Positions 1 to 64,000 of a stretch of 64,000 nt of DNA are shown here, piece after piece. Every line of letters begins with the position of its first letter. Within the stretch, counting starts at the first letter, position 1. The notes beneath the pieces were generated by a model. It was given only the letters and a program-made list of their open reading frames with translations. It was not told the DNA's origin and did not search any database. Position numbers and translations under genes: made by a program. The DNA is from Bdellovibrio sp. NC01 (lineage in GTDB: Bacteria; Bdellovibrionota; Bdellovibrionia; Bdellovibrionales; Bdellovibrionaceae), in assembly GCF_006874625.1 (NCBI RefSeq), contig NZ_CP030034.1, forward strand, positions 2,852,001-2,916,000, read 5' to 3'.

Positions 1-683
1 AAAAACCAAGCTCTTCAGCTCCGCCGCCGCCCTTGCGTAATACGCCCGTTTCCGCAACGATACCGACAGAAGCACTTAAACCAAATTCATTTGATTCAAT
101 AACCAATGGCGCTTGCGAAAACAGTTTATAGTCGATGCCTTTAAGAATCGCCGCCACCGCATCCTGACGACGTTGCTGAAACGTACGTTTTTCTTTTGGT
201 TCAGACGGTTTGCCTTTGCCGATGGCTTTCATCGCACCTGACTTCACAACACTTAAAGCATCACCGACAAGACTGCCAACACCAAATACAACGCTTGTCG
301 AACTTAAGATACGCGCCGCATTTGATAAAAATAACACGCGCATGTCTTGAAACTTCTTTTGGCTTTCTGGCGTCATGCTTTCATAAGGTTGCAACGGGTC
401 TATTTCTTCCAGTGAACCACCACGCGCGATGATTTGTTCTTTGACCTTGTCTGGAATTTTTAAACCCAAAGCTTCCTTCATCGCCTCGCGATCGGGAATT
501 TGTTCGAAAGAAAAGATTTTGGCCTCAGAAACTTTGATCAGCAGTTGCTCGCGCTGCGCGACCTGTGCGGGCTCTAGCAACGTTTCTGACGTTTCCATTT
601 CTGGAACGTCATCAGCGTGAGCAAAACGCAGCGGAAGTGCCACTGCCAAGATCATCAATAAGGATGTTACTAAGTTCTTCATA
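1..683 (-). CDS. Secreted hypothetical protein (3' end outside window)
   Basis: A reverse-strand reading frame opens at an ATG at 681-683 and stays open to base 1, so the C-terminus is missing. The first ~23 residues (MKNLVTSLLMILAVALPLRF, then AHA) form a clear Sec signal peptide cut near AHA. The visible mature part is about 200 residues: an acidic start, a hydrophobic Ala/Val/Gly stretch (around SSTSVVFGVGSLVGDALS) that may be a membrane or lipid-contact segment, a Lys-rich linker, then a part with beta character ending in a run of glycines. I do not recognise the family. It is transcribed away from the next gene in the same direction and probably has its own promoter, because about 50 bases separate it from the end of the gene at 737. 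Export is well supported; function is unknown. Confidence 0.75.
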
Positions 684-736
684 GTCCTTTTACTTTCTTA
701 TCGTTCGCACACGCACGGGGTTTGTTTTTAAAACTT

Positions 737-1957
737 TTAAATTCCAATTCTTAAAACTGACAAAGTCCAATCGAAGATCTTGATCCACACCGACTTCTTT
801 GGAAGTTCGTTGTTCGCTTTTAAGCGATAGTATTGGATCAAATCTTTGAAGTAGTTGTTATAATATTCTTCCATCAGATGAGCGCGGTTGTAGCGTGCAC
901 CATCTGTCGCGCCCAATCTTGAAGCTTCAGTCACGTAAAGGCGCAAAGTTCCTTTTGTGTCTTGCTTGTACATTTTCGCGTACCATTGATCGAGTTTCAC
1001 TGGCTTACCAACGAACGGATCAATCACCCACCAACCGCCATCGCTGCTTTTAACTGCCGTCGCGACATGGAATTGCCAGATGATATCGCCGACGATAGCT
1101 TTCATAGACCCCGCCACAAAGACTTTGCGGATCGAGTTCTTATCGATACCCATGTACAACGCTTCCAGATGTGCAGTCATCGCACGGCCAAAACAGAATC
1201 CCATTTTATGATCGGGATCGTATTTGTTTACTTTTAAAAGTCGCGCCACCGGATGACGTGTCACTTCTTCATAAAGCTTACGCACCGTTTGTTTATCAAG
1301 CGCATTGATCTTTTTGCCTGAATACGTAGCCGCAGATTCAGCATTCATCTGCTTTAATACTTCGTTATTCATCGCCACAGCTTCTTCAGGAGTTTTAGCT
1401 GTGTTATCCCAGATCAAGTTTTCTGCTGTGTATTTCGTAAGAATGTCTTCAACAAATTTATTTCCGACGATGGCGGCCCGTTCTTCGAAACTGAATCCGG
1501 CAAGATCTAAAATACGATCTTTACGCTCTAATTGCAGTTCTGTGTAATTGCCTGAAAACGCGCTTAAATTTTTGTTTTCGCCTTTTTCAGTGCGACCTAA
1601 TGCGCGAGCAAGCTTCAAAGCTGTCGCTTGCTCTTTCGTCAGCGTGCGACCTAGCAGGCTTGTTACATCTTTTGAAAGTTTTAGGTCTGCGATTTCAAGA
1701 TCTTTAAGGATAGCTTGGAATTGAGCGCGCGCTTCCGGTGTGATTTCAGCACCACGATTCACGACCTTGTCGATGAACGCCATGTTGAAATCATTCAGGA
1801 CGAGATTGAATTCATTGCCGATGAAACTGCGTGATGGTTCTAGATAAGAACTTGGCTCTTCACCCAATAAAGCAAACTCGCAGCGTTCCGCCGCGGAAAC
1901 CGCTCCTGCAACCAGGAGTGGTAGTATTGCCAATAGAGCATGCCTCATGAAGTTCAT
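737..1957 (-). CDS. Secreted protein-glutamine deamidase-like (papain-fold) protein
   Basis: The frame extends to a TTG at 1975, but the ATG at 1957 gives the better secreted start: a short basic end, a hydrophobic stretch (ALLAILPLLVAGAV) and an SAA cleavage site. About 210 residues of helical charged sequence follow. The C-terminal part carries what looks like a Cys-His-Asp triad: C255 in GFCFGRAMTAH, H297 in WQFHVATAV and D313 in WWVIDPF. This Cys / HVA / IDP order and spacing is that of bacterial protein-glutaminases and related papain-like deamidases (Gln_deamidase_2-type families). What is seen: signal peptide and triad-like motifs. Inferred: a periplasmic or exported enzyme that deamidates or cleaves proteins, with the N-terminal half possibly a propeptide as in known protein-glutaminases. 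It is a single gene flanked by short gaps. A transglutaminase-like role is the main alternative. Confidence 0.6.
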   Translation of the reverse strand: MNFMRHALLAILPLLVAGAVSAAERCEFALLGEEPSSYLEPSRSFIGNEFNLVLNDFNMAFIDKVVNRGAEITPEARAQFQAILKDLEIADLKLSKDVTSLLGRTLTKEQATALKLARALGRTEKGENKNLSAFSGNYTELQLERKDRILDLAGFSFEERAAIVGNKFVEDILTKYTAENLIWDNTAKTPEEAVAMNNEVLKQMNAESAATYSGKKINALDKQTVRKLYEEVTRHPVARLLKVNKYDPDHKMGFCFGRAMTAHLEALYMGIDKNSIRKVFVAGSMKAIVGDIIWQFHVATAVKSSDGGWWVIDPFVGKPVKLDQWYAKMYKQDTKGTLRLYVTEASRLGATDGARYNRAHLMEEYYNNYFKDLIQYYRLKANNELPKKSVWIKIFDWTLSVLRIGI

Positions 1958-2088
1958 CACAACAGTGAATTTCAAGGTTTATGCCGCGATTTCACTGCCT
2001 TATGGAAATATTAGAGGCATTCTGCAATTATCTTTTAAACAGGGTCAGCGAAAAATTGTCGCCGTCTCAGAATGAGACAGCGCAATGA

Positions 2089-2379
2089 CTAAGATTGATG
2101 ACGATACTTTTCTGTCCAAAATCCACGATCGCAATGACCGTATTTGAAATAACGGCCATAGTGATGACGTAGTCCATGGTAGCGTTTCATCGAACGCTTC
2201 GACGGCATAATCATCATCTTCACGATTTGAATCAGCATGAACAGACAAGCGATATGCCAGTACGGAATATTTAAGTACAACGGTGGCGCTTCACTTAAAT
2301 AGATGGGCGCAAGATAATTCCAGATGAAGTAAACTGGAATCGCCCAGATCATCGCACTGACAAGTTTAAAAACTTTCAT
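2089..2379 (-). CDS. Small inner-membrane protein of the DUF2089 operon
   Basis: This 96-residue protein starts 12 bases after the stop of the upstream beta-helix gene, with an AGGAG site just before the ATG. It has two hydrophobic segments (about residues 4-24 and 41-58) joined by a short periplasmic-type loop rich in Pro and Tyr, then a strongly basic His/Arg/Lys/Tyr-rich tail that should lie in the cytoplasm. It is the third gene of an operon headed by a DUF2089 regulator. I do not recognise a named family. Its place suggests a membrane partner of the beta-helix protein, which is inference. A competing frame (2045..2248) overlaps it but lacks any start signal and is rejected. Confidence 0.7.
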   Translation of the reverse strand: MKVFKLVSAMIWAIPVYFIWNYLAPIYLSEAPPLYLNIPYWHIACLFMLIQIVKMMIMPSKRSMKRYHGLRHHYGRYFKYGHCDRGFWTEKYRHQS

Positions 2380-2391
2380 AACAACGTACTC

Positions 2392-3492
2392 CTACTTAGC
2401 TAAACCAACTGCTGCCAGGAAGGCTTCGTTCCCGTCGATTTCGACATCAGACAGTTGAATATTTTGAATTTTAATATCGCTTAAATTTACATTGCGGATT
2501 GTGACGTCAGTGAACGTGCAATCGGAAAAAACTGTTTTATGGAATTGGCAGTTTTCAAAGTGCATGTCGACGAAACCTTTTTTACGAAGTGACCAGGATT
2601 CATCGGCAGTAAAAATCACCTCCGAAAATTGGCAGTTCATAAAATTAGCATCACGGAATGAGGCACCTTTAAGCACGCAGTCTTTCATCGTGGAATTCAT
2701 GAAATGCACATCATGGAAAGCCACACCATTCATATCAAGGCCATCAAGCAAGCTTGAACCCATGTTCATGTCTTGAATGCTGACTCCGTTGAAAGTGCTA
2801 TCAGCGATTTCCGATTCATTCGACAATTGCACATCTTTGAACATGCAGCCGTTGAATTCTGTTTCTGTGATGCTGCTTTCATCGTTCAATTGCACGTCGC
2901 TGACTTTGCAACCATGGAAGTGCGTGCCGATGATTTCGCTTTTAAGTAGCTGCATATCTTTTAAGGAACTCCCCGCCACGCCGATCTTAGAAATCTGGCT
3001 GCTGTTCAAATGCAGATCTTCCACACGGCTTGCATCAATGCGGTTTTCGTTCATCTTCGATTGTTGAAGCATGACGTCTGCAAACGATGACATCGTGATG
3101 GAATTCGCTTTGAATTCTGAATTGGGTCCCGATGGCGCTTCAAATTTGCTCATCGTGATAGAGTTGTCTTCACCATCTTCTTGGGGATTGAAGCCGCGGA
3201 AAGCCTCACCCATTTTTTCGTGAATTTTATCATGAATAAAAGAGGCGAAGTGAGGAGGTCCTCTGCGATGATCACGCGGGCCACGGGACCATGGACCACG
3301 CTCTCTGAAACGGTCACGGTCCGCGCGACCGCGACGACGTTCTTCGCGAGAATCTCCTCTCTCAGAAGATGACTCATTGGAGCCCTCCGCTTGAGACTTC
3401 TTCATCAACTCATCAATGAGGGCCGTCGCCTGATCATCAGTAAGTGCGCCGCTTTTACTCATTTCAATAATTCGTTTAATTTGATCTTTCAT
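2392..3492 (-). CDS. SHOCT-like / pentapeptide-type beta-helix protein
   Basis: This 366-residue protein has three parts. Residues 1-33 form a short helical module (GALTDDQATALIDELMKK) of the SHOCT-like kind also seen at the N-terminus of YvlB/LiaX-type proteins. Residues about 38-80 are an Arg/Asp/Glu-rich disordered linker. From about residue 108 to the end there are some ten degenerate repeats with hydrophobic residues at fixed spacing (patterns such as F-x-G-C-x-x-x-D-V-Q-L), as expected of a right-handed beta-helix of the pentapeptide class. There is no signal peptide, so it should be cytoplasmic or membrane-associated. It starts 2 bases after the DUF2089 stop codon and is almost certainly translationally coupled to it. 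In Firmicutes, DUF2089 genes lie next to SHOCT-DUF4097 proteins in envelope-stress operons; here a pentapeptide helix takes the place of the DUF4097 helix. The envelope-stress role is inference. Confidence 0.75.
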   Translation of the reverse strand: MKDQIKRIIEMSKSGALTDDQATALIDELMKKSQAEGSNESSSERGDSREERRRGRADRDRFRERGPWSRGPRDHRRGPPHFASFIHDKIHEKMGEAFRGFNPQEDGEDNSITMSKFEAPSGPNSEFKANSITMSSFADVMLQQSKMNENRIDASRVEDLHLNSSQISKIGVAGSSLKDMQLLKSEIIGTHFHGCKVSDVQLNDESSITETEFNGCMFKDVQLSNESEIADSTFNGVSIQDMNMGSSLLDGLDMNGVAFHDVHFMNSTMKDCVLKGASFRDANFMNCQFSEVIFTADESWSLRKKGFVDMHFENCQFHKTVFSDCTFTDVTIRNVNLSDIKIQNIQLSDVEIDGNEAFLAAVGLAK

Positions 3493-3494
3493 TT

Positions 3495-3890
3495 TTACGA
3501 GCCTTTCGTTGTTTTGATCAAAGCCATCGCTTCGTCAAAAGTGATTTCGCCTTTTTCAAGACGAGTAAGAACCTCTTCTGTTGTCAGAGGTTTTGGTGGT
3601 TCCCCTTTTGCGCGCTCCTCGTACTCACCGACTAATTTATTTTTCAGTTGAGTCAGACGATTGCGGATTGTGGGATAGCTCAGACCCAAAGCAGGCTCCA
3701 TGTCGCGCACTCGTCCTTCACAGCGAATGAAGATACGTAAGAAGTGCAGATCCTCAGGCGATAGAGTCGCGAACTCATTCAACTGAAAGGGACCTTCAAC
3801 ACGGATGTCGCAATGACCACATGACAAGACCGTAGGGCTCAAAAGGCCGTGGCATACTGGGCATAGAATATTTGAATCGATATTGCTCAT
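3495..3890 (-). CDS. DUF2089 family DNA-binding regulator
   Basis: This is a 131-residue protein. Cys10, Cys13, Cys24 and Cys27 (CPVC ... CGHC) form a zinc ribbon. It is followed by an acidic helix (LSPEDLHFLRIF) and a helix-turn-helix of the sigma/LuxR type (ALGLSYPTIRNRLTQLKNKL). The last ~25 residues (TTEEVLTRLEKGEITFDEAM) form a SHOCT-like helical pair resembling the N-terminus of the next protein, so the two may contact each other. This layout is that of the DUF2089 family. It heads an operon with the beta-helix protein and a small membrane protein. Upstream lies an AT-rich region with three near-identical 14-bp motifs, which I infer to be its own operator. Family assignment is firm; the signal it responds to is unknown. 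Confidence 0.85.
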   Translation of the reverse strand: MSNIDSNILCPVCHGLLSPTVLSCGHCDIRVEGPFQLNEFATLSPEDLHFLRIFIRCEGRVRDMEPALGLSYPTIRNRLTQLKNKLVGEYEERAKGEPPKPLTTEEVLTRLEKGEITFDEAMALIKTTKGS

Positions 3891-3913
3891 GCCCTATTAA
3901 TAGCACTACAGAC

Positions 3914-4005
3914 TTTAATATTTCAAATATATTTTTAACATTTTAAATAATCGGCATATTCATTCTAATAAAATCAATAACTTAGGACTGTTTTAATATT
4001 TTAAA
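3914..4005 (-). promoter_or_regulatory. Three copies of TTTAAYATTTYAAA upstream of the DUF2089 operon
   Basis: The upstream region of the DUF2089 gene holds the 14-mer three times on the + strand: 3914-3927 (TTTAATATTTCAAA), 3934-3947 (TTTAACATTTTAAA) and 3992-4005 (TTTAATATTTTAAA). They match the consensus TTTAAYATTTYAAA exactly and are near-palindromic. The first two start 20 bases apart, about two helical turns, so a dimer could bind both on one face. This fits an autoregulatory operator for the helix-turn-helix protein encoded just downstream. The region is very AT-rich, so chance similarity must be weighed. Confidence 0.4.
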
Positions 4006-4056
4006 GAGAAAATTCATAAGGGAGCCTAATAATATCCGCGCTCCCCGCCAAACGAA

Positions 4057-4084
4057 AAAAGGACTTCTTGCGAAGTCCTTTTAA
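4057..4084. terminator. Bidirectional intrinsic terminator
   Basis: AAGGACTTC and GAAGTCCTT form a 9-bp stem around a TTGC loop, flanked by A-runs on the left and T-runs on the right. It lies 25 bases downstream of the stop codon of the reverse-strand gene at 4109 and ends that transcript with a T-rich tail on the reverse strand. Confidence 0.85.
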
Positions 4085-4108
4085 TTATCATCACTCAGTT
4101 TTTGCGAA

Positions 4109-4369
4109 CTATTTAAAAATAAAACGATCGGCTTTCATAATATCAAAGTCCTTCTTATTAAGATGGACAAGAAGTTTACCTGATCGCGTTGGCCCATTCG
4201 TAGCCTCAAAATTTTTGCGGGGAATTCTAAAAGTATTATTGTTAGCCGAAATTTTCACCCAATTTGTATCGAATGCTTTTACTTCAGCTGGAAAACTAAT
4301 ATCGGATGTCACTGCTCCATAAGAAACAGATGCAAAAAGAAGAGACACGATCACTAATATTTTAATCAT
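4109..4369 (-). CDS. Small secreted hypothetical protein
   Basis: The open frame begins at 4435, but the true start is most likely the ATG at 4369: it has an AGGTGG ribosome site 6-9 bases upstream and opens directly into a signal peptide (MIKILVIVSLLFASVSYGA). The 86-residue precursor gives a mature protein of about 66 residues with a basic, beta-rich composition and no cysteine. It starts about 34 bases after the barrel protein gene at 4404 and probably shares its transcript. No family recognised. Confidence 0.7.
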   Translation of the reverse strand: MIKILVIVSLLFASVSYGAVTSDISFPAEVKAFDTNWVKISANNNTFRIPRKNFEATNGPTRSGKLLVHLNKKDFDIMKADRFIFK

Positions 4370-4403
4370 TGTACACCACCTTGTCTTTGAGAACAGATTA
4401 TTT

Positions 4404-5402
4404 TTAACGACCAAATTTTCTAGAGATACCGACACGGGCTAGATCTCGATCGTTATTGCGGTTGAACGAAGCCACGCGACTGAAGCTTGCGAAGACCTTC
4501 CATTGTTTGCCAACCGAGCGCTCCACTTGCAAAGTGATCAGCCCATCGAGTTCTGCACCACCAGAGTCTCTTGAGTTGTTTGCGACATAGGGACCAGCGC
4601 CAGCACTGACAGTCCACTTGTCAGTCAAAGGCTGTACGAACCAACCTTGAACGGCGACGCCTTGACGATTCACGCGAGTGCCGTCATCACCTTCGACGAT
4701 AGCAGCCACCGATGCAGCCCAAGGGCCGTCATAGATTTTTGATTCTACACCACAACCTTGAGCCGCACTGGTACCGCCATGATTGGTTTTCGCAGTTCCC
4801 GCTGTGACGCTAAACCAAATTGGTTTTTCCGAAGTGTCGTTGCTGCCTTGATAAGTCGAAGAACCAAAATTTTTGCCCACACCAATAAGGATAGCATTGG
4901 TCGATGGCGCACCAGGCATCTCGACATGGTTTAAAGCAAAACGCATATGCAAGCCCGGAGAAAGTCGATCCATATTCGCAAGAAGAGCCAAGGACACCAA
5001 GGCACCTAAATTTGGATCGTCGTATTCCGTGCCGTTTATTTTTGTCGTGTTCATACTAAAATAGGGACCAACTCCGACTTCGGCGCTGATGTGGTTGTTG
5101 ATATTTTTTCTGAAGACGATTTGTGAACCAAAACCATCGCGATGATTATTGTCAGGGTGTCCTTCGTTATAATGAAAAACATCAACACGCAGTTGTCCGT
5201 CAGAATCAAATTCATGACCAAAGCGCACTTCAAAAGTTTTAGCTTTCATTGATTTATCATCGACCGCGCCAGTGCCATAAGCTTTGCCGTCGCCGTAAGT
5301 CGCCGAAGTGTAAGAGCCATGATTTGTTGTCGCAGACTCAGAATATTGAGCTGCCGCAACCACAGGTAAAGCGAAAGCCAAAGCCATTAAATAAACGTTC
5401 AT
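4404..5402 (-). CDS. Outer-membrane beta-barrel-like protein
   Basis: This 332-residue protein starts with a signal peptide (MNVYLMALAFALPVVAAAQ) preceded by a GAGGT ribosome site 4 bases from the ATG. The mature part is almost all alternating amphipathic strands rich in Gly, Asn, Asp and aromatic residues (for example SAEVGVGPYFSMNT and WTVSAGAGPYVANN), and it ends in a strand VGISRKFGR. This is typical of an 8- to 12-stranded outer-membrane barrel. The N-terminal part (FEVRFGHEF) resembles lipid-A-modifying or acyl-hydrolase-like barrels, but I see no catalytic signature strong enough to claim that. Likely role: structural or lipid-linked outer-membrane protein, function unknown. Confidence 0.7.
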   Translation of the reverse strand: MNVYLMALAFALPVVAAAQYSESATTNHGSYTSATYGDGKAYGTGAVDDKSMKAKTFEVRFGHEFDSDGQLRVDVFHYNEGHPDNNHRDGFGSQIVFRKNINNHISAEVGVGPYFSMNTTKINGTEYDDPNLGALVSLALLANMDRLSPGLHMRFALNHVEMPGAPSTNAILIGVGKNFGSSTYQGSNDTSEKPIWFSVTAGTAKTNHGGTSAAQGCGVESKIYDGPWAASVAAIVEGDDGTRVNRQGVAVQGWFVQPLTDKWTVSAGAGPYVANNSRDSGGAELDGLITLQVERSVGKQWKVFASFSRVASFNRNNDRDLARVGISRKFGR

Positions 5403-5629
5403 ATCAACCTCAAGAATTTAGTTATCAGTGAGGTGATCAGCAAAGCATTTGCCATGACTGTCAATTTTGCGTGATATTGCGTGATCTTAATCAAACCAAG
5501 GCTTATGAAAACCTGAATGGAAATGACGGAATTTACGACGAACGTGTCCTAACGAAAAAAAGAGATCATTACAGAGCAAGAATCAGAACTCCTGAAGTTT
5601 AGTGTATTTCACTGACCAACTTCTAGGCA

Positions 5630-5656
5630 GAAGGCACGAAGATGGCTCGTGCCTTC
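5630..5656 (-). terminator. Hairpin downstream of secreted protein gene
   Basis: GAAGGCACGA and TCGTGCCTTC form a perfect 10-bp stem around a 7-base loop, about 20 bases beyond the stop of the gene at 5677. A T-run after it is poor, so it is either a weak intrinsic terminator or an RNA-protecting 3' hairpin. Confidence 0.5.
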
Positions 5657-5676
5657 GGATTCTAGCGTGCGCAGAG

Positions 5677-6189
5677 CTAATGGTTCGGATTCGACATAGG
5701 TGCTTCAAAACCCGTGACGGCAAACCACTTTTCTTCAGATCCCGCCATCACAAATATAATTGGCGCGATACAAGTTTTAGGAAGCTTGATCCTCGCATTA
5801 ATCTCAGAATTGCCCGAGGTCGTTGCTCGATAACCGCGAGTCAGCACCTTTGTCATGGAAATTCCACCGCTGTTGTTTTCAGAGAGACAGCTGACCATAG
5901 CGCGGAATTCTTTTTCATCATTCTTGCCGCGAAGGTTTGGTGGAACCACAGACGCATCACTAAACACTAAACCCTTAACGCTAATTTTCAAATGACCATC
6001 TGTCGAAAGAGAACCCTTTGCGCTCCTGATCTCCCACGGCAACTCATCACCGAGCACTCCGCGAATCTGAGTCCCTCCTACAAAGGGCCCATCAACTCCA
6101 TACATAGTATCAAACTTCAAAATGTCGGCGGCATTTGTGATTGCTGGCATTGAAAGAGCAAGTGCCATAATAAACAACGTTTTTTTCAT
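5677..6189 (-). CDS. Secreted hypothetical protein
   Basis: The protein starts with two Met codons. The GGAG site lies 6 bases before the second ATG (6189) and only 3 before the first, so the second is chosen, giving 170 residues. The signal peptide is MKKTLFIMALALSMPAITNA. The mature part looks beta-rich: a Gly-rich start, a stretch LPWEIRSAKGSLSTDG, a Cys in MVSCLSEN and another in LPKTCIAPIIFVMA that could form a disulphide. The C-terminus (WFAVTGFEAPM) suggests a compact periplasmic fold. I do not recognise the family. It stands alone and is followed by a stem-loop. Confidence 0.7.
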   Translation of the reverse strand: MKKTLFIMALALSMPAITNAADILKFDTMYGVDGPFVGGTQIRGVLGDELPWEIRSAKGSLSTDGHLKISVKGLVFSDASVVPPNLRGKNDEKEFRAMVSCLSENNSGGISMTKVLTRGYRATTSGNSEINARIKLPKTCIAPIIFVMAGSEEKWFAVTGFEAPMSNPNH

Positions 6190-6373
6190 CATTCACTCCA
6201 ATCTGTTTCAGTTTTATGACTGCATAAGGTTTCGGAGTGTGATCATCAATACAGGAAAAGAGATAATCAATTTGCAGATTTGGAATGTGCATACAATCAA
6301 CGTGAACACTTTTGTAGGGTATCAGCAAACGCCCTTAAACCATTTTTGGTATTTCACGAATCGGTCCTCGCCC

Positions 6374-6420
6374 AAAAAAAACAAAAACCCCACAACCTCT
6401 TCAGATTGTGGGGTTTGATT
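6374..6420 (-). terminator. Intrinsic terminator of the aconitase gene
   Basis: AAACCCCACAA and TTGTGGGGTTT form an 11-bp stem with a short loop. Read on the reverse strand it is followed by a long T-rich run (complement of the A-run at 6374-6386). It lies 31 bases after the aconitase stop codon. Confidence 0.9.
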
Positions 6421-6450
6421 TGGTGTTGCTACCGAAATCGTATCCGTAGT

Positions 6451-8712
6451 TTATAGACCACGGATCAAGTTCAATGCAGAACCCGCGCGGAACCATTTCA
6501 ATTGTTCTGCGTTGTACGTGTGTTTCAACTCGATTGATTCAGTTGAACCATCAGCGTGCTTGATGTTCATTTTTACGTTTTTGCCTGGAGCTAGATCTTT
6601 AAGATCTACCAACGAAACTTTGTCTGCTTCTTGAACTTTGTCGTAGTCTTTTGGATTTACGAAAGTCAAAGCCAACACACCTTGTTTTTTCAAGTTTGTT
6701 TCGTGGATACGTGCGAATGATTTCGTGATAACAGCCGTTGCGCCAAGATGTCTTGGGCACATCGCTGCGTGCTCACGAGAAGAACCTTCACCGTAGTTTT
6801 CATCACCGATGATCACCCAACCTTGGTGAGCTTTTTGGTAAGAGCGTGCGATTTGCGCGAACTCAATACCAGTTTCACCAGTCAATTGGTTCTTACCTTT
6901 ACCGATTTCACCTGTGAATGCATTGTCTGCACCCAACAACATGTTGTTAGAGATGTTGTCCAAGTGACCACGGTAGTTCAACCATTTACCACCCGGAGAG
7001 ATATGGTCTGTCGTACATTTGCCTTTTGCTTTCGCAAGAACCAAATTATCAACGAAGTCCTTACCATCCCATTTAGTGAATGGAGACAACAATTGCAAAC
7101 GATCCGAAGCCGGATTGACTGCTACAGACGCTGTTGCACCTGCTGGTTTTTGGTAACCAACTGTATCAGCGATGAAACCTTTTGCAGGCAATTCAGGAGC
7201 TACTGGAGCTTGCAATTTCACTGAACCTTTTGGTCCAACCAATTCGTCAGTCATAGGATTGAAATCCAAACGACCCGCAAGACCCAAAGCCATTACGATT
7301 TCAGGAGATGCGATGAACGCCAAAGTTTCTGGGTTCGCATCGTTACGTGCGCGGAAGTTACGGTTGAAAGAAGTTACGATTGTATTCTTCTCGCCAGATT
7401 TAACGTCGTCACGTCTCCATTGACCGATGCAAGGACCGCAAGCGTTCGCAAGAACTGTCGCGCCTACTTCGTTGAACGTTGCCATTTGGCCATCACGTTC
7501 AATTGTGTTTTGGATTTGTGTTGAACCTGGAGAAACCAAGAATGGAGATTCCATTTTCACGCCCACTTCCATAGCTTGTTTTGCTACGAAAGCTGCACGA
7601 CCGATATCTTCGTAAGAAGAGTTCGTGCAAGAGCCGATCAATGCAGAAGAAATCTTAACTGTGTAACCTTTCTCAGCCACTTCTTTTTTAAGTGCAGAGA
7701 TTGGACGAGCCAAGTCTGGAGTGTGAGGACCAACAAGGTGTGGTTCCAAAGCAGACAAATCGATTTCGTAAACTTCGTCGAAGTATTTACCTGGATTTGC
7801 GATAACGTCAGCATCCGCAGACAAGATGTCTTTGTGAGCAGCTGCGATCGTTGCAAGCTCAGTGCGACCTGTTGAACCAAGGTACGCGCCCATGCGATCG
7901 TCGTATGGGAATACAGAGCAAGTTGCACCCAACTCAGCACCCATGTTTGTGATCGTTGCTTTACCAGTACAAGAAATTGATGAAGTACCTTCACCGAAGT
8001 ACTCAACAACTTTATCTGTACCACCTTTAACAGTTAGCATTCCGCAAAGTTTCAAGATCACGTCTTTTGCAGAAGCCCAACCGTTCAATTTACCTTTCAA
8101 GTGAACACCGATCAATTTCGGATTTTTCACTTCCCAAGGAAGACCAACCATCACGTCAGAAGCGTCAGAACCACCAACACCAACAGCACACATACCCAAA
8201 CCACCCGCATTCGGAGTGTGAGAGTCCGTACCGATCATCAAACCACCTGGGAACGCGTAGTTCTCAAGAATAACTTGGTGAATGATACCAGCGCCTGGAT
8301 GCCAGAAGCCGATGTTGTAACGAGAAGAAGCTGTCGCCAAGAAGTCATAAACTTCTTTGTTTGTAGAATTCGCAACAGTCATGTCTTGATCTTTACCTTT
8401 GTAAGCTTGGATCAAGTGGTCACAGTGAACCGTTGAAGGAACAGCAGCTTCATCTTTACCTGCTAGCATGAATTGCAACAAAGCCATTTGTGCTGTCGCA
8501 TCTTGCATCGCTACGCGGTCTGGTCTCAAAAGCAAAAAGCTTTCACCACGAACTAATTCTTGATTTTGTGGATCATCTAAGTGACCGAACAAGATTTTTT
8601 CTGCAAGAGTAAGAGGACGATTCAAACGATTACGAACAACTGCAAGTCTTTCAGCTGTCTTCTTGTAAACGTTCTGCACCATTTCTGGCGTAGTTTCGAT
8701 TTTCGAAGCCAT
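6451..8712 (-). CDS. acnA: Aconitate hydratase, mitochondrial-type
   Basis: This 753-residue enzyme interconverts citrate and isocitrate in the citric acid cycle. Its length and layout match the mitochondrial-type aconitase, which is shorter than the ~890-residue AcnA/IRP type of enterics. The [4Fe-4S] ligands are visible as C362 ([11 protein letters not shown]), C425 and C428 ([11 protein letters not shown]). The substrate motif around [12 protein letters not shown] (residues 163-174) and the C-terminal swivel domain with [17 protein letters not shown] are intact. It is monocistronic with a strong terminator; an AAAGG ribosome site precedes the ATG. Many reverse-complement frames within it are long because of its codon use and are not genes. 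The symbol acnA is by convention; acn would be equally valid. Confidence 0.97.
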
Positions 8713-8825
8713 TGTATTTGCCTTTCTTTTTAGAACGCCCCATCCTAATGAAAATCAGTTGAAAGCGCAAACAAAACTGCCGTTCAACAGGTCCTCACGG
8801 GCCCGACTTTCTGCGAGGCATAAAG

Positions 8826-9536
8826 GTGAACACTCTGCTCTTCAAAAACATCGTGATCCTTACTGGTGCAGGCATTTCCGCCGAGTCAGGGATTCGCACG
8901 TTCAGAGATCAGAATGGCTTGTGGGAAGATCATCGCATCGAAGACGTAGCGACGCCCGAGGCCTTTCATCGCAACCCGGAATTAGTTCAACGCTTCTACA
9001 ACGCGAGAAGAGCTCAACTGAAAGATCCACAAATTAAGCCTAACGCCGCACATCTTGCTCTGGCAGAGCTGGAAAAGCAGTGGGAAGGCGACTTTCTGCT
9101 CGTAACACAAAACGTCGACAATCTTCACCGCAGAGCGGGTTCTAAAAATCTGCTGCACATGCATGGCAGGCTGGATCGCGTGCGTTGTTTGAGTTGCGAA
9201 GAAGAGTTTGAGTGGCTGGAAGATGTCGCTGTAAATGAGGATTGTCCTCATTGCGGCATCAAAGGTGCGCTTCGCCCTGACATCGTGTGGTTTGGTGAAA
9301 TGCCTTACCATATGGAGCAAATTTACGACGCGCTTGAGAAAGCCGATTTATTTATCTCGATCGGCACCAGCGGCAACGTCTACCCTGCCGCAGGTTTTGT
9401 GCAACTTGCCTGGAAAGCACGCAAAATTGAAGTGAACATGAAAGACACCGAAATTTCTAGAGCATTTGCGGAACACTTTGTAGGTCCCGCAACCGAGCAG
9501 GTGCCTCACCTGATTTCACTTCTGCTTGGAGAATAA
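8826..9536 (+). CDS. cobB: Sirtuin, NAD-dependent protein deacylase (class III, CobB type)
   Basis: This 236-residue Sir2-family enzyme removes acetyl or longer acidic acyl groups from lysines, using NAD. Seen motifs: GAGISAESGIRTFRD for NAD binding (residues 14-28), TQNVDNLH (95-101), the catalytic His in HMHG (H113), and four zinc cysteines C121, C124, C140 and C143. Tyr58 and Arg61 (FYNARR) match the Y-x-x-R pair that class III sirtuins (SIRT5, E. coli CobB) use to bind succinyl or malonyl groups, so desuccinylase activity is expected. The start is GTG with a GAGG site 7 bases upstream. It is divergent from the aconitase gene; aconitase is a common sirtuin target in other organisms, but linkage here is only positional. 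Confidence 0.93.
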   Translation: MNTLLFKNIVILTGAGISAESGIRTFRDQNGLWEDHRIEDVATPEAFHRNPELVQRFYNARRAQLKDPQIKPNAAHLALAELEKQWEGDFLLVTQNVDNLHRRAGSKNLLHMHGRLDRVRCLSCEEEFEWLEDVAVNEDCPHCGIKGALRPDIVWFGEMPYHMEQIYDALEKADLFISIGTSGNVYPAAGFVQLAWKARKIEVNMKDTEISRAFAEHFVGPATEQVPHLISLLLGE

Positions 9537-9550
9537 GCTGAAGCGCGGAC

Positions 9551-9724
9551 TTATTTCTCTTTTCGCACACCTTTAAAAGGTTTATCGTCAGCTTTGACAT
9601 TCATGAACTGACCGGTGCGCAGATCTCTTTCAACCCAGTGACCTGTTGCCGTATTAAAAACCTGACTGCGTTGGCGAACGGCGCCGTCTCTGTGACCATC
9701 ACCTTTTTTACCTACGGTAGCCAT
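9551..9724 (-). CDS. Short conserved-type protein, 57 residues
   Basis: A short reverse-strand gene with a perfect AGGAGG ribosome site 5 bases before the ATG. It encodes a hydrophilic, Lys/Arg/Gly-rich protein that begins MATVGKKGDGHRDGAVRQRS, has an aromatic centre (TGHWVERD) and ends in PFKGVRKEK. I recall similar short hypothetical proteins with the same opening and ending in other bacteria, but cannot name a function. No signal peptide or membrane segment; probably cytoplasmic, possibly nucleic-acid binding given its charge. Convergent with cobB, with only 14 bases between the two stops. A hairpin covers part of its ribosome site. Confidence 0.7.
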   Translation of the reverse strand: MATVGKKGDGHRDGAVRQRSQVFNTATGHWVERDLRTGQFMNVKADDKPFKGVRKEK

Positions 9725-9732
9725 AAAATCCT

Positions 9733-9755
9733 CCTGCTAAAGTCAGCATAGCAGG
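9733..9755 (-). promoter_or_regulatory. Leader hairpin overlapping the ribosome site
   Basis: CCTGCTA and TAGCAGG form a 7-bp stem with a 9-base loop just upstream of the 57-residue gene. On the transcript, the 3' arm ends within the AGGAGG ribosome site, so folding could partly hide it. This is a simple candidate for translational control or thermosensing. Confidence 0.35.
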
Positions 9756-9947
9756 AATGCTTGAGTGAGTTTTGTTTTTGATTCCCCACAGAAGACCAAC
9801 GTCGATGTCTCAACTTTGGATTGTCGAATCACCGTGTCATGATTTTTTTTCGGCCAAAATATCGCTCATAAGCAATTTAGCTCATTAATAACTTTTCAGT
9901 AAGTAATCCACAAAAAAGTGCCTACTTTTTTTTAAAACAGTTCTTTG

Positions 9948-9962
9948 CTATCTTTTAGATAG
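9948..9962 (+). promoter_or_regulatory. Candidate HxlR-type operator CTAT-N7-ATAG
   Basis: CTAT CTTTTAG ATAG lies 25 bases before the ATG of the NTF2-like gene. The same CTAT-N7-ATAG layout occurs in the promoter of the HxlR regulator gene at 11357-11371. Two copies within 1.4 kb, each in front of a gene of the cluster, suggest a shared operator. Confidence 0.4.
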
Positions 9963-9987
9963 TTACTTCCCAACAGAAAGGAAAAGT

Positions 9988-10437
9988 ATGAAAACACAAG
10001 AGCAAATCAGACAAACCGCACAACAAACATTCCAAAACCATCTCGACTATCTTTCTAGTGGCCGAGTTGAAGACTGGGTGAATTTATGGAGCGAAAACGG
10101 CATCCTTGAATTTCCCTTCAAGCTTCCCGTCTATCCAGACAAAGTCGAAGGTAAAGCGATGATCCGCGAATACATGAATCACTTTCCAGACACTCTGAAA
10201 GTTGAGTTTTCAAAGCCAGTATTTCATCGCACGGAAGATCCGACGCTGGTCATTGCTGAATTCACAGCCCGCGGCCACATGCTAACGTCAGGACGAGAAT
10301 ACAATCAAACATACATCTCTGTGGTGTATACGGAAGACGGTAAAATCGCGCGCTATAAAGACTTCTGGGATCCACTCGTCGCTTTGAATGCACTAGGTGA
10401 AAATAACAACTACAAAGGTGCGACGGCCACAATGTAA
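9988..10437 (+). CDS. NTF2-like (SnoaL/PhzA-B type) protein
   Basis: A 149-residue protein with the pattern of the NTF2-like superfamily: an N-terminal helix pair (FQNHLDYLSSGRVEDWVNLW), a strand after a Gly (NGILEFPF), and a curved sheet ending in YTEDGKIARYKDFWDPL. Members are small cone-shaped enzymes or ligand binders; the PhzA/B-like group is closest in my reading. A GAAAGG ribosome site precedes the ATG. It is ended by a strong terminator, and a CTAT-N7-ATAG operator candidate lies upstream, matching one at the HxlR gene. A role in handling a reactive small molecule is inference from that neighbourhood. Confidence 0.8.
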   Translation: MKTQEQIRQTAQQTFQNHLDYLSSGRVEDWVNLWSENGILEFPFKLPVYPDKVEGKAMIREYMNHFPDTLKVEFSKPVFHRTEDPTLVIAEFTARGHMLTSGREYNQTYISVVYTEDGKIARYKDFWDPLVALNALGENNNYKGATATM

Positions 10438-10444
10438 CAACATC

Positions 10445-10473
10445 GAGGCAGGAGCGATCCTGCCTCTTTTTTT
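10445..10473 (+). terminator. Intrinsic terminator
   Basis: GAGGCAGGA and TCCTGCCTC form a 9-bp stem around GCGA, directly followed by seven T bases. It ends the NTF2-like gene and separates it from the GFA-family gene. Confidence 0.95.
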
Positions 10474-10483
10474 AGAGGTCACC

Positions 10484-10930
10484 ATGTCAACGATTCCAGC
10501 AAGCCCCTACAGCAAACTTGATTTTTCATTTCCTATTCGCGGTTCCCGCAACTGCGGCGCTGTGGTATTTACAGCCACAGAAAAACCACGAATTGCCTTT
10601 CACTGTCATTGTGAACACTGTCAGAAATTTTCTTCGAGTGGTCACGCTTCTTATGTTTTATTTAATAAAGAGACTTCAAAAATTTCAGGAAAAACTTCGA
10701 CGTGGAGCTATCTTGCCGACAGCGGAAACACGACGACAAAACATTTTTGCAGCACCTGTGGCACTCAAGTCTACAGTCAGACCAGTGGACATCCCAATAA
10801 CATGATTGTGGCCGCTTCTTGCTTAGAAGCGAAAGACCTTTTCATCCCAAGTATCGCCATGTTTACAAAACACGCCGCCCCTTGGGATCTGATTGCTGAA
10901 AACCTGGCTCGCTATGAAGCGGGCGTTTAG
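10484..10930 (+). CDS. GFA/CENP-V family zinc protein
   Basis: The frame is open from 10397 but that part crosses the terminator; the ATG at 10484, with AGAGGT upstream, gives a 148-residue protein. Cysteine motifs match the GFA/CENP-V fold: an early Cys in SRNCGAVVF, CHCEHC (CxCxxC), and CSTCG. In this family two zinc ions are bound by such Cys groups; members include glutathione-dependent formaldehyde-activating-like proteins, but most have unproven activity. The C-terminus reads PSIAMFTKHAAPWD, a common ending in the family. It converges on the HxlR gene and their stop codons share 4 bases (10927-10930). Confidence 0.88.
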   Translation: MSTIPASPYSKLDFSFPIRGSRNCGAVVFTATEKPRIAFHCHCEHCQKFSSSGHASYVLFNKETSKISGKTSTWSYLADSGNTTTKHFCSTCGTQVYSQTSGHPNNMIVAASCLEAKDLFIPSIAMFTKHAAPWDLIAENLARYEAGV

Positions 10931-11331
10931 ATATTCTTAGCGACTTTTCTAATTTTAGCTTCGTGCCCGACAGACCACTCGCAAAGCACAGTGATCGCGG
11001 GCCTGACGCTTTTACCAAAGCTTGTCAGTTCATATTCCACACGCGGAGGAACTTCAGGAAAGACTTCGCGTTTGATAAGCTCTAAGTCTTCAAGCTTTTT
11101 CAAAGTTTGTGTCAGCATTTTCGGTGAAATCGTAGGAATTTGCTTCTGCAATTCTCCGTAGCGTTTTTTACCTTCCATCAAAACAACCAGCACGATGATT
11201 GTCCACTTATCGCCAAGTAGTCGCGCCCCCAGACTGAAAATACACGTCTCATCAAAAAGCGGTTTCTTTTTGATTTTTTCAACCATCGTATCAATTTTGT
11301 CTTGGAAAAAAGCTTCTTCTCCGCGTGCCAT
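10927..11331 (-). CDS. HxlR family winged-helix regulator
   Basis: The start at 11331 (ATG, AAGGA about 9 bases upstream) is preferred over an upstream Met, giving 134 residues. The core shows the HxlR pattern: LGDKWTIIVLVVLMEGKKRY, then PTISPKMLTQTLKKLEDLEL for DNA recognition and the wing FPEVPPRVEYELT. One cysteine, C30 just before the first helix, is at the place where YodB/CatR-type members carry their redox- or quinone-sensing Cys. Known relatives respond to quinones, hypochlorite or formaldehyde. Its promoter overlaps a CTAT-N7-ATAG palindrome that recurs before the NTF2-like gene, so self-regulation and control of that gene are likely (inference). Confidence 0.9.
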   Translation of the reverse strand: MARGEEAFFQDKIDTMVEKIKKKPLFDETCIFSLGARLLGDKWTIIVLVVLMEGKKRYGELQKQIPTISPKMLTQTLKKLEDLELIKREVFPEVPPRVEYELTSFGKSVRPAITVLCEWSVGHEAKIRKVAKNI

Positions 11332-11356
11332 AGCCACACATCCTTTTATATACCTA

Positions 11357-11371
11357 CTATACAATAGATAG
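11357..11371 (-). promoter_or_regulatory. Candidate HxlR operator over its own promoter
   Basis: TACTAT ACAATAG ATAGTA is an inverted repeat with a 7-base spacer. On the reverse strand a plausible promoter (TTGTAT, 17 bases, TATAGT) has its -10 and spacer inside the repeat. The arrangement suits an autorepressor. The CTAT-N7-ATAG core matches 9948-9962. Confidence 0.45.
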
Positions 11372-11391
11372 TAAGAATATACAAGATGGCA

Positions 11392-14300
11392 CTAAAGCCC
11401 TAGTTTCGCTTTGATTGCGTTGAGATCTTTTTGTTGTTGCTCGAGTTTTGCGCGCAATTCGCGGTTTTCTTCTTTTAGCGATGCGATGTCGCGCTCGTTC
11501 TTAGTCACTCGTTCGGCGACCGAAGAAATTTGCGCTTGCGACATTTCACACTTGCCGTTCAGCTCTTGCACGGCATTTACCATCGCCCAATGAATTGGAT
11601 CGACATTCAAAGTCAGATAACCGTCGTCACGCTTAATCACCGCATCAGGAATTACTTTTTGCACTTCTTGGGCGATGAAACCGATTAACTTTTTATCGCT
11701 TGGCAATTTCAAGGCATTATCTTTTTTGTAGTTATAACGAACCGTGTGCAATTTTAAAATTGCATTCAAACCATATTCATAATCACCATGAATATCTTTA
11801 AGTCGCGCATCTGATGCCATCGTCCATGTTGTTGAAGAGCTTAACGCCGCTGTACCCACAACTTGTAAGTTATAAGCAGGACTTGAAGTACCGATACCGA
11901 CGTTACCGGAATCTTTCACGACAAAGGCACTCGGAGAGTAAGCGGAACCAGCTTTAAATAAGTTACCCGAACCACCCGTCGTATTTTCAGAATAAACCGT
12001 CATAATACCATTTACTGAATCCGAATATCCCGTACCCGCGCCGACCACCTGCAGAACATTCGCTGCCGCCGTATAAAAACGTCCTTGCCCAATAACATCC
12101 AAAGTCGTGGCAGGAGTCGAAGTATTAATCCCCACACGTCCCGCTGAAGTAATACGCATGCGCTCAGTGCCCGAGTTGCTCGCTAAAGTTGTAAACGCTA
12201 AATACGCATTCTTAGTTGATGCCGTTGTCGTCCAATCATTTTCAGGACGAGAAACAATTGCTGCCGCAGTCGCATAAGAGGAACCATCGTAACCTCTGAA
12301 CGCTAACAAGCCTAAGGTGTCACCATTCAATACGGCTGTTGGCGACGACGATGTTCCCCGCGCACGAGTTTGAAAAACGGCTGGTCCCGCAGAAGCCGTC
12401 GAGCTAAATGCATCGATCTGAATATCATCCGCGACGCCGCCATCACCGACCATGTGCAAACCAGCAGCTGGGTTCTGAGTTCCAATCCCTAATAAACCTG
12501 CTGACGATAATGTCATGCGCGTTTGGCGAGTCGTTGAACCAATCGCGGTTGTACCGAAATCAATGAGTGTTCCTTGATTTGTCGCAGTGAAATTTTCAGC
12601 AGCAGAAATTTGCACGGCACCCGAATTCGTCGACCAACCTGATGACGAATAGGCACCCATGCCGTACAAGCCCATCAAACGATCCCCTGCTAATACCGCT
12701 GTTGGTGCTGTCGGCGTACCACGCGACTTGTAAAACGCAATCGTGCCGCCGCCATTGTCGTTATCGGATTCTTGCACGATCACCCCGCCCCAATTGCGTC
12801 CCACAACGTGCAACGGAGCCTGTGGCGTACTCGTATTGATCCCAACTGTACCGCCTGAAACGATCAAATCAGGAGTTTGATCTACGTTGTGCGCAAAGAT
12901 GGCGACAGGACGCGGACTCACGCCAGCTGAACGACCATACAACCACGCCCAACCATTTGAAGCATCAAGACCCATAGTTAGTCCATTGCCAGAAGAATCT
13001 TCAAATGTTGCAACACCATAATCGACTTGCGCGCTCTGCGTGCCAATCACATGCAAAGGTGATTGCGGAGTCGTATTGCCGATCGCAACTTTACCCGCAC
13101 TAGATACCACCACTCGCGGAGTATTGTTGGTGGCGATACTCAAATTATAATTATCTTTTAAACCGATGGTCGCATTGGCACCAATCGTGTTGCCACCATT
13201 CACATACGCACTTGTTGGTAAATCGGCAGCGGCAATTGTTCTAAATGTCGGCGTGCCCGCAGATCCAGAAGGAGCCGCCAAGAATGTGTTCGCCGTTTGC
13301 GATGAAAAATTAGAAGCCGTCACTTGAATGTTTGAACACGTCCAAGTTCCTGTGGGGCTCGAGAAGGTTAATGTCTGACCCGCGGAACAGTTCGCTGGCA
13401 TCTGCGAAGATTTAATAATACTGCCCGCATCACTTAAATTCGCAGTCGAAAGTGCGGTATTCACCCATGCACTGCCGTTATATTTTAAAAACTCACCTGA
13501 AGCCAATGACGTCAACGTCACCGCAGCACCTTTGATTTTATCAACACTCATCGTGGAACTTGTCCCACTGACGTCACCACTAAATGTCGAAGACGTACCA
13601 AGTTTACCGTTGAAAGTGTTCCAATCAGTCGAACTCAAGTAACCATTTGTTGAGGTATCTGCTTTTGTGATACTTAATGCGGGCGTCGTCGTGCCATTTG
13701 CAACAGCCAATGGCGCAGTGACAGTGACATTCGTCACAGTTCCACCACCCGTCGCAATATTGACACCGTTTACTTTAAAATTACCAGTGACATTGACATC
13801 ACCGTTCACATCAACCGCGTAACCCGGTGATGTCTTACCGATACCAACTTTACCGGTATTATCGACCATAATACGATTGCTGCCTGCCGTATAAATTCCA
13901 ACAGCCATGGGCGAGTACAAATTCAATGCGCCATTATCTAAGTTTTTAATCTCAAACATCGAGCCATTGAAATTCATGGTCGCGCCTGTCGCGGCAAACG
14001 TGTCAGTGAGTTTAATCCCTGACAAACCGTTGACATGAAGACCTGCGGAAGGAGTGTTCGTGCCAATTCCGACGTTGCCAGAATTGTAGTAAATATTGCT
14101 ACCGCTCGTACTCCACTGCGAAGTGCCCGTGATATTTTGACATTCAAATGTCGAAGAACTGACGTTCCAATAAAGAGTTTGTGAGCTCGTGCAATTTGCA
14201 TTAGCAACATAACCCGCAAAACTTGAATTTGATAAATAAGAACTCAACGACGCCGCTAAACCTGAAACATCGGAAGTGGCAATCGTCGCAGGTGACCAAT

Positions 14301-15168
14301 TCGTGCCGTTGAATTTCAAGAACTGACCTGACGTCGGAGTTGTAGTGGCGACGCCGACACCTTGCAAAGCTTTGACCGTGGGACCTGGATAAGTACCACT
14401 TAAGTCACCGCTCGCAGTACCACCCGATTGAATAGCATTTACTAAGCGCGCATCGTTACCAGCGGCGACAGTGTTCGCACCCGTACCGACATTTAAAGTA
14501 ATTTGCGGAGTTGAAGTTCCATTCGCGATCGTGACGTAAGCATTGGCGGAGGTAACATTCGTAACTGTACCACCACTAGCTCCACTGACACCTGTACACG
14601 TCAGCGCACTTCCATCCCACGTCAAAAAACTGCCAGCACCACACGTTGGAATTACCGACTTCAATAAAAAGTCAGCCGCCGTATTTGTGCCAAGCTTAGA
14701 AGCTGTTAACGAATGCCCAGCAAACGGAACCGAACGAATTTCTGCATCCGGAGAAATCGTTTTCCACCCACTGCCATCATGAAACTGCACGCGCAGTTTA
14801 CGAATATCATCAAATGAAGGACTGTATGTCGAGCCGCCATCGCAGCTCAAACTTCCGGCGTTTGCAAATGCATCTAAGATTTTAAAAGTTGAAGAAGCGG
14901 GAAATGACTTCGTGCCCGAACCGATGGCCACATCAAACACACCGCCCGAGTTCACCATATTCACGCCGTTGATTTGTTCGCGATAAACCACGCACAAACC
15001 ATCAGGGCTCGTGATTTCAAAACTGAAACTGACATTATTAAACTGCAAAGGCGTGCCGTCGACTTTTAAAATGCGACCTTGATAGGTCAACGCATTCGGC
15101 GCTGCTTGTGCTACAGACAAGAAGAAATAAATGAGAATGCTTATTCCAGTGTACGTTCCAACATTCAT
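11392..15168 (-). CDS. Large secreted tail-fibre-like protein with S74 chaperone domain
   Basis: The frame opens at 15288, but those first 40 codons cover an inverted repeat and have no export signal. The ATG at 15168 gives a signal peptide (VGTYTGISILIYFFLSVAQA) and 1258 residues. The N-terminal ~150 residues form a domain typical of this family (ALTYQGRILKVDGTPLQ). A long Ser/Thr/Gly/Asn-rich stalk follows, with many copies of the motif VGIGTxxPxxxLxVxG. Near the C-terminus SDARLKDI starts a peptidase S74 / endosialidase-type intramolecular chaperone with the Ser-Asp and Lys needed for self-cleavage. The last ~45 residues are a coiled coil (EENRELRAKLEQQQ). Such proteins trimerise into fibres; Bdellovibrio encodes many. 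Likely a surface or secreted adhesive fibre, perhaps prey-related (inference). Confidence 0.88.
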   Translation of the reverse strand: MNVGTYTGISILIYFFLSVAQAAPNALTYQGRILKVDGTPLQFNNVSFSFEITSPDGLCVVYREQINGVNMVNSGGVFDVAIGSGTKSFPASSTFKILDAFANAGSLSCDGGSTYSPSFDDIRKLRVQFHDGSGWKTISPDAEIRSVPFAGHSLTASKLGTNTAADFLLKSVIPTCGAGSFLTWDGSALTCTGVSGASGGTVTNVTSANAYVTIANGTSTPQITLNVGTGANTVAAGNDARLVNAIQSGGTASGDLSGTYPGPTVKALQGVGVATTTPTSGQFLKFNGTNWSPATIATSDVSGLAASLSSYLSNSSFAGYVANANCTSSQTLYWNVSSSTFECQNITGTSQWSTSGSNIYYNSGNVGIGTNTPSAGLHVNGLSGIKLTDTFAATGATMNFNGSMFEIKNLDNGALNLYSPMAVGIYTAGSNRIMVDNTGKVGIGKTSPGYAVDVNGDVNVTGNFKVNGVNIATGGGTVTNVTVTAPLAVANGTTTPALSITKADTSTNGYLSSTDWNTFNGKLGTSSTFSGDVSGTSSTMSVDKIKGAAVTLTSLASGEFLKYNGSAWVNTALSTANLSDAGSIIKSSQMPANCSAGQTLTFSSPTGTWTCSNIQVTASNFSSQTANTFLAAPSGSAGTPTFRTIAAADLPTSAYVNGGNTIGANATIGLKDNYNLSIATNNTPRVVVSSAGKVAIGNTTPQSPLHVIGTQSAQVDYGVATFEDSSGNGLTMGLDASNGWAWLYGRSAGVSPRPVAIFAHNVDQTPDLIVSGGTVGINTSTPQAPLHVVGRNWGGVIVQESDNDNGGGTIAFYKSRGTPTAPTAVLAGDRLMGLYGMGAYSSSGWSTNSGAVQISAAENFTATNQGTLIDFGTTAIGSTTRQTRMTLSSAGLLGIGTQNPAAGLHMVGDGGVADDIQIDAFSSTASAGPAVFQTRARGTSSSPTAVLNGDTLGLLAFRGYDGSSYATAAAIVSRPENDWTTTASTKNAYLAFTTLASNSGTERMRITSAGRVGINTSTPATTLDVIGQGRFYTAAANVLQVVGAGTGYSDSVNGIMTVYSENTTGGSGNLFKAGSAYSPSAFVVKDSGNVGIGTSSPAYNLQVVGTAALSSSTTWTMASDARLKDIHGDYEYGLNAILKLHTVRYNYKKDNALKLPSDKKLIGFIAQEVQKVIPDAVIKRDDGYLTLNVDPIHWAMVNAVQELNGKCEMSQAQISSVAERVTKNERDIASLKEENRELRAKLEQQQKDLNAIKAKLGL

Positions 15169-15220
15169 ATAGAACGTGTCGGCATTCTTAGAACACTCAA
15201 TGAGCGCTTTAGTGTCTAAA

Positions 15221-15259
15221 ATTGAGAATTCGCGAACTATTCTTCGCGAATTCTTCAAT
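15221..15259 (-). other. Strong inverted repeat upstream of the fibre gene
   Basis: GAATTCGCGAA and TTCGCGAATTC form a perfect 11-bp stem around CTATTC, extended by ATTGA/TCAAT with one bulge. It lies 61 bases after the stop of the gene at 15320 and 53 bases before the chosen start of the fibre gene. On the reverse strand a short T-run follows (AATTTTAG). It may be a terminator for the upstream gene or a leader hairpin of the fibre mRNA. Confidence 0.55.
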
Positions 15260-15319
15260 CGTAATGACGAGAGCTCGCGTCTTACCACAAAGACTTGGAA
15301 ACCTCGTCCTACTTAAGTC

Positions 15320-15643
15320 CTACCAACCAGAATAACAGCGGCTTGAGGTGATCACTTGGTCAGAGTCACGGACCATATACAAGCAGCTTGAATACTCCAT
15401 ATGAAGTTGCACGCGCACATGAGGGATCACCGTGCCGTCGCGCTCAACAATATGTGAAGGCTGCGCTTCCACGTCCAAAATTTTTGGCAGAGTGCAAAGT
15501 TCTTCGAACGTATAATCTTCGTGAGCCGCAACTGTGTAAATAGCTTTCGTCAAGCGAGCGTTGTTCGCCCATTTATCACAAGTTGTAAATGCGAATGATG
15601 AAGATGCAGCGAACAGTGTCGCGCAGAAAATAAGTGCTTTCAT
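15320..15643 (-). CDS. Small secreted hypothetical protein
   Basis: A 107-residue precursor with a signal peptide (MKALIFCATLFAASSSFAF). The mature part is about 88 residues with four cysteines (CDKW, ELCTL, SSCLYM, SSRCYSGW) that could form two disulphides, as expected in the periplasm. No family recognised. It is on the same strand as the fibre gene and lies upstream of it, but the strong hairpin between them argues for separate transcripts. Confidence 0.7.
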   Translation of the reverse strand: MKALIFCATLFAASSSFAFTTCDKWANNARLTKAIYTVAAHEDYTFEELCTLPKILDVEAQPSHIVERDGTVIPHVRVQLHMEYSSCLYMVRDSDQVITSSRCYSGW

Positions 15644-15922
15644 AGATTCCTCTTTCTCTTTGAGCGCACGAAGCTAAGGCGTGAAAATAAAACGCACAAT
15701 CATTTGCGCCAGAAACTTCTCAACAGAAAAAGCATTGAGAAACAAAAGTTAAAGTGCGCGGCGCGGCTTCATACTCAAGTAGTGTTTATACTCTATTTTT
15801 ATTAATTAAATTATTGATATCACGTCACTTATAAGGATTCATGTCAGCCATTTAATTTGCCCACAAACGCTTGGTAAATTTATCGTCTGCTTACAAATTC
15901 ATTCAAACACAGGAGACAACAA

Positions 15923-16306
15923 ATGAAATTGTATGCATTCGCAACAGCCCTACTTCTTTCCCAAACAACATTCGCAGCGTCGGCTCTTAGCATCGCTAAA
16001 CTTGATTGCACAGCAGTCAACGCTGGTGGATTCGCAAGCTTGAAACTTTCTCCATCAGGACAAGTGGAGATCGTTGTGAACAACGTTTTCAAATCAGAAG
16101 CAAAACTTGTTTCTTTAAGCGAATCATCAGTTCTGTTTCAACAAGCAAACAGCACTTCGCAATACCGCATTGAATTCCCAGAAGCGCTGAAAGCTGGCGA
16201 CCAAAAAGTTCAAGGTATCTTGTACTCGAAATACACGCCAAGTGCTGCGTGGTTAGCAACAAGCTACGCGACTTGCCAAATTACTGCGGCTGAAGTGGCT
16301 CACTAA
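15923..16306 (+). CDS. Small secreted hypothetical protein
   Basis: An ATG with AGGAGA 8 bases upstream opens a signal peptide (MKLYAFATALLLSQTTFAA). The mature part of ~108 residues has two cysteines (KLDCTAV near the start, YATCQIT near the end) that likely pair, and alternates short strands with Ser-rich turns, so a small periplasmic beta sandwich is likely. Codon use looks well adapted, suggesting good expression. Function unknown. The 279 bases before it hold an AT-rich stretch (15790-15830) that probably contains its promoter; no other structure seen there. Confidence 0.72.
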   Translation: MKLYAFATALLLSQTTFAASALSIAKLDCTAVNAGGFASLKLSPSGQVEIVVNNVFKSEAKLVSLSESSVLFQQANSTSQYRIEFPEALKAGDQKVQGILYSKYTPSAAWLATSYATCQITAAEVAH

Positions 16307-16350
16307 TTCTTTTCCTTGCCAGAAGCGGGTGTCGTGTTAAGCTCGCAGAC

Positions 16351-16887
16351 ATGATGACGACACTTCTTCTGGCAAATTTATTCTTCGCCCCTGCTGTTGC
16401 AGCAACACCTGCATTAAGCGGAGATTATCAACGTCCTTGTTACGCCATTGATGACGATTATCTGACGACAGAATTAAATGTCACAGGTAATAAATGGACT
16501 TTGCAACACATCGCTTACGAAGACGATAAATGCGGGCAAGCCTACCTAATTTACCAAGTTGATTACAAAGTTAAATCCGAAGAACAAAACATTGATATGA
16601 CAACCGTTGAAGTTTCATACATGTCTTTGTCTGATGAAGTCAGCGAAGCCTTGAACATGGTTTCATACTGCGGAATTTCCGACTGGAAAAAGAAAGAGAA
16701 ACGAGTTGTCACAGGAAAACTGTGCGACGAATTCAATGCGCCGAAACAAGGCGACATGATTTACTCCATCATCAAAGTACAAGGCAACGATCTTTATCTT
16801 GGAACAATGAGCGGAACGGCTGACGGCAAGACTCCTGAAACGCGTTACGACCAAGTCGATTCTTTGCCGCTTCATAAGCTTCGCTAA
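16351..16887 (+). CDS. Secreted hypothetical protein
   Basis: A 178-residue precursor. The signal peptide is MMTTLLLANLFFAPAVAATP, and the mature part begins ALSGDYQRPCYAIDDD. Four cysteines (RPCYA, DKCGQA, SYCGIS, KLCDEF) and a beta-rich pattern with acidic loops (LNVTGNKWTLQHIAYEDD) suggest a lipocalin-like or similar single-domain sandwich: the opening SGDY plus a repeated measure of 'amount versus time' strands resembles proteins annotated as secreted hypothetical in Bdellovibrio. No enzyme motif seen. It is 44 bases after the previous gene and 20 bases before the HAD gene, so the three may be co-transcribed. Confidence 0.68.
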   Translation: MMTTLLLANLFFAPAVAATPALSGDYQRPCYAIDDDYLTTELNVTGNKWTLQHIAYEDDKCGQAYLIYQVDYKVKSEEQNIDMTTVEVSYMSLSDEVSEALNMVSYCGISDWKKKEKRVVTGKLCDEFNAPKQGDMIYSIIKVQGNDLYLGTMSGTADGKTPETRYDQVDSLPLHKLR

Positions 16888-16907
16888 CGAGTCAAAACTC
16901 AAGCATC

Positions 16908-17513
16908 ATGAGTATCAAAGCGGTCTTTTTAGATTTAGGTGGCGTCATCGTCGAAGTCAGTTGGAAACCCGTCTTGATCGAGATGGGTTACACTGAAGCC
17001 GAGGCCCAAGACGAAATTATTTCTTTAGTTGGAAATTGGGAAAATCATCATCGTTATGAACGCGGTGAAATTTCCGAATTAGAATTCTTTGTTGGTCTTG
17101 GCGATTTGATTCAAAAACCTGAAACCAAAGCTTTGATCACGGCATGGAATAAAATGCTCATTCGTCCCCTACCCGGTGTGGAAGACATATTTGCAAAGTT
17201 TAAAGGTCGTATTCCTTTGATGGCTCTATCAAATACAAATCTGACCCATGTTGAATACATGCAGAAGAATTTTTCATTCTTAAAAATGTTCGATCATGTG
17301 TTCACAAGTCATGAACTCGGCCATCGCAAACCTGAACAGGAATGCTATTTAAAGGCCGCAGCCATTGCACAGCTTGAACCTTCTGAGATTTTATTTATCG
17401 ATGACAATCCGGATAATGTCGATGCGGCGATTCGCGCGGGATACAAGGCAGAACTGTCGGTGAATTCTACGTCAGACACCATTCGTCTTATCGAACGATA
17501 TCTGACGCTATAA
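16908..17513 (+). CDS. HAD-superfamily phosphatase (YihX-like)
   Basis: A 201-residue HAD hydrolase. Motif I is FLDLGGVIV with nucleophile D9; the usual second Asp (D+2) is a Gly, as in YihX-type sugar-phosphate phosphatases (FDLGNV). Motif II is the Ser of MALSNTN, motif III the Lys of GHRKPEQE, and motif IV is FIDDNPDNV. The helical cap lies between residues 15 and 85. It should remove phosphate from a small metabolite such as a hexose phosphate. The C-terminus converges on the GST gene, with 3 bases between the stops. Confidence 0.88.
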   Translation: MSIKAVFLDLGGVIVEVSWKPVLIEMGYTEAEAQDEIISLVGNWENHHRYERGEISELEFFVGLGDLIQKPETKALITAWNKMLIRPLPGVEDIFAKFKGRIPLMALSNTNLTHVEYMQKNFSFLKMFDHVFTSHELGHRKPEQECYLKAAAIAQLEPSEILFIDDNPDNVDAAIRAGYKAELSVNSTSDTIRLIERYLTL

Positions 17514-17516
17514 GAA

Positions 17517-18140
17517 CTAGGCCATCACTGGCATTTCAAACACTTTGGCTTTAATTGCGGCAGGACGATTCATCAAACGTTCCATGTAAGCTTTAATCAC
17601 TGGATTTGGTTCAACGATATAATCCCATGCACCCGGAAGAACTGCTGCCAACATAATATCAGCAGCCGAAAAACCACTTTTCAAAATATATTCTTGGCGA
17701 GCCAAAACTGGAATCAACGCAAGTTTCAAAACCTCGCACTGCTCTTTTACGAATTTGTGAGTCACCGCAGTTTCTTCTGGTGTCGACACGTGTGTGAACA
17801 TTCTGGCAATAACACACTCAAGACTGCCAACCGACCACACCATCCACTGCAAATAATCTGCGCGTTCTGGAGAATTAATTTCCGGCGCCATTTTCGCTTC
17901 TGGAAAACGATCCGCAAGATACAAGCAGATCGCACCCGATTCAAAAATTACCGTGCCATTGTCGTTAATTGTTGGTACTCGGCCCATCGGGTTCAAGGAA
18001 CGATATTCAAGAGTGTTCATATCGCCCAATTTCTTTTTCAAATAGTGATCCTTATAAGGAACACCCATTTCTTCAAGCAACCAACGAACGCGGTCGCTAC
18101 GATCTTGATTGGCCATGCAATAAATATCGACTGGATTCAT
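17517..18140 (-). CDS. Glutathione S-transferase family protein
   Basis: The ATG at 18140 lies one base after the batD stop codon, and its AGAAGG ribosome site sits in the end of batD, so it is the last gene of the bat operon. The 207-residue product has a thioredoxin-like N-terminal domain (VDIYCMANQDRSDRVRWLLE) with the cis-Pro motif GRVPTI and the glutathione-binding ESGAI, then an all-helical C-terminal domain (FSAADIMLAAVL). The first-domain Cys/Ser/Arg region suggests a beta- or theta-like class. Substrate unknown. Linkage to bat genes is unusual and may reflect a shared stress response. Confidence 0.88.
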   Translation of the reverse strand: MNPVDIYCMANQDRSDRVRWLLEEMGVPYKDHYLKKKLGDMNTLEYRSLNPMGRVPTINDNGTVIFESGAICLYLADRFPEAKMAPEINSPERADYLQWMVWSVGSLECVIARMFTHVSTPEETAVTHKFVKEQCEVLKLALIPVLARQEYILKSGFSAADIMLAAVLPGAWDYIVEPNPVIKAYMERLMNRPAAIKAKVFEMPVMA

Positions 18141-18141
18141 T

Positions 18142-20154
18142 TTATTCTGCCTTCTGATCAACTGCGCTGATCATTTGCGCGATTACTTTTTTCGCGCGCT
18201 CTACATTGGATTTCATCGTCGCTGGGTCTTTTAAAGAACCCAACATCTCTTCCGGTGCAAAGCTCATCGTTTGGAAGATTTCAAATGTCTTAGTGATTTC
18301 AGTTCCGTGTTCACGACGTAAACTTGGTGGAATCATTTCCAACAAATCGTCGATCTTAAGTGACGCCCCACCTTCACCTGAAACGTTACCCATCACCAGG
18401 TAGAAGATGTTTGTCATTTCGGCACCGACTTTACGCACTTCATTTTTAGCAAGTGCTGCATCGACGCCTTTATAACGTTTATTCACAAGTTCTTTTAAAG
18501 TGCGTTGTCTGCGGCCCCAACCGAATTCACGTTGAGCTTTCACCAACAATGAACCAATGATGCCTGCAAATATAACTACCCACACCCATGGTTGATACAT
18601 GACGCTGGCTTTGGCTGAAGGTTCCCACGCCATGATAACGTCAGGAAGTTTGTTTTCAACAACGGCCGCTTTCGCTGGTGCGCCTTTATCAGTGATTCGT
18701 TGTGAAGAACCGACGGGTGCGTTCGGATTATTTACAACCTTCAACGTAATCGGTTGTGTTTTCTTCGTATAATATTTTGAAGTCGCCGGATCGAACATGC
18801 TGACACTTAATGCCGGAATTGTCAGATCACCTTCTTGGCGCGGGATCAACAACACTTCGAATTCTTTAAAGCTGCGACCGTTCTTAAAGAACTTAGCTTC
18901 TGATTTTGAATCATACTGTTCAAGCTGCGACGGTAAGTTCAAAGCTGGCAAGTCGATCAATTTCGCATTGCCGGCACCTTCAAAACGTACTTTCAAACTG
19001 AAAGGCTGATTCACAGGTACCGTTGTGTTATCAACAGTATCGTGCAATTCAAACTGCCCCACCGCACCCGAGAAATCAGAAGGACGACCGTCCACTGGCA
19101 ACGGTTTTACTTTGATAGGAACGCGTGCAGAACTTTTTGTGTATTCGTAAGGTTTACCTTGATAGCTCCAACCAGAACCCGGCAAACGAACACGCGATTT
19201 GATTTTATATTCATCAATAACCGCCGTGCCTTCTTTAATTGGGAACAATGCGTGTGATGCCAGCAAAGCTTTCTTCCATGGCACACCATTCACGATTTCT
19301 TCTGTAAACTGAATCGCGGGAACTTCTTCGATGATTTCTTTCCAGAAGCCTTTCAGATCTGGGAATTTCAAACGATCCAAAGTTTCCATCTGGCCGCGAG
19401 TGTAGACATACCAGTTCACAGTCACTTGTTCGCCTTCGTAAACTTCTGTCTTATCAATTTCAACACTGATAAAGAAAGCTTCATTTGGATTTGTCGGAAG
19501 ACTGCGGAATGCTGGGTTCGCCATTCCTGCGGCAGCTCCCCCGCCGAAATTATTATCCGGAGGGAAATTACCGCCACCTTGTTGCTGCATTTGTTGCATC
19601 AAACGTTGGCGCTGTTGCAAAAGTTGATTGAAGATTTCTTCTTCCGCGCGATCCATGTCTTCGAATTGATCGTCAAAACCATGTGGCATTCTTGGTGCTG
19701 TCGGTGGACGAGGACCTTTCGGCACACCATTCCCCTGACTGCCAGCAGATTGCCCGCCTACTTTAATTACGATGGGTTGAGTGCGATAAACCTTGCCGTT
19801 CACGATCACTTCATACGACGACACACTCAAGGTGCCATCACGTTTAGGACTTAACATGTAATGAAACTCTTTACGTCTTTGAGTTTCAAATTGCATACCC
19901 TTATCACCTTGCACAAGTTTTTGTGCAACGGCTGTGGAACTCCAATTATTTAATAAATCGAAATCGCCAAGACTTGGCACGCGTGGATCTTGCACATCGA
20001 CGTCATCATTTGAAACGACAGAAACCGTCAAAGTGAAACTATCACCAACGGCCATTTCAGTTCTATCTACACTTGATTGCACGCTCGTTGCAGCACCTGC
20101 TACAACAGCAAACGTGAAACTCAGAAAGAATAGAAAACTACCAATCTTTGTCAC
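18142..20154 (-). CDS. batD: BatD family membrane protein
   Basis: A 670-residue protein with a GTG start that overlaps the batC end by 17 bases. It has a signal peptide (FLFFLSFTFAVVAGAA), then several beta-sandwich repeats of the oxygen-tolerance BatD type (for example SVDRTEMAVGDSFTLTVSV and VEIDKTEVYEGEQVTVNWYV), a Gln/Met/Gly-rich low-complexity stretch around residues 175-215, a transmembrane helix near residue 530 (PWVWVVIFAGIIGSLLV), and a cytoplasmic tail. BatD proteins are periplasmic partners of the BatA/BatB von Willebrand proteins in envelope maintenance and stress tolerance. Confidence 0.93.
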   Translation of the reverse strand: MTKIGSFLFFLSFTFAVVAGAATSVQSSVDRTEMAVGDSFTLTVSVVSNDDVDVQDPRVPSLGDFDLLNNWSSTAVAQKLVQGDKGMQFETQRRKEFHYMLSPKRDGTLSVSSYEVIVNGKVYRTQPIVIKVGGQSAGSQGNGVPKGPRPPTAPRMPHGFDDQFEDMDRAEEEIFNQLLQQRQRLMQQMQQQGGGNFPPDNNFGGGAAAGMANPAFRSLPTNPNEAFFISVEIDKTEVYEGEQVTVNWYVYTRGQMETLDRLKFPDLKGFWKEIIEEVPAIQFTEEIVNGVPWKKALLASHALFPIKEGTAVIDEYKIKSRVRLPGSGWSYQGKPYEYTKSSARVPIKVKPLPVDGRPSDFSGAVGQFELHDTVDNTTVPVNQPFSLKVRFEGAGNAKLIDLPALNLPSQLEQYDSKSEAKFFKNGRSFKEFEVLLIPRQEGDLTIPALSVSMFDPATSKYYTKKTQPITLKVVNNPNAPVGSSQRITDKGAPAKAAVVENKLPDVIMAWEPSAKASVMYQPWVWVVIFAGIIGSLLVKAQREFGWGRRQRTLKELVNKRYKGVDAALAKNEVRKVGAEMTNIFYLVMGNVSGEGGASLKIDDLLEMIPPSLRREHGTEITKTFEIFQTMSFAPEEMLGSLKDPATMKSNVERAKKVIAQMISAVDQKAE

Positions 20155-20926
20155 GTGGCTGCTCCTTCACTTCTTTACGATTAAACTCAGCACGGATTTT
20201 TGATTCCTGCTGTTTAATCTCTCCTAAGATCTTTTTGACGTCGCCTTCGGACAACTCTTTGCCATTAAATTGGCGAGGTTTGTACTTCGCAGAATTTTGA
20301 TATTCTTTTTTCTGCTGTTCGTCCTTTTTATCTTTATCGTCGCCGTCTTTATTCTGATCTTTTTGATCCTTTTGATCTTTACCGTCTTTGTTTTGTTGCT
20401 GTTGGTTCTGATTGCCTTTTTGGTTCTGATCTTTGTTCTGCTGTTGATCAGATCCGCCTTTGCCCTGTTGTGATTGCGTCAATAATTCAATATTGATCTT
20501 CACTTCTTTCGACGTCGGCACGATATCCAAACATTTTTGATAAAGCTCTAAAGCTTCATCGATTTTTTTTGCTTTACCAAGAAGCTGCGCTTGATTGAAC
20601 CGCGCCATAAATAGCGTGCGCAGATCACCACTTTTTTCAGCCAAGCGTTCCGCTTCTTTATAAGATTGCTCTGCTTTTTCCGCTTGATTCAACATCTCAA
20701 ACGACAAACCCAGATTCAAATGAAGCTCTGGCAAAAACGGATTGTACCCCAACGCCGAAATATACTTATCCCCAGCAATCTGAAAAGTATTAGCCTTAAG
20801 AGCCTTATTCCCCTCACGATTCAACTGCAAAGTCTTCAAATGCAAATCATTATTTCCACATCCCGAAAGCACCATCGCAACAACGCCGCACAACAGAGCT
20901 CCCGCTTTGGAAGATAGTTTAGGCAT
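20138..20926 (-). CDS. batC: BatC-like TPR lipoprotein
   Basis: The open frame begins at 20980, but the ATG at 20926 has GAGGTG 5 bases upstream, overlaps the batB stop by 8 bases, and opens into a lipoprotein signal with the lipobox LSGC (residues 20-23). The 262-residue product has about three TPR-type repeats (NREGNKALKANTFQIAGDKY, LHLNLGLSFEMLNQAEKAEQ), then a very polar Gln/Lys/Asn/Asp low-complexity stretch of about 70 residues (QNKDQNQKG and the like), then a charged C-terminus ending RDKDW. This layout, a TPR followed by a Gln/Lys-rich disordered part, is typical of BatC/BatE. Role: lipid-anchored scaffold for the Bat complex. Confidence 0.88.
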   Translation of the reverse strand: MPKLSSKAGALLCGVVAMVLSGCGNNDLHLKTLQLNREGNKALKANTFQIAGDKYISALGYNPFLPELHLNLGLSFEMLNQAEKAEQSYKEAERLAEKSGDLRTLFMARFNQAQLLGKAKKIDEALELYQKCLDIVPTSKEVKINIELLTQSQQGKGGSDQQQNKDQNQKGNQNQQQQNKDGKDQKDQKDQNKDGDDKDKKDEQQKKEYQNSAKYKPRQFNGKELSEGDVKKILGEIKQQESKIRAEFNRKEVKEQPRDKDW

Positions 20927-21983
20927 TGGGCACCTCAAAACGTCCCTTCCAGAATTTGAAGGAATTGCGACGCTCACCAAGAACTAATTCGATCAAGGCG
21001 ATGAGGACTCCCAATAACAAGAAAGCTTGGAAGCGCTCATCGTATTGTGTTGCCATGGTTGTATCGAACTGCGTTTTTTCTAATTTATTAATATCTTCAA
21101 CTAGGTGTTTCGTTTGATCGCCACCGAAGGTCGCGAAATAGAAACTGCCTTTACCGGCTTCGGCCAACGCACGAAGGGCATCACCTTTAACTGTCGTGAT
21201 AACTGTTTCGCCACCACGATCTTTTTTATAACCTTTTAGGAAGCCCATGCCATCACGCTCTGGAATCGCGCCACCTTTTTCAGTGCCGTAAGCGACCGTG
21301 AAAATACGAATACCTTCATCAGTTAATTTCTTCGCTTCTTCCAGGGCTCCTGGTTCGTTGTCTTCACCGTCTGAAGCAATCAAGATCACACGTGTCACCT
21401 TCACAGTTTCATCCGTTGTCACACCACCACGATCAAATGCATCTTTCGCAGCAGCTAAAGCTTCTTTAAAGCTTGTCCCTTGCGATGAAACAGAGTTTGT
21501 GTCTAAAGAGTCCAAGTACATTTTGATGGAACCCGGATCGTTCGTAATTGGCGATAACAATGCCGCTGAACCAGCAAATGCCAACACACCGATTTTATTT
21601 CCAGGCATCATGTCGACCAAACGACTGAGTTCGGCTTTTGCTTGTGCCAAGCGCGATGGTTTAACATCTTCCGCCATCATACTGTCAGAAACGTCTACGG
21701 CGAAAATCAGCTCAACGCCTTCGCTCTTCACTTCGGTTTTACTTTGGCCCATTTGTGGGCGCGCTAAAGCTACGACAAAGAAGAACACGGCAAGAACTTG
21801 CAAGAATGTTTTCAAAGTCCGTTTCTTAGAAGAAACCGACGAAGAAAGAAACGGATAAAGGCGTGTGCCAATTGCCGCTTCCATACGTTTACGACTGCGC
21901 AAATCAAAGATGTAACCCAGAACGATAATAACTGGAATCACCCACAGATAGTTAAAGGCAGAAAGGTTTTCAAATCTAAACAT
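20919..21983 (-). CDS. batB: BatB, membrane von Willebrand factor A protein
   Basis: The ATG at 21983 overlaps the batA stop by one base (TAATG) with GGAGGG just upstream. The 354-residue product has N-terminal transmembrane helices (YLWVIPVIIVLGYIF and LQVLAVFFFVVALARP), a VWA domain with an intact MIDAS motif DVSDSMMAEDVKPSRL, a Thr (SSQGTSF) and Asp (ASDGEDNEPG) ligand, and a C-terminal helix (FQAFLLLGVLIALIELVLG). The LARPQ sequence before the VWA domain is shared with batA, showing that the two arose by duplication. Confidence 0.94.
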   Translation of the reverse strand: MFRFENLSAFNYLWVIPVIIVLGYIFDLRSRKRMEAAIGTRLYPFLSSSVSSKKRTLKTFLQVLAVFFFVVALARPQMGQSKTEVKSEGVELIFAVDVSDSMMAEDVKPSRLAQAKAELSRLVDMMPGNKIGVLAFAGSAALLSPITNDPGSIKMYLDSLDTNSVSSQGTSFKEALAAAKDAFDRGGVTTDETVKVTRVILIASDGEDNEPGALEEAKKLTDEGIRIFTVAYGTEKGGAIPERDGMGFLKGYKKDRGGETVITTVKGDALRALAEAGKGSFYFATFGGDQTKHLVEDINKLEKTQFDTTMATQYDERFQAFLLLGVLIALIELVLGERRNSFKFWKGRFEVPNA

Positions 21984-22993
21984 TATGGAACCCTCCTTAA
22001 CCAAGAACGACCCAAGATCAAGGCAGCCAAATAAAGGATGATTGCCATCACTAAATATGGTGGGAATTTTTCAGTGTAATTTGTAAACTTATTGATATCG
22101 ATCTTCGTTTTTTCTAACGAGTCGATGTCTTTAAAGATTCCAACCAACGAGTCTTCTTTTGAAGCACGATAGTATTTACCACCCGTATCTTTCGCCATAC
22201 GCGCCAAAAGATCTTCATTCACCGTGCTATCAAATGGCTGATAAGTTTTTACTTTCTGACCAAAGATATCGCGTGTGTAGATAGGAATTTTTGTTGGACC
22301 ATCTTTACCGATACCGATTGAATAAATCTTAATGCCGTAACCTTTAGCGATTTCCAGACCCGTTTCAGGATCGATAGTACCGCTATTGTTTTCCCCATCC
22401 GTCATGAAGATGACAACACGGCTTTTTGCTTGCGAGTCTTTCAAGCGGCCCGCCGCATTCGCAAGTGCGACACCTAATGCCGTACCATCTTTGATACGTG
22501 CTTGTTGTGCGGTTGTGATTTCGGCAACTCGTTGCAAGATCAATTGGTAATCTAAAGTTGGCGGAACCAGCGTAAATGATTCGCCGGCGAAGATCACTAA
22601 ACCAATACGGTCAGAACTACGACCTTCAATGAAACGTTTGATCGTTTCTTTTGCTGCTTCCAAACGATTTAAAGGTTTCATATCTTCGATCAACATACTG
22701 TCGGAAATATCCAGACAGATAACGATGTCGATACCTTCAACGTTCTTTTTAATTTTCGTATTCATTTCCTGCGGTCGTGCTAAGGCGATAATCGCAAAAA
22801 CAATCGCAAGGGCTTTCATTAATAGTGGCAGATGCATCAAACGCGTGCGTACACTTGGCGTCACTGACTTTAAGACTTCGATAGAACCAAACTGCAACGT
22901 CGGCGTTTTCTTTTTCTTACGCCACATCGTCCACACAAGAAGCAAAACTAAAGGAAGAATCAGCCAGAATGCCGCGGAAGAATGGAAAGTCAT
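21983..22993 (-). CDS. batA: BatA, membrane von Willebrand factor A protein
   Basis: A 336-residue protein with the same plan as BatB: two N-terminal membrane helices (FWLILPLVLLLVWTMW; LLMKALAIVFAIIALARP), a VWA domain with MIDAS DISDSMLIEDMKP, Thr in KDGTALG and Asp in FMTDGENNSG, and a C-terminal helix (YLVMAIILYLAALILG). The start overlaps the preceding gene by 4 bases (ATGA). BatA and BatB are thought to form a metal-dependent protein-binding complex at the cytoplasmic membrane facing the periplasm. Confidence 0.94.
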   Translation of the reverse strand: MTFHSSAAFWLILPLVLLLVWTMWRKKKKTPTLQFGSIEVLKSVTPSVRTRLMHLPLLMKALAIVFAIIALARPQEMNTKIKKNVEGIDIVICLDISDSMLIEDMKPLNRLEAAKETIKRFIEGRSSDRIGLVIFAGESFTLVPPTLDYQLILQRVAEITTAQQARIKDGTALGVALANAAGRLKDSQAKSRVVIFMTDGENNSGTIDPETGLEIAKGYGIKIYSIGIGKDGPTKIPIYTRDIFGQKVKTYQPFDSTVNEDLLARMAKDTGGKYYRASKEDSLVGIFKDIDSLEKTKIDINKFTNYTEKFPPYLVMAIILYLAALILGRSWLRRVP

Positions 22994-23898
22994 GACATGC
23001 TCTCCATTGTTTCAACTAAGTTTCTTGTGCGTTTTGAAAGATTCACGACGTCACTTGCGGTGACATTTTGTTTGTTTTCAAAGGCGTGCTGATATTCTTT
23101 GATCAAATCCTGCATGTCTTTGCCACATTCAGCATAGACTTTGCGATGACGTTTTTTGATGTCTTTGGCAATAAGGCGCGCGCTCCATTCCAAAGCAGGA
23201 ATTTGGTATTTGCGTGTGATATACAGACGCAACATGTGGCGCATTTCTTCCATCGCTTTAGAAATATCATCAGCCGTTGTTTCACCGCTGAAGAACGCTG
23301 GATTTGAACGCTGCACTTTACGCATGCTTTGATGGAATTGACTGATCGGCGACAAGGCCGAGTCATGTTCTTTCAAGCCTTCAATCATATTACGGCGTTG
23401 AATCACTCGTATCACCTTAAAGACGATACCTGCGATAATCGCCCCCAAAACGGCAATCAGAATCACCCAATAGATATGCGGCACTGAAAGTTCCGCAGGA
23501 CCGATCGGACCATACGGTTCAATCTTCGCTTGGGCTTGTTGGGCACCAGCGGCATCGACACCTTCTGGTTTTGGAATAGAAGTCTGCACGAAATATTCAA
23601 TGCGACCTAAACTGAACGTCTCAGTTCCATCCGTCATTTGCAAGTCAGGCCACTCAATGTTGCCGGCTTTGTAACCAGTAACAACAAACACCGCTTTTGA
23701 GGGCGAATCCATGCGTGCTTTTAAAAGCTTAATTAAATATTTCTGCTCAGCAGTTTCGACGAAATGCAATTTGTCGACTTGAAGATTTTTTGGAAACTCC
23801 CCTTCACAAGTCACAAGGGCCTCGCGACCAACGGTCATCTCGTTGTCCTTGAGCCCTTCTACTTTAGGAATTTCAAACTTACACTGAACTACTGCCAT
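22990..23898 (-). CDS. Bat-operon membrane protein (DUF4381/BatX-like position)
   Basis: A 302-residue protein encoded between the DUF58 and batA genes, overlapping both neighbours (TAATG and ATGA). The N-terminal ~130 residues form a beta sandwich (MTVGREALVTCEGEFPKNLQ), with no clear signal peptide at the start. One membrane helix lies near residue 150 (IYWVILIAVLGAIIAGIVFK). The cytoplasmic tail is basic and helical (YITRKYQIPALEWSARLIAK). This matches the unnamed gene found at the same place in many bat operons. Likely role: an accessory that couples VWA proteins to the AAA ATPase. The lack of an N-terminal signal is odd for a periplasmic sandwich; a start further upstream would overlap DUF58. 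Confidence 0.8.
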   Translation of the reverse strand: MAVVQCKFEIPKVEGLKDNEMTVGREALVTCEGEFPKNLQVDKLHFVETAEQKYLIKLLKARMDSPSKAVFVVTGYKAGNIEWPDLQMTDGTETFSLGRIEYFVQTSIPKPEGVDAAGAQQAQAKIEPYGPIGPAELSVPHIYWVILIAVLGAIIAGIVFKVIRVIQRRNMIEGLKEHDSALSPISQFHQSMRKVQRSNPAFFSGETTADDISKAMEEMRHMLRLYITRKYQIPALEWSARLIAKDIKKRHRKVYAECGKDMQDLIKEYQHAFENKQNVTASDVVNLSKRTRNLVETMESMS

Positions 23899-24767
23899 TA
23901 TTTTCTCTTCTTAAAGAACGCCACCAAAGGATCTACGTAATCCTCGCTGGATTTCACATCAACGCGTTCTACCTGCGACAAGCGCAAAAGTTTATCGCGT
24001 TGTTCTTTACGCTGTTGGACCGCATCTTCGTATTCCTGACGGAATGAAGGTGATGATGTATCGACCGTCAGAACTTCGCCGGTTTCGGCATCCTGAACTT
24101 CGATCACACCCATGCGTGGTAATGAAATTTCCGCAGCGTCATTCACGACACATGCAACCACGTCATGCTTACGTCCCAACAAACGCAAACTTTGTTCAAA
24201 GCCTTGATCCATAAAATCACTGAACACGAAAATCGTTGCGCGTTTTTTCAATGCACCCTGCATGAAACTTAAACCCGCAGAAATTTTCGTCTTATGACTT
24301 TTTGGCTGATAATAAAATAAATCACGAAGCAAACGGCGCACATGACCGCGACCTTTTTTCGGTGGCACGAAATGTTCAACTTGATCGCTGAACAATAACA
24401 AACCAATTTGGTCATTATTTTTCACGGCTGAAAAAGCCAGTAAAGCGGCAAGCTGAGTCATCACCTCGCCTTTAAAATAAGGACCCGTTCCGAAATCGGC
24501 AGAGCCACTGACGTCAACTGCAAGAATCAAAGTCAGTTCACGCTCTTCTTCGTATGTTTTGATATAAGGTTTTCCTGTGCGCGCAGTCAGCGGCCAAGAA
24601 ATCGAACGAATGTCGTCGCCCGCTACGTACTCCCTGAAATCAGCGAAAGTCATACCCTGACCTTTAAAGGCCGTATGGTATTCACCGGCAAAGAGATTGT
24701 TCACAAGCTTTCTTGTGTTGATCTCTAAGAGTTTAACTTTCTTTAAGACCTCAGGAGGTAAACTCAC
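23898..24767 (-). CDS. DUF58 family protein
   Basis: A 289-residue protein with a GTG start overlapping the moxR stop by one base (TAGTG), and GAGGTG upstream. It carries the DUF58 signature (YHTAFKGQGMTFADFREYV, GDDIRSISWPLTARTGKPYI) and a VWA-like fold with DVSGSADFG in place of the full MIDAS. DUF58 proteins are the constant partner of MoxR AAA ATPases and probably present a target to it. No membrane segment. Confidence 0.93.
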   Translation of the reverse strand: MSLPPEVLKKVKLLEINTRKLVNNLFAGEYHTAFKGQGMTFADFREYVAGDDIRSISWPLTARTGKPYIKTYEEERELTLILAVDVSGSADFGTGPYFKGEVMTQLAALLAFSAVKNNDQIGLLLFSDQVEHFVPPKKGRGHVRRLLRDLFYYQPKSHKTKISAGLSFMQGALKKRATIFVFSDFMDQGFEQSLRLLGRKHDVVACVVNDAAEISLPRMGVIEVQDAETGEVLTVDTSSPSFRQEYEDAVQQRKEQRDKLLRLSQVERVDVKSSEDYVDPLVAFFKKRK

Positions 24768-25759
24768 TACGGCACCTCAATTTGGCTCAAGATCTCTTTG
24801 ATCACGTCGTCTGACTTGATGTTTTCAGCTTCCGCTTCGTAAGTCAGAATCAAACGATGTCTCATCACGTGGTAGGCAATGGCTTTCACGTCTTCTGCTG
24901 TCACGTAACCGCGACCTTGCAAGAACGCATGCGCTTTCGCTGCTCTAAATAAGCAGATCGTGGCGCGCGGAGAACCGCCCACGTTGATCAAGTTTGCGAT
25001 ACGGCTTAGACCGTATTCCGCAGGCTTACGAGTCGCCATCACCAGTTCAACGATGTAGTTTTTGATTTTGTTATCAACATAAATCTGATCTGCACGAGCT
25101 GCTGCACGCAACAAATCTTCTTTTGAAATCACAGGATTCACGACAGGTTTTTGATCCGTGCCCATGCGATTTAAGATTTCAAGCTCTTCGCCTTTGTGTG
25201 GGTAAACCACATTGATCTTAAACATGAAACGGTCCATCTGTGCTTCAGGAAGTGGATACGTACCTTCTTGTTCAAGCGGATTTTGTGTCGCAAGAACCAA
25301 GAATGGATTCGCAAGTTTGTAAGACTCTTCACCGATTGTGACTTGTTTTTCTGCCATCGCCTCTAGCAAAGCTGATTGCACTTTTGCTGGAGCACGATTG
25401 ATCTCGTCGGCCAAAACGATGTTTGTGAAGATGGGACCTTTACGTGGCGCGAACTCGCCTGATTTTGGATTAAAGATCATCGTACCAATCAAATCCGTCG
25501 GTAAAAGATCGGGAGTAAATTGAATACGTTGGAAATCCAAAGAGATAGACTTACACACTGTCGAGATCGTCAGAGTTTTCGCTAAACCCGGAACACCTTC
25601 AAGCAGGATGTGACCGCCCGTCAACAACCCCATCATGATGCCTTCCACCATTTCTTTTTGGCCTACGATAACTTTGTTGATTTCAGCCATCATTTTTTCG
25701 ATGAATTGGCTTTCCTGCTTAATGGCAGCGTTCAGTGCCATGATATCAACTTCACTCAC
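24767..25759 (-). CDS. moxR: MoxR family AAA+ ATPase
   Basis: A 330-residue AAA+ chaperone that heads the bat operon, with a GTG start at 25759 and GGAGGAT upstream. Seen: Walker A GVPGLAKT (residues ~55-62), Walker B VLADEINRA, sensor 1 ATQNP, the arginine-finger region (PLPEAQMDRFMF) and the C-terminal lid ending in a long helix. MoxR ATPases are thought to insert metals into, or refold, VWA-domain partners; here those are BatA and BatB. The operon's promoter should lie in 25760-25970, which also serves the divergent HtpX-like gene. Confidence 0.95.
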   Translation of the reverse strand: MSEVDIMALNAAIKQESQFIEKMMAEINKVIVGQKEMVEGIMMGLLTGGHILLEGVPGLAKTLTISTVCKSISLDFQRIQFTPDLLPTDLIGTMIFNPKSGEFAPRKGPIFTNIVLADEINRAPAKVQSALLEAMAEKQVTIGEESYKLANPFLVLATQNPLEQEGTYPLPEAQMDRFMFKINVVYPHKGEELEILNRMGTDQKPVVNPVISKEDLLRAAARADQIYVDNKIKNYIVELVMATRKPAEYGLSRIANLINVGGSPRATICLFRAAKAHAFLQGRGYVTAEDVKAIAYHVMRHRLILTYEAEAENIKSDDVIKEILSQIEVP

Positions 25760-25970
25760 GATGATCCTCCACGAAGGTTAACTCTATCATTTCACAATGA
25801 TCCGTTTCAGGCGGCAAGCAAGACTATTTTCGACTAGGACTTAAACCTCGCAAAAAGATGTTATGTCACACATTGCCAGACCCGAATTTGAACTCATCTT
25901 TACGTCTGAAGCGCTGCACTCGAGCCCTCCTGGGCTTGCCAAGGCGCAAGGAAAGTGGGACTAATTTTGT

Positions 25971-26783
25971 ATGCAGAACACTAGTACAAAAGTCTGGGTT
26001 TTTATTCTATCGAGTTCTTTGGCGTTTTTGGTGTTGGGTTACCAATTCGGTGAACGTCTGGGCCTGATGATCGGCTTCTTCTTCGCGCTTCTTTTAAACT
26101 TCATGGTGTTCTTTTACGGAGAAAGCCGCGTCCTTGCGAAACTCAATGCAAAACGTTTGAAGGGCCAAGACGCTTGGGGCGTTTTAAATTTGGTCGAACG
26201 CTTGTCTGCAGAACTGGGCGTGCCAGTTCCTGCCGTTTACTTGATTCCATCCCCTGCTGCGAATGCATTTGCAGTGGGTCACTCTTGGCGCCGTGGTGCT
26301 TTGGGCTTTACGCAGGGTTTGTTGCAAACATTGGAACCCGAAGAACTTGAAGCCGCTGTTGCCCATCAACTTTGTCACATTCGTCGTCTTGATACGTTTG
26401 CGTTCGGTGTCAGCAGTACGCTTGCGAACTCGGTTGTGGGTCTTGGTCAATTCTTGGATTCCTTCCTGCCGTATCGTTTGCAATTTTTTATGCCTCTTTT
26501 TTCACCATTAGGTTGGCTTATTATCAAAACGGTTGTGGGCGAAAAATCATTCTTTGAAAATGATTTGATGGCCTCGCAGCTTGTGGGTGATCGTCATAAA
26601 TTAGGCGAAGCCTTGTGGAGACTTGAAGGTCTTGCCCAAACAAAACCGCTTGTGATCCCCGCTTGTACTTCGCATCTGTTCATGGTGAACCCTGAAGGCA
26701 TCAAGCAAAGAAATTTATTTTTAAAATCTCATCCACCTATCGAGATTCGTATTCAGAAACTCATGGGTTATTATCCAATTTAG
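25971..26783 (+). CDS. HtpX/M48-like membrane protein with altered active site
   Basis: A 270-residue protein with two N-terminal membrane helices (about residues 8-25 and 30-48), then a cytoplasmic domain built like HtpX: ELGVPVPAVYLIPSPAANAF matches the family's conserved strand, LEPEELEAAVAHQLCHIRRLD is at the zinc site, and ENDLMASQL holds the downstream Glu. The zinc motif should be HExxH; here it is HQLCH (132-136), with the catalytic Glu replaced by Gln133. The codon is CAA, clearly read in sequence. The His ligands and third ligand E196 remain, so it may bind zinc but should not cut peptides. It is followed by DUF1844 and HtrA genes on the same strand, a membrane quality-control setting. 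Confidence 0.85.
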   Translation: MQNTSTKVWVFILSSSLAFLVLGYQFGERLGLMIGFFFALLLNFMVFFYGESRVLAKLNAKRLKGQDAWGVLNLVERLSAELGVPVPAVYLIPSPAANAFAVGHSWRRGALGFTQGLLQTLEPEELEAAVAHQLCHIRRLDTFAFGVSSTLANSVVGLGQFLDSFLPYRLQFFMPLFSPLGWLIIKTVVGEKSFFENDLMASQLVGDRHKLGEALWRLEGLAQTKPLVIPACTSHLFMVNPEGIKQRNLFLKSHPPIEIRIQKLMGYYPI

Positions 26784-26795
26784 TCGAGGTATAAA

Positions 26796-27044
26796 ATGCA
26801 GCAAAAAATGGAAGCCTCTATGTCCGTCCTTATCATGTCTATCGCTTCATCAGCCGTGATGGCGATGGGTCTTTCTCCTGATCCACAATCTGGAAAAGTA
26901 GAAAAAGATAAAGAGATGGCTCGCTTTAATATTGATCTTCTTTTGGTGCTTCAACAAAAGACCAAAGGAAATTTAACGAAAGATGAATCGCAGTTTTTAG
27001 AAAATTTGATTAGCGATCTGCAAATCAAATTCGTGTCCATTTAA
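26796..27044 (+). CDS. DUF1844 family protein
   Basis: An 82-residue protein with the DUF1844 pattern: a helical start, GLSPDPQSGKVEKDKEMA, then RFNIDLLLVLQQKTKGNLTK and a C-terminal helix. The function of the family is unknown; it is common in delta-type bacteria. It is encoded 12 bases after the HtpX-like gene with GAGGT upstream, and 30 bases before an HtrA-type protease, so the three are likely one transcript. Confidence 0.85.
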   Translation: MQQKMEASMSVLIMSIASSAVMAMGLSPDPQSGKVEKDKEMARFNIDLLLVLQQKTKGNLTKDESQFLENLISDLQIKFVSI

Positions 27045-27074
27045 AAAGGGACTAAGAGGAAAGAGGAAGTTGTT

Positions 27075-28496
27075 ATGAAGAAGTTGTTATTTCTGATTCT
27101 AACGGTGGCCTTGACAGCGCAAGCACAGAACCTGCCAAAAGACGCACCCAAATTAAATCTCACGGCACCACTGCCGGCAAATTTGTTTGTTGAACTCGCG
27201 CGAGTGATCAATCCCGCAGTTGTTAATATCTCGACGGCTGCTATTCCAAAAAACAATCCCCGTATGCGCGATCCAATGATGGATATGCTTGAGCAGTTGT
27301 ATGGCATTCGCATGCAACCGCAGGCTCCGCAATCAATGAAGCCGCAGATGATGGGTTTAGGAACAGGTTTTATTATTCGTGAAGACGGTTTGATTGTGAC
27401 AAACAATCACGTGATCGCAGGTGCTGACCAAATCACGGTGCAACTTTCTGAAGGCTCAAAAGAGATTTACGATGCGACTCTTGTCGGCAGCGATGCACGC
27501 ACAGATATCGCGCTTATCAAAATCAATCCGAAAGGCAAAAAACTTCCTTACGCGGTTCTTGGTTCTTCCAAAGATCTTGAAGTTGGCGAATGGGTTGCAG
27601 CGTTCGGTAATCCATTCGGTCACGGTCACTCGATGACGAAAGGGATTATTTCTTCTAAAGCCCGCGACATCACAGAGATCAATAAAATTCCTCTGCTACA
27701 AACCGATGCCAGCATCAACCCTGGTAACTCGGGTGGTCCGCTGGTAAATACGAAGGGCCAAGTGATCGGTGTGAATTCTGCGATCGATGCACGCGCCCAA
27801 GGTATCGGCTTTGCGATCCCTATCGACGAAGTGAAAGCGATCATTCCGATCTTAGAAACCAAAGGTCGTATCGCTCGCGGTTACATCGGTACGGCACTAG
27901 GCGACCTTGATGGTGACGCGGCTGAATACTTGGGACTTGGCGACACTCGTGGCGCGGTGATTGTGCAACTAGATCCAAAAGGCCCTGCTGCAAAAGCGGG
28001 AATCAAAATGTACGACATCATCACGGAATTTAACGGTCGTGCGGTGACAAATTCTTTGGAACTGCAAGATGCGGTTGGTGATGCGACGATTGGTAAATCG
28101 GTGCCAGTAAAAATCCTGCGCAATCGTAAACCCATGACAGTTAGCATGCTGGTCACTGAACGTCCGGAAGATAAAGTCGCTAAGAAAACTGTGACGAAAA
28201 AATATGAAGGGCAAAAAGCTCCGTTCAATTTAGGATTTACAGTGTCTGATCCAAACGATCAAATTCGTGCGGAAATGGGTTTGCCTGAAGACATGAAACA
28301 ACCCGTAGTGATTGATCTCGAGCGTGGCTCTGCGGCGGTTCGTTCAGGCTTACAGGCTGGTGACGTGATCTTGGATGTGAACAAAACCAATGTTGAATCT
28401 TCGAAAGATGTTTTGAAGGGTTTGAAAAAGGGCGCGAACACTTTGCGTATCGCTCGCAATGCGCGCATTCAAATCATCAATATTGAGACTCCGTAA
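27075..28496 (+). CDS. HtrA/DegP family periplasmic serine protease
   Basis: A 473-residue S1C protease. Signal peptide MKKLLFLILTVALTAQAQ, then a trypsin-like domain with the triad H112 (TNNHVIAG), D144 (ARTDIAL) and S219 (INPGNSGGP), then two PDZ domains (about residues 260-355, GYIGTALGDLD ... ; and 385-470, LGFTVSDPNDQIR ...). It degrades misfolded periplasmic proteins. The variable loop between residues 55 and 92 is Met/Pro/Gln-rich, as in loop LA of DegP. No name beyond the family is assigned because DegP, DegQ and MucD cannot be told apart here. A strong terminator follows. Confidence 0.95.
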   Translation: MKKLLFLILTVALTAQAQNLPKDAPKLNLTAPLPANLFVELARVINPAVVNISTAAIPKNNPRMRDPMMDMLEQLYGIRMQPQAPQSMKPQMMGLGTGFIIREDGLIVTNNHVIAGADQITVQLSEGSKEIYDATLVGSDARTDIALIKINPKGKKLPYAVLGSSKDLEVGEWVAAFGNPFGHGHSMTKGIISSKARDITEINKIPLLQTDASINPGNSGGPLVNTKGQVIGVNSAIDARAQGIGFAIPIDEVKAIIPILETKGRIARGYIGTALGDLDGDAAEYLGLGDTRGAVIVQLDPKGPAAKAGIKMYDIITEFNGRAVTNSLELQDAVGDATIGKSVPVKILRNRKPMTVSMLVTERPEDKVAKKTVTKKYEGQKAPFNLGFTVSDPNDQIRAEMGLPEDMKQPVVIDLERGSAAVRSGLQAGDVILDVNKTNVESSKDVLKGLKKGANTLRIARNARIQIINIETP

Positions 28497-28523
28497 GCGC
28501 ATCTAAAATTTTCATTTAAGACT

Positions 28524-28555
28524 TAAAAAGCCAAGCTCCCCGCTTGGCTTTTTAA
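28524..28555. terminator. Bidirectional intrinsic terminator after the HtrA gene
   Basis: AAAAGCCAAGC and GCTTGGCTTTTT form an 11-bp stem around a 5-base loop, with T-runs on both strands. It ends the HtrA gene on the + strand, and could end a reverse-strand transcript covering 28556-28790. Confidence 0.92.
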
Positions 28556-28565
28556 TTTATGTGGT

Positions 28566-28703
28566 CTTACAGATTGTCCTCGCGCGGACCGTTAGAAACA
28601 GCACTGCATTTAGGGCTATTTCCTGCTTAAATTCGCTGTGGCTGCGAGGTCACTTGGGCCAAAGTTCTGCACAAAGCATCGACGAAAAATTTGGAATTGT
28701 AAG
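28566..28703. ncRNA. Candidate structured RNA between htrA-type gene and spoVG
   Basis: The 379 bases between the HtrA stop and spoVG have no credible gene. They do show nested complementarity: CTTACA 28566-28571 with TGTAAG 28698-28703; CCTCGC 28578-28583 with GCGAGG 28644-28649; ACAGC 28598-28602 with GCTGT 28635-28639; ATTTA 28608-28612 with TAAAT 28628-28632; plus a small hairpin ACTT/AAGT at 28652-28665. The order is that of one multi-part fold. The strand is open: on the reverse strand a strong terminator (28555-28524) would close the transcript; on the forward strand a T-run follows a short GACCTAGGTC palindrome near 28764-28788. No Rfam family recognised. The rest (28704-28875) holds that palindrome and the spoVG leader. 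Confidence 0.35.
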
Positions 28704-28875
28704 TAGACTTTGTCCCGCTATGAGACAGAATTTCTTCGTTCCTATTACATCATGAAAAATCCCGGACCTAGGTCTTTAGTTTTTTTTTCCAACTCCGAGA
28801 AGAATTACGGACCATAGTTTGGCTCCAAGTATGCGCCAAGATTTGCAACAAGTATGGCAACTAGAAAGGGACTCT

Positions 28876-29202
28876 ATGAAAGTCACCGAAGTAAAAGTTT
28901 TCCCGGTCAATGAGGATCGTCTGAAAGCTTATGTGTCGATCACACTCGATAATTGTTTCGTGGTGCGCGACCTTAAAGTTATCCAGGGCACCAGCGGCCT
29001 TTTCGTCGCGATGCCTAGTAAGAAGCGTAAAGACGGTCAGTTCCGCGATATCGCGCATCCTTTAAATCAGGAAACGCGTGCGATGATTGAAGATTTGATT
29101 TTTGAAGCTTACGAAAAAGAATTGAAATCCATGGGTGAAACCCTTGTTAGTTTGAAACGCCAGAAAGCTCCTGGGAGCGATTACGGCAACGATGACTACT
29201 AA
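28876..29202 (+). CDS. spoVG: SpoVG family RNA/DNA-binding regulator
   Basis: The frame opens at 28819, but SpoVG proteins begin MKVTEVKVFP, which is at the ATG 28876. The 108-residue product has the full family core: a beta hairpin (LKAYVSITLDNCFVVRDLKV), GLFVAMPSKKRKDGQFRD, IAHPLNQETR and a C-terminal helix (IEDLIFEAYEKELKSM) with a Lys-rich tail. SpoVG is a small dimeric nucleic-acid-binding protein; in other bacteria it regulates sporulation, virulence or RNA stability, and this organism does not sporulate by any sign here. Flanked on both sides by potentially structured RNA segments. Confidence 0.95.
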   Translation: MKVTEVKVFPVNEDRLKAYVSITLDNCFVVRDLKVIQGTSGLFVAMPSKKRKDGQFRDIAHPLNQETRAMIEDLIFEAYEKELKSMGETLVSLKRQKAPGSDYGNDDY

Positions 29203-29203
29203 C

Positions 29204-29277
29204 GGTTGAAGTTCCCTGCTCACTCGCCAGGCTCTGATTCATTTGTGGAGGATCAGAACTAACGGCGGCTTCAAACC
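29204..29277 (+). ncRNA. Candidate structured element downstream of spoVG
   Basis: Directly after the spoVG stop codon there are nested pairs: GGTTGAAG 29204-29211 with CTTCAAACC 29269-29277 (one bulge); CGCC 29225-29228 with GGCG 29264-29267; and TCTGATTC 29233-29240 with GGATCAGA 29250-29257 (8 bp with one G-U). A terminator follows at 29292. It could be a 3'UTR-derived small RNA or an mRNA-protecting end. Confidence 0.35.
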
Positions 29278-29291
29278 CCGTGGACCCTTTT

Positions 29292-29323
29292 GCCCGCTTG
29301 GCTTACGCTTAGCGGGCTTTTTT
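29292..29323 (+). terminator. Intrinsic terminator after spoVG
   Basis: GCCCGCT 29292-29298 and AGCGGGC 29311-29317 form a 7-bp GC-rich stem followed by TTTTTT. Nothing else is seen between it and the cytochrome gene except that gene's probable promoter region. Confidence 0.9.
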
Positions 29324-29469
29324 ATTGCTAGAGCTGTAATTCAGTTTGGGTATTTCTTTCCTTGGTCCCAGGTATTTCTGCTCACATTTCCTTAGAAAGC
29401 CTCAAGTCCTCTAAATTTGCTGGGAATTTACCGTTAAGATGGCTAAATTGCCGGGCATTGAGGTCACAT

Positions 29470-31092
29470 ATGAAAACCTGGATTGCCTTAAGCTTAACGC
29501 TGCTTTCTTCACTCTCTTTGGCGGCGACAAAAACTTATTCTGATAAAGAGTTCGCCGATGCGAGCCGTGATTTTTTATTCAGTGATTTTGGTTCGATCAA
29601 TCAACACTCATTAGCATCAAATTCAAATTCGATTCCGAAACAAGTAGCGATGACAGCTCTGGTGATGGAAGGCCGTCGTAAGGGTTGGATTGGCGAATAC
29701 AGCCAAGACTATAAAGCCGTGCTTGCGCGTTTTGGCTTTTATACTCCGTCAGTGGTGTTGAATGCGCCGGTCAGTATGAAGGCTGATTTCAAATCGTTAC
29801 CGATGGGTATGACTGAGCGTGAAATTGAAATGGGTCTTGGCATTCGTATAACGGCTGTGAATATCACGTGCGCCGTTTGTCACGCGGGTCACTTGTACGA
29901 TGAAAAAGGTCAGGCGACTTCACAAGCGTGGATGGGCCTGCCGAATACTTCAATCAACATGGAAGGCTATTCGCAAGCTTTGTATCAAGGCATGCGCATT
30001 ATCTCTAACAACATGAGTGGCACATTTCGTTTAATGACGAATATGTTCCCTGAAATGACTTTCAAAGAAAGAACTGTCTATAAGCTTGCGGTATTTCCGC
30101 GCGTGAAAAAAGCCGTGCGCAATATGGAAGATCTTTATAAGCAAGCAGTTCCTTTCAGCAACGGTGGCCCGGGTCTTACGAACGGTGTTGCCGCACTGAA
30201 GATGCAATTGGGCATGCTTGATATGTCGAAGGTTCAACCGGAATTTGGTTTCACTTCGATTCCGTCATTGGGCGATCGTTATTTAAGAACTTCTTTGTTG
30301 TGGGATGGTGTTTATGCGTCCCCGAAAATGGATCGTAATCACGAAAAATCATCGTGGAATGATGAAGACGAAAACTTCATCAATGCGGTGGCAGCGTTGT
30401 TCACGATTCCGACGATGGGTCAAAGTACTGACGGTGCGCTTGCGAATATTCCGCGTGTGCAAAAAGCTTTAAGTGTTGTATTTAACAAATACGAAGCACC
30501 TGCTTACCCTGGTGAAATCGATATTGAAAAAGCAACTCGTGGCTCTGTGGTTTTTGAAAACAACTGTACAAAATGTCATGGCACTTACGAGTGGCAAGGT
30601 CAGCGTCCTAAGTTGGTCAGCTATCCAAACCGCATGGTTTCACAAGAGAACATGGGCACAGATCCTTTGCGCTGGCAGGCTGTGACCGACAAGTTTGCAG
30701 AGCAATTTAACAAGTCATCGTTGGCGAAAGCAGCGATCATCGTGAAAGCGAATGGTTATATTGCGCCGATTTTGAATTCTTTGTGGGCGACGGCTCCGTA
30801 CCTGCATAACGGTTCGGTCCCGACATTGTGGCATATGCTTCACCCTGAACAGCGTCCAACGAAGTTCATGGTCGGCGGTCATAATCTAGATTTAGAAAAA
30901 GTCGGCGTGAAGTTAGTTTTGAATGAAACGACGGGCGTGTGGGAGTATCCAAGCGACGTGAAGCCGTTTTCTCAACCCGTGGTTTACGACACGACGAAGC
31001 CAGGCTTAAGTAATGCGGGTCATACCCGTCCATTTGCGAAATTAAGCGAAGACGAAAAATCCGACCTGCTAGAATACCTAAAACTGCTGTAA
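29470..31092 (+). CDS. Secreted di-haem cytochrome c
   Basis: The frame opens at 29362, but the ATG at 29470 has GAGGT 5 bases upstream and a signal peptide (MKTWIALSLTLLSSLSLAA), giving 540 residues. Two haem-attachment motifs are visible: CAVCH (in VNITCAVCHAGH) and CTKCH (in NNCTKCHGTYEW). The segment PYLHNGSVPTLWHML is the hallmark of the large di-haem cytochromes related to cytochrome c peroxidase, RoxA and similar oxidoreductases, where the His and Pro-Thr region line the active haem. Substrate unknown; electron transfer or peroxidase-type chemistry in the periplasm is likely. Monocistronic, with a terminator starting in its stop codon. Confidence 0.88.
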   Translation: MKTWIALSLTLLSSLSLAATKTYSDKEFADASRDFLFSDFGSINQHSLASNSNSIPKQVAMTALVMEGRRKGWIGEYSQDYKAVLARFGFYTPSVVLNAPVSMKADFKSLPMGMTEREIEMGLGIRITAVNITCAVCHAGHLYDEKGQATSQAWMGLPNTSINMEGYSQALYQGMRIISNNMSGTFRLMTNMFPEMTFKERTVYKLAVFPRVKKAVRNMEDLYKQAVPFSNGGPGLTNGVAALKMQLGMLDMSKVQPEFGFTSIPSLGDRYLRTSLLWDGVYASPKMDRNHEKSSWNDEDENFINAVAALFTIPTMGQSTDGALANIPRVQKALSVVFNKYEAPAYPGEIDIEKATRGSVVFENNCTKCHGTYEWQGQRPKLVSYPNRMVSQENMGTDPLRWQAVTDKFAEQFNKSSLAKAAIIVKANGYIAPILNSLWATAPYLHNGSVPTLWHMLHPEQRPTKFMVGGHNLDLEKVGVKLVLNETTGVWEYPSDVKPFSQPVVYDTTKPGLSNAGHTRPFAKLSEDEKSDLLEYLKLL

Positions 31093-31114
31093 AACCTAGC
31101 AAACGCTAGGTTTT
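31091..31114 (+). terminator. Intrinsic terminator of the cytochrome gene
   Basis: AAAACCTAGC and GCTAGGTTTT form a 10-bp stem around AAAC; the stop codon is the left edge of the stem. Confidence 0.9.
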
Positions 31115-31192
31115 CCCATGTTGCCGCAATGCATCTTTGATTGCTTTCAGAGGGGAAAATCCGTAATTTAGCGGTTCAGTCAGTCTTCTCGC

Positions 31193-31268
31193 TGGGGTAT
31201 CGTCAAGTTGGTAAGACAACAGATTTTGATTCTGTCATTCGCAGGTTCGAGTCCTGCTACCCCATCCA
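31193..31268 (+). tRNA. tRNA-Gln (anticodon TTG)
   Basis: Acceptor stem TGGGGTA (31193-31199) pairs with TACCCCA (31258-31264). The anticodon stem ACAGA/TCTGT encloses the loop TTTTGAT with anticodon TTG at 31226-31228. The T arm GCAGG-TTCGAGT-CCTGC is intact. CCA is encoded at 31266-31268. The opening TGGGGTATCG is that of bacterial tRNA-Gln; the discriminator base is T rather than the usual G. Confidence 0.96.
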
Positions 31269-31703
31269 ATTTTCTTACCAATTTATGTCTCAAGTATCTG
31301 AAAACATTCAGTCTCAATTTGAAAATAAAAATAACTTGGTAAGTTGGTTGAGTTCACATCTATAATTGCGAAAATTTCCATCTCTAAAGCCGAGAGACAA
31401 ATTCTTGAGCAAGCGATCACTGCCCGCAATCAAAAAGCTTGCATTTCGAATGGAGCCAACTCAACTGTCAGAAAAATTCCTAAAGGCTCACCCGTTAGAT
31501 TTTTTGGATTTGTATATGAAGCCAGCAAACAGAGATGAACTTTGCTTGGCGAGAATTAAGAGAAGCTATCTTTCAATTTATATGAAGTAAATGGAGATAC
31601 TTGTGGGCAAAATCGCAAAAGAAATGCTGTGGAAGAGGCTCGACGACCTTGCTGCTAAAGGAGCTATTCTTAATACAGAGACTGAAGTTGCCACTACTTT
31701 TTA
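31269..31703 (+). other. Gene-poor segment next to the tRNA
   Basis: These 435 bases follow the tRNA directly. They contain only short broken frames on the + strand: a 26-codon frame at 31285, frames starting with TTG at 31344 and 31366, and a 38-codon frame at 31591-31707 (begins MEILVGKIAKEMLWKRL). None has a ribosome site with a full-length product. The look is that of decayed coding sequence, as often left by integration beside a tRNA. I found no second copy of the tRNA 3' end in the window by eye. Confidence 0.4.
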
Positions 31704-31925
31704 TTAATCGTTCAAAAGGGCGTAAAACAAGTGCCAAACTGGACTCGTTCTAGTCTCAACGCTCTCGATACATTTGTGCTTTTGAACCACCTGAGATACG
31801 TCAGAAAACTCTGAGCACATTCCAACGAAATAGGCGTATCGCTGATTCTCAATGCGAACAATTGTGATTGCGAACCAAAACAACAGCAAGAACTGGATAG
31901 CTATGATAATTTTGTATTTCGTCAT
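31704..31925 (-). CDS. Small single-span membrane protein
   Basis: A 73-residue protein with one membrane helix near the start (IIIAIQFLLLFWFAITIV) and a short outside part with two cysteines (GMCSEFSD and KHKCIES) that could pair. No family recognised. It follows the larger gene at 31958 on the same strand, 32 bases apart. AT-rich. Lies in the presumed variable region beside the tRNA. Confidence 0.5.
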   Translation of the reverse strand: MTKYKIIIAIQFLLLFWFAITIVRIENQRYAYFVGMCSEFSDVSQVVQKHKCIESVETRTSPVWHLFYALLND

Positions 31926-31957
31926 AATTAAATTAAATCACGATGTTTCACTTATGC

Positions 31958-32641
31958 CTAGGAATTAACCTCGTAAATAATAGGTTCGTGTTGAGGTAGT
32001 TCAGTTTTAACCTTTGCGACATCTGAAGTTGCGATGCCTACTAACCTCAATCCCAACTGCTCCAGAGGAGATTTTTGATCAACTAGAGGCCACTTAACCG
32101 TCACTGGCTCTCTTACCTCAATCATCTGAACAAATCTAAATTCATCTTCGAACTGAAATGCCGTTTTCTTTTTAAACGGAATCTCTTCAGTTAAGTGTGC
32201 AACTGTCAATTCTCCAGGCTGAGAAGTTTGCATCCAAGCCAACATAATGGCCGCCTTCTGCATATCCATCGCATCGGTCGACTCTAGCAACGATCTAACA
32301 GCGGGATGAAGGTCACTATTCAACATGAACTTATGAAGATTGAAAGTCTTATTGTCGTCGTAGATAACTGACCTTCTACTTACCCCAGATTTGAACTCCG
32401 GATCATACTCAAATTCATACCGAACTCCACCGGAGCTACAGTAGTGATTCCAACATTGCTGGTTTGGACTTTGCCCTAAACAGAGTGTACCAATTCTTCC
32501 GTAAATACTCGCATAACGATCCTGAATTTCATCCTGAATCTTGTGAAAAGCTGGAGAAGTGGAGTCCCAAAGGTGTGTTGATGTAGCAAGACAGCTCCAC
32601 GCCGTCTCTAATGCCATCATTGCAGCGAAAGGCACATACAT
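31958..32641 (-). CDS. Hypothetical protein, 5' end probably rearranged
   Basis: A 227-codon frame. The body from about residue 30 onward looks like real protein: three cysteines in LCLGQSPNQQCWNHYCSSGG, acidic and aromatic stretches (RYEFEYDPEF), and a helical part (AAIMLAWMQTSQPGELT). The first ~30 codons are different: they are antisense to a recognisable CsoR-family fragment on the + strand (32547-32720), and the ATG follows directly after an in-frame stop. I infer that the original 5' end was lost in a rearrangement and that the present start is fortuitous. No family recognised. May be a pseudogene. Confidence 0.45.
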   Translation of the reverse strand: MYVPFAAMMALETAWSCLATSTHLWDSTSPAFHKIQDEIQDRYASIYGRIGTLCLGQSPNQQCWNHYCSSGGVRYEFEYDPEFKSGVSRRSVIYDDNKTFNLHKFMLNSDLHPAVRSLLESTDAMDMQKAAIMLAWMQTSQPGELTVAHLTEEIPFKKKTAFQFEDEFRFVQMIEVREPVTVKWPLVDQKSPLEQLGLRLVGIATSDVAKVKTELPQHEPIIYEVNS

Positions 32642-32720
32642 TCATGACCATATTGAACATTGCCTTGATGGCAATCATGTCGATTTGGATGAACTAAAGG
32701 AAATTACAAAATATATCTAG
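32547..32720 (+). pseudogene. C-terminal fragment of a CsoR/RcnR-family repressor
   Basis: Reading the + strand in frame up to the TAG at 32718-32720 gives a 57-codon piece that includes RCVDVARQLHAVSNAI and then TYIHDHIEHCLDGNHVDLDE, ending ITKYI. This matches the second and third helices of the CsoR/RcnR/FrmR family: Cys in RCVD, and His and Cys four apart in HIEHC, are the three metal ligands of copper-sensing CsoR. A stop (TGA 32544-32546) precedes it and no first helix or start codon is present, so the gene has lost its 5' half. It points towards the copper genes and lies 46 bases before a CsoR-type operator. It overlaps the reverse-strand frame at 31958-32641 in antisense. Confidence 0.7.
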
Positions 32721-32766
32721 ATCCGCGAACACCTTAGATAACGCATCGCTTTTGGTCTCGCCAAAT

Positions 32767-32783
32767 ATACCCCTTATGGGTAT
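32767..32783 (+). promoter_or_regulatory. CsoR-type operator (copy 1)
   Basis: ATACCC CTTAT GGGTAT is an inverted repeat 43 bases before the ATG of the secreted HVHP protein. It has the G/C-tract layout of CsoR-family operators and the same outer sequence and 17-base length as the copy at 33911-33927. Confidence 0.7.
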
Positions 32784-32825
32784 TTCTCAACTGACGAAAT
32801 CCATTCATTAGTTGGAGAATTAAAA

Positions 32826-33578
32826 ATGAAAAGCCTGATTTTAGGGATTCTGGTGACGTTAGCTTCCGTTCACTCTGTCGCGGATGGCGGGGGACATAAC
32901 GGTATTGAAATCAAACCCATCACTGAGGGAACTCTGAATGCTGGCACCATTCAATATAGTTTTGATCTTGTAGATCAAAACTCAAAAGCGCTTTCCGACG
33001 AAGATTTGACAGAGACCCATACGAAGAAATTGCATTTTATTGCTTACGACGCCTCACTAAATGAGTTCAATCATGTTCACCCTACTTTCGATGGCGGTAA
33101 ATGGAATGTGGAACTCAATCTTCCTGTTAATGGAAAATATTTTTTCTGGGCACAAGGACAAGTGCAAAATGGCTCAGAATTTTCTACCTTTGTGAACACA
33201 CAAATTCAAGGCGGACAAGCTGAGTTGCCAGTGGTTCCTGTTGGCGATCATAGAAAGAATTCTGATCAAGGAACAATCGTCGAACTTGCGGGAAATAAGT
33301 TAAGAGCCGGAAAAATGGCGATGCTTAACTTCACAATCTCTAGAGAGGATGGCACTGCTCCAGAAATCACACCTTATCTAGGTGCTTTTGCTCATGTCAT
33401 CGCAGTATCACCTGATGGAGATGAACTGACTCACGTCCATCCAATGGAGGGCGGCGATCCTAACACGGGAATGCTCCATGCCACATTCCCTACTCCAGGC
33501 GACTACAAAATTTGGATTCAGTTCAACGACAAAGGCGAGCTAAAAACGGTTCCTCTTTCAGTAACGGTTTTCAAATAA
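32826..33578 (+). CDS. Secreted His-rich copper-locus protein
   Basis: A 250-residue protein with a signal peptide (MKSLILGILVTLASVHSVA) and GGAG 10 bases before the ATG. Two similar beta-sandwich halves each contain the short motif H-V-H-P (FNHVHPTF and LTHVHPME), with a Gly/Asp stretch between. Such paired HVHP modules occur in secreted proteins near copper and heavy-metal operons and resemble cupredoxin-like or YtkA-like folds; the His pairs are probable metal ligands. The promoter carries a CsoR-type operator, so copper induction is expected. It converges on csoR. Confidence 0.72.
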   Translation: MKSLILGILVTLASVHSVADGGGHNGIEIKPITEGTLNAGTIQYSFDLVDQNSKALSDEDLTETHTKKLHFIAYDASLNEFNHVHPTFDGGKWNVELNLPVNGKYFFWAQGQVQNGSEFSTFVNTQIQGGQAELPVVPVGDHRKNSDQGTIVELAGNKLRAGKMAMLNFTISREDGTAPEITPYLGAFAHVIAVSPDGDELTHVHPMEGGDPNTGMLHATFPTPGDYKIWIQFNDKGELKTVPLSVTVFK

Positions 33579-33600
33579 AAAAAGAGGGCGCAATTAAGAT

Positions 33601-33885
33601 CTATCTTCTGACGAGGGTCATTATTTCGCCCACTTTTTTTGACACTTCTTTTTCGTCTCGAGACTTCATAGCGGTTTTTACACATCCGAGAATATGAGTC
33701 TGCATGATTTCAGCCTCAATGGACTCCAGTGCTTTTGAGGCCGCTCTGAGTTGAATTAAGATATCGGGACAATAGCGTCTTTCATCAATCATCTTCTCAA
33801 TACCATCGATTTGTCCGCGCACTCTATTTAAGCGCTTTTTATGAACGCCGTGATCGGGATGAATTTTTGCGCTATTCTTTTTCAT
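33601..33885 (-). CDS. csoR: CsoR-family copper-sensing repressor
   Basis: A 94-residue all-helical protein with the family opening HKKRLNRVRGQIDGIEKMI. The metal ligands of copper-sensing CsoR are present: C39 (RRYCPD), H64 and C68 (THILGC). RcnR/FrmR types would show a different set, so Cu(I) is the likely signal. It lacks a classic DNA-binding motif, as usual for the family. It is divergent from the multicopper oxidase operon, and a perfect palindrome ATACCCC-ACT-GGGGTAT lies between, so it should repress both itself and the oxidase operon until copper binds. Confidence 0.9.
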   Translation of the reverse strand: MKKNSAKIHPDHGVHKKRLNRVRGQIDGIEKMIDERRYCPDILIQLRAASKALESIEAEIMQTHILGCVKTAMKSRDEKEVSKKVGEIMTLVRR

Positions 33886-33910
33886 AGAAACTCCAGGTAT
33901 GCCACCATAA

Positions 33911-33927
33911 ATACCCCACTGGGGTAT
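33911..33927. promoter_or_regulatory. CsoR-type operator (copy 2), between csoR and oxidase operon
   Basis: ATACCCC ACT GGGGTAT is a perfect palindrome with 7-base arms, 26 bases from the csoR start and ~140 bases before the oxidase start. It has the TACCCC/GGGGTA pattern of CsoR operators and matches the copy at 32767-32783. Confidence 0.8.
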
Positions 33928-34068
33928 GACTCCTCAAGAAAAATTACTACCACTACATGAACCGATTCATTGACTTACACCCTCGTCAGTATAGCATTCG
34001 ATAAACAAATGGATCAGAACTTGTCACAAATGACAATTCCGCGTCCTAATGCTGACGAGGAGTCACTC

Positions 34069-35304
34069 ATGTCAGATAAAATTCGTCCACTTTCGAGGCG
34101 TTCTTTTCTTACCACAGCTGGAATAAGCGGGCTTGCGGCCAGCTTGGGTGTCATGCTGAAAGGAAGTCCTGCGGAAGCAACTACGAAGGGTCGCACAGCG
34201 TCGTCTGCTGATTTCAATCCTAAAGATACATTTCCGACGTATCCTCCTAGACAAGCTCCGAAACCTGGAGAGAAAGTTCACGAGTTCGACATCGAACTGG
34301 ATATCTCTGTTCATGAAATTGTTCCGGGGGTGAAGATCCACGCTTTCACTTATAACGGCACTTACCCCGGGCCAGAAATTCGCGTACCTGAAAACGACTG
34401 GGTTCTTGTGAATTTTAAAAATAAGACAACAGAACTGCACACCATTCACTGGCACGGCATCATGGTGCCAAATGAAATGGATGGAGTTCCTAATGGAACT
34501 CAGTGGGGAGTCGGACCAAATCAAACATTCAAATATCTTTTCAGAGCCCAACCTGCGGGAACTCATTTCTATCACTGCCACAACATGACGAATCTGCATG
34601 TTCAAGCAGGAATGTTTGGTGCGCTTATCGTTGAACCTAAAGAAGATCCCATCCAGAAAGTATTCCCTTACAAAAGAGAGTACACTTTATGCCTTAGCGA
34701 AGTCGACACGATCATGGTCGAATCACTGATGGAGAAAATGTTAAAAGAGATGACCGCCATGCAGAAGATGAGTGAGTCCCCAAAACTCATGAAAGAAATG
34801 AACGGTCGCATGATGGGGTGGTTTACCAATAAGAAAACTTTCGTGGATGCGGTTAAAAATGGCTATGTTCCTCCTTATGTCGCCTCACGAGCTGGCATCA
34901 CAAGAACTCCCAATTTTAACTTTTTTATGATTAACGGAAAATCCTATCCAATGACTGACGAACTGATGATTCGCTCAGGAGAAAATATTCGCGTTCGCCT
35001 TATTGGCGCGGGCGCACAGCCACACTACATGCATCTTCATGGTCATGATTTCTGGCATGTGGCTCAAGATGGCTCCCCACTTGCGAGCCCTGTTCGCTTG
35101 AATACCATTCCCATCTTTCCAGGAACAACTTCAGACATCATTATTCAAGGCACAAATCCCGGCTTCTGGCATTTTCACGATCATAGCGATCTATCGACGA
35201 CTAACAACGGGCTCTTTCCTGGCGGCATGATGACGATGCTGATGTATGAAGATGCAAAACAACATGGCGTCAACGTTCCAGAGATCGTGCAGGTGAGTTC
35301 ATGA
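34069..35304 (+). CDS. Two-domain multicopper oxidase, Tat-exported
   Basis: The frame opens at 33970; the ATG at 34069 has GAGGAG 7 bases upstream and a twin-arginine signal (SRRSFLTTAG), giving 411 residues. Copper motifs: H124, H127 and H129 in ELHTIHWHG; H169-C170-H171, H177 and M182 in FYHCHNMTNLHVQAGM; H319, H322, H324 and H326 in HYMHLHGHDFWH; and H368, H370 and H372 in WHFHDH. The blue-copper Cys is in the first domain, and the C-terminal site has Phe in place of Cys, so T1 copper sits in domain 1 as in nitrite reductases, while the extra His pairs indicate a trinuclear centre. Residues ~216-250 form a Met-rich insertion (MEKMLKEMTAMQKM), as in Cu(I)-oxidising CueO. Likely a cuprous oxidase for copper tolerance. 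Confidence 0.9.
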   Translation: MSDKIRPLSRRSFLTTAGISGLAASLGVMLKGSPAEATTKGRTASSADFNPKDTFPTYPPRQAPKPGEKVHEFDIELDISVHEIVPGVKIHAFTYNGTYPGPEIRVPENDWVLVNFKNKTTELHTIHWHGIMVPNEMDGVPNGTQWGVGPNQTFKYLFRAQPAGTHFYHCHNMTNLHVQAGMFGALIVEPKEDPIQKVFPYKREYTLCLSEVDTIMVESLMEKMLKEMTAMQKMSESPKLMKEMNGRMMGWFTNKKTFVDAVKNGYVPPYVASRAGITRTPNFNFFMINGKSYPMTDELMIRSGENIRVRLIGAGAQPHYMHLHGHDFWHVAQDGSPLASPVRLNTIPIFPGTTSDIIIQGTNPGFWHFHDHSDLSTTNNGLFPGGMMTMLMYEDAKQHGVNVPEIVQVSS

Positions 35305-36503
35305 AAAAACTTTTTTGTATGTTGATACTATTCAAACCATTGCTGTCATGGGCAACAATGGCACAGCCAGTTCCGATACCAGAAGACCAAAGCCTTTCGC
35401 CACAGATTGAGTTGGCGGCTGTCGGTATCGGAACTTTAAATTATGGAAGAACCGCAGAACATGATGGACAAGGAACCATTTCTTTCAGTGACTCATCTCT
35501 TTTAGTTGGAGCCTCGCAACGGTTATACGATGAAGCCATTGGGAGCTTTACTCTGGGTGGAGTAACGACGGATGCGGCTGATGCTGCCTCTAACGACAGC
35601 AGCGGCTTATTTATTCACCAAGCATTTGTAAATTATCAAAGTGCCCAATGGGAATTTCTTGCAGGTCGAACGGACAATCCATCAGCACATACTGTGGACT
35701 TCCCGACCCTTCGCGGAGATGATCTGATCACGCTGCTGAATCCACTCAATCCATTTTCTAACGGAGAAAGCGCAGAAGAACATCGCTATTCAAATGTTGT
35801 TTCAGCGACCTTGAATCAAAACTTAAGCTATTTCGAAAATATTCACGCGCAACACCTTATCAACAGCGTCGATACGAACTCCGGCACAGGAATCAATTCG
35901 GCCGGGATCACCTTTCAATATTTAGCACCGCCAGGACTGGAAGTTTTTGATCGTGTGCCTTCATGGGGTTTTAGCTATGATTACGTTCACATTGATTCCA
36001 ATGGGACTTCGGGCATCAGTCAAATAAGTGCCGGTGGCGTCATTAATCTCAACAAAAGCGTCACTGACCTGATCGATTTGCACATTCAAGACATTTTAAG
36101 TGTTGGAAGTAATATCTCGACTTTCCAAACACTGCCCGATACTTTTCAGGCAGATTCGAACTCGGTGGCGGCGTCTTTGCGATATCTCAATAGTCCCTTT
36201 GGAAAAGGTGGGTATCAATTAGCACTTACCGCTGCCTATAAGAATTATCTTAAAGTCACCGGCGCCAACTCATGGGGCACTGCCCTTTCAGCCATCAAGC
36301 GATTGGGACAAGGTTTTGATCTGGCGATTCAATATCAAGGACAATGGCGAAGCACAGAGTTGGCAGCTATACAATCCAAAGGGATCGACTACGAACAAAG
36401 TGTCGACGTCGGATTGGTATTTAGCTTCGACACGATCTTTAATCAACATATCAGCCCACGTCGCAGTCTACTTAATCAACAACATCAATATATTCCGAAT
36501 TAA
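35301..36503 (+). CDS. Outer-membrane protein of the copper operon
   Basis: A 400-residue protein whose start overlaps the oxidase stop (ATGA). The signal peptide is MKKLFCMLILFKPLLSWA. The mature part is beta-rich with strand patterns of a porin-like barrel (FIHQAFVNYQSAQWEFLAGR, WGFSYDYVHIDSN, FDLAIQYQGQW), an early low-complexity part, and aromatic-Asn turns. It is not CopB by sequence (no Met/His-rich N-terminus) but holds the same operon place, following a multicopper oxidase. Probable role: outer-membrane channel or barrel for metal export; unproven. Confidence 0.72.
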   Translation: MKKLFCMLILFKPLLSWATMAQPVPIPEDQSLSPQIELAAVGIGTLNYGRTAEHDGQGTISFSDSSLLVGASQRLYDEAIGSFTLGGVTTDAADAASNDSSGLFIHQAFVNYQSAQWEFLAGRTDNPSAHTVDFPTLRGDDLITLLNPLNPFSNGESAEEHRYSNVVSATLNQNLSYFENIHAQHLINSVDTNSGTGINSAGITFQYLAPPGLEVFDRVPSWGFSYDYVHIDSNGTSGISQISAGGVINLNKSVTDLIDLHIQDILSVGSNISTFQTLPDTFQADSNSVAASLRYLNSPFGKGGYQLALTAAYKNYLKVTGANSWGTALSAIKRLGQGFDLAIQYQGQWRSTELAAIQSKGIDYEQSVDVGLVFSFDTIFNQHISPRRSLLNQQHQYIPN

Positions 36504-36518
36504 TAAAAAGGCTTTAGT

Positions 36519-37109
36519 ATGAAAAAGAAAATCATTCATTTCGCTCTCTTCTCTGCTCTGACACTTGCTGTGGGTTTTGCTGCGATGGCAGGTCAGGAAG
36601 GCATGGCTTCGATGCCTGTCATAACACCAACACGAGTCTTCAACGTTCAAGAAGGACAAGACCTCGAATCTCAACGTGGATTTGGAGATCAAGAACCCAC
36701 TGTACGCATGATGAATCTTATGATGGTGGAAGGTTCAGGCATGGAGGGCATGGACATGGCAATGAATGAAACTCATTCTGCCGCTGCTTCAGCAAATACG
36801 CCGTCACAGACAGAAGGTAATTACGATTATGAGATCAAACAGCCAAGCAAAGCCAAAGTCGGCACCAACAGTGTGGATGTTCTTATCACAGACAAAAAAA
36901 GCAAGAAGCCCGCAAAAGGCCTGCACCTAAAATCTGAGGTTTACATGACAAGCATGGATATGGGGACCGAGACGCCTGCGGTAAAAGAAATTTCTGGTGG
37001 CTTATATCGCATTAAAGCTCCTTTTTCTATGAAGGGCCCTTGGGCCATCAAACTTATTTTCCAAGATGGCAAAGAAGAAAAAGTTCTTAACTTTGACGTG
37101 CAAAAATAA
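36519..37109 (+). CDS. YtkA/FixH-like periplasmic protein with Met/His-rich head
   Basis: A 196-residue protein with a signal peptide (IIHFALFSALTLAVGFAAMA). The N-terminal third is rich in Met and has His (MMNLMMVEGSGMEGMDMAMN), a pattern of weak Cu(I)-binding sites. From about residue 105 there is a YtkA-like beta sandwich (KVGTNSVDVLITDKKSKKPA), including a Met pair in TSMDMGTETPA that resembles a copper site. It lies between the barrel gene and copC in one operon. Likely a copper carrier or chaperone in the periplasm. Confidence 0.78.
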   Translation: MKKKIIHFALFSALTLAVGFAAMAGQEGMASMPVITPTRVFNVQEGQDLESQRGFGDQEPTVRMMNLMMVEGSGMEGMDMAMNETHSAAASANTPSQTEGNYDYEIKQPSKAKVGTNSVDVLITDKKSKKPAKGLHLKSEVYMTSMDMGTETPAVKEISGGLYRIKAPFSMKGPWAIKLIFQDGKEEKVLNFDVQK

Positions 37110-37120
37110 AAAGGACGCTC

Positions 37121-37495
37121 ATGAAAAATGGACTCTTAACAGTTCTGCTGATGTTTTTTACTAGTCACGCATTTGCTCATGCTCACCTACAAAAATCAGA
37201 ACCCCTCAAAGATGCGCAAGTCAGCAAACTTCCGGATAAGGTTGTTCTGACATTCTCTGAAGACGTCGAACTCGCAATGAGCAAAATTGAAGTTCGTCGA
37301 CAAAGTGATCACACTACTCTCAGCACAGGGCCGATCACTCATAGCAATGAACAAAAAAATACGATGGAAGTCAGAATTACTCCCGACGCGAATGGTGGCA
37401 GCGCGAAGTATGAAGTTCAATGGAAGGCCGTCGGCACTGATAGCCACCCCATGAAAGGCAGCTATATTTTCACTGTGGTCACAGAGAAAAAATGA
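37121..37495 (+). CDS. copC: CopC periplasmic copper-binding protein
   Basis: A 124-residue precursor; the signal peptide is cut before HAHLQKSEP, which leaves the N-terminal His used for Cu(II) in CopC. The rest is the CopC sandwich with PDKVVLTFSEDVE, the Cu(II) Asp/His site near GTDSHPMKGSYIF, and no Met-rich Cu(I) loop, so it is the Cu(II)-only type. It overlaps copD by 4 bases (ATGA). Confidence 0.93.
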   Translation: MKNGLLTVLLMFFTSHAFAHAHLQKSEPLKDAQVSKLPDKVVLTFSEDVELAMSKIEVRRQSDHTTLSTGPITHSNEQKNTMEVRITPDANGGSAKYEVQWKAVGTDSHPMKGSYIFTVVTEKK

Positions 37496-38364
37496 ACATC
37501 ACCTTAGGGCTGATCCACGGGCTGGATTTTCTTTTAGGTTACTGGCTCGTGGGCAGTATTGTTTTCAATTTCTTTATCTTGCCTGGTGGAGGCTCCACCG
37601 CTGCACAGATAGATCGTAATAGATTTCAGAAATTATTACTGCCGACCTTGATAACTTCGACACTCTGGATGTTGGCTTCAGCATATAATATGACAGAGTC
37701 TTGGTCGCCCGATGATCTTTGGATGGCGATGAGCTCGACGACATTTGGTCACTTATGGTGTCTGCGAATTGCTGTTCTTGCGTTAACACTTACAGCCTCT
37801 TACAAGCTAAAGAATATCAACAAGGCACGATACGCATTTATACTGCTAACTTTCATCCTTCCGCTGATTTCCATTCTTACAAGCCACCAAGCTTCCCAAG
37901 CGGATCATACAGCCCTTAGAATATTTTTAGGCCTTTTACATGCAGTCGCTGTTGGCATATGGACTGGCGGGTTGTGGACTCTTATTGCATGGCTCAGTAG
38001 AAGACTTTCGTTTGGCGAAACGGATCCCATGATCAGCTATCGCTTAGTTAAAAGATTTTCTATTTTCGCAATGTGCTCTACAGCTATTATTGGCATTTCA
38101 GGCTTTATCTTAGCCATGCTCGCAGGAGTTTCCTTATCCGCTCCACTATCTACAACTTATGGCAAGTTCGTCATAGGAAAAATTATTCTTTTCTGCGTGG
38201 TCTTAGGCATTGCCTCGATAAATCAATTTATTCATCTGAAACGATGGAAGATAACCGCTGAGAAAATTTTTATTACTGGCATTCACCGCGAATCGCGCCG
38301 CGAGCTTTTCCTTATTGTGATAATTTTTATTCTCGCGGGATTTTTGACGATGACTTCTGTTTAA
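37492..38364 (+). CDS. copD: CopD inner-membrane copper transport protein
   Basis: A 290-residue protein with about eight membrane helices (for example LIHGLDFLLGYWLVGSIVF and FILLTFILPLISILTS). Conserved His residues in HGLD, GLLHAVAVGIWTGGLW and SHQASQADH fit the CopD family, which is thought to carry copper inward with CopC. It ends the operon; its last 38 bases overlap the 3' end of the convergent solute-binding gene. In many bacteria copCD is linked to copper uptake, in others to resistance; here the CsoR control favours homeostasis. Confidence 0.9.
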   Translation: MNITLGLIHGLDFLLGYWLVGSIVFNFFILPGGGSTAAQIDRNRFQKLLLPTLITSTLWMLASAYNMTESWSPDDLWMAMSSTTFGHLWCLRIAVLALTLTASYKLKNINKARYAFILLTFILPLISILTSHQASQADHTALRIFLGLLHAVAVGIWTGGLWTLIAWLSRRLSFGETDPMISYRLVKRFSIFAMCSTAIIGISGFILAMLAGVSLSAPLSTTYGKFVIGKIILFCVVLGIASINQFIHLKRWKITAEKIFITGIHRESRRELFLIVIIFILAGFLTMTSV

Positions 38365-39037
38365 GCCTCCGCAACACCGGCGCTAACTTCACCGCAATAT
38401 CCGCGTGCTTCCTCTTTAAATACATATACGTGGGGGCCACATAAATATCGCAGACATAGCTGACGTCCCAAGCCTGCATTGAAGAGCCCAACTCACGCTC
38501 TGCTGTCAATTTATCCAGAAGAAATAAATCAGAACGATTGCTTTGCAAACGTCGAAACATTTGAACAGGTGTATCGATTGCTTGAATTCGATCTGACAAA
38601 TGCGTGCTTAAGTTCATCTCGAAATAATAAATGCCTCTTTGAAAATCGATACGGAGTTTTGAATCAATGAGTTCTTTCCAAGTACAAGGCACTTTTTTAT
38701 GAGGTTTTGAGTAAATCGAAAAGTAAGCTGTCGCAAAGGGCTCTTCGACACGCACCAATTCAGGATGAACATAGCCGTACTCACGAATTCGAACCAATTC
38801 TCCGTCCACACTTGAATTGCTAATTTCTTTCGGACCACGCCCCAATGGAACTGTACGATAGACGACCTTATAGCCGATTTCCTCCATGGCCCTGCTTAAT
38901 AAATCTTTATCGTTGTCAGTCAGAAGACTATTACCAGAAGAGACAAAAAGAATCTCAAGCTCGCCCGAAGGCTTTTGTGCAAACGATGTCGGACTTAAAA
39001 GCAGGATCACTAAAATAAAAGAAATTTGAAAGCGCAT
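38327..39037 (-). CDS. Solute-binding protein (SBP_bac_3 type)
   Basis: A 236-residue secreted protein: signal peptide (MRFQISFILVILLLSPTSFA), then the two-lobe fold of periplasmic solute-binding proteins of family 3 (ELEILFVSSGNSLL, DGELVRIREYGYVHPELVRV, FATAYFSIYSKPH). Many Bdellovibrio members are not part of ABC systems; no permease lies beside it here, so it may be a sensor or a decoy. The C-terminus (KQKSSSKIPRE) overlaps copD in the opposite strand, which is unusual and may indicate a 3' end shift. Confidence 0.82.
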   Translation of the reverse strand: MRFQISFILVILLLSPTSFAQKPSGELEILFVSSGNSLLTDNDKDLLSRAMEEIGYKVVYRTVPLGRGPKEISNSSVDGELVRIREYGYVHPELVRVEEPFATAYFSIYSKPHKKVPCTWKELIDSKLRIDFQRGIYYFEMNLSTHLSDRIQAIDTPVQMFRRLQSNRSDLFLLDKLTAERELGSSMQAWDVSYVCDIYVAPTYMYLKRKHADIAVKLAPVLRRLKQKSSSKIPRE

Positions 39038-39153
39038 ATTTCATGATAGGCTCTTTGATTACAAAAAACGAGATCTTTCATTTCTTATGTCATACGAAAG
39101 CGAGCCCTTATGGCAAACAACTTTTTCCGATCCCTTGTGCGCCACTCAAAAGT

Positions 39154-40446
39154 TTATTTATGCCTGTTTGAAATAAACGAAAGCACCAGCCCCAGAATCC
39201 AAAACAAAGCCATCAATCCGTAAACCTCTTTCTGAAATTCTAAAATAAGATAGCCACACGTGATAACAGCGAGTGCTGGCAGAAGCGGGAATCGTCCGAT
39301 ACGCAATGGAATGAAGAAAGCCCGATGTTGCTGTGGATGGCTGAATCGCAGACATATGACAGCGATATTCACAAGAATGAAACTGATGATCGTTGCAAAC
39401 GAAGCAAGACTTGCAATGACGTCGACAGTGCCAGTCGGAATCAGACAAAGTGCGATTGCCATAGCAAGAAGGCAAGCTATCCACGGGGTGTGACGCTTAT
39501 GATGAAGTCGTGCAAAGATCGCCGGAACATCACCACCTTTCGCTATCCCATATAAAATTCGACTTCCAGCAAGAAGTGCAATCAAAACTGTGTTGGCCGT
39601 TGAAAACAATGCGATCGAGCCAAGAAGATCACCGAAGACGACCGATCTGGTCATTGCGGCATCCATAAGGGGTGCTGTGCTCTTCGCTAGGTCGGCGGGA
39701 TCAACAAGTGAAACGGCAGCAATGCTCACAAGAATGTACAAGACCGTCGACAACCCAAGACTCAGCAATATGGCCTTGGGAATATCGCGTACAGGTTGCT
39801 TCGCTTCTTCAGTGAAGTTCACCAAGTTTTCAAAGCCCAAAAATGCGAATAGGACAAGTGCTGCACTGGAAAACACGCCCGAAGCAAGTGGCGAAGAAAA
39901 AATGGTGCGACCAAAGTGCGAACCAACTCCGAGCCAGATGATAACTATCAATCCAAAAGCTTCGATCAACGTGAAAATCACATTCAAGCGACTGGACTCT
40001 TGAATGCCGTAGATGCTTAAGCTCGTAAATCCAAGCAAAAGTATCATCGCTGTCAGTTCTTGTGGAAGATCTAAAAAGTGTGAAAGATACCCAGCGAATG
40101 CTAATGATACAGCGGCCGCTGTCGCCGCCGCGGAAAAAAACATCATTAACCCACTTGTCGTCGCAAGCCACTTTTTGCGGGGAAATGCAAACGACAGAAA
40201 AGCATACTCAGCGCCAGCTTTTGGTACCATTGTTGAAAGTTCGGCATACGACAATGCAGTAAGACCCGCTGTAAGACCCGCAATTACAAACGACAGCCAA
40301 AGAAAATGGCCTGCGACGCCTGCTGCTTTTCCAATAATACTGTAAATGCCAGCGCCCAGGATCATGCCGACACCATAAAACACCAACGAGCTAAGCCCAA
40401 GAACACGTTTTAATTCTGGCTTTGGTTTCTCACTGGGGGCACTCAT
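39154..40446 (-). CDS. APC family amino-acid permease
   Basis: The ATG at 40446 has AGAAGG 5 bases upstream and is preferred to the GTG two codons earlier; the product has 430 residues. It has about 12 membrane helices. The unwound first helix motif GVGMILGAGIYSIIG and the SYAELSTMVPKAGAEYAF region are hallmarks of the APC superfamily. The middle FAFLGFENLVNFTEEAKQP is the conserved loop of the cationic/other amino-acid permease group. Substrate unknown. Divergent from the ATPase gene, with a ~110-base intergenic region. Confidence 0.93.
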   Translation of the reverse strand: MSAPSEKPKPELKRVLGLSSLVFYGVGMILGAGIYSIIGKAAGVAGHFLWLSFVIAGLTAGLTALSYAELSTMVPKAGAEYAFLSFAFPRKKWLATTSGLMMFFSAAATAAAVSLAFAGYLSHFLDLPQELTAMILLLGFTSLSIYGIQESSRLNVIFTLIEAFGLIVIIWLGVGSHFGRTIFSSPLASGVFSSAALVLFAFLGFENLVNFTEEAKQPVRDIPKAILLSLGLSTVLYILVSIAAVSLVDPADLAKSTAPLMDAAMTRSVVFGDLLGSIALFSTANTVLIALLAGSRILYGIAKGGDVPAIFARLHHKRHTPWIACLLAMAIALCLIPTGTVDVIASLASFATIISFILVNIAVICLRFSHPQQHRAFFIPLRIGRFPLLPALAVITCGYLILEFQKEVYGLMALFWILGLVLSFISNRHK

Positions 40447-40566
40447 TTTCACCTTCTGCCACAGCTTGCGTCGCGGAGTGGAGGCTGTCCCATTTAATGC
40501 AGTTCATTTGTAGAGAAACAAACATATTCAAGTAGGACTTAATGGCATGATGACTTAGTGGGAATC

Positions 40567-43107
40567 ATGTCTTATCAAAAAAAAGAAAGAATGACTTCTA
40601 TCACGACTGCGGCCGACCTGCACTCGTCAGGTGGGCTTTCGCGCTCTTTCATTCTCAGACGCCGTGAAGAAGAAGGATTCAACGAACTGCCGACAACAAA
40701 ACCTCGCAGGCTGCATCACATTGTCATGGGTGTCTTTAAAGAGCCCATGGTGTACTTGCTTTTGGGATGTGGAACAATCTACTTTATTGTTGGAGATCAC
40801 CAAGAAGCATCGATGCTACTTGGCTTTCTTTTTCTTATCATTGGGATCGAAGTTTTCCAGGAAAGAAAAGCGGAACGAGCTCTTGATGCTCTGAAAGATC
40901 TCTCAAGTCCCCGTGCCCTGGTTCTCAGAGAAGGAACGAAGCAACGCATTCCGGGACGCGAGGTTGTTAGAGATGACATTATTTTTGTCAATGAGGGTGA
41001 TCGCGTCCCTGCAGACGCCCTCGTATTCTCGAAAGACTTGATCGCTGTGGATGAGTCGCTGTTGACTGGCGAATCAGTTCCCGTCGAAAAGACTTCAGAG
41101 TCGATGATTTATGCGGGAACCACTTTAGTGCGAGGCCAAGCCATGGCCATCGTCACAGCCATCGGACTTCATACTGAGATTGGGCAAATCGGAAAATCAA
41201 TTCAAAGCGAGAATAGGGAACGAACAAGACTCGAAATTCATACCCAACAGCTAGTAGGTCGCATTGCATGGATTGTTGGTGGCATCTGTATTATTGTATT
41301 CTTGGTCTTCTCAATCACTCGTCATGATTGGTTGCAGGGATTCTTGGTTGGTCTAACACTGGCTATGGCGATTTTGCCGAACGAATTGCCAGCGGTCTTA
41401 ACCATTTTTCTTGCGCTTGGTGCCTGGAGAATTTCACAAAGACGTGTTCTGACCCGACGACTCCCCGCAGTTGAAAATCTTGGATCGACCACTGTCTTAT
41501 GCGTCGACAAAACGGGAACTCTGACGTTGAATCAAATGAAAATTCAGCGGATCTTCTCGAATAACCAATCATTAGATTTAAGTGAGCTGAGCAAACCTTA
41601 CCTCCCCGAAGATTTTCATGAGGTTCTTGAGTACGGAATATTAGCGAGTCGCCAAGATCCCTTTGACCCAATGGAAATTGCTTTTATCAACGCTGGTGTC
41701 CAATACTTACGCGGCACTGAGCATCTTCACTATGATTGGAAGTTCGAAAAGGAATATCCACTTTCACCAAAACTTCTCGCTATTACACACGCATGGAAGC
41801 CTCGCCCTGGAGGCGGCTATGTTGTTGGAGCAAAAGGCGCCCCCGAGGCAATCATTGATCTTTGCCATCTGAACAAGGACCAAACTTTGGCGGCCACAAA
41901 ATCCGCCGAGACGATGGCCGCTGCGGGTTTTCGAGTTCTAGGAGTGGCCAAAAGCATTTTTCCGCAAACATCTTTGCCGCCGATTCAACACGACTTTGAC
42001 TTCACATTTTTAGGACTCATCGGAATCGCGGATCCTATACGACCAGAGGTTCCTCAGGCCATTGCTGAATGTCATTCAGCGGGAATTCGCGTTGTTATGA
42101 TCACTGGAGATCATCCAGCCACTGCCAGCAGCATCGCCCAAAAAATCGGCCTACCTTCTCCTGATAAAGTTGTCACCGGCCAAGACCTAGAAAGCTACTC
42201 AGCAGATGATCTTTGCCGTGTCGTTAAATCCGTCAATGTTTTCTCTCGGGTTTCACCCACACAAAAACTTAAACTTGTTGAAGCGTTCAAGGCTAACGGT
42301 GAAATCGTATCAATGACTGGGGATGGTGTGAACGATGCCCCGGCGTTGCGAAGTGCGCACATTGGCATTGCGATGGGAGGCCGAGGAACTGACGTGGCAC
42401 GAGAATCCGCTGCACTTGTTCTTTTGGATGATGATTTTGGCTCGATCGTCGAAGCAGTAAAAATGGGTCGAAGAGTTTATGCAAACATTAAGAGTGCACT
42501 TGTCTACCTATTCGCGGTCCACTTGCCGATAACGGGAATGTCCATTATTCCGGTCGTTTTTAAACTGCCACTCGTTTTACTACCCGCTCACATCGCACTT
42601 CTCCATTTAATTATCGAACCCGCTTCTTCAATTGCATTTGAGATTGAACCTGGTTCGAAAGACTTAATGAATCTGCCACCGCGCGACCCGAAGGAACCGC
42701 TATTTGATCGAAAGCTCTGGATACCGAGCCTTATCAAAGGGGCAAGCGTGTTAATTTCGCTGACGATTGTTTATCTGATTGCGCTTTGGCGTGGGCAAGG
42801 AGAAGAGGATGCAAGAGCTCTCGTTTTCACAACGCTTCTTATTTCTAATATCGCACTCATTTTCACAAGCCGCAGGTCTCACAAGACTCTCAAGGAACGC
42901 TTCTTTGTTGGGGATAACACTGTTGTCCGTTGGATTGCCATCGGATCAATAGTCCTTCTTGCGTGCATTTTGTATATTGATCAATTAAGACAGCTGTTTC
43001 GGTTTTCGATACTTCATCCACTTGATCTCGTTCTTTGCTTCGTTGTTGGCTTTATTAGTGTTACGTGGACGGAGATGTTTCGTGGTCTGGCGAAGCGAAA
43101 GGCTTGA
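40567..43107 (+). CDS. P2-type cation-transporting ATPase
   Basis: The ATG at 40567 is chosen from three possible starts (GTG 40558, ATG 40567, ATG 40591); a weak GGGA lies before it. The ~846-residue protein has the N-terminal cation-ATPase domain (residues ~20-60), actuator motif TGESVPVE, phosphorylation site CVDKTGTLTLN, hinge TGDGVNDAPALR, and a C-terminal helical part. No HMA domain and no CPC motif, so it is not a copper P1B ATPase. In helix 4 the usual PEGLP is PNELP, and in helix 6 the usual Asp site reads HLIIEPASS, so the ion site differs from SERCA. It belongs to the bacterial branch that often has PEEFP; ion unknown (Ca, Mg or Na possible). Confidence 0.92.
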   Translation: MSYQKKERMTSITTAADLHSSGGLSRSFILRRREEEGFNELPTTKPRRLHHIVMGVFKEPMVYLLLGCGTIYFIVGDHQEASMLLGFLFLIIGIEVFQERKAERALDALKDLSSPRALVLREGTKQRIPGREVVRDDIIFVNEGDRVPADALVFSKDLIAVDESLLTGESVPVEKTSESMIYAGTTLVRGQAMAIVTAIGLHTEIGQIGKSIQSENRERTRLEIHTQQLVGRIAWIVGGICIIVFLVFSITRHDWLQGFLVGLTLAMAILPNELPAVLTIFLALGAWRISQRRVLTRRLPAVENLGSTTVLCVDKTGTLTLNQMKIQRIFSNNQSLDLSELSKPYLPEDFHEVLEYGILASRQDPFDPMEIAFINAGVQYLRGTEHLHYDWKFEKEYPLSPKLLAITHAWKPRPGGGYVVGAKGAPEAIIDLCHLNKDQTLAATKSAETMAAAGFRVLGVAKSIFPQTSLPPIQHDFDFTFLGLIGIADPIRPEVPQAIAECHSAGIRVVMITGDHPATASSIAQKIGLPSPDKVVTGQDLESYSADDLCRVVKSVNVFSRVSPTQKLKLVEAFKANGEIVSMTGDGVNDAPALRSAHIGIAMGGRGTDVARESAALVLLDDDFGSIVEAVKMGRRVYANIKSALVYLFAVHLPITGMSIIPVVFKLPLVLLPAHIALLHLIIEPASSIAFEIEPGSKDLMNLPPRDPKEPLFDRKLWIPSLIKGASVLISLTIVYLIALWRGQGEEDARALVFTTLLISNIALIFTSRRSHKTLKERFFVGDNTVVRWIAIGSIVLLACILYIDQLRQLFRFSILHPLDLVLCFVVGFISVTWTEMFRGLAKRKA

Positions 43108-43269
43108 TTGAGATGGCTCTGCCGGAAAAGACCGATTCGATTCGCAGAAACCCGTCATCATTCCATGCATGTGACCTTTGTGCCCAGGGCCTCCATGCAT
43201 CATGCCTCCAAACTCTTGACAGCTCCCCCGCATTTCTTTAGTAGGCTCTGGATAGTCAACACAATTCAA
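42985..43269 (-). CDS. His/Met-rich small peptide at the end of an exporter operon
   Basis: This frame starts with TTG in a TTGA overlap with the adaptor gene stop (43266). Residues ~22-42 read GGMMHGGPGHKGHMHGMMT, dense in His and Met, with Cys on each side (SCQEF and GFCES), a typical soft-metal-binding cluster. The first ~53 residues lie in the gap between the adaptor and the ATPase. The rest is antisense to the last 123 bases of the ATPase and looks noncoding. It has no ribosome site and no signal peptide, so expression is uncertain. The gene may have been truncated at its 3' end when it came to lie next to the ATPase. Confidence 0.4.
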   Translation of the reverse strand: MNCVDYPEPTKEMRGSCQEFGGMMHGGPGHKGHMHGMMTGFCESNRSFPAEPSQSSLSLRQTTKHLRPRNTNKANNEAKNEIKWMKYRKPKQLS

Positions 43270-44138
43270 CGGACGACATTGGTCCTTTTTACTTTTGTAC
43301 CGTCGTGTATTTTGTCTCCGGGAAAAAGGATGACCTCGTCGTTTTCGTAAAGCCCATCGGTGACCATTGCGAAGCGATCGTTGCGCTTACTTATTTTGAC
43401 GTCTCTTAATTTTGCTTTGTCATCTTTAAATACGTACACAGCCCATTGATCTCGATCCTTGAACAATGCCCCCAACGGAACGCTGAGTGCGTTGGCTTCA
43501 CGGGAAACTACGAAAAGGACATCCACATGATAATTATCGCCGAATTTAATTTTAAGTTCTTCTGGGACCTTTATGAATTCCATTCTGACTTCGGTCCGTT
43601 CCTCTTCTACGCCAAGGGCAGAGGTTTTCACGACGCCGGCTCTACTTATTTGCATAATTTTTGCTTCGAGATCTTCGGCTCCACCCCAGTTTTGTATCCT
43701 CGCCTCCCCGTTTTCACTTAACCGCACAACATCTGGAGTCAGCACATCTGCCGTCACTTCAAGCGTCGCAAGATTCGAAACTTCAAACAAGGGCTCACCT
43801 CGCGTGACAGGCCCTGCAGAGTCTCGGAAAATCTTTGATATCACTCCGTCTATTGGAATTTTAATAGGACGGTCTTTATCCCAATCCAACATGCCAACTA
43901 CTTTTCCTTTGTTAACAAGCTGGCCAAGTGTGATGTCAAGATTGTCAATACTGCCATTTGCAAATGCATAAACGATTTTCTTATCGCGAGTATGCACCTT
44001 GCCATCAGACGAGAATGTTTCCTGGAAAGGGCCTCGTTCGATCTTAAAAGTTTCAACAGATACCTTTTTGGGAGTCATCAGCACGTAGGCGACAACAAGA
44101 AGCACCAGACCCAAAAGACCATAAAAGATTTTTTTCAT
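43266..44138 (-). CDS. MFP-family adaptor of an ABC exporter
   Basis: A 290-residue periplasmic adaptor (HlyD/MacA type): N-terminal anchor (FYGLLGLVLLVVAYVLMTP), a barrel-hybrid part, a lipoyl-like domain (NLDITLGQLVNKGKVVG, IPIDGVISKIFRDSAGPV) with no long coiled coil between halves, a beta-barrel (FGDNYHVDVLFVVSREA) and a membrane-proximal domain (DDKAKLRDVKISKRNDRFA). It follows the permease gene with 2 bases between. It should link the ABC exporter to an outer-membrane channel or mediate delivery; no TolC gene in this operon. Confidence 0.88.
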   Translation of the reverse strand: MKKIFYGLLGLVLLVVAYVLMTPKKVSVETFKIERGPFQETFSSDGKVHTRDKKIVYAFANGSIDNLDITLGQLVNKGKVVGMLDWDKDRPIKIPIDGVISKIFRDSAGPVTRGEPLFEVSNLATLEVTADVLTPDVVRLSENGEARIQNWGGAEDLEAKIMQISRAGVVKTSALGVEEERTEVRMEFIKVPEELKIKFGDNYHVDVLFVVSREANALSVPLGALFKDRDQWAVYVFKDDKAKLRDVKISKRNDRFAMVTDGLYENDEVILFPGDKIHDGTKVKRTNVVR

Positions 44139-44140
44139 CT

Positions 44141-46513
44141 TCAGTCCCTCGCCTTAAGTGCTTCGGCAAAATCCAGATTTTTTATTTTCCTGTATAAGAA
44201 AATTCCGCTGGTAAAAAAAATCATAAGCAAAACAAAGACCCCCAACCCATAAGTTACAGGATTCACAACCATCGGAAATTTGAAAGTGTCGTTGTGAATA
44301 AAATGTATGCTTAAAAAAGAAAGATAATATCCGAACATCAATCCAGGAACTAAAGCTAATAACAGTTGCACTCCAATATCCATAAATAACAAATCAAAAA
44401 CATTCTTTGTGCCATAACCCAAAATTCTTAGACTTGCCAATTCCCAAGCTCTTTCGGAAAAACTAATCCGGGCCGAGTTATAAATCACGGCTCCGGCAAT
44501 GGCTGCCGCAAATATATATAAAATAATCGTAAACGTTACGATCATGTCGGCAACGGTTCTGGTAAAGCTTTCAAGTAACAGTTTACGTACACTGACCACA
44601 GCAACTTCCGGCATTTCCTTTAACGCAACATAGATTTTGTCGACATAAGAGGGATCCACCTTAAGCAGCAACGTATCGACTACCGGTGCTTCTCTCAGCC
44701 AGTGATGCAGATCCGCCTTCAACGCATAGGCCTGCTGCCCAATCAAATCATCAACAAACCCCATCACCGGAGCCTGAAACTCACGTTGTTCGCCCTCTTG
44801 CTCTTTCATACTAACAAGATCTCCGACTTGAATTTGAAACTGGGTCTCAAAGTAACGACTTAACAAAATACCGCCTTCTTTCGGCTCAATCACTCGTCCC
44901 CTTTGATCCATAACACGAGTGAGTTGCAGCGACTTATCCAACCCAAGAATAGAAATATTTTTTTTAGAGTTCCTGTACCTTAGCAAGACCGGCACATTCC
45001 TTTCACCCTCAACAATTATCACTCCAGGAATATTTTTAATGTCGGATAAAAGTCCCAACTTCTTTGGGTGAAGCAAGCGAACAGACAGATCTTCACGTCG
45101 CATTTCATGGAACTGACGTTCAATCATAAAATCAATGACATCAGTCCAGAAAGAGCCATTGATTAAAATTGATAATGCCGCTGCAACGCCGAGCACATTC
45201 AAAATCAGACGCAAAGGACGAAACAACAGCGATCGTAAAATCATTTTTGAAAACACACTTAAAGATCGTGTTCCGCTGATTTTTTCAAAGAGTCCTTTCT
45301 GAAAAGGTGGCGGACTTGGAGGCCTTAGGGATTCTGCCGGCAAAAGAAAGAAAACACGTGATAGAGCGCTAGCCGCTCCTATCCATCCTGGGATTAACCC
45401 AGCCAGAAATGCCAGCCCAATGGCACTCGCCGAAAGAGAAAAATCAATCGTCGGAAATCTAAAAAATTCTTTGTACAGCCCTGCATACCACTGACCAATG
45501 CCTGCCCCAACGACAATGGCTGGCAAGATGCCCATCACCAAAATAAAAGTCACAAGCTGGAAATAATGAAATGTTAAAGACCAACTGCTGTATCCTAATG
45601 ATTTCAATGTCGCTATCTGTCCGCGATGAAGAGAAATAAGTCTGGAAAAGATAACGTTCAGAATAAACATGGCGACGGACATAAAAATGGATGGCATCAA
45701 AATCGCCATCACCCTTTGCTGGCGAATTTCGTCTTCAACAAAAGTATTACTCAACTGCGAAGTGCGATCATAAGACTGTATGTTTCCGTAAGACTCAAGA
45801 ATCCGATCAACCTGGCGCTTGATCTCTTCCAGGGTCGCGCTTGTTTTATCTGCATCACTGACTTTAATCTGAACACTGTTAAAAGCGCCGTTCATTCCAG
45901 TGACTGATTCCAGATCCTGATGCCGGGCCCAAAATACTCCAAAATGTTTATCATCTGGCAAGGGCGCAAGCGGGCTCAATGCGTAAACATACTCTGGTGA
46001 AAGACCGATGCCACAAATCACAACAGTCCTTTCCTGTCCTCCCAGTAAAACCCGTAGTCGATCTCCCATTTTTAAATGTTGTGCATCCGCGAATGATTCA
46101 TGAACAATTACTTCCATTATCGAACTGGCTTCAGGCATTCGGCCTTGGCGTAGATAAATATTATTCAAAGACTGATGGCGACCCAGCCAAGAAACGAAAC
46201 GGCCCAAGGCGGGTTCAGTCTGTCCTGGAACTTCCACCAGACCATCTTTAATAATTCGCGCTTCAACTTGTTCAACGCCTTTAAGTCGGCGAATATTTGT
46301 AAGAACGGATTGTGGGGCTCGAATCAACTCCGCAAATACGTCCGCAAAATGATATTGTTGGTAATAGGTGTTTTTTGATCGTTGCAAAGACTGATAAGAA
46401 CTCCATGACGAAACCAAAACCGAAACGCCACAGATGATAAGAATCGCCAGCATCAAGATCTGACCACGTAAAGTTTTAAGATCTCCCAACAGCTTTCGAT
46501 GTAAACCTGTCAC
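44141..46513 (-). CDS. FtsX-family ABC exporter permease
   Basis: The GTG at 46513 overlaps the ATP-gene stop by 4 bases (GTGA), with GAGG at 7 bases spacing; a TTG one codon earlier is less likely. The ~790-residue protein has an N-terminal helix ([19 protein letters not shown]), a large periplasmic part, a three-helix FtsX module near residues 265-380, a second periplasmic part, and a second FtsX module near the C-terminus ([20 protein letters not shown]). This duplicated-FtsX plan is that of DevC/LolE-like macrolide or lipoprotein exporters. With the ATPase and adaptor it forms a MacAB-like system; substrate unknown. Confidence 0.9.
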
Positions 46514-47217
46514 CAATGAACCTCGTCGATCGAAATCTTGTGTTTGTTACTTCGAACCTCGCTAATTGTACCGTCCGACAGATAGATCACTCGATCAGCC
46601 AACCCTGCAATTGCAGAATTATGTGTGATCACAACGACCAATGTTCCTAATTCATGATTGATACGATTAATTGCTTCCAGAACAAGCTTCCCGGTTTTGA
46701 TATCGAGCGCACCCGTCGGTTCATCACACAACAAAACATCAGGTCTCTTAGCGATAGCCCTGGCAATTGCAACACGTTGCTGCTCGCCACCAGACATTTG
46801 CGAAGGGAAATGATTTTTGCGTTCGCTCAGGCCAACCAAAGCAAGCGCCTCCACCGGCGCCATCGGATTTTCTACCAAATCCGTTGCCAGCTGTACGTTT
46901 TCAATCGCCGTAAGGTTTGGAATTAAATTAAAAAATTGGAACACGAAACCGACATGTTCTTTTCGATAAGTGGTAAGCTGCTCTGGATTTGCCGACACCA
47001 AATCATGATCCTGATATCTGACTTTCCCAGAGGAAGGATTATCAAGGCCGCCTAAAATATTGAGCAACGTGGACTTTCCACTTCCAGAAGGCCCTAAAAG
47101 AACAACGAACTCTTTTGCGAAAAGCTCGAGATTAATTCCCTTCAGGGCCGCGACTTCAACTTCTCCCATCCTATAGGATTTCTTTAAGTCTCTGGCTGTG
47201 AAGACCGGTTCCGTCAT
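46510..47217 (-). CDS. ABC transporter ATP-binding protein (MacB/LolD type)
   Basis: A 235-residue ATPase that heads the exporter operon. Walker [11 protein letters not shown]-loop VFQFFNLIP, signature SGGEQQRVA, Walker [13 protein letters not shown] and switch His (VVITHNS) are all present. The motif DEPTGALD is typical of the MacB/LolD/FtsE group. The operon is ATPase - permease - adaptor - His/Met-rich peptide. Confidence 0.96.
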
Positions 47218-47409
47218 GATCTTGCTTTCTGCCGGGTGACAGGTTCAATTTTCGCGGCGAAATCTTTATAAAAACACTTCGAAATGAAATTCCTTCATAA
47301 AATTCATAACTCAAATTGAAGCAACCCTCGAGATGTATTTATACGGGAATTGTGGTTTGACTGACACAAGACTCTGATATCTAATCCCTCGGCAATAAGG
47401 ACACTAACC

Positions 47410-48252
47410 ATGACTTTTAAAAGAATTTTGGTTTCTCTCATCGTCACTCTTCACGTCCTCTGCGTTCAGGCCGAAACGGGCTCACACTTTAAGCGCGTAC
47501 TGTTCATTATTTTTGAAAATACCGATTATGAAACGGCCTTGCAGCAACCTTATTTCCAAAAGCTCACAACCCAAGGGGCTTTGCTGCAAAATATGACGGG
47601 AATGGTTCATCCGTCTCAAGGAAATTACCTGGCACTTTTAGGCGGAGATTTTTTTGGGGTTCGCAATGACAACCCCGTGGACCTGGATCAAACCAATCTC
47701 GTGGATCTTCTAGAACAATCCGGATATTCCTGGAAGGGTTACATGGAGAACTATCCTGGCAATTGCTTCAAAGGTGCAACCAGCGGTCGTTACGCTAGAA
47801 AGCACAATCCTTTTATTAGCTACACGGATATCTCTAACAACCCCACTCGCTGTGCCAAGATTCAGGACTATGTCGCATTTAAAAACGACGTAGCTAGAAA
47901 CTCCCTACCTAACTTCGCGATTCTTTCACCGAACTTGAGTGATGACGGCCATGATACAGGAGCTGCGTATGCGGCAAACTGGTTGCAACAGAATTTTGAT
48001 TCTCTGTTCAACAACGCAAATTTTCTGCAAGACAATCTTGTTATCGTCACTTTCGACGAGTCCGCAGGACATTCCGGAGCCAACCATATCTACACGGTTC
48101 TTTTGGGAAGCTCTGTCAAACCAGGCGCAAAAAGTGGTCAGCCAATGAATCAAGTGAGTCTTCTTAAAACTATCGAAGATGAATTTGGATTGGGCGATCT
48201 GGGCCGCTTAGACTCTAAAGCCTCTGCTTTGACGGATATTTGGAAACAATAG
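47410..48252 (+). CDS. Secreted phosphoesterase (AcpA / phospholipase C family)
   Basis: A 280-residue protein with AAGGA upstream of the ATG and a signal peptide (MTFKRILVSLIVTLHVLCVQA). The motif VLFIIFENTDYETAL (metal-binding Glu-Asn) and MVHPSQGNYLALLGGD (nucleophile region) and VIVTFDESAGH with ANHIYTVLLG (metal Asp, Glu and His) match the phosphoesterase family of bacterial acid phosphatases and phospholipases C (PF04185 type). Likely releases phosphate from outside esters. Monocistronic. Confidence 0.88.
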   Translation: MTFKRILVSLIVTLHVLCVQAETGSHFKRVLFIIFENTDYETALQQPYFQKLTTQGALLQNMTGMVHPSQGNYLALLGGDFFGVRNDNPVDLDQTNLVDLLEQSGYSWKGYMENYPGNCFKGATSGRYARKHNPFISYTDISNNPTRCAKIQDYVAFKNDVARNSLPNFAILSPNLSDDGHDTGAAYAANWLQQNFDSLFNNANFLQDNLVIVTFDESAGHSGANHIYTVLLGSSVKPGAKSGQPMNQVSLLKTIEDEFGLGDLGRLDSKASALTDIWKQ

Positions 48253-48426
48253 GCAACGCATTCATTACATCTTGGGAGCACAAACAAAACGAGGCGTCTG
48301 TTCATTTCTTCGACATCCTAACTGAGGTATATCAATTTTAAGGGTCGTTTTTCCTAGGTACAGTTGTTGAACAATTGTGAACCGACCTGGTGTTTCACCG
48401 GAACATATAATTGAAAAGGAATACCT

Positions 48427-49395
48427 ATGAAGAACGTAACGAGAAACCTTTGCGTGCTGTTATTGGCTGTTAATGCCTCACTGGCAGGTGCACAAACAAT
48501 CACTCCTGAGGCACGTCGCCAACTGGAAGTAGATTCATTTTTGAGTGAGACTCAAAACCTGATTAATCAAAACGCTAAGGATGGAATAGGCGAAGCTTTA
48601 AAACACCCAAGCACAGCCCGTGTTCAATATGCTGCCCGTTTGAACGCCCTTGCAGATCAATTCGGCAAAGAAGGTGGAGCATTTAAGTCTTATTATCGTC
48701 GAGCAGCTCAATTTGTTTTAAATGCCAATGTCTTAGAAACAGGCGCAGTTCCATCAAACAACTTCACAATCAAAGATCGTCAATCTGCACTTAATGTTTT
48801 TGCAACTGATGGCGAGTACATCACGAATGCGAAAAATCTTTTAGCGCGCGTGAAGAACTTGAAAGCTCAAATTGATGCGAGCAAAGATGCTGATGTTATT
48901 GATGCACTTTATAGTCAAATTAAAACCTTAATTACTAACTTTAGCCCTCACTATGGCTACAATGTTTATGTCGAGACGACTCGCAGTGGTCTTATTGATG
49001 ACCAAATCCTTGTGCCACAGATGCGCATGTCACTTCAAAGTGTGATCAAAACAAGTGGCCAATGCCCACTCGCTTTGACGGAAGTAGCACTTGATGTAAA
49101 CACTCCCACTTTAAGTGAACAGCAATTTCTGGTTCTGACAGATCTTAATACTTTATCGCTTGTTAAGGACTATAAAGTTATGGTGGCGCTGTTAGATGGA
49201 CCAAAAGGTCAGGGATCTGTTGTAGCAAATTGCCCAGAAGGCTCCCTGTTTTCATCATCATTCAAATTTGATGCAGATAAAGGCACTATCCTTGATACTT
49301 ATCGCTTAGGTGAAGCTAAAACGTTGAGCAGCACCGTATTGCCTAAAGTTGATAGCACGGAACTCATTCAAAAACTGCGCGCACAATACAACTAG
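48427..49395 (+). CDS. Secreted hypothetical protein
   Basis: A 322-residue protein with AAAAGGA upstream and a signal peptide (NLCVLLLAVNASLAGAQ). The mature part is helical at first (TPEARRQLEVDSFLSETQNL) and then beta-rich, with two cysteines (SGQCPLAL and VANCPEGS) that likely pair. No family recognised. The 174 bases before it hold a likely promoter with a short hairpin (CTGGTG/CACCGG near 48388-48402). Ends at a shared hairpin terminator. Confidence 0.7.
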   Translation: MKNVTRNLCVLLLAVNASLAGAQTITPEARRQLEVDSFLSETQNLINQNAKDGIGEALKHPSTARVQYAARLNALADQFGKEGGAFKSYYRRAAQFVLNANVLETGAVPSNNFTIKDRQSALNVFATDGEYITNAKNLLARVKNLKAQIDASKDADVIDALYSQIKTLITNFSPHYGYNVYVETTRSGLIDDQILVPQMRMSLQSVIKTSGQCPLALTEVALDVNTPTLSEQQFLVLTDLNTLSLVKDYKVMVALLDGPKGQGSVVANCPEGSLFSSSFKFDADKGTILDTYRLGEAKTLSSTVLPKVDSTELIQKLRAQYN

Positions 49396-49405
49396 AGTCC
49401 AAAGA

Positions 49406-49440
49406 CAAGAGCCTCAAAGGTTTATTCCTTTGAGCTCTTG
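49406..49440. terminator. Convergent stem-loop shared by two genes
   Basis: CAAGAG and CTCAAAGG pair with CCTTTGAG and CTCTTG (14 bp with one bulge, loop TTTATT). The right arm covers the last codons of the reverse-strand gene at 49422. T-runs are weak on both sides. Confidence 0.65.
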
Positions 49441-50315
49441 CGTACCACTATCTTCGCCTTAATTTCATTCTTAAAGATCATATATAAATTTTGTTCGAGC
49501 GAATTCAGCAAACCCTTCAGCTTAGAATCTTGAACGCCCAAAGATTTTCGGATCGGATCGCTAAAGACCGCGACTGAGATGCTTAATACAGTCAACATCA
49601 GTCCGATGCCAAACGTGGCTACATAAATTTGCGTATTTGTCGGCGCGACCGGAAAAATATTATAGAACGTCGAACCCATTCTTTTTCCTAGAAAAAATCG
49701 GTCGGCTGCATCTTCGTTCGCAACTTTGCGCGCGATTTTAGAGCCCATTCCCGTGATCCCGAGGGAGCTATTATGGAAGAACAATTTTCCCGCCACCAAG
49801 GTCAACAAAGTCGCAATCAGATCGGTCGTCAGCACTTGGGCCGAAGAAAACTTATCTATCTCTTCTTTATAAAGATCGGAAACTTTTTTATTAAGCTGCT
49901 CTACTTCCGCTTTTGAAAATAGCGCATGTAGATCTAACTTTGAATTCAAAGAAGCGAAAATTTCGCTCTGTGAATCTTTCAGAAAATCTTCGAGCAATAT
50001 TTTTTCGGTGGTCTTTTGATATCGCGTTTTAAAAGCTGATGGGACTTTCTTTATTAAGCCGTTGGCTTGACTCCACCCTAGTTTATCAAAGGTCTCTATG
50101 GTCTTTTTAACCGCCAAATAAGGCACAGACCATAAAGCATTTAAGGGATAAAAGATAAGATCCGCCAGCAGAGATTTCTTTTGAATCGCCACAACTTCAT
50201 TAAGAGTAAAGTGACGGTCGATAAAAACCGTCACTTCATTTTTCTTCATCGTAAAATGTTCTTCAAGAATTTCATCGATAGTGCCTAAGATGATATTTTT
50301 CTCTACGCGATTCAA
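49422..50315 (-). CDS. Membrane-associated hypothetical protein
   Basis: A 297-residue protein with a TTG start and GGAG 6 bases upstream. It is helical and charged in the N-terminal half (VEKNIILGTIDEILEEHF), with hydrophobic patches near residues 45-60, 165-180 and a clear pair around 225-248 (YVATFGIGLMLTVLSISVAV). No signal peptide. No family recognised with certainty. It follows the lipoprotein gene at 50334 by 18 bases and is probably in the same transcript. Confidence 0.65.
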   Translation of the reverse strand: MNRVEKNIILGTIDEILEEHFTMKKNEVTVFIDRHFTLNEVVAIQKKSLLADLIFYPLNALWSVPYLAVKKTIETFDKLGWSQANGLIKKVPSAFKTRYQKTTEKILLEDFLKDSQSEIFASLNSKLDLHALFSKAEVEQLNKKVSDLYKEEIDKFSSAQVLTTDLIATLLTLVAGKLFFHNSSLGITGMGSKIARKVANEDAADRFFLGKRMGSTFYNIFPVAPTNTQIYVATFGIGLMLTVLSISVAVFSDPIRKSLGVQDSKLKGLLNSLEQNLYMIFKNEIKAKIVVRKSSKE

Positions 50316-50333
50316 AGCAGACTCCCTTAAGTC

Positions 50334-51212
50334 TTAAAGTGTCGATAACTGACTTTCAGTAACGACTGGCTCTTGACCATCGATCACTGGAGTATAGTCC
50401 CAACCATCACCCGTCGAAGGATCGTTTCCATCTGGAGTCGTAATAATTTCTACCGGAGGCTCTGGCGTTGGTGACGGAGAAGGTTCAACCGTAGGTTCTG
50501 GTGACGGCTCTACAGTTGGCGATGGCGTCACTTCAGGAGAAGACCCAGATCCACCACCAGACTCAGAACCACCCGAATCAGAGCCACCGCCTTCAGGTAT
50601 TTCCTGCTTCGTCACAGAAATCAATTTTAAAACTGGCTTCAACAGACAGCCACCATTTCCTTGCAACACAACGGACTTGTTGGCATCAAAATCCAAAGTG
50701 ACGTTGTATTGATGACCGGCTTCGAATTGAACTTTATTTGTCAGAATAATTTTAACACCTGTGTTTTGCGCACTTGGTGTTTTCAATTCACAAATCGAAT
50801 CATCGCCTTTAACGATATAATGTCCTGACTCTTTTAAAATCAGACGGATTTGCTGAATCTGCAAACCATCCGGAGCAACGATATCTTGAAGCGGCAGACT
50901 GACGCCATTTTGAAGCTTCAAAAGATCCACCGGCCCAAGTCCTTGTGCCAATAACAATCGACCCGTTTTACTAGCACCCGCGACTAAAACTTCAAGATGA
51001 TCAATATCAACGACCACGGACTTGATGTCTTTGTTCGGAGCATCCACCATTTTAAAACTGACCGCCGCTTGTTTGGAGCTATCGATAGCTCCTTGTGATG
51101 AGCTTGCCGAGGCAGAATTCAGGGACGATGAATTGGTCGCTGACTGTGGGCTGCAAGCGCCGAGTACGGCCATTCCTGCTACGAACACTATTCTAGACAC
51201 GGGGTTCTTCAT
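50334..51212 (-). CDS. DUF4382-type lipoprotein
   Basis: The ATG at 51212 has AGGAGG 4-5 bases upstream; the longer frame to 51248 is not used. The 292-residue protein has a lipobox (MAVLGACS), a Ser/Ala-rich linker, a DUF4382 sandwich (AAVSFKMVDAPNKDIKSVVV ... LLLAQGLGPVDLLKLQNG ... FEAGHQYNVTLDFDANKSVV) and a long Pro/Glu/Ser/Thr repeat (PSPTVEPSPEPTVEPSPSP) that would span the envelope or cell surface. Binding role unknown. Confidence 0.85.
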   Translation of the reverse strand: MKNPVSRIVFVAGMAVLGACSPQSATNSSSLNSASASSSQGAIDSSKQAAVSFKMVDAPNKDIKSVVVDIDHLEVLVAGASKTGRLLLAQGLGPVDLLKLQNGVSLPLQDIVAPDGLQIQQIRLILKESGHYIVKGDDSICELKTPSAQNTGVKIILTNKVQFEAGHQYNVTLDFDANKSVVLQGNGGCLLKPVLKLISVTKQEIPEGGGSDSGGSESGGGSGSSPEVTPSPTVEPSPEPTVEPSPSPTPEPPVEIITTPDGNDPSTGDGWDYTPVIDGQEPVVTESQLSTL

Positions 51213-51459
51213 ACACCCTCCTGGTGAGTGATGATTTACACAAACCACAATACTCCAACAATTTAAGAGTGCCTAATCGTGCTCTTCTTGAGTCGATCAA
51301 TTCGAGAGGGTGATAAAAAAATAGTCAATTTCAAGAAGATTTCAAAGAGCGCAAGACTTGCAATCTGACATTCTTTTTATTCTCGCGGGCAGTATTTAGA
51401 AATACATTTTTATCTGAATTCTCTCTCTATAAATTCAACAATTCGAACTGAGGGCATTT

Positions 51460-53991
51460 GTGCGAAGTTTTTATACCAACCGTGCTTTCCAGCATTTTGG
51501 TGATGGTATTGAACAAACCATGACCTGTTTGCCATCCCCTGCCACCTTCGTTAATTTTAAAGTGATGAAAATGTCTCACGCTTACAATCAAGAACTTGTG
51601 GCCCTGTCGATCCTGATTGCGACAATCGGTGCTTACGTTGCTTTGAATATTGTTTTGCGCATTAAAGAGTCTTTGGAAAAAAGCAATCGTCTGTGGCTCT
51701 TAGCTGGAGCGATTGCCATGGGCCTTGGCATTTGGAGTATGCACTTTGTCGGAATGCTCGCGATGATCATGCCAGGGATCATCATTGGCTATGATCTAGG
51801 CTTGTCTATTCTTTCTTTAGGCGTCGCGATCGCGGCTTCACTGTTAGCGTTTTATCTTATCAGCAGATTGAAAGTTTCTTTGATCGGCCTGATCTTCGGC
51901 GGACTTTCAATGGCCGTCGCAATTTCCGGCATGCACTATATCGGTATGGCGTCGATGAGCATGCCAGCACAGATTGAGTGGAATTGGAACCTCGTCGCAC
52001 TGTCTGTATTCATCGCAGCCTTCGCTTCGTTCGCGGCACTTGGCGTATCACTCCTTTTTCGCACGACGAAGCGAATTAACTTACTTCATATCTTTTCAAG
52101 TCTACTCATGGGCGTTGCCGTTTCAGGCATGCACTATGTCGGTATGGCTGCGGCAAACTTCGTTCACGACGGAGAGCACATTCCGAATCCTCAAGGAGTC
52201 GTACTAGGAACGCAAACCGTTGCCTATGTCGTTATCGGCACTACACTTGCTATCTTGCTCGTGGCATTGATTGCTTCTGTTTTTGGTCGAGTTCTTATCC
52301 GTCGCTCCAAAGAAGCCAGTGCCGCGATCAACAGTCGCGATATCTTATTAAAAGAAGCGCAAGAAATCGCACACCTTGGCAGTTGGGAAAGAATAATCAG
52401 CAGTCCGACTGTAAGTATGTCTGAAGAGATGTACAACATTTACGGCATCGATAAAACAGCCACGGTGACGTCAGACGATCTGCTAAGCCGCGCTAGCTCT
52501 TCGGATCGTGAAAAAATTCAAGCCACAATCAAAAGAGCCATTGAAAATAAAACCCCGTTCAGCTTCGAACACATCATTCGTCTTTCCGATGGGACATCAA
52601 AATATTTGCAAACACGTGGGCAAATCACCATAGACGAAAGCGATCAAGTTACAAAGATATACGGCACAACTCAAGACATCACCGATCTAAAAAATATTGA
52701 AAAAGAGCTTCTTCAAACTCAAGCCGAATTAGAAAGTCGTGTTCAAGAAAGAACGGCCGATCTGGAACAAGCACTCCTTCGCGAGAAAAAAGCAAAAGAG
52801 GTCGCCGAAGAAGCAACCAAAGCCAAGATGACCTTCTTAGCTAACATGAGCCATGAAATCCGCACACCTATGAATGCCATTTTGGGATTTGCTGAGCTAC
52901 TTAGTTCTGAAAAGCTTACGGATGAACAACAGGAGTTCTTAGGACGAATTCAAGCAAACGGAACTTTGCTACTTAGAATCATCGATGACATTTTAGATTT
53001 ATCAAAATTCGAAGCAGGCAAAATGCCAATTGAGAAAACTTTGATATCGTATAATGACTTAGTCGAAGAGGTCATCAGCTCCATGTCCCTGATGGCGCAG
53101 AAAAAAGGTATTCTGATAGAGTTCGATAAAACCAATACTCTACCTGATAACATTTATTCTGACCCTGTTAGATTACGACAAATCTTAGTAAATCTTCTTG
53201 GCAATGCATTGAAGTTTTCAAACAAAGGACCGATCAAAATCAGAGTTCAATCTGATACCATCGAAGGGAAAATTCATATTGCCACCGAAGTTCAAGATTT
53301 TGGTATCGGTATTTCTGAAGAAGGGCAAAAACAAATCTTTCAAGCTTTCGGTCAAGCCGACTCTTCGATCATCAGAAAATTCGGCGGGACGGGTTTGGGT
53401 TTAGTCTTATCACGCCACTTTGCTCGTGCCCTTGGCGGCAATCTGTCACTGTTACAAAGTAAAGAAGGTGTGGGCAGTACTTTCTTATTCACGATTGTTT
53501 CTGAATATGACGAAAAGGCCGTTGCAAGAGCTAAACACAAAGCGAACATGACTCCCGCTCCGGTCGTAACGATGCAGGATTTTGACGGACAAACGGTCAA
53601 AGTTCTTTTGGCTGAAGACCTTCCAGACAATCAATTGCTAATGCGTCGTTATCTTAAGTCTGACAATTTCCAAGTGACTTGCGCAGAAGATGGTTTTGAA
53701 GCCGTGAAATTAGCTCTGGAAAATAATTATGATGTGGTGCTGATGGACGTACAGATGCCGGGAATGGATGGACTGCAAGCGACACGAAAACTTCGTGCGC
53801 AAGGATATAACAAACCGATCGTGGCGCTGACGGCCCATGCCCTACCAGAAGAAATCGAAAAATCTTTAGAGGCCGGTTGCGACGCTCATCTAACGAAGCC
53901 TATCAATCGTTCAGATCTTTTACGCACGATCAAGGCTGTCATTGCAAAACCTGAAGGCCCAGCACAGAATGCTGAACCTTCTCAAGTCTAA
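51460..53991 (+). CDS. Hybrid histidine kinase with MHYT sensor
   Basis: GTG start at 51460 with GAGGG 5 bases upstream; ATG codons at 51565 and 51571 are alternatives, closer to the usual start of this family. In the 843-residue version: seven-helix MHYT domain at ~40-285 with three repeats (SMHFVGMLAM, GMHYIGMASM, GMHYVGMAA); a PAS domain ~300-410; a coiled linker; HisKA with H465 (ANMSHEIRTPMNA); ATPase domain with GGTGLGLVL; and a receiver with the phospho-Asp in VVLMDVQMPGMDG, followed by ALTAHAL. MHYT domains have been proposed to bind copper and sense gases or redox. Whether it serves the copper genes 13-18 kb away is unknown; no output gene adjoins. Confidence 0.94.
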   Translation: MRSFYTNRAFQHFGDGIEQTMTCLPSPATFVNFKVMKMSHAYNQELVALSILIATIGAYVALNIVLRIKESLEKSNRLWLLAGAIAMGLGIWSMHFVGMLAMIMPGIIIGYDLGLSILSLGVAIAASLLAFYLISRLKVSLIGLIFGGLSMAVAISGMHYIGMASMSMPAQIEWNWNLVALSVFIAAFASFAALGVSLLFRTTKRINLLHIFSSLLMGVAVSGMHYVGMAAANFVHDGEHIPNPQGVVLGTQTVAYVVIGTTLAILLVALIASVFGRVLIRRSKEASAAINSRDILLKEAQEIAHLGSWERIISSPTVSMSEEMYNIYGIDKTATVTSDDLLSRASSSDREKIQATIKRAIENKTPFSFEHIIRLSDGTSKYLQTRGQITIDESDQVTKIYGTTQDITDLKNIEKELLQTQAELESRVQERTADLEQALLREKKAKEVAEEATKAKMTFLANMSHEIRTPMNAILGFAELLSSEKLTDEQQEFLGRIQANGTLLLRIIDDILDLSKFEAGKMPIEKTLISYNDLVEEVISSMSLMAQKKGILIEFDKTNTLPDNIYSDPVRLRQILVNLLGNALKFSNKGPIKIRVQSDTIEGKIHIATEVQDFGIGISEEGQKQIFQAFGQADSSIIRKFGGTGLGLVLSRHFARALGGNLSLLQSKEGVGSTFLFTIVSEYDEKAVARAKHKANMTPAPVVTMQDFDGQTVKVLLAEDLPDNQLLMRRYLKSDNFQVTCAEDGFEAVKLALENNYDVVLMDVQMPGMDGLQATRKLRAQGYNKPIVALTAHALPEEIEKSLEAGCDAHLTKPINRSDLLRTIKAVIAKPEGPAQNAEPSQV

Positions 53992-54011
53992 TCTAAACGA
54001 TTCGCAAAATT

Positions 54012-54377
54012 TTAGTACTGACGGTGCATGTCCTTGCACGTAGCGCCTAAAACTAGCAAATTACGGAATTTCGCTTGCATGGTATTATTGCTGATTGAAA
54101 TCTTCAAAGTAGCACCACCGAATCCGCCCTCGTTAATCGTGATTGGATTCTGTCTTTGTTGCAAAGCCGCCTTAAATTCTTGCGTCATCGTGAAGCCATA
54201 GCCGTCACCCACGCCATCATTAGTTAAATAACGAAATGAAACGATATTATTTTTTACATCAAAGCTCACAGAGCATTCTTGTCCGCTGCTATCTTGACCA
54301 ACGTAACTTACGCTGTCTTGTGCGTGTGCTTGAAGACCGATCAAAGTTAAAACTGCTGCTACTAACATTGTTTTCAT
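54012..54377 (-). CDS. Small secreted hypothetical protein
   Basis: A 121-residue precursor with a signal peptide (MKTMLVAAVLTLIGLQAHAQ). The mature part of ~101 residues is beta-rich, with two cysteines (GQECSVS and GATCKDM) that likely pair. It starts 21 bases after the TIGR02147-like gene, with AGGAGGA upstream, and is co-transcribed with it. Unknown function. Confidence 0.7.
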   Translation of the reverse strand: MKTMLVAAVLTLIGLQAHAQDSVSYVGQDSSGQECSVSFDVKNNIVSFRYLTNDGVGDGYGFTMTQEFKAALQQRQNPITINEGGFGGATLKISISNNTMQAKFRNLLVLGATCKDMHRQY

Positions 54378-54398
54378 AAATCCTCCTTAGGATTATTG

Positions 54399-54734
54399 TT
54401 AAAGGGTCTCTTTCTGTTTAATTAAGCCAATCAATTTTTTTCCTAACTCATCCCTCAACTCATTCGTGGTTGTGGTCGAGTATTCGTTCAAAATATGAAA
54501 ATACTGTTGTTCAAGTTCATTCAGTTTCATGTTCAAGAGAAATCTTTCAATCATCTCTGCATTCACCCCACGTTTGCCCATCACGACTTGGCGCAGGTAA
54601 GAGCGATCTTTAATTCCCATCTCTTCAGCCCACATCTGATAGGAAAAATTTTTTTCAGCAAATTTGCGGTAGGCATACATTTGCTGCAAAAAATGATGAA
54701 CGTTTAAGAACTCAAAAATATCAGGTTGTCTCAT
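54399..54734 (-). CDS. Short TIGR02147-type N-terminal domain protein
   Basis: This 111-residue protein has the N-terminal half of the TIGR02147 family: PDIFEFLNVHHFLQQMYAYR, then SYQMWAEEMGIKDRSYLRQV and GKRGVNAEMIERFLLNMKLN, a helix-turn-helix-like pattern. The family usually runs to ~280 residues with a C-terminal DUF4423; that part is missing and the frame ends cleanly. Many members occur in Bdellovibrio and Fibrobacter as presumed regulators. Downstream is a small secreted protein gene. The ~260 bases upstream (54735-54995) hold only the divergent promoters of this gene and the TetR gene. Confidence 0.75.
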   Translation of the reverse strand: MRQPDIFEFLNVHHFLQQMYAYRKFAEKNFSYQMWAEEMGIKDRSYLRQVVMGKRGVNAEMIERFLLNMKLNELEQQYFHILNEYSTTTTNELRDELGKKLIGLIKQKETL

Positions 54735-54995
54735 TGACTAAGTTCCTTATTCAAAAATGAAACTCATCCTGAGAGGCCCTAAATTCTCATCCAGCTGTCG
54801 TGCCAGATTTCATCGCCACCAATTGAAGGCGCTTCCTTATTTTCGTGAGCAGAGTTTCTGCCCTCGAAGCTGTGGTGTTCCACCTTGTTACTGATTCGTG
54901 ACAAAGAATACCGGCGTTCACCTAGACTCGCCACACCGTTTGTCAAAGTGTCAATATTTTAGTTTTTTCGCAATTATTCCGATATATTAGATAAG

Positions 54996-55619
54996 ATGAA
55001 GAATTTGCAGTTTGATTTAAAGAAAGCCTTTTTTAATAAGCGTTTAGGCATCGCCGAACATCGCCAGTTTCTTATTTTGGAAATGGCGTTAGAGCTGATT
55101 CAAAAAAAAGGATTTGAACAGTTGCAGTTTGGAGAACTCGCAAAAAAATGCAAAATTTCACGCTCTCTTGTACATCACTATTTCAAAGACAAACTGGAAT
55201 TAGCAAACAGTCTTTTAGATTTAAGTACGCTGCATTTACAGAATTACGTACAAACATCTCTCGCAAAAGAGAAAGACAGTAGACTGCATTTTCAAATTTA
55301 TTGTAAAGCCACTTTGGATTGGGCGGCAGAACATCCTATCGAGGCAACAGGACTTCTGTTATTTATTTATCTTTCATCTCACAATTTGGAAATGCGTCGA
55401 CGCAACGATCAGCTAAGCGCCCTAGGAAGACAGAAAATCAAACTTCTTTTAACCCAAGCGGGATTTACGGCCCGGATTGATTCGAACGCGCACATTATTC
55501 AAACTGTTTTGACTGGATGTTATTTAATTTTGCTGTCTGAAAATCACAGCATCAAAGAGTCGCTGCAGCTGCGCTCGGATTGTTTAAAAACCTGCCTTGC
55601 TGTCGCTGTCTCAAAATAA
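54996..55619 (+). CDS. TetR family regulator
   Basis: A 207-residue regulator with the TetR DNA-binding domain (ILEMALELIQKKGFEQLQFG; ELAKKCKISRSLVHHYFKDK) and an all-helical ligand-binding domain. The ribosome site is weak. It is followed 45 bases later by a secreted protein gene on the same strand, which is a possible target. Ligand unknown. Confidence 0.92.
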   Translation: MKNLQFDLKKAFFNKRLGIAEHRQFLILEMALELIQKKGFEQLQFGELAKKCKISRSLVHHYFKDKLELANSLLDLSTLHLQNYVQTSLAKEKDSRLHFQIYCKATLDWAAEHPIEATGLLLFIYLSSHNLEMRRRNDQLSALGRQKIKLLLTQAGFTARIDSNAHIIQTVLTGCYLILLSENHSIKESLQLRSDCLKTCLAVAVSK

Positions 55620-55664
55620 GATTTTGCTCACAAGAAATGGAATGCGTTTTGCTTTATAAAAGGC

Positions 55665-56987
55665 ATGAAGTTCGCTCTTGTTTTATTCGCATTTATAGCC
55701 CTTTTCAGACCCGCTTTTGCCTTGGCGCAAGTCAGCTGCGATTCCATTTTTGTCACTGCGTCTGATTTAGGTGAATACGGCTTAAATGCTGAAGCCATGG
55801 AGCCCTACTACATGGCGATGTTCAGGACCACACAAACTGTAAGTGGCATTAATACCCGCACTGGAATCATCACTCAAGATATCCTCAATTCAACAACTTC
55901 AGAATACGGCACGATTATCACAAAATTCAAACCACGAGGAAACCTTGTCAGCACCGACTTAAGTTTCCGTCAGCGTGTGAACGAAAATATCGAATTTGTT
56001 TTACAATCCTATTCAGAACGTCGTGACTGGTCCCCGGACTTGCGCGTGCATCTGAAGGCAGAAGCCGAGCACTATGCCGAGCAAAGCACCTACATTGAAG
56101 TTCGTAAACTCAATCAGGATACCTATCTGCCTGAGGACCTCATCGGTACGATGAAAATCGTAAAAGTAGATCCCACAACACCCATTAAAAAACTACCCTT
56201 GGAAGCAGATTTTTCTGTGACGATGCCAAGTAATGCCGGCAGAAAATTCGAGCCCGCAAACTTCGTAGTCGACAAGGATCAAAACAAAACCGGAACATCT
56301 GAAATCTTCACTCAATTGATTCTACATGCTCGCGAGCAATTAAAAGATCCACGTCATGAACCGAACAAAATGATGTACTACACTCCCGGTGATAAACTGG
56401 GTGTAAAGATGTACGGCAAACTGGGGTTCGTAGCAGTTCCGGGATTTGAAGCTCCGATTAAGGAAGGAACTAAAGATTGGTGGATGATCGGCAGCACGGC
56501 CGAAAATCTTGCGAATCTGCCTGAACGCTTAGAGCAAAATCGTGCACAATGGCGTCCTGAAGATATCGAGTGGATGTCAGAGCTGGTCAAAAAATTTGAA
56601 GGCCTCAAAGGAACTAAAACTGAAATTGAAGGTCACCGCACTAAGGACATCACTTTAGCGGAAGGCTCCCCTATGGTAAAAGAAATGGGCGTGTTTATTA
56701 CCGAGCCATTTAGCTATGAGGGTGAACACTATCGTCGTCTGGATGTTCACTCAATAGGTGGTGGTGACGTTGACATTCAAGTGCGCATCCCTGAAAAAGA
56801 TTTTCCGCTTAAAAACGGCTGGCGCTCTGACGAAAACTCGATTCAGATGTTCTATCAAGACGGAATTTTAAAAGTACAAAGTCCCTTGCTGAGAATTTCT
56901 TTAGCACTTAAAACAGATGGCGCATTTAAAAAGCCAGAATACTTACGAGTCAAAGAGCGCCGCTATAATCTTCGCGCTCGCTTTTAA
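55665..56987 (+). CDS. Secreted protein with a GNAT-like segment
   Basis: A 440-residue protein with a signal peptide (FALVLFAFIALFRPAFALAQ). The middle part (about residues 145-270) reads like a GNAT/autoinducer-synthase fold: YIEVRKLNQDTYLPEDLIGT, then NFVVDKDQNKTGTSEIFTQL, then YYTPGDKLGVKMYGKLGF. The C-terminal ~130 residues are beta-rich (FSYEGEHYRRLDVHSIG). GNAT enzymes are usually cytoplasmic, so an exported one is odd. Whether the fold still binds acyl-CoA is not visible. Unknown role. Confidence 0.65.
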   Translation: MKFALVLFAFIALFRPAFALAQVSCDSIFVTASDLGEYGLNAEAMEPYYMAMFRTTQTVSGINTRTGIITQDILNSTTSEYGTIITKFKPRGNLVSTDLSFRQRVNENIEFVLQSYSERRDWSPDLRVHLKAEAEHYAEQSTYIEVRKLNQDTYLPEDLIGTMKIVKVDPTTPIKKLPLEADFSVTMPSNAGRKFEPANFVVDKDQNKTGTSEIFTQLILHAREQLKDPRHEPNKMMYYTPGDKLGVKMYGKLGFVAVPGFEAPIKEGTKDWWMIGSTAENLANLPERLEQNRAQWRPEDIEWMSELVKKFEGLKGTKTEIEGHRTKDITLAEGSPMVKEMGVFITEPFSYEGEHYRRLDVHSIGGGDVDIQVRIPEKDFPLKNGWRSDENSIQMFYQDGILKVQSPLLRISLALKTDGAFKKPEYLRVKERRYNLRARF

Positions 56988-56992
56988 AAAAC

Positions 56993-57016
56993 AAAGGGTT
57001 CCGTGCGGAACCCTTT
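56993..57016. terminator. Bidirectional intrinsic terminator
   Basis: AAAGGGTTCC and GGAACCCTTT form a 10-bp stem around GTGC, with A/T runs on both sides. It separates the convergent genes ending at 56987 and 57027. Confidence 0.9.
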
Positions 57017-57026
57017 AAAAAGACAT

Positions 57027-57533
57027 CTATTTTTTAAAAGGCATCGCGCCCAAATAATCTTTTTTACCCACATCAACACCGTTATGGCGAAGGATTGAGT
57101 ACGCCGTCGTTACGTGGAAATAAAAGTTCGGCAATGCGTGGTGAGACACGAATTCAGCACCCGTCACCCATTGACCTTCCCAACGTGGAGTCGTGATTTG
57201 TTTTGTTTCAGAGCCTTTGAAATCAGCCGCTGACAATGATTCCAAATATTGAATCGTGCTTTTGATTCGCTCTTGGAACTCAGCATAAGTTTTTTCAGTA
57301 TCAGCGTGTGTCGGAGCAGGTTTTTCAGTCAAACGGAAAGCTGCAAGTTTCGCTGTATCACAAGCAATTTGAATTTGGCGAGTCAAAGGGAATTGATCTG
57401 GAGCCAAACGAGAATGTAGCAGAACATCCATGTCGAACTTTTTAGTTTCGGCATAGCGTGCGCCCTTTTCCAGAATGTGTTCGAGGTTGTGAAGCATTTT
57501 GATAAAATAAGGAACTGTGATTTCATAAAGCAT
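57027..57533 (-). CDS. DUF1993 (DinB-like) protein
   Basis: A 168-residue protein of the DUF1993 family: MLYEITVPYFIKMLHNLEHI, the SRLAPDQFPLTRQIQIACD segment, and the metal-site-like GAEFVSHHALPNFYFHVTTA and ILRHNGVDVG. The fold is a DinB-like four-helix bundle; the His residues may bind a metal. Function unproven. Same strand as the DJ-1 gene upstream with 57 bases between. Confidence 0.88.
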   Translation of the reverse strand: MLYEITVPYFIKMLHNLEHILEKGARYAETKKFDMDVLLHSRLAPDQFPLTRQIQIACDTAKLAAFRLTEKPAPTHADTEKTYAEFQERIKSTIQYLESLSAADFKGSETKQITTPRWEGQWVTGAEFVSHHALPNFYFHVTTAYSILRHNGVDVGKKDYLGAMPFKK

Positions 57534-57590
57534 AGGGCACCTCCTGCAGGTGCCCTATTTAAGCGAAGCTTTTGCAAAGAAACAAGATTC

Positions 57591-58361
57591 TTATTTATTT
57601 GCTTCCAAAATCTTTACAAGCTCACGACCGACACTGTGCGCAGATTGTGGGTTCTGTCCTGTCACCAAGCGACCATCGACGACCACCTTATCTTCCCAGT
57701 TTTTGCCGCCTTCGTAATTTGCTCCGCGCTCTTGCAATTTAGACGCTAACAAAAACGGAACGACTTTCGTAAGACCTACTTCAGCCTCTTCTGCATTCGT
57801 GAAGCCATTTACTTTCTTGCCTTTGATCAAATATTCGCCGTTAGAAAGTTTAATATCGACCAAGGCTGCTGGGCCGTGACACACAGCTGATACGACACCG
57901 TTATTTTCATAAATTCCCGCAGCAACGCGGCTTAAATCTTTATTGCCCGGGAAATCAAACATCGCCCCGTGCCCGCCTGCAAAGTGAATCACTCGATATT
58001 TCTTCGTATCCACTTTTGCTAATGGCAATGTGTTTTGCATCTGGTTCATGACACTTGCATCTGCCAAAAACTTCTCATTTTCTTCGTCTTTCGTGTCTTT
58101 GCTGCCTGGGTCCATGGGCGCCGCCCCACCTTTAGGACTTGCGAAATCAACCGTATAACCAGCGTTCACAAGCGGATAATAGACGTGAGTCACTTCAGAC
58201 AAATACCAACCCGTAGGCTTCCCGGTATTACCGAGCTGACCATGGCTTGATACAACGATTAATGCGCGCTTTTCCATATTCTGACCTTTCTTAGTTTGTG
58301 CATGCGTAACCTGCGTAAATAATGAAACACCTAATAAAAGAGTGGGTATAACCTTAAACAT
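57591..58361 (-). CDS. DJ-1/PfpI family protein, secreted
   Basis: The ATG at 58361 has GGAGGT 4-5 bases upstream and opens a signal peptide (MFKVIPTLLLGVSLFTQVTHA); the longer frame to 58433 is not used. The 256-residue protein has the DJ-1/PfpI fold with the catalytic Cys in SAVCHGPAAL, the acid partner Glu in GWYLSEVTH and His in HFAGGHGAMFDFPG. It is of the Hsp31-like class, whose members act as glyoxalase III or deglycase. Divergent from a LysR gene, which probably controls it. Confidence 0.9.
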   Translation of the reverse strand: MFKVIPTLLLGVSLFTQVTHAQTKKGQNMEKRALIVVSSHGQLGNTGKPTGWYLSEVTHVYYPLVNAGYTVDFASPKGGAAPMDPGSKDTKDEENEKFLADASVMNQMQNTLPLAKVDTKKYRVIHFAGGHGAMFDFPGNKDLSRVAAGIYENNGVVSAVCHGPAALVDIKLSNGEYLIKGKKVNGFTNAEEAEVGLTKVVPFLLASKLQERGANYEGGKNWEDKVVVDGRLVTGQNPQSAHSVGRELVKILEANK

Positions 58362-58466
58362 TAAAACCTCCAGTGAGTTGACACCTTTAAAGTTGCCAGC
58401 CCAGCCCTCATAAATCCAATTCATTGTTTTCATATAAGCTATCGATTATATTCATATCGAGGATTT

Positions 58467-59378
58467 ATGAAGAAAACGCTGGATTTAAATCTATTGATCG
58501 TCGCCGAAAGCCTCTATCGCACTTTGAATGTCTCAAAGACGGCGCAAGAACTGAATGTGACACAGTCTGCGATAAGTCATGGTCTCAATAAATTGCGTCT
58601 GCACTTTGATGATCCACTCTTCGTTCGAGCTTCTAAAGGCATGACTTTGACCGAGACGGCTAAGCGTCTGAAACCACAAATCGAGGCGTTAGTCCATCAG
58701 GCCCAAGCCCTGACACAAGATAGTGAAAAATTCGATCCTCTGAAGGCTCAAGATCGCATCACGATTGCAACGACGGACTATGTTGAGATCTTAGTGATGC
58801 CCGCGATTTTGAAACGCCTTAAAGAGGAAGCTCCGCACTTACAGATTTCTATTCGCCCCACAAAAGGCGAATTTCCAAAAACGGAACTGGAAGATGGAAC
58901 TTATGATTTTGCGATCGCAGGATTTTATAAAAATCTTCCTGAGGGATTTTATGAAACCAAAGTCCTCGAAGAGACCTTTTCAACAGCCTACCGAAAAAAA
59001 CATCCCCTTATTCGCGGAGAATTAAAAGCAAATCAGTTTTACGAACTGGATCATTCTTTGATTACGCTGCAAGGGGATTTTAAAGACAGCTTGGCCACTA
59101 AGGCGAGCGGGAAAACGAAACTGCGCCACATCGTTTATGGCTCCTACAGTTTTACCGGAATGGCATTCGTGCTTGCGCAATCAGATGTTGTTCTGACCGC
59201 GCCAACTTTGTTGTTAGAAAAATATAAGGAGTATTTTCCGATTCAAGTTCAACCCACTCCCGTTCCGATGGGAACGATTACGTTACGAATGTTGTGGCAT
59301 TCGCGAACACATAAAGATCCATTACGACTGTGGTTCCGTAATCTATTAAAGAGCGAGTTCGCGAAATTAAAAACCTAA
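58467..59378 (+). CDS. LysR family regulator
   Basis: A 303-residue LysR regulator: winged-helix domain (RTLNVSKTAQELNVTQSAIS; LRLHFDDPLFVRASKGMTLT) and an effector domain of the periplasmic-binding type. GAGG lies 4 bases before the ATG. It is divergent from the DJ-1/PfpI gene, the usual arrangement for LysR control; the short region between contains TATCGATTATATTCATATCGA-type repeats near 58439-58460. Its 3' end overlaps the DEAD-box gene by 12 bases. Confidence 0.93.
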   Translation: MKKTLDLNLLIVAESLYRTLNVSKTAQELNVTQSAISHGLNKLRLHFDDPLFVRASKGMTLTETAKRLKPQIEALVHQAQALTQDSEKFDPLKAQDRITIATTDYVEILVMPAILKRLKEEAPHLQISIRPTKGEFPKTELEDGTYDFAIAGFYKNLPEGFYETKVLEETFSTAYRKKHPLIRGELKANQFYELDHSLITLQGDFKDSLATKASGKTKLRHIVYGSYSFTGMAFVLAQSDVVLTAPTLLLEKYKEYFPIQVQPTPVPMGTITLRMLWHSRTHKDPLRLWFRNLLKSEFAKLKT

Positions 59379-60698
59379 ACGTTTCGCTTTTGCACCGGGC
59401 TTTGCTTTGGGTTTCGAGCCAGGTTTAAACGCAGGCTTCTTACCTTCTAGAGCTTTGCTTGATAGCGCGGCTTTGCCTTCTGGTTTCTTGAAGCCTTTCT
59501 TCGCAGGCTTTCTGTCAGATTCCTTAACGTGCAAACGCTTACCGTCCTTATCTTTAAAGCGCTCTTTCAGTTCTTTCGCTGATTGACCTTTGCCTTCAAG
59601 TTTCGCAATCAAAGGAAGATCACGTTCAGTCACAAGATTGATCACTAAACCTTCGCGACCCGCACGCGCGGTACGACCTGCGCGATGAAGGTAATTATCC
59701 ATTTGTTGCGGCAGATGATAATTCACAACGCGTCCCACGTGTTCTAAATCCAAACCGCGCGCAGCTAGATCCGTTGAAATCAACAAATCCACTTCGCCGT
59801 TACGGAATTTTTTAAGATTCGTGCGACGTTCGTTTTTATCCATTTCGCCGCGATAAAGAACGCACTTATAACCATGATCGTTAATTTCTTTAGCGATCTT
59901 ATCGCATTGCTCGCGCGTATTCGCGAATACGATTGTGCCGCCTTCAATTTTCTTTTTAATGATTTTTTCAAAGATCGGCCAACGAAGACCGTCGATCACA
60001 GTTTCATTTTTTGTCGTCAGAGTTTTGACTGTCTTACCACTGCCACCACTGCGAACCACTTCCGCTTTTGCAAAAAGTGAATTCATCATCTCTTCAACGT
60101 TTTTAGAAACTGTTGCTGAGAATAACGCCATTGGAATATCTTGCGGGCATGTATCGACGATATAATTTGAATCCGTCAAAAAGCCTTTATCCAACATCTG
60201 ATCGGCTTCATCAAAAACCAAAACGCGCACATCAGACAAATCAATCAACTCTTGATCAAGCAGTTGAATCAAACGACCCGGTGTTGCTAATAAAATTTCA
60301 AATGAACCGCTGATATTGCGAGTTGCCTGCTCCATACTCATGCCACCAAGGGCTGGACGCACACGCAAACGCGTATCATGTGTGAAGCTTTTGAAAACCT
60401 TTGCAACCTGCTCGCCCAAATCACGAGTTGGGACCATCACCACGGCACGCGGTGCCGCTTCAGCTTTTACTGGATCGCCATCTTCTTCCAATTTCTTCAG
60501 CATGTGCAAAAGCGGCAAAGCATAGGTCAGTGTTTTACCACTGCCCGTTTCAGAAACACCGACGACAGATTGCCCCGACATCAGTAAGGGAATCGCCATG
60601 CGTTGGATCTCTGTCGGTGTAAAAATACGCGCCGCTTTAAGGGTTTTAAGAATAGAGGGTAAAAGTCCGAAGTCAGTGAAGTTGTTCATGCCCGGCAA
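59367..60698 (-). CDS. DEAD-box RNA helicase
   Basis: A 443-residue RNA helicase. Q motif (IFTPTEIQ), motif I (SETGSGKT), Ia (PTRDLGEQ), II (FDEADQ), III (FSATV), and motif VI (HRAGRTARAGREG) are present in order. The last ~65 residues are a basic, Pro/Gly-rich tail (KPGSKPKAKPGAKAKRLGF), as in RhlE-type cold-shock helicases that bind RNA. The start may be Met1 or Met4 (60689); neither has a clear ribosome site. Likely role in ribosome assembly or RNA decay. Confidence 0.93.
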   Translation of the reverse strand: MPGMNNFTDFGLLPSILKTLKAARIFTPTEIQRMAIPLLMSGQSVVGVSETGSGKTLTYALPLLHMLKKLEEDGDPVKAEAAPRAVVMVPTRDLGEQVAKVFKSFTHDTRLRVRPALGGMSMEQATRNISGSFEILLATPGRLIQLLDQELIDLSDVRVLVFDEADQMLDKGFLTDSNYIVDTCPQDIPMALFSATVSKNVEEMMNSLFAKAEVVRSGGSGKTVKTLTTKNETVIDGLRWPIFEKIIKKKIEGGTIVFANTREQCDKIAKEINDHGYKCVLYRGEMDKNERRTNLKKFRNGEVDLLISTDLAARGLDLEHVGRVVNYHLPQQMDNYLHRAGRTARAGREGLVINLVTERDLPLIAKLEGKGQSAKELKERFKDKDGKRLHVKESDRKPAKKGFKKPEGKAALSSKALEGKKPAFKPGSKPKAKPGAKAKRLGF

Positions 60699-60841
60699 TG
60701 TATACGGAATCAGTCAGAAAAGCGCGCCTTTTCATCATCCAGACTAAAAGTATGGCCAAAGCGATCACTTTTAGAGAGAAAAGTGCCTAAACATTGGCCA
60801 GTCCTATATTGATTGCACTCTAATTTCGAGCTTAGCTCTCG

Positions 60842-61609
60842 CTAATATACGAAAGTCTTTGATGAAACATTTTTCTGTAACCATTGTTCCAACTCGTGAC
60901 GAGATGTCACGTCTTGGACATAGCATTCCGAAATTGGCGCATCGGGATTCAAACTAATATTGGGATGATAAGATTCAATCGCGCGAAAACCATTGGGAAA
61001 AACGTAAAAATTCTGAATCAACGCGCTAGAAATCTTGGCGCGATACAAGAACTCCCAACGCTCTGCTGATGTTCCGTCGATATTATATAAATCGAGATTA
61101 TTGTTATTATCTGGCAGACCGAAATCGACGGCAAGTTTCTGGGTGAAGCTTGCTCGGTTATACTCAATCTTCGCCATACATGATGCATCCATCTGAAACG
61201 GCCGCCACTGATCTTTCAAAATCACACTCTGTGCAAAATTCAAATCATCTTGGGTCACGGCTACGCGTGCATCGAGTTCAAAGAAACTATTCATCTCACG
61301 AGTGCTCGTGACTTCTTTAATTTGAAGATTGAAGCTGTCAGTGGGTCTAATTAAGGACGCAATCGGAACGTCTAAAACTCTCGCGATACTTTGCAGTGTC
61401 TCGAGTTTAGGCTCGACCTCGCCGCACTCCACCCTCTGTAGATTTCGATGGGACATTCCGACCAACTCGGCCATGTCGATTTGCGAGAGCGAACGTGCTC
61501 TACGATAGAAACGAATTGTGTAGCCTATTTTATCAAGAGTGTGCCGGGAAAATATTTTCACAAGACAAAGCATCGCACGAAAATGATGTTTCAACAATAT
61601 GACAGCCAT
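60842..61609 (-). CDS. XRE-type regulator with a helical N-terminal extension
   Basis: A 255-residue frame. The helix-turn-helix (GYTIRFYRRARSLSQIDMAE; LVGMSHRNLQRVECGEVEPK; LETLQSIARVLDVPI) is of the XRE/Cro type at residues ~28-85. The rest (about 165 residues) may be a PAS-like or other ligand domain (LDARVAVTQDDLNFAQSVIL). No ribosome site is clear; the start could be Met13. Divergent from the orphan sensor-domain gene. Confidence 0.75.
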   Translation of the reverse strand: MAVILLKHHFRAMLCLVKIFSRHTLDKIGYTIRFYRRARSLSQIDMAELVGMSHRNLQRVECGEVEPKLETLQSIARVLDVPIASLIRPTDSFNLQIKEVTSTREMNSFFELDARVAVTQDDLNFAQSVILKDQWRPFQMDASCMAKIEYNRASFTQKLAVDFGLPDNNNNLDLYNIDGTSAERWEFLYRAKISSALIQNFYVFPNGFRAIESYHPNISLNPDAPISECYVQDVTSRHELEQWLQKNVSSKTFVY

Positions 61610-61669
61610 GGCGTACTAATCTGTTAAAATGCGCCGAAATGGAACACGTAAGCAAAGTCTGGAGTGTTC

Positions 61670-62338
61670 ATGAAGTTTCGTCTTAATCTTGGAAAGGGGT
61701 TGATAGGCCTTAGCATTGGTATAAGTCTCGGTATTTTTTTGGCAGCGACTTGCACCTACTGGTTTATGAGAAGTACCCAAGATAAACACGAAAACGTTGC
61801 ACGCGGAGTCCTTGATGATGTTATTGCCATTGACTCCGCGTTTTTGAATTTCAAGCAGACAAGAATTACGTTGCGCACTCTGGGAATTCCAGCGATCACT
61901 CCAGAACAACAACAACAGACCGTTATGCAAATCGCAAACTCCATTGCCGCAGTCGATGAAGATCTTAAAAAGCTTCATCGTGATAATTTAATTGAAGGCG
62001 AAGCCGAACTCATCGCCCAAATCGATCATTCCTGGCTACAATTCAAGCAAATGGGACGTAAAATCATGGAGTTTCACCAACAAGGAACTCCAGCTTCACA
62101 AGTAAAATTGAATCGTATTTTTTTTAGAGAGTGTCCCGATGCCGCGGCTGACTTTATGAGAAGCGTTGATGCCCTTCGTAACTTTCTAACTCAGAAACAA
62201 AAAACGTGGCTCAGTGAGGCTCGCGAAGTTGCCCGTATTAATAACGAAAGATTTTTTGGCATCGCGATTATCGGGGCTGTACTTGGTGGAATACTAAGTA
62301 CAATTTACTCAGTGAATCTAATTCGCGGCCAAAAATGA
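61670..62338 (+). CDS. Stand-alone four-helix-bundle sensor domain (MCP-like)
   Basis: The ATG at 61670 has GGAG 5 bases upstream; an upstream GTG frame is not needed. The 222-residue protein has two membrane helices (LIGLSIGISLGIFLAATCTYWF and FFGIAIIGAVLGGILSTIY) flanking a ~140-residue periplasmic helical bundle (HENVARGVLDDVIAIDSAFL ... LTQKQKTWLSEAREVARIN). This is the 4HB_MCP sensor layout, but the HAMP and signalling parts are missing: the protein ends seven residues after the second helix. Either a decoy sensor or a partner of another protein. Confidence 0.8.
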   Translation: MKFRLNLGKGLIGLSIGISLGIFLAATCTYWFMRSTQDKHENVARGVLDDVIAIDSAFLNFKQTRITLRTLGIPAITPEQQQQTVMQIANSIAAVDEDLKKLHRDNLIEGEAELIAQIDHSWLQFKQMGRKIMEFHQQGTPASQVKLNRIFFRECPDAAADFMRSVDALRNFLTQKQKTWLSEAREVARINNERFFGIAIIGAVLGGILSTIYSVNLIRGQK

Positions 62339-62563
62339 GCGGCGCAATCGGTCGAGCAAGGAAAAATGGGCACCGACTACAACTCCCCACTGCCCTAACG
62401 AGAAAATGCAAATTTCATAATTTTGTCGACATGCAGAGACCATAGCACATTGGACAAATTGTCATAATAGTGCGCCGGACTGACTCAGTTAAATCTGTCT
62501 TGAACCCTCTACAACGTTTTCAAATGGCTTGCGTCTTGCTGGCGTAATCTGAAGGAGAGTTCT

Positions 62564-63037
62564 ATGTCTAAATTCGTATTAGTTTTGTCCTCTTTTCTTT
62601 TCATCATCGGTTGCGCAACGACAAAGGAACAAGAGGCCAGCCTGGATCAAAAAATCAAAGCAGAACAACCAGCCAACACACCTGAAGAAATCGCTTTGCG
62701 TGCCGCAGAGGTATTCGCCTCTGCACCTGGTCTAACGATGGATCAAAAGACAAAACTTCATGCCTTGTACTTAAAGACCTATGCCGATTCGCGAGAGATT
62801 CGAAAAGAGATTGGTCAAATGAAGTCGTTACTCTTTAAAGAAGCCGCCATGAAAAAATTCAATTCTAAGGATATTACTGAACTGACTCGTCGGATCGTCG
62901 AAGCAGATCAACGACGTTTGAATGTGATGTTTTCCGCGTTTCAAGAAATGCAGAAAATAGTCGGTTATGGTGAGAATAAAAAAGAAATTTATGAACACTT
63001 GCGAAACTATGACTACCCGGGAAACGCAAGTCGCTAG
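62564..63037 (+). CDS. Small lipoprotein, Spy/CpxP-like
   Basis: A 157-residue lipoprotein with the lipobox FIIGC (SKFVLVLSSFLFIIGCATTK). The mature part is all helical and charged (MDQKTKLHALYLKTYADSRE; TELTRRIVEADQRRLNVMFS), a pattern like Spy/CpxP periplasmic chaperones, though no LTxxQ motif is seen. It starts 225 bases after the previous gene (that stretch holds only a likely promoter) and is followed by the PRTase-hydrolase gene after 9 bases. Confidence 0.72.
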   Translation: MSKFVLVLSSFLFIIGCATTKEQEASLDQKIKAEQPANTPEEIALRAAEVFASAPGLTMDQKTKLHALYLKTYADSREIRKEIGQMKSLLFKEAAMKKFNSKDITELTRRIVEADQRRLNVMFSAFQEMQKIVGYGENKKEIYEHLRNYDYPGNASR

Positions 63038-63046
63038 GAGCAGGAT

Positions 63047-64000
63047 ATGGAACGCCTTGAGAATCGAATGACCGCAGGAAAATTGCTTGCTGAACGAATA
63101 GCAGATTTGCATCTACAAAATCCAATAGTCATAGCACTTCCGCGTGGAGGCGTTCCTGTTGGTTTTGTGGTTGCAAGCACATTAAGATGTTCTCTTGATG
63201 TTACGATGACAAAAAAAGTTGGCGCGCCCGACAATCCTGAACTTGCAATCGGGGCTGTCGGCGAAGACGGTACTACAGTTTTGAATCAAGAACTTGTGCA
63301 ATATTTAAAAATCGAAAAGGCGCTAATTAAAAAGCTCGCTGCAAATAAAACCAAGGAAATTGCCCAACAGATTAAAAAATTCCGCACCAATAAAACTCGA
63401 GAAACTTTAAACGGTAAAGACGTCATTGTGGTAGATGATGGCCTTGCAACTGGCGCGACCATGATCGCCGCGTTACAAGTTTTGCGAAAGCAAAACCCAA
63501 GAAAAGTCATCGTCGCATTACCGGTTGCACCTGCTGATAGCATTCAACCCTTAAAAGAAGTTGCTGACGAAGTTGTGTGTTTATTAGCTCCCAAAAATTT
63601 TACCGCTGTGGGTCTGTGGTACGAAGATTTCGACCAGGTCTCAGATGAAGAAGTCATCCGCCTGTTAGAACTATCCCGCCATGAGCAGTCCTTTATACAA
63701 GAGCGAGAAATTACCATAGAAGATGGGCCTGATTCCGTTACAGGTGACCTGACACTACTCAACAATAGCAAAGGCCTAATAATTTTTGCGCATGGGAGTG
63801 GCAGCAGTCGTAAGAGCCCGCGAAATCAATATGTCGCAACTGAACTAAATAAGATTGGTTTTAGTACGCTTCTTTTCGATCTTCTTACAGATGAAGAGGC
63901 CGCCAACAGGGCTAACGTTTTTAACATTCCATTACTTGCTCGCCGTCTTAATCTGGCTACTGACAAAATGGCATCTTTGCCGGAAACCAGCAGCCAACCT
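63047..64000 (+). CDS. Phosphoribosyltransferase-hydrolase fusion (3' end outside window)
   Basis: An ATG at 63047, with AGGAT and GGAG upstream, opens a frame that runs off the window end. Residues ~1-215 are a type I phosphoribosyltransferase: the PRPP motif VIVVDDGLATGATMIAAL near residue 120-140 and PRGGVPVGFVVA at the start. From ~residue 240 a dienelactone-hydrolase-type alpha/beta fold begins (LIIFAHGSGSSRKSPRNQYV), including the first oxyanion strand; the catalytic Ser is not yet reached. This fusion is known in bacteria, often near stress genes. Product and substrate are unknown. Confidence 0.88.
   Translation, partial: MERLENRMTAGKLLAERIADLHLQNPIVIALPRGGVPVGFVVASTLRCSLDVTMTKKVGAPDNPELAIGAVGEDGTTVLNQELVQYLKIEKALIKKLAANKTKEIAQQIKKFRTNKTRETLNGKDVIVVDDGLATGATMIAALQVLRKQNPRKVIVALPVAPADSIQPLKEVADEVVCLLAPKNFTAVGLWYEDFDQVSDEEVIRLLELSRHEQSFIQEREITIEDGPDSVTGDLTLLNNSKGLIIFAHGSGSSRKSPRNQYVATELNKIGFSTLLFDLLTDEEAANRANVFNIPLLARRLNLATDKMASLPETSSQP

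Follow-up and report, generated by a model that had tools for sequence, protein, structure and literature searches.

A predicted HtpX-type pseudoprotease encoded with DUF1844 and HtrA-type proteins across the order of Bdellovibrio

The substrates of HtpX, and any function that it has apart from catalysis, are poorly understood. For another protease of the M48 family, the E-to-Q variant BepA(E137Q) was found to be protease-dead with partial chaperone-like activity left (PMC8423444), and outside this family the rhomboid YqgP acts as an adaptor of FtsH independently of its own proteolysis (PMC7231995). In the freely accessible literature we found no description of the protein reported here or of any bacterial HtpX pseudoprotease; searches combining HtpX with Bdellovibrio returned nothing relevant, those combining pseudoprotease with M48 returned other organisms only, and those for DUF1844 returned a single passing mention. 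The main text of a Bdellovibrio Tn-seq paper mentions neither HtpX nor M48, and a term search of the available text of a review of inactive metallopeptidases (PMC11266112) yielded no occurrence of M48, HtpX or Ste24.

The window analysed here is the whole stretch of 64,000 nucleotides from Bdellovibrio sp. NC01, a member of a genus of predatory bacteria, and all positions are counted from its first letter. The gene under study and its surroundings comprise the following features.

21983..22993, minus strand: vWA (BatA-like) membrane protein of the divergent cluster, named by sequence and gene order
23898..24767, minus strand: DUF58-like protein of the divergent cluster, named by sequence and gene order
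24767..25759, minus strand: MoxR AAA ATPase, the divergent neighbour, beginning a MoxR-DUF58-vWA (Bat-like) cluster (Pfam and synteny)
25971..26783, plus strand: predicted HtpX-type (M48) pseudoprotease, 270 aa, ATG start (open reading frame; Pfam Peptidase_M48, 57 bits against a cut-off of 20.3; order-wide orthologues)
25980..26126, plus strand: N-terminal transmembrane hairpin, aa 4-52, with motifs TKVWxF and GERxGL (hydropathy; AF2 helices 4-25 and 29-57)
26364..26378, plus strand: HQLCH, a degenerate HExxH, aa 132-136 (sequence)
26397..26540, plus strand: second (weakened) membrane hairpin, aa 143-190 (AF2 helices 143-163 and 173-188; hydropathy)
26550..26552, plus strand: codon of Phe194, at the position of the third zinc ligand Glu (alignment with REFRAD/REYMAD of active HtpX)
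26562..26564, plus strand: codon of Asp198, invariant in 107/107 orthologues despite loss of the zinc site (orthologue alignment)
26748..26750, plus strand: codon of Arg260 in the HPxxxxR motif, R in 103/107 orthologues with a gap in the other four
26796..27044, plus strand: small DUF1844 protein, 82 aa (Pfam, 90 bits)
27075..28496, plus strand: HtrA/DegP-type serine protease with two PDZ domains and triad motifs NNHVIAG, DIALIKI and GNSGGP
28523..28555, plus strand: terminator-like hairpin 3' of the three-gene unit (consensus match only)

The DUF1844 gene begins 12 bp past the pseudoprotease stop and is separated from the HtrA gene by 30 bp, and Pfam and NCBIfam matches bear out the identity of both neighbours as given in an earlier, sequence-only reading of this DNA. 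The arrangement is nearly universal in the order: vWA, DUF58 and MoxR genes lie on one strand and, divergently, the genes of the pseudoprotease, DUF1844 and HtrA on the other. A promoter scan of the region gave fewer matches than shuffled sequence did. Downstream of the HtrA region, the window contains a 576-aa open reading frame (29362-31092) with CXXCH motifs and a TTG start, the true start probably lying later; by sequence its product resembles a cytochrome c peroxidase-type protein.

The product of 25971-26783 has the M48/HtpX fold and lineage marks, namely the M48 profile match, the N-terminal helix pair and the second hairpin, but lacks those of an active zinc protease: there is no HExxH Glu (HQLCH, in the context AHQLCHIRRLD) and no Glu at the third-ligand position (Phe194). 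NCBIfam HtpX models score at most 142 bits over aa 7-265, under every model's equivalog cut-off. The sequence-only reading had rightly seen Gln in place of the catalytic Glu, but its statement that the downstream Glu remains was mistaken: the ligand position is Phe194 in 24/24 Bdellovibrio genomes, and Glu196, two residues later, is not a ligand. It had also described the helices as reduced to two at the N-terminus; that pair is present, but a second hairpin (~aa 143-190) is still predicted, less hydrophobic (hydropathy peak ~1.5 versus 1.7-2.4 in active relatives). An AF2 model of the protein was weak (pLDDT 60, input limited to six sequences); Foldseek with this model gave no match at E < 0.001, M48 entries taking ranks 1-4, and VIA-align of the same low-confidence model placed M48 chains at the top (ZMPSTE24, Z 10.5; Ste24p, 10.1; BepA, 9.0).

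A profile built from 29 orthologues was searched in 141 order genomes and 241 genomes from the phylum, loci were fetched, and the third-ligand position was set by alignment to the conventional HtpX of the same genome (L006, REFRAD) and to active orthologues (REYMAD). Within the genus, Gln133 is present in all 24 genomes (codon CAA in 20, CAG in 4), and Glu in none. A sequencing error or recent mutation, which the sequence-only reading had linked to homologues mostly carrying Glu, is ruled out by this conservation through both codons. Two of the three zinc ligands are retained in 23/24 genomes of the genus, and both His likewise in 23/24; other genera of the family mostly retain one or zero, and orthologues from other families of the order have zero in 44 of 51 cases. 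Across the order the site is not intact in 106/107 orthologues, with all three ligands absent in 53, in agreement with the earlier suggestion of a catalytically dead M48 protein, here with both the catalytic Glu and the third zinc ligand lost. One orthologue from a close Bdellovibrio relative (L037; L004 is of the same kind) reads YQLCQ and so has neither His ligand, yet its remainder is 72% identical, which shows that the His ligands are dispensable. Glu196 is present throughout the genus (24/24) and is Q, K, R or A elsewhere; as a substitute ligand it is ruled out by this replacement and by its retention in the YQLCQ orthologue without both His, which indicates that it is not kept for zinc. 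Invariant Asp198, together with near-invariant Arg260, Gly65, Asp67 and Glu125 (R29 and G31 are also near-invariant in the order), indicates that the frame of the fold was kept while the metal centre was erased. Pfam M48 recognises just 18 of the 29 profile orthologues, so a 'hypothetical' annotation is to be expected for many orthologues.

In outgroup families of the phylum (L122-L131, L141), the order HtpX-like gene, DUF1844, HtrA was found in nearly every locus that was long enough, without MoxR adjacent, and the encoded HtpX-like proteins carry an intact HExxH (AHELSH type) with REYxAD or REFxAD, one variant (L130) having KDFEAD. In a tree, the proteins of the Bdellovibrio order form one clade (100/98) apart from the active outgroup proteins; with an active enzyme in the same operon of the outgroup, descent from an active enzyme is directly visible. 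Synteny and the tree establish orthology with these proteins, so that in this order the once active protease of the operon has been stripped of its catalytic centre while the gene and the operon were retained. The sole order orthologue with a complete zinc site (L095, genome G090; HEMAH...SEYEAD) lies in the same operon and is a natural active comparator. It is nested in the order clade in the full tree, and the reduced tree requires two changes; a single loss with L095 branching first was not rejected (AU test, p 0.39). Tyr, the residue most often seen at position 194 beyond the genus, fits a single loss of the third ligand in an ancestor; the nested place of L095 and the differing surviving residues would suggest that catalysis was lost more than once independently.

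Four of the dead relatives found in other families, described next, fall within the order clade on a long branch. Dead HtpX-like relatives with a C-terminal HLFLxxP motif were observed in other families of the phylum (f12, f23), located outside a DUF1844-HtrA operon (L132, 3959-4969; L133, L134, L136 and L145); the gene next after that of L132 encodes a ZIP zinc transporter. A further family of the phylum has a 250-aa HtpX-like protein with zero zinc ligands (L138, 3839-4591), whose gene is flanked by those of a type II/IV secretion ATPase and a ClpA-like protein in a locus that also contains a DUF1844-like match.

Other M48 proteins with intact motifs are encoded in the same genome as the pseudoprotease: a conventional HtpX (L006, HEIAH...REFRAD) and a BepA-like lipoprotein (L007, HEIAH). 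A 495-aa membrane protein of this genome (L009, 751-2238) has an internal M48 domain with HEFGH and appears active by sequence. L006-type HtpX is present in 99/103 near-complete genomes of the order, and four near-complete genomes whose operon copy is dead (G020, G068, G133, G134) yielded none at the threshold used. Nor was it detected in ten outgroup genomes whose operon copy is active (G141, G143, G144, G152, G158, G163, G165, G177, G185 and G279), several of which are incomplete assemblies and whose species are not independent; an active operon copy and an L006-type HtpX occur together in three genomes (G212, G227, G090). This distribution, uncorrected for phylogeny and with exceptions, suggests that catalysis by the operon copy became redundant through the second HtpX. 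Catalysis was probably taken over by the conventional, intact HtpX elsewhere in the genome.

Judged from its sequence, the product of 25971-26783 is very probably a true pseudoprotease; having no general base and at most two zinc ligands, it is very unlikely to cleave proteins by the M48 mechanism. By analogy with precedent and from synteny, we lean towards a role in envelope quality control as a non-catalytic membrane adaptor, holdase or regulator. With a second HtpX present, catalysis by the operon copy would be dispensable and selection would retain the non-catalytic part, that is, a two-hairpin membrane anchor with a cytoplasmic M48 fold that may bind unfolded or mis-inserted membrane segments. 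In that case the pseudoprotease could hold substrates as an adaptor, or serve as an allosteric regulator, and direct clients to HtrA on the periplasmic side or to FtsH or active HtpX on the cytoplasmic side, the DUF1844 protein probably acting together with it. HtrA acts in the periplasm and the HtpX domain is cytoplasmic; a direct handover between them is therefore not obvious, and the partner could be FtsH or active HtpX.

An alternative interpretation is that the Bdellovibrio protein is still a metalloprotease in which Gln or another residue assists and a displaced ligand, Glu196, completes the zinc site. The retention of both His and of Glu196 in the genus would agree with this, but we consider it extremely improbable because the true ligand position is Phe or Tyr, nearly all relatives across the order lose further ligands, and the YQLCQ orthologue keeps Glu196 in the absence of both His. 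Alternatively, the gene could be decaying, surviving by chance or on its way to being lost since the second HtpX arrived. Protein divergence is fast between families, and the position is eroded or empty in about ten genomes overall, including loci in which the open reading frame between MoxR and DUF1844 is unrecognisable to the profile (L168, L169, L171, L174, L176) or in which there is none (L172, L173, L175), so the function of the pseudoprotease is not indispensable. Against decay, the gene is intact in 24/24 genomes of the genus and in most of the order, the non-catalytic residues G65, D67, E125, D198 and R260 are conserved, and dN/dS is low (median 0.045, maximum 0.148; 28 usable genus pairs), as low over the former active site (aa 121-200) and the C-terminus as elsewhere, which marks a protein under strong purifying selection; for Bdellovibrio we disfavour decay as highly improbable.

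Two further interpretations accept a selected, inactive protein and differ in what it serves. It might be a regulator or dominant-negative partner of the active HtpX (L006) alone, through hetero-oligomers or competition for substrate, with HtrA uninvolved. Such an arrangement would be in keeping with the near-universal presence of intact HtpX in the order and with the frequent regulation of active cousins by pseudoenzymes described in the available text of the metallopeptidase review (PMC11266112), but we regard it as unlikely because the gene keeps company with DUF1844 and HtrA rather than with active HtpX, and because the operon dates back to a time when this protein was still active and the only HtpX. 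Nor do we expect a new function outside proteolysis and quality control, for example as a structural membrane partner of DUF1844 or of the MoxR-DUF58-vWA cluster, which seems quite improbable. This cluster adjoins the operon in the order and not in the active-copy outgroups, so that one and the same clade shows both the new neighbourhood and the lost catalysis; however, the linkage of DUF1844 with HtrA is older, and the MoxR cluster is divergently transcribed.

Returning to the adaptor, holdase or regulator role in envelope quality control, a broader proposal, which we offer only tentatively, is that HtpX-DUF1844-HtrA constitutes a module of envelope quality control that has gone unrecognised; the ancestral role of the M48 protein in it would have been partly non-catalytic and only that part kept order-wide after a second HtpX was present. 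If true, HtpX would here have had its protease function parted from its adaptor function naturally and throughout an order. A dead HtpX in an HtrA operon throughout an order would indicate that part of the job of the HtpX scaffold needs no proteolysis, and the operon names DUF1844 and HtrA as candidate partners. The active outgroup orthologue and the dead copy also provide a before-and-after pair for the change of a membrane protease into a pseudoprotease.

Compared with known systems, the protein is closest in build to HtpX (MEROPS M48B), with which it shares two N-terminal helices, the M48 domain, a second hairpin after the HExxH helix, Asp198 and HPxxxxR, but from which it differs in lacking the catalytic Glu and the third zinc ligand and in scoring under the NCBIfam HtpX cut-offs. 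With the operon-type HtpX of the outgroups it has in common a C-terminal HLFxVNP. BepA (YfgC) shares the M48 fold but is periplasmic, lacks the HtpX membrane hairpins and is active in its natural form. Other inactive metallopeptidase homologues, in the available text of their review (PMC11266112), resemble it in having lost the metal centre while retaining the fold. YqgP and rhomboid pseudoproteases such as Derlins offer the parallel of a membrane-protease scaffold used as a non-catalytic adaptor for another protease, although theirs is the serine rhomboid fold, which is unrelated to M48.
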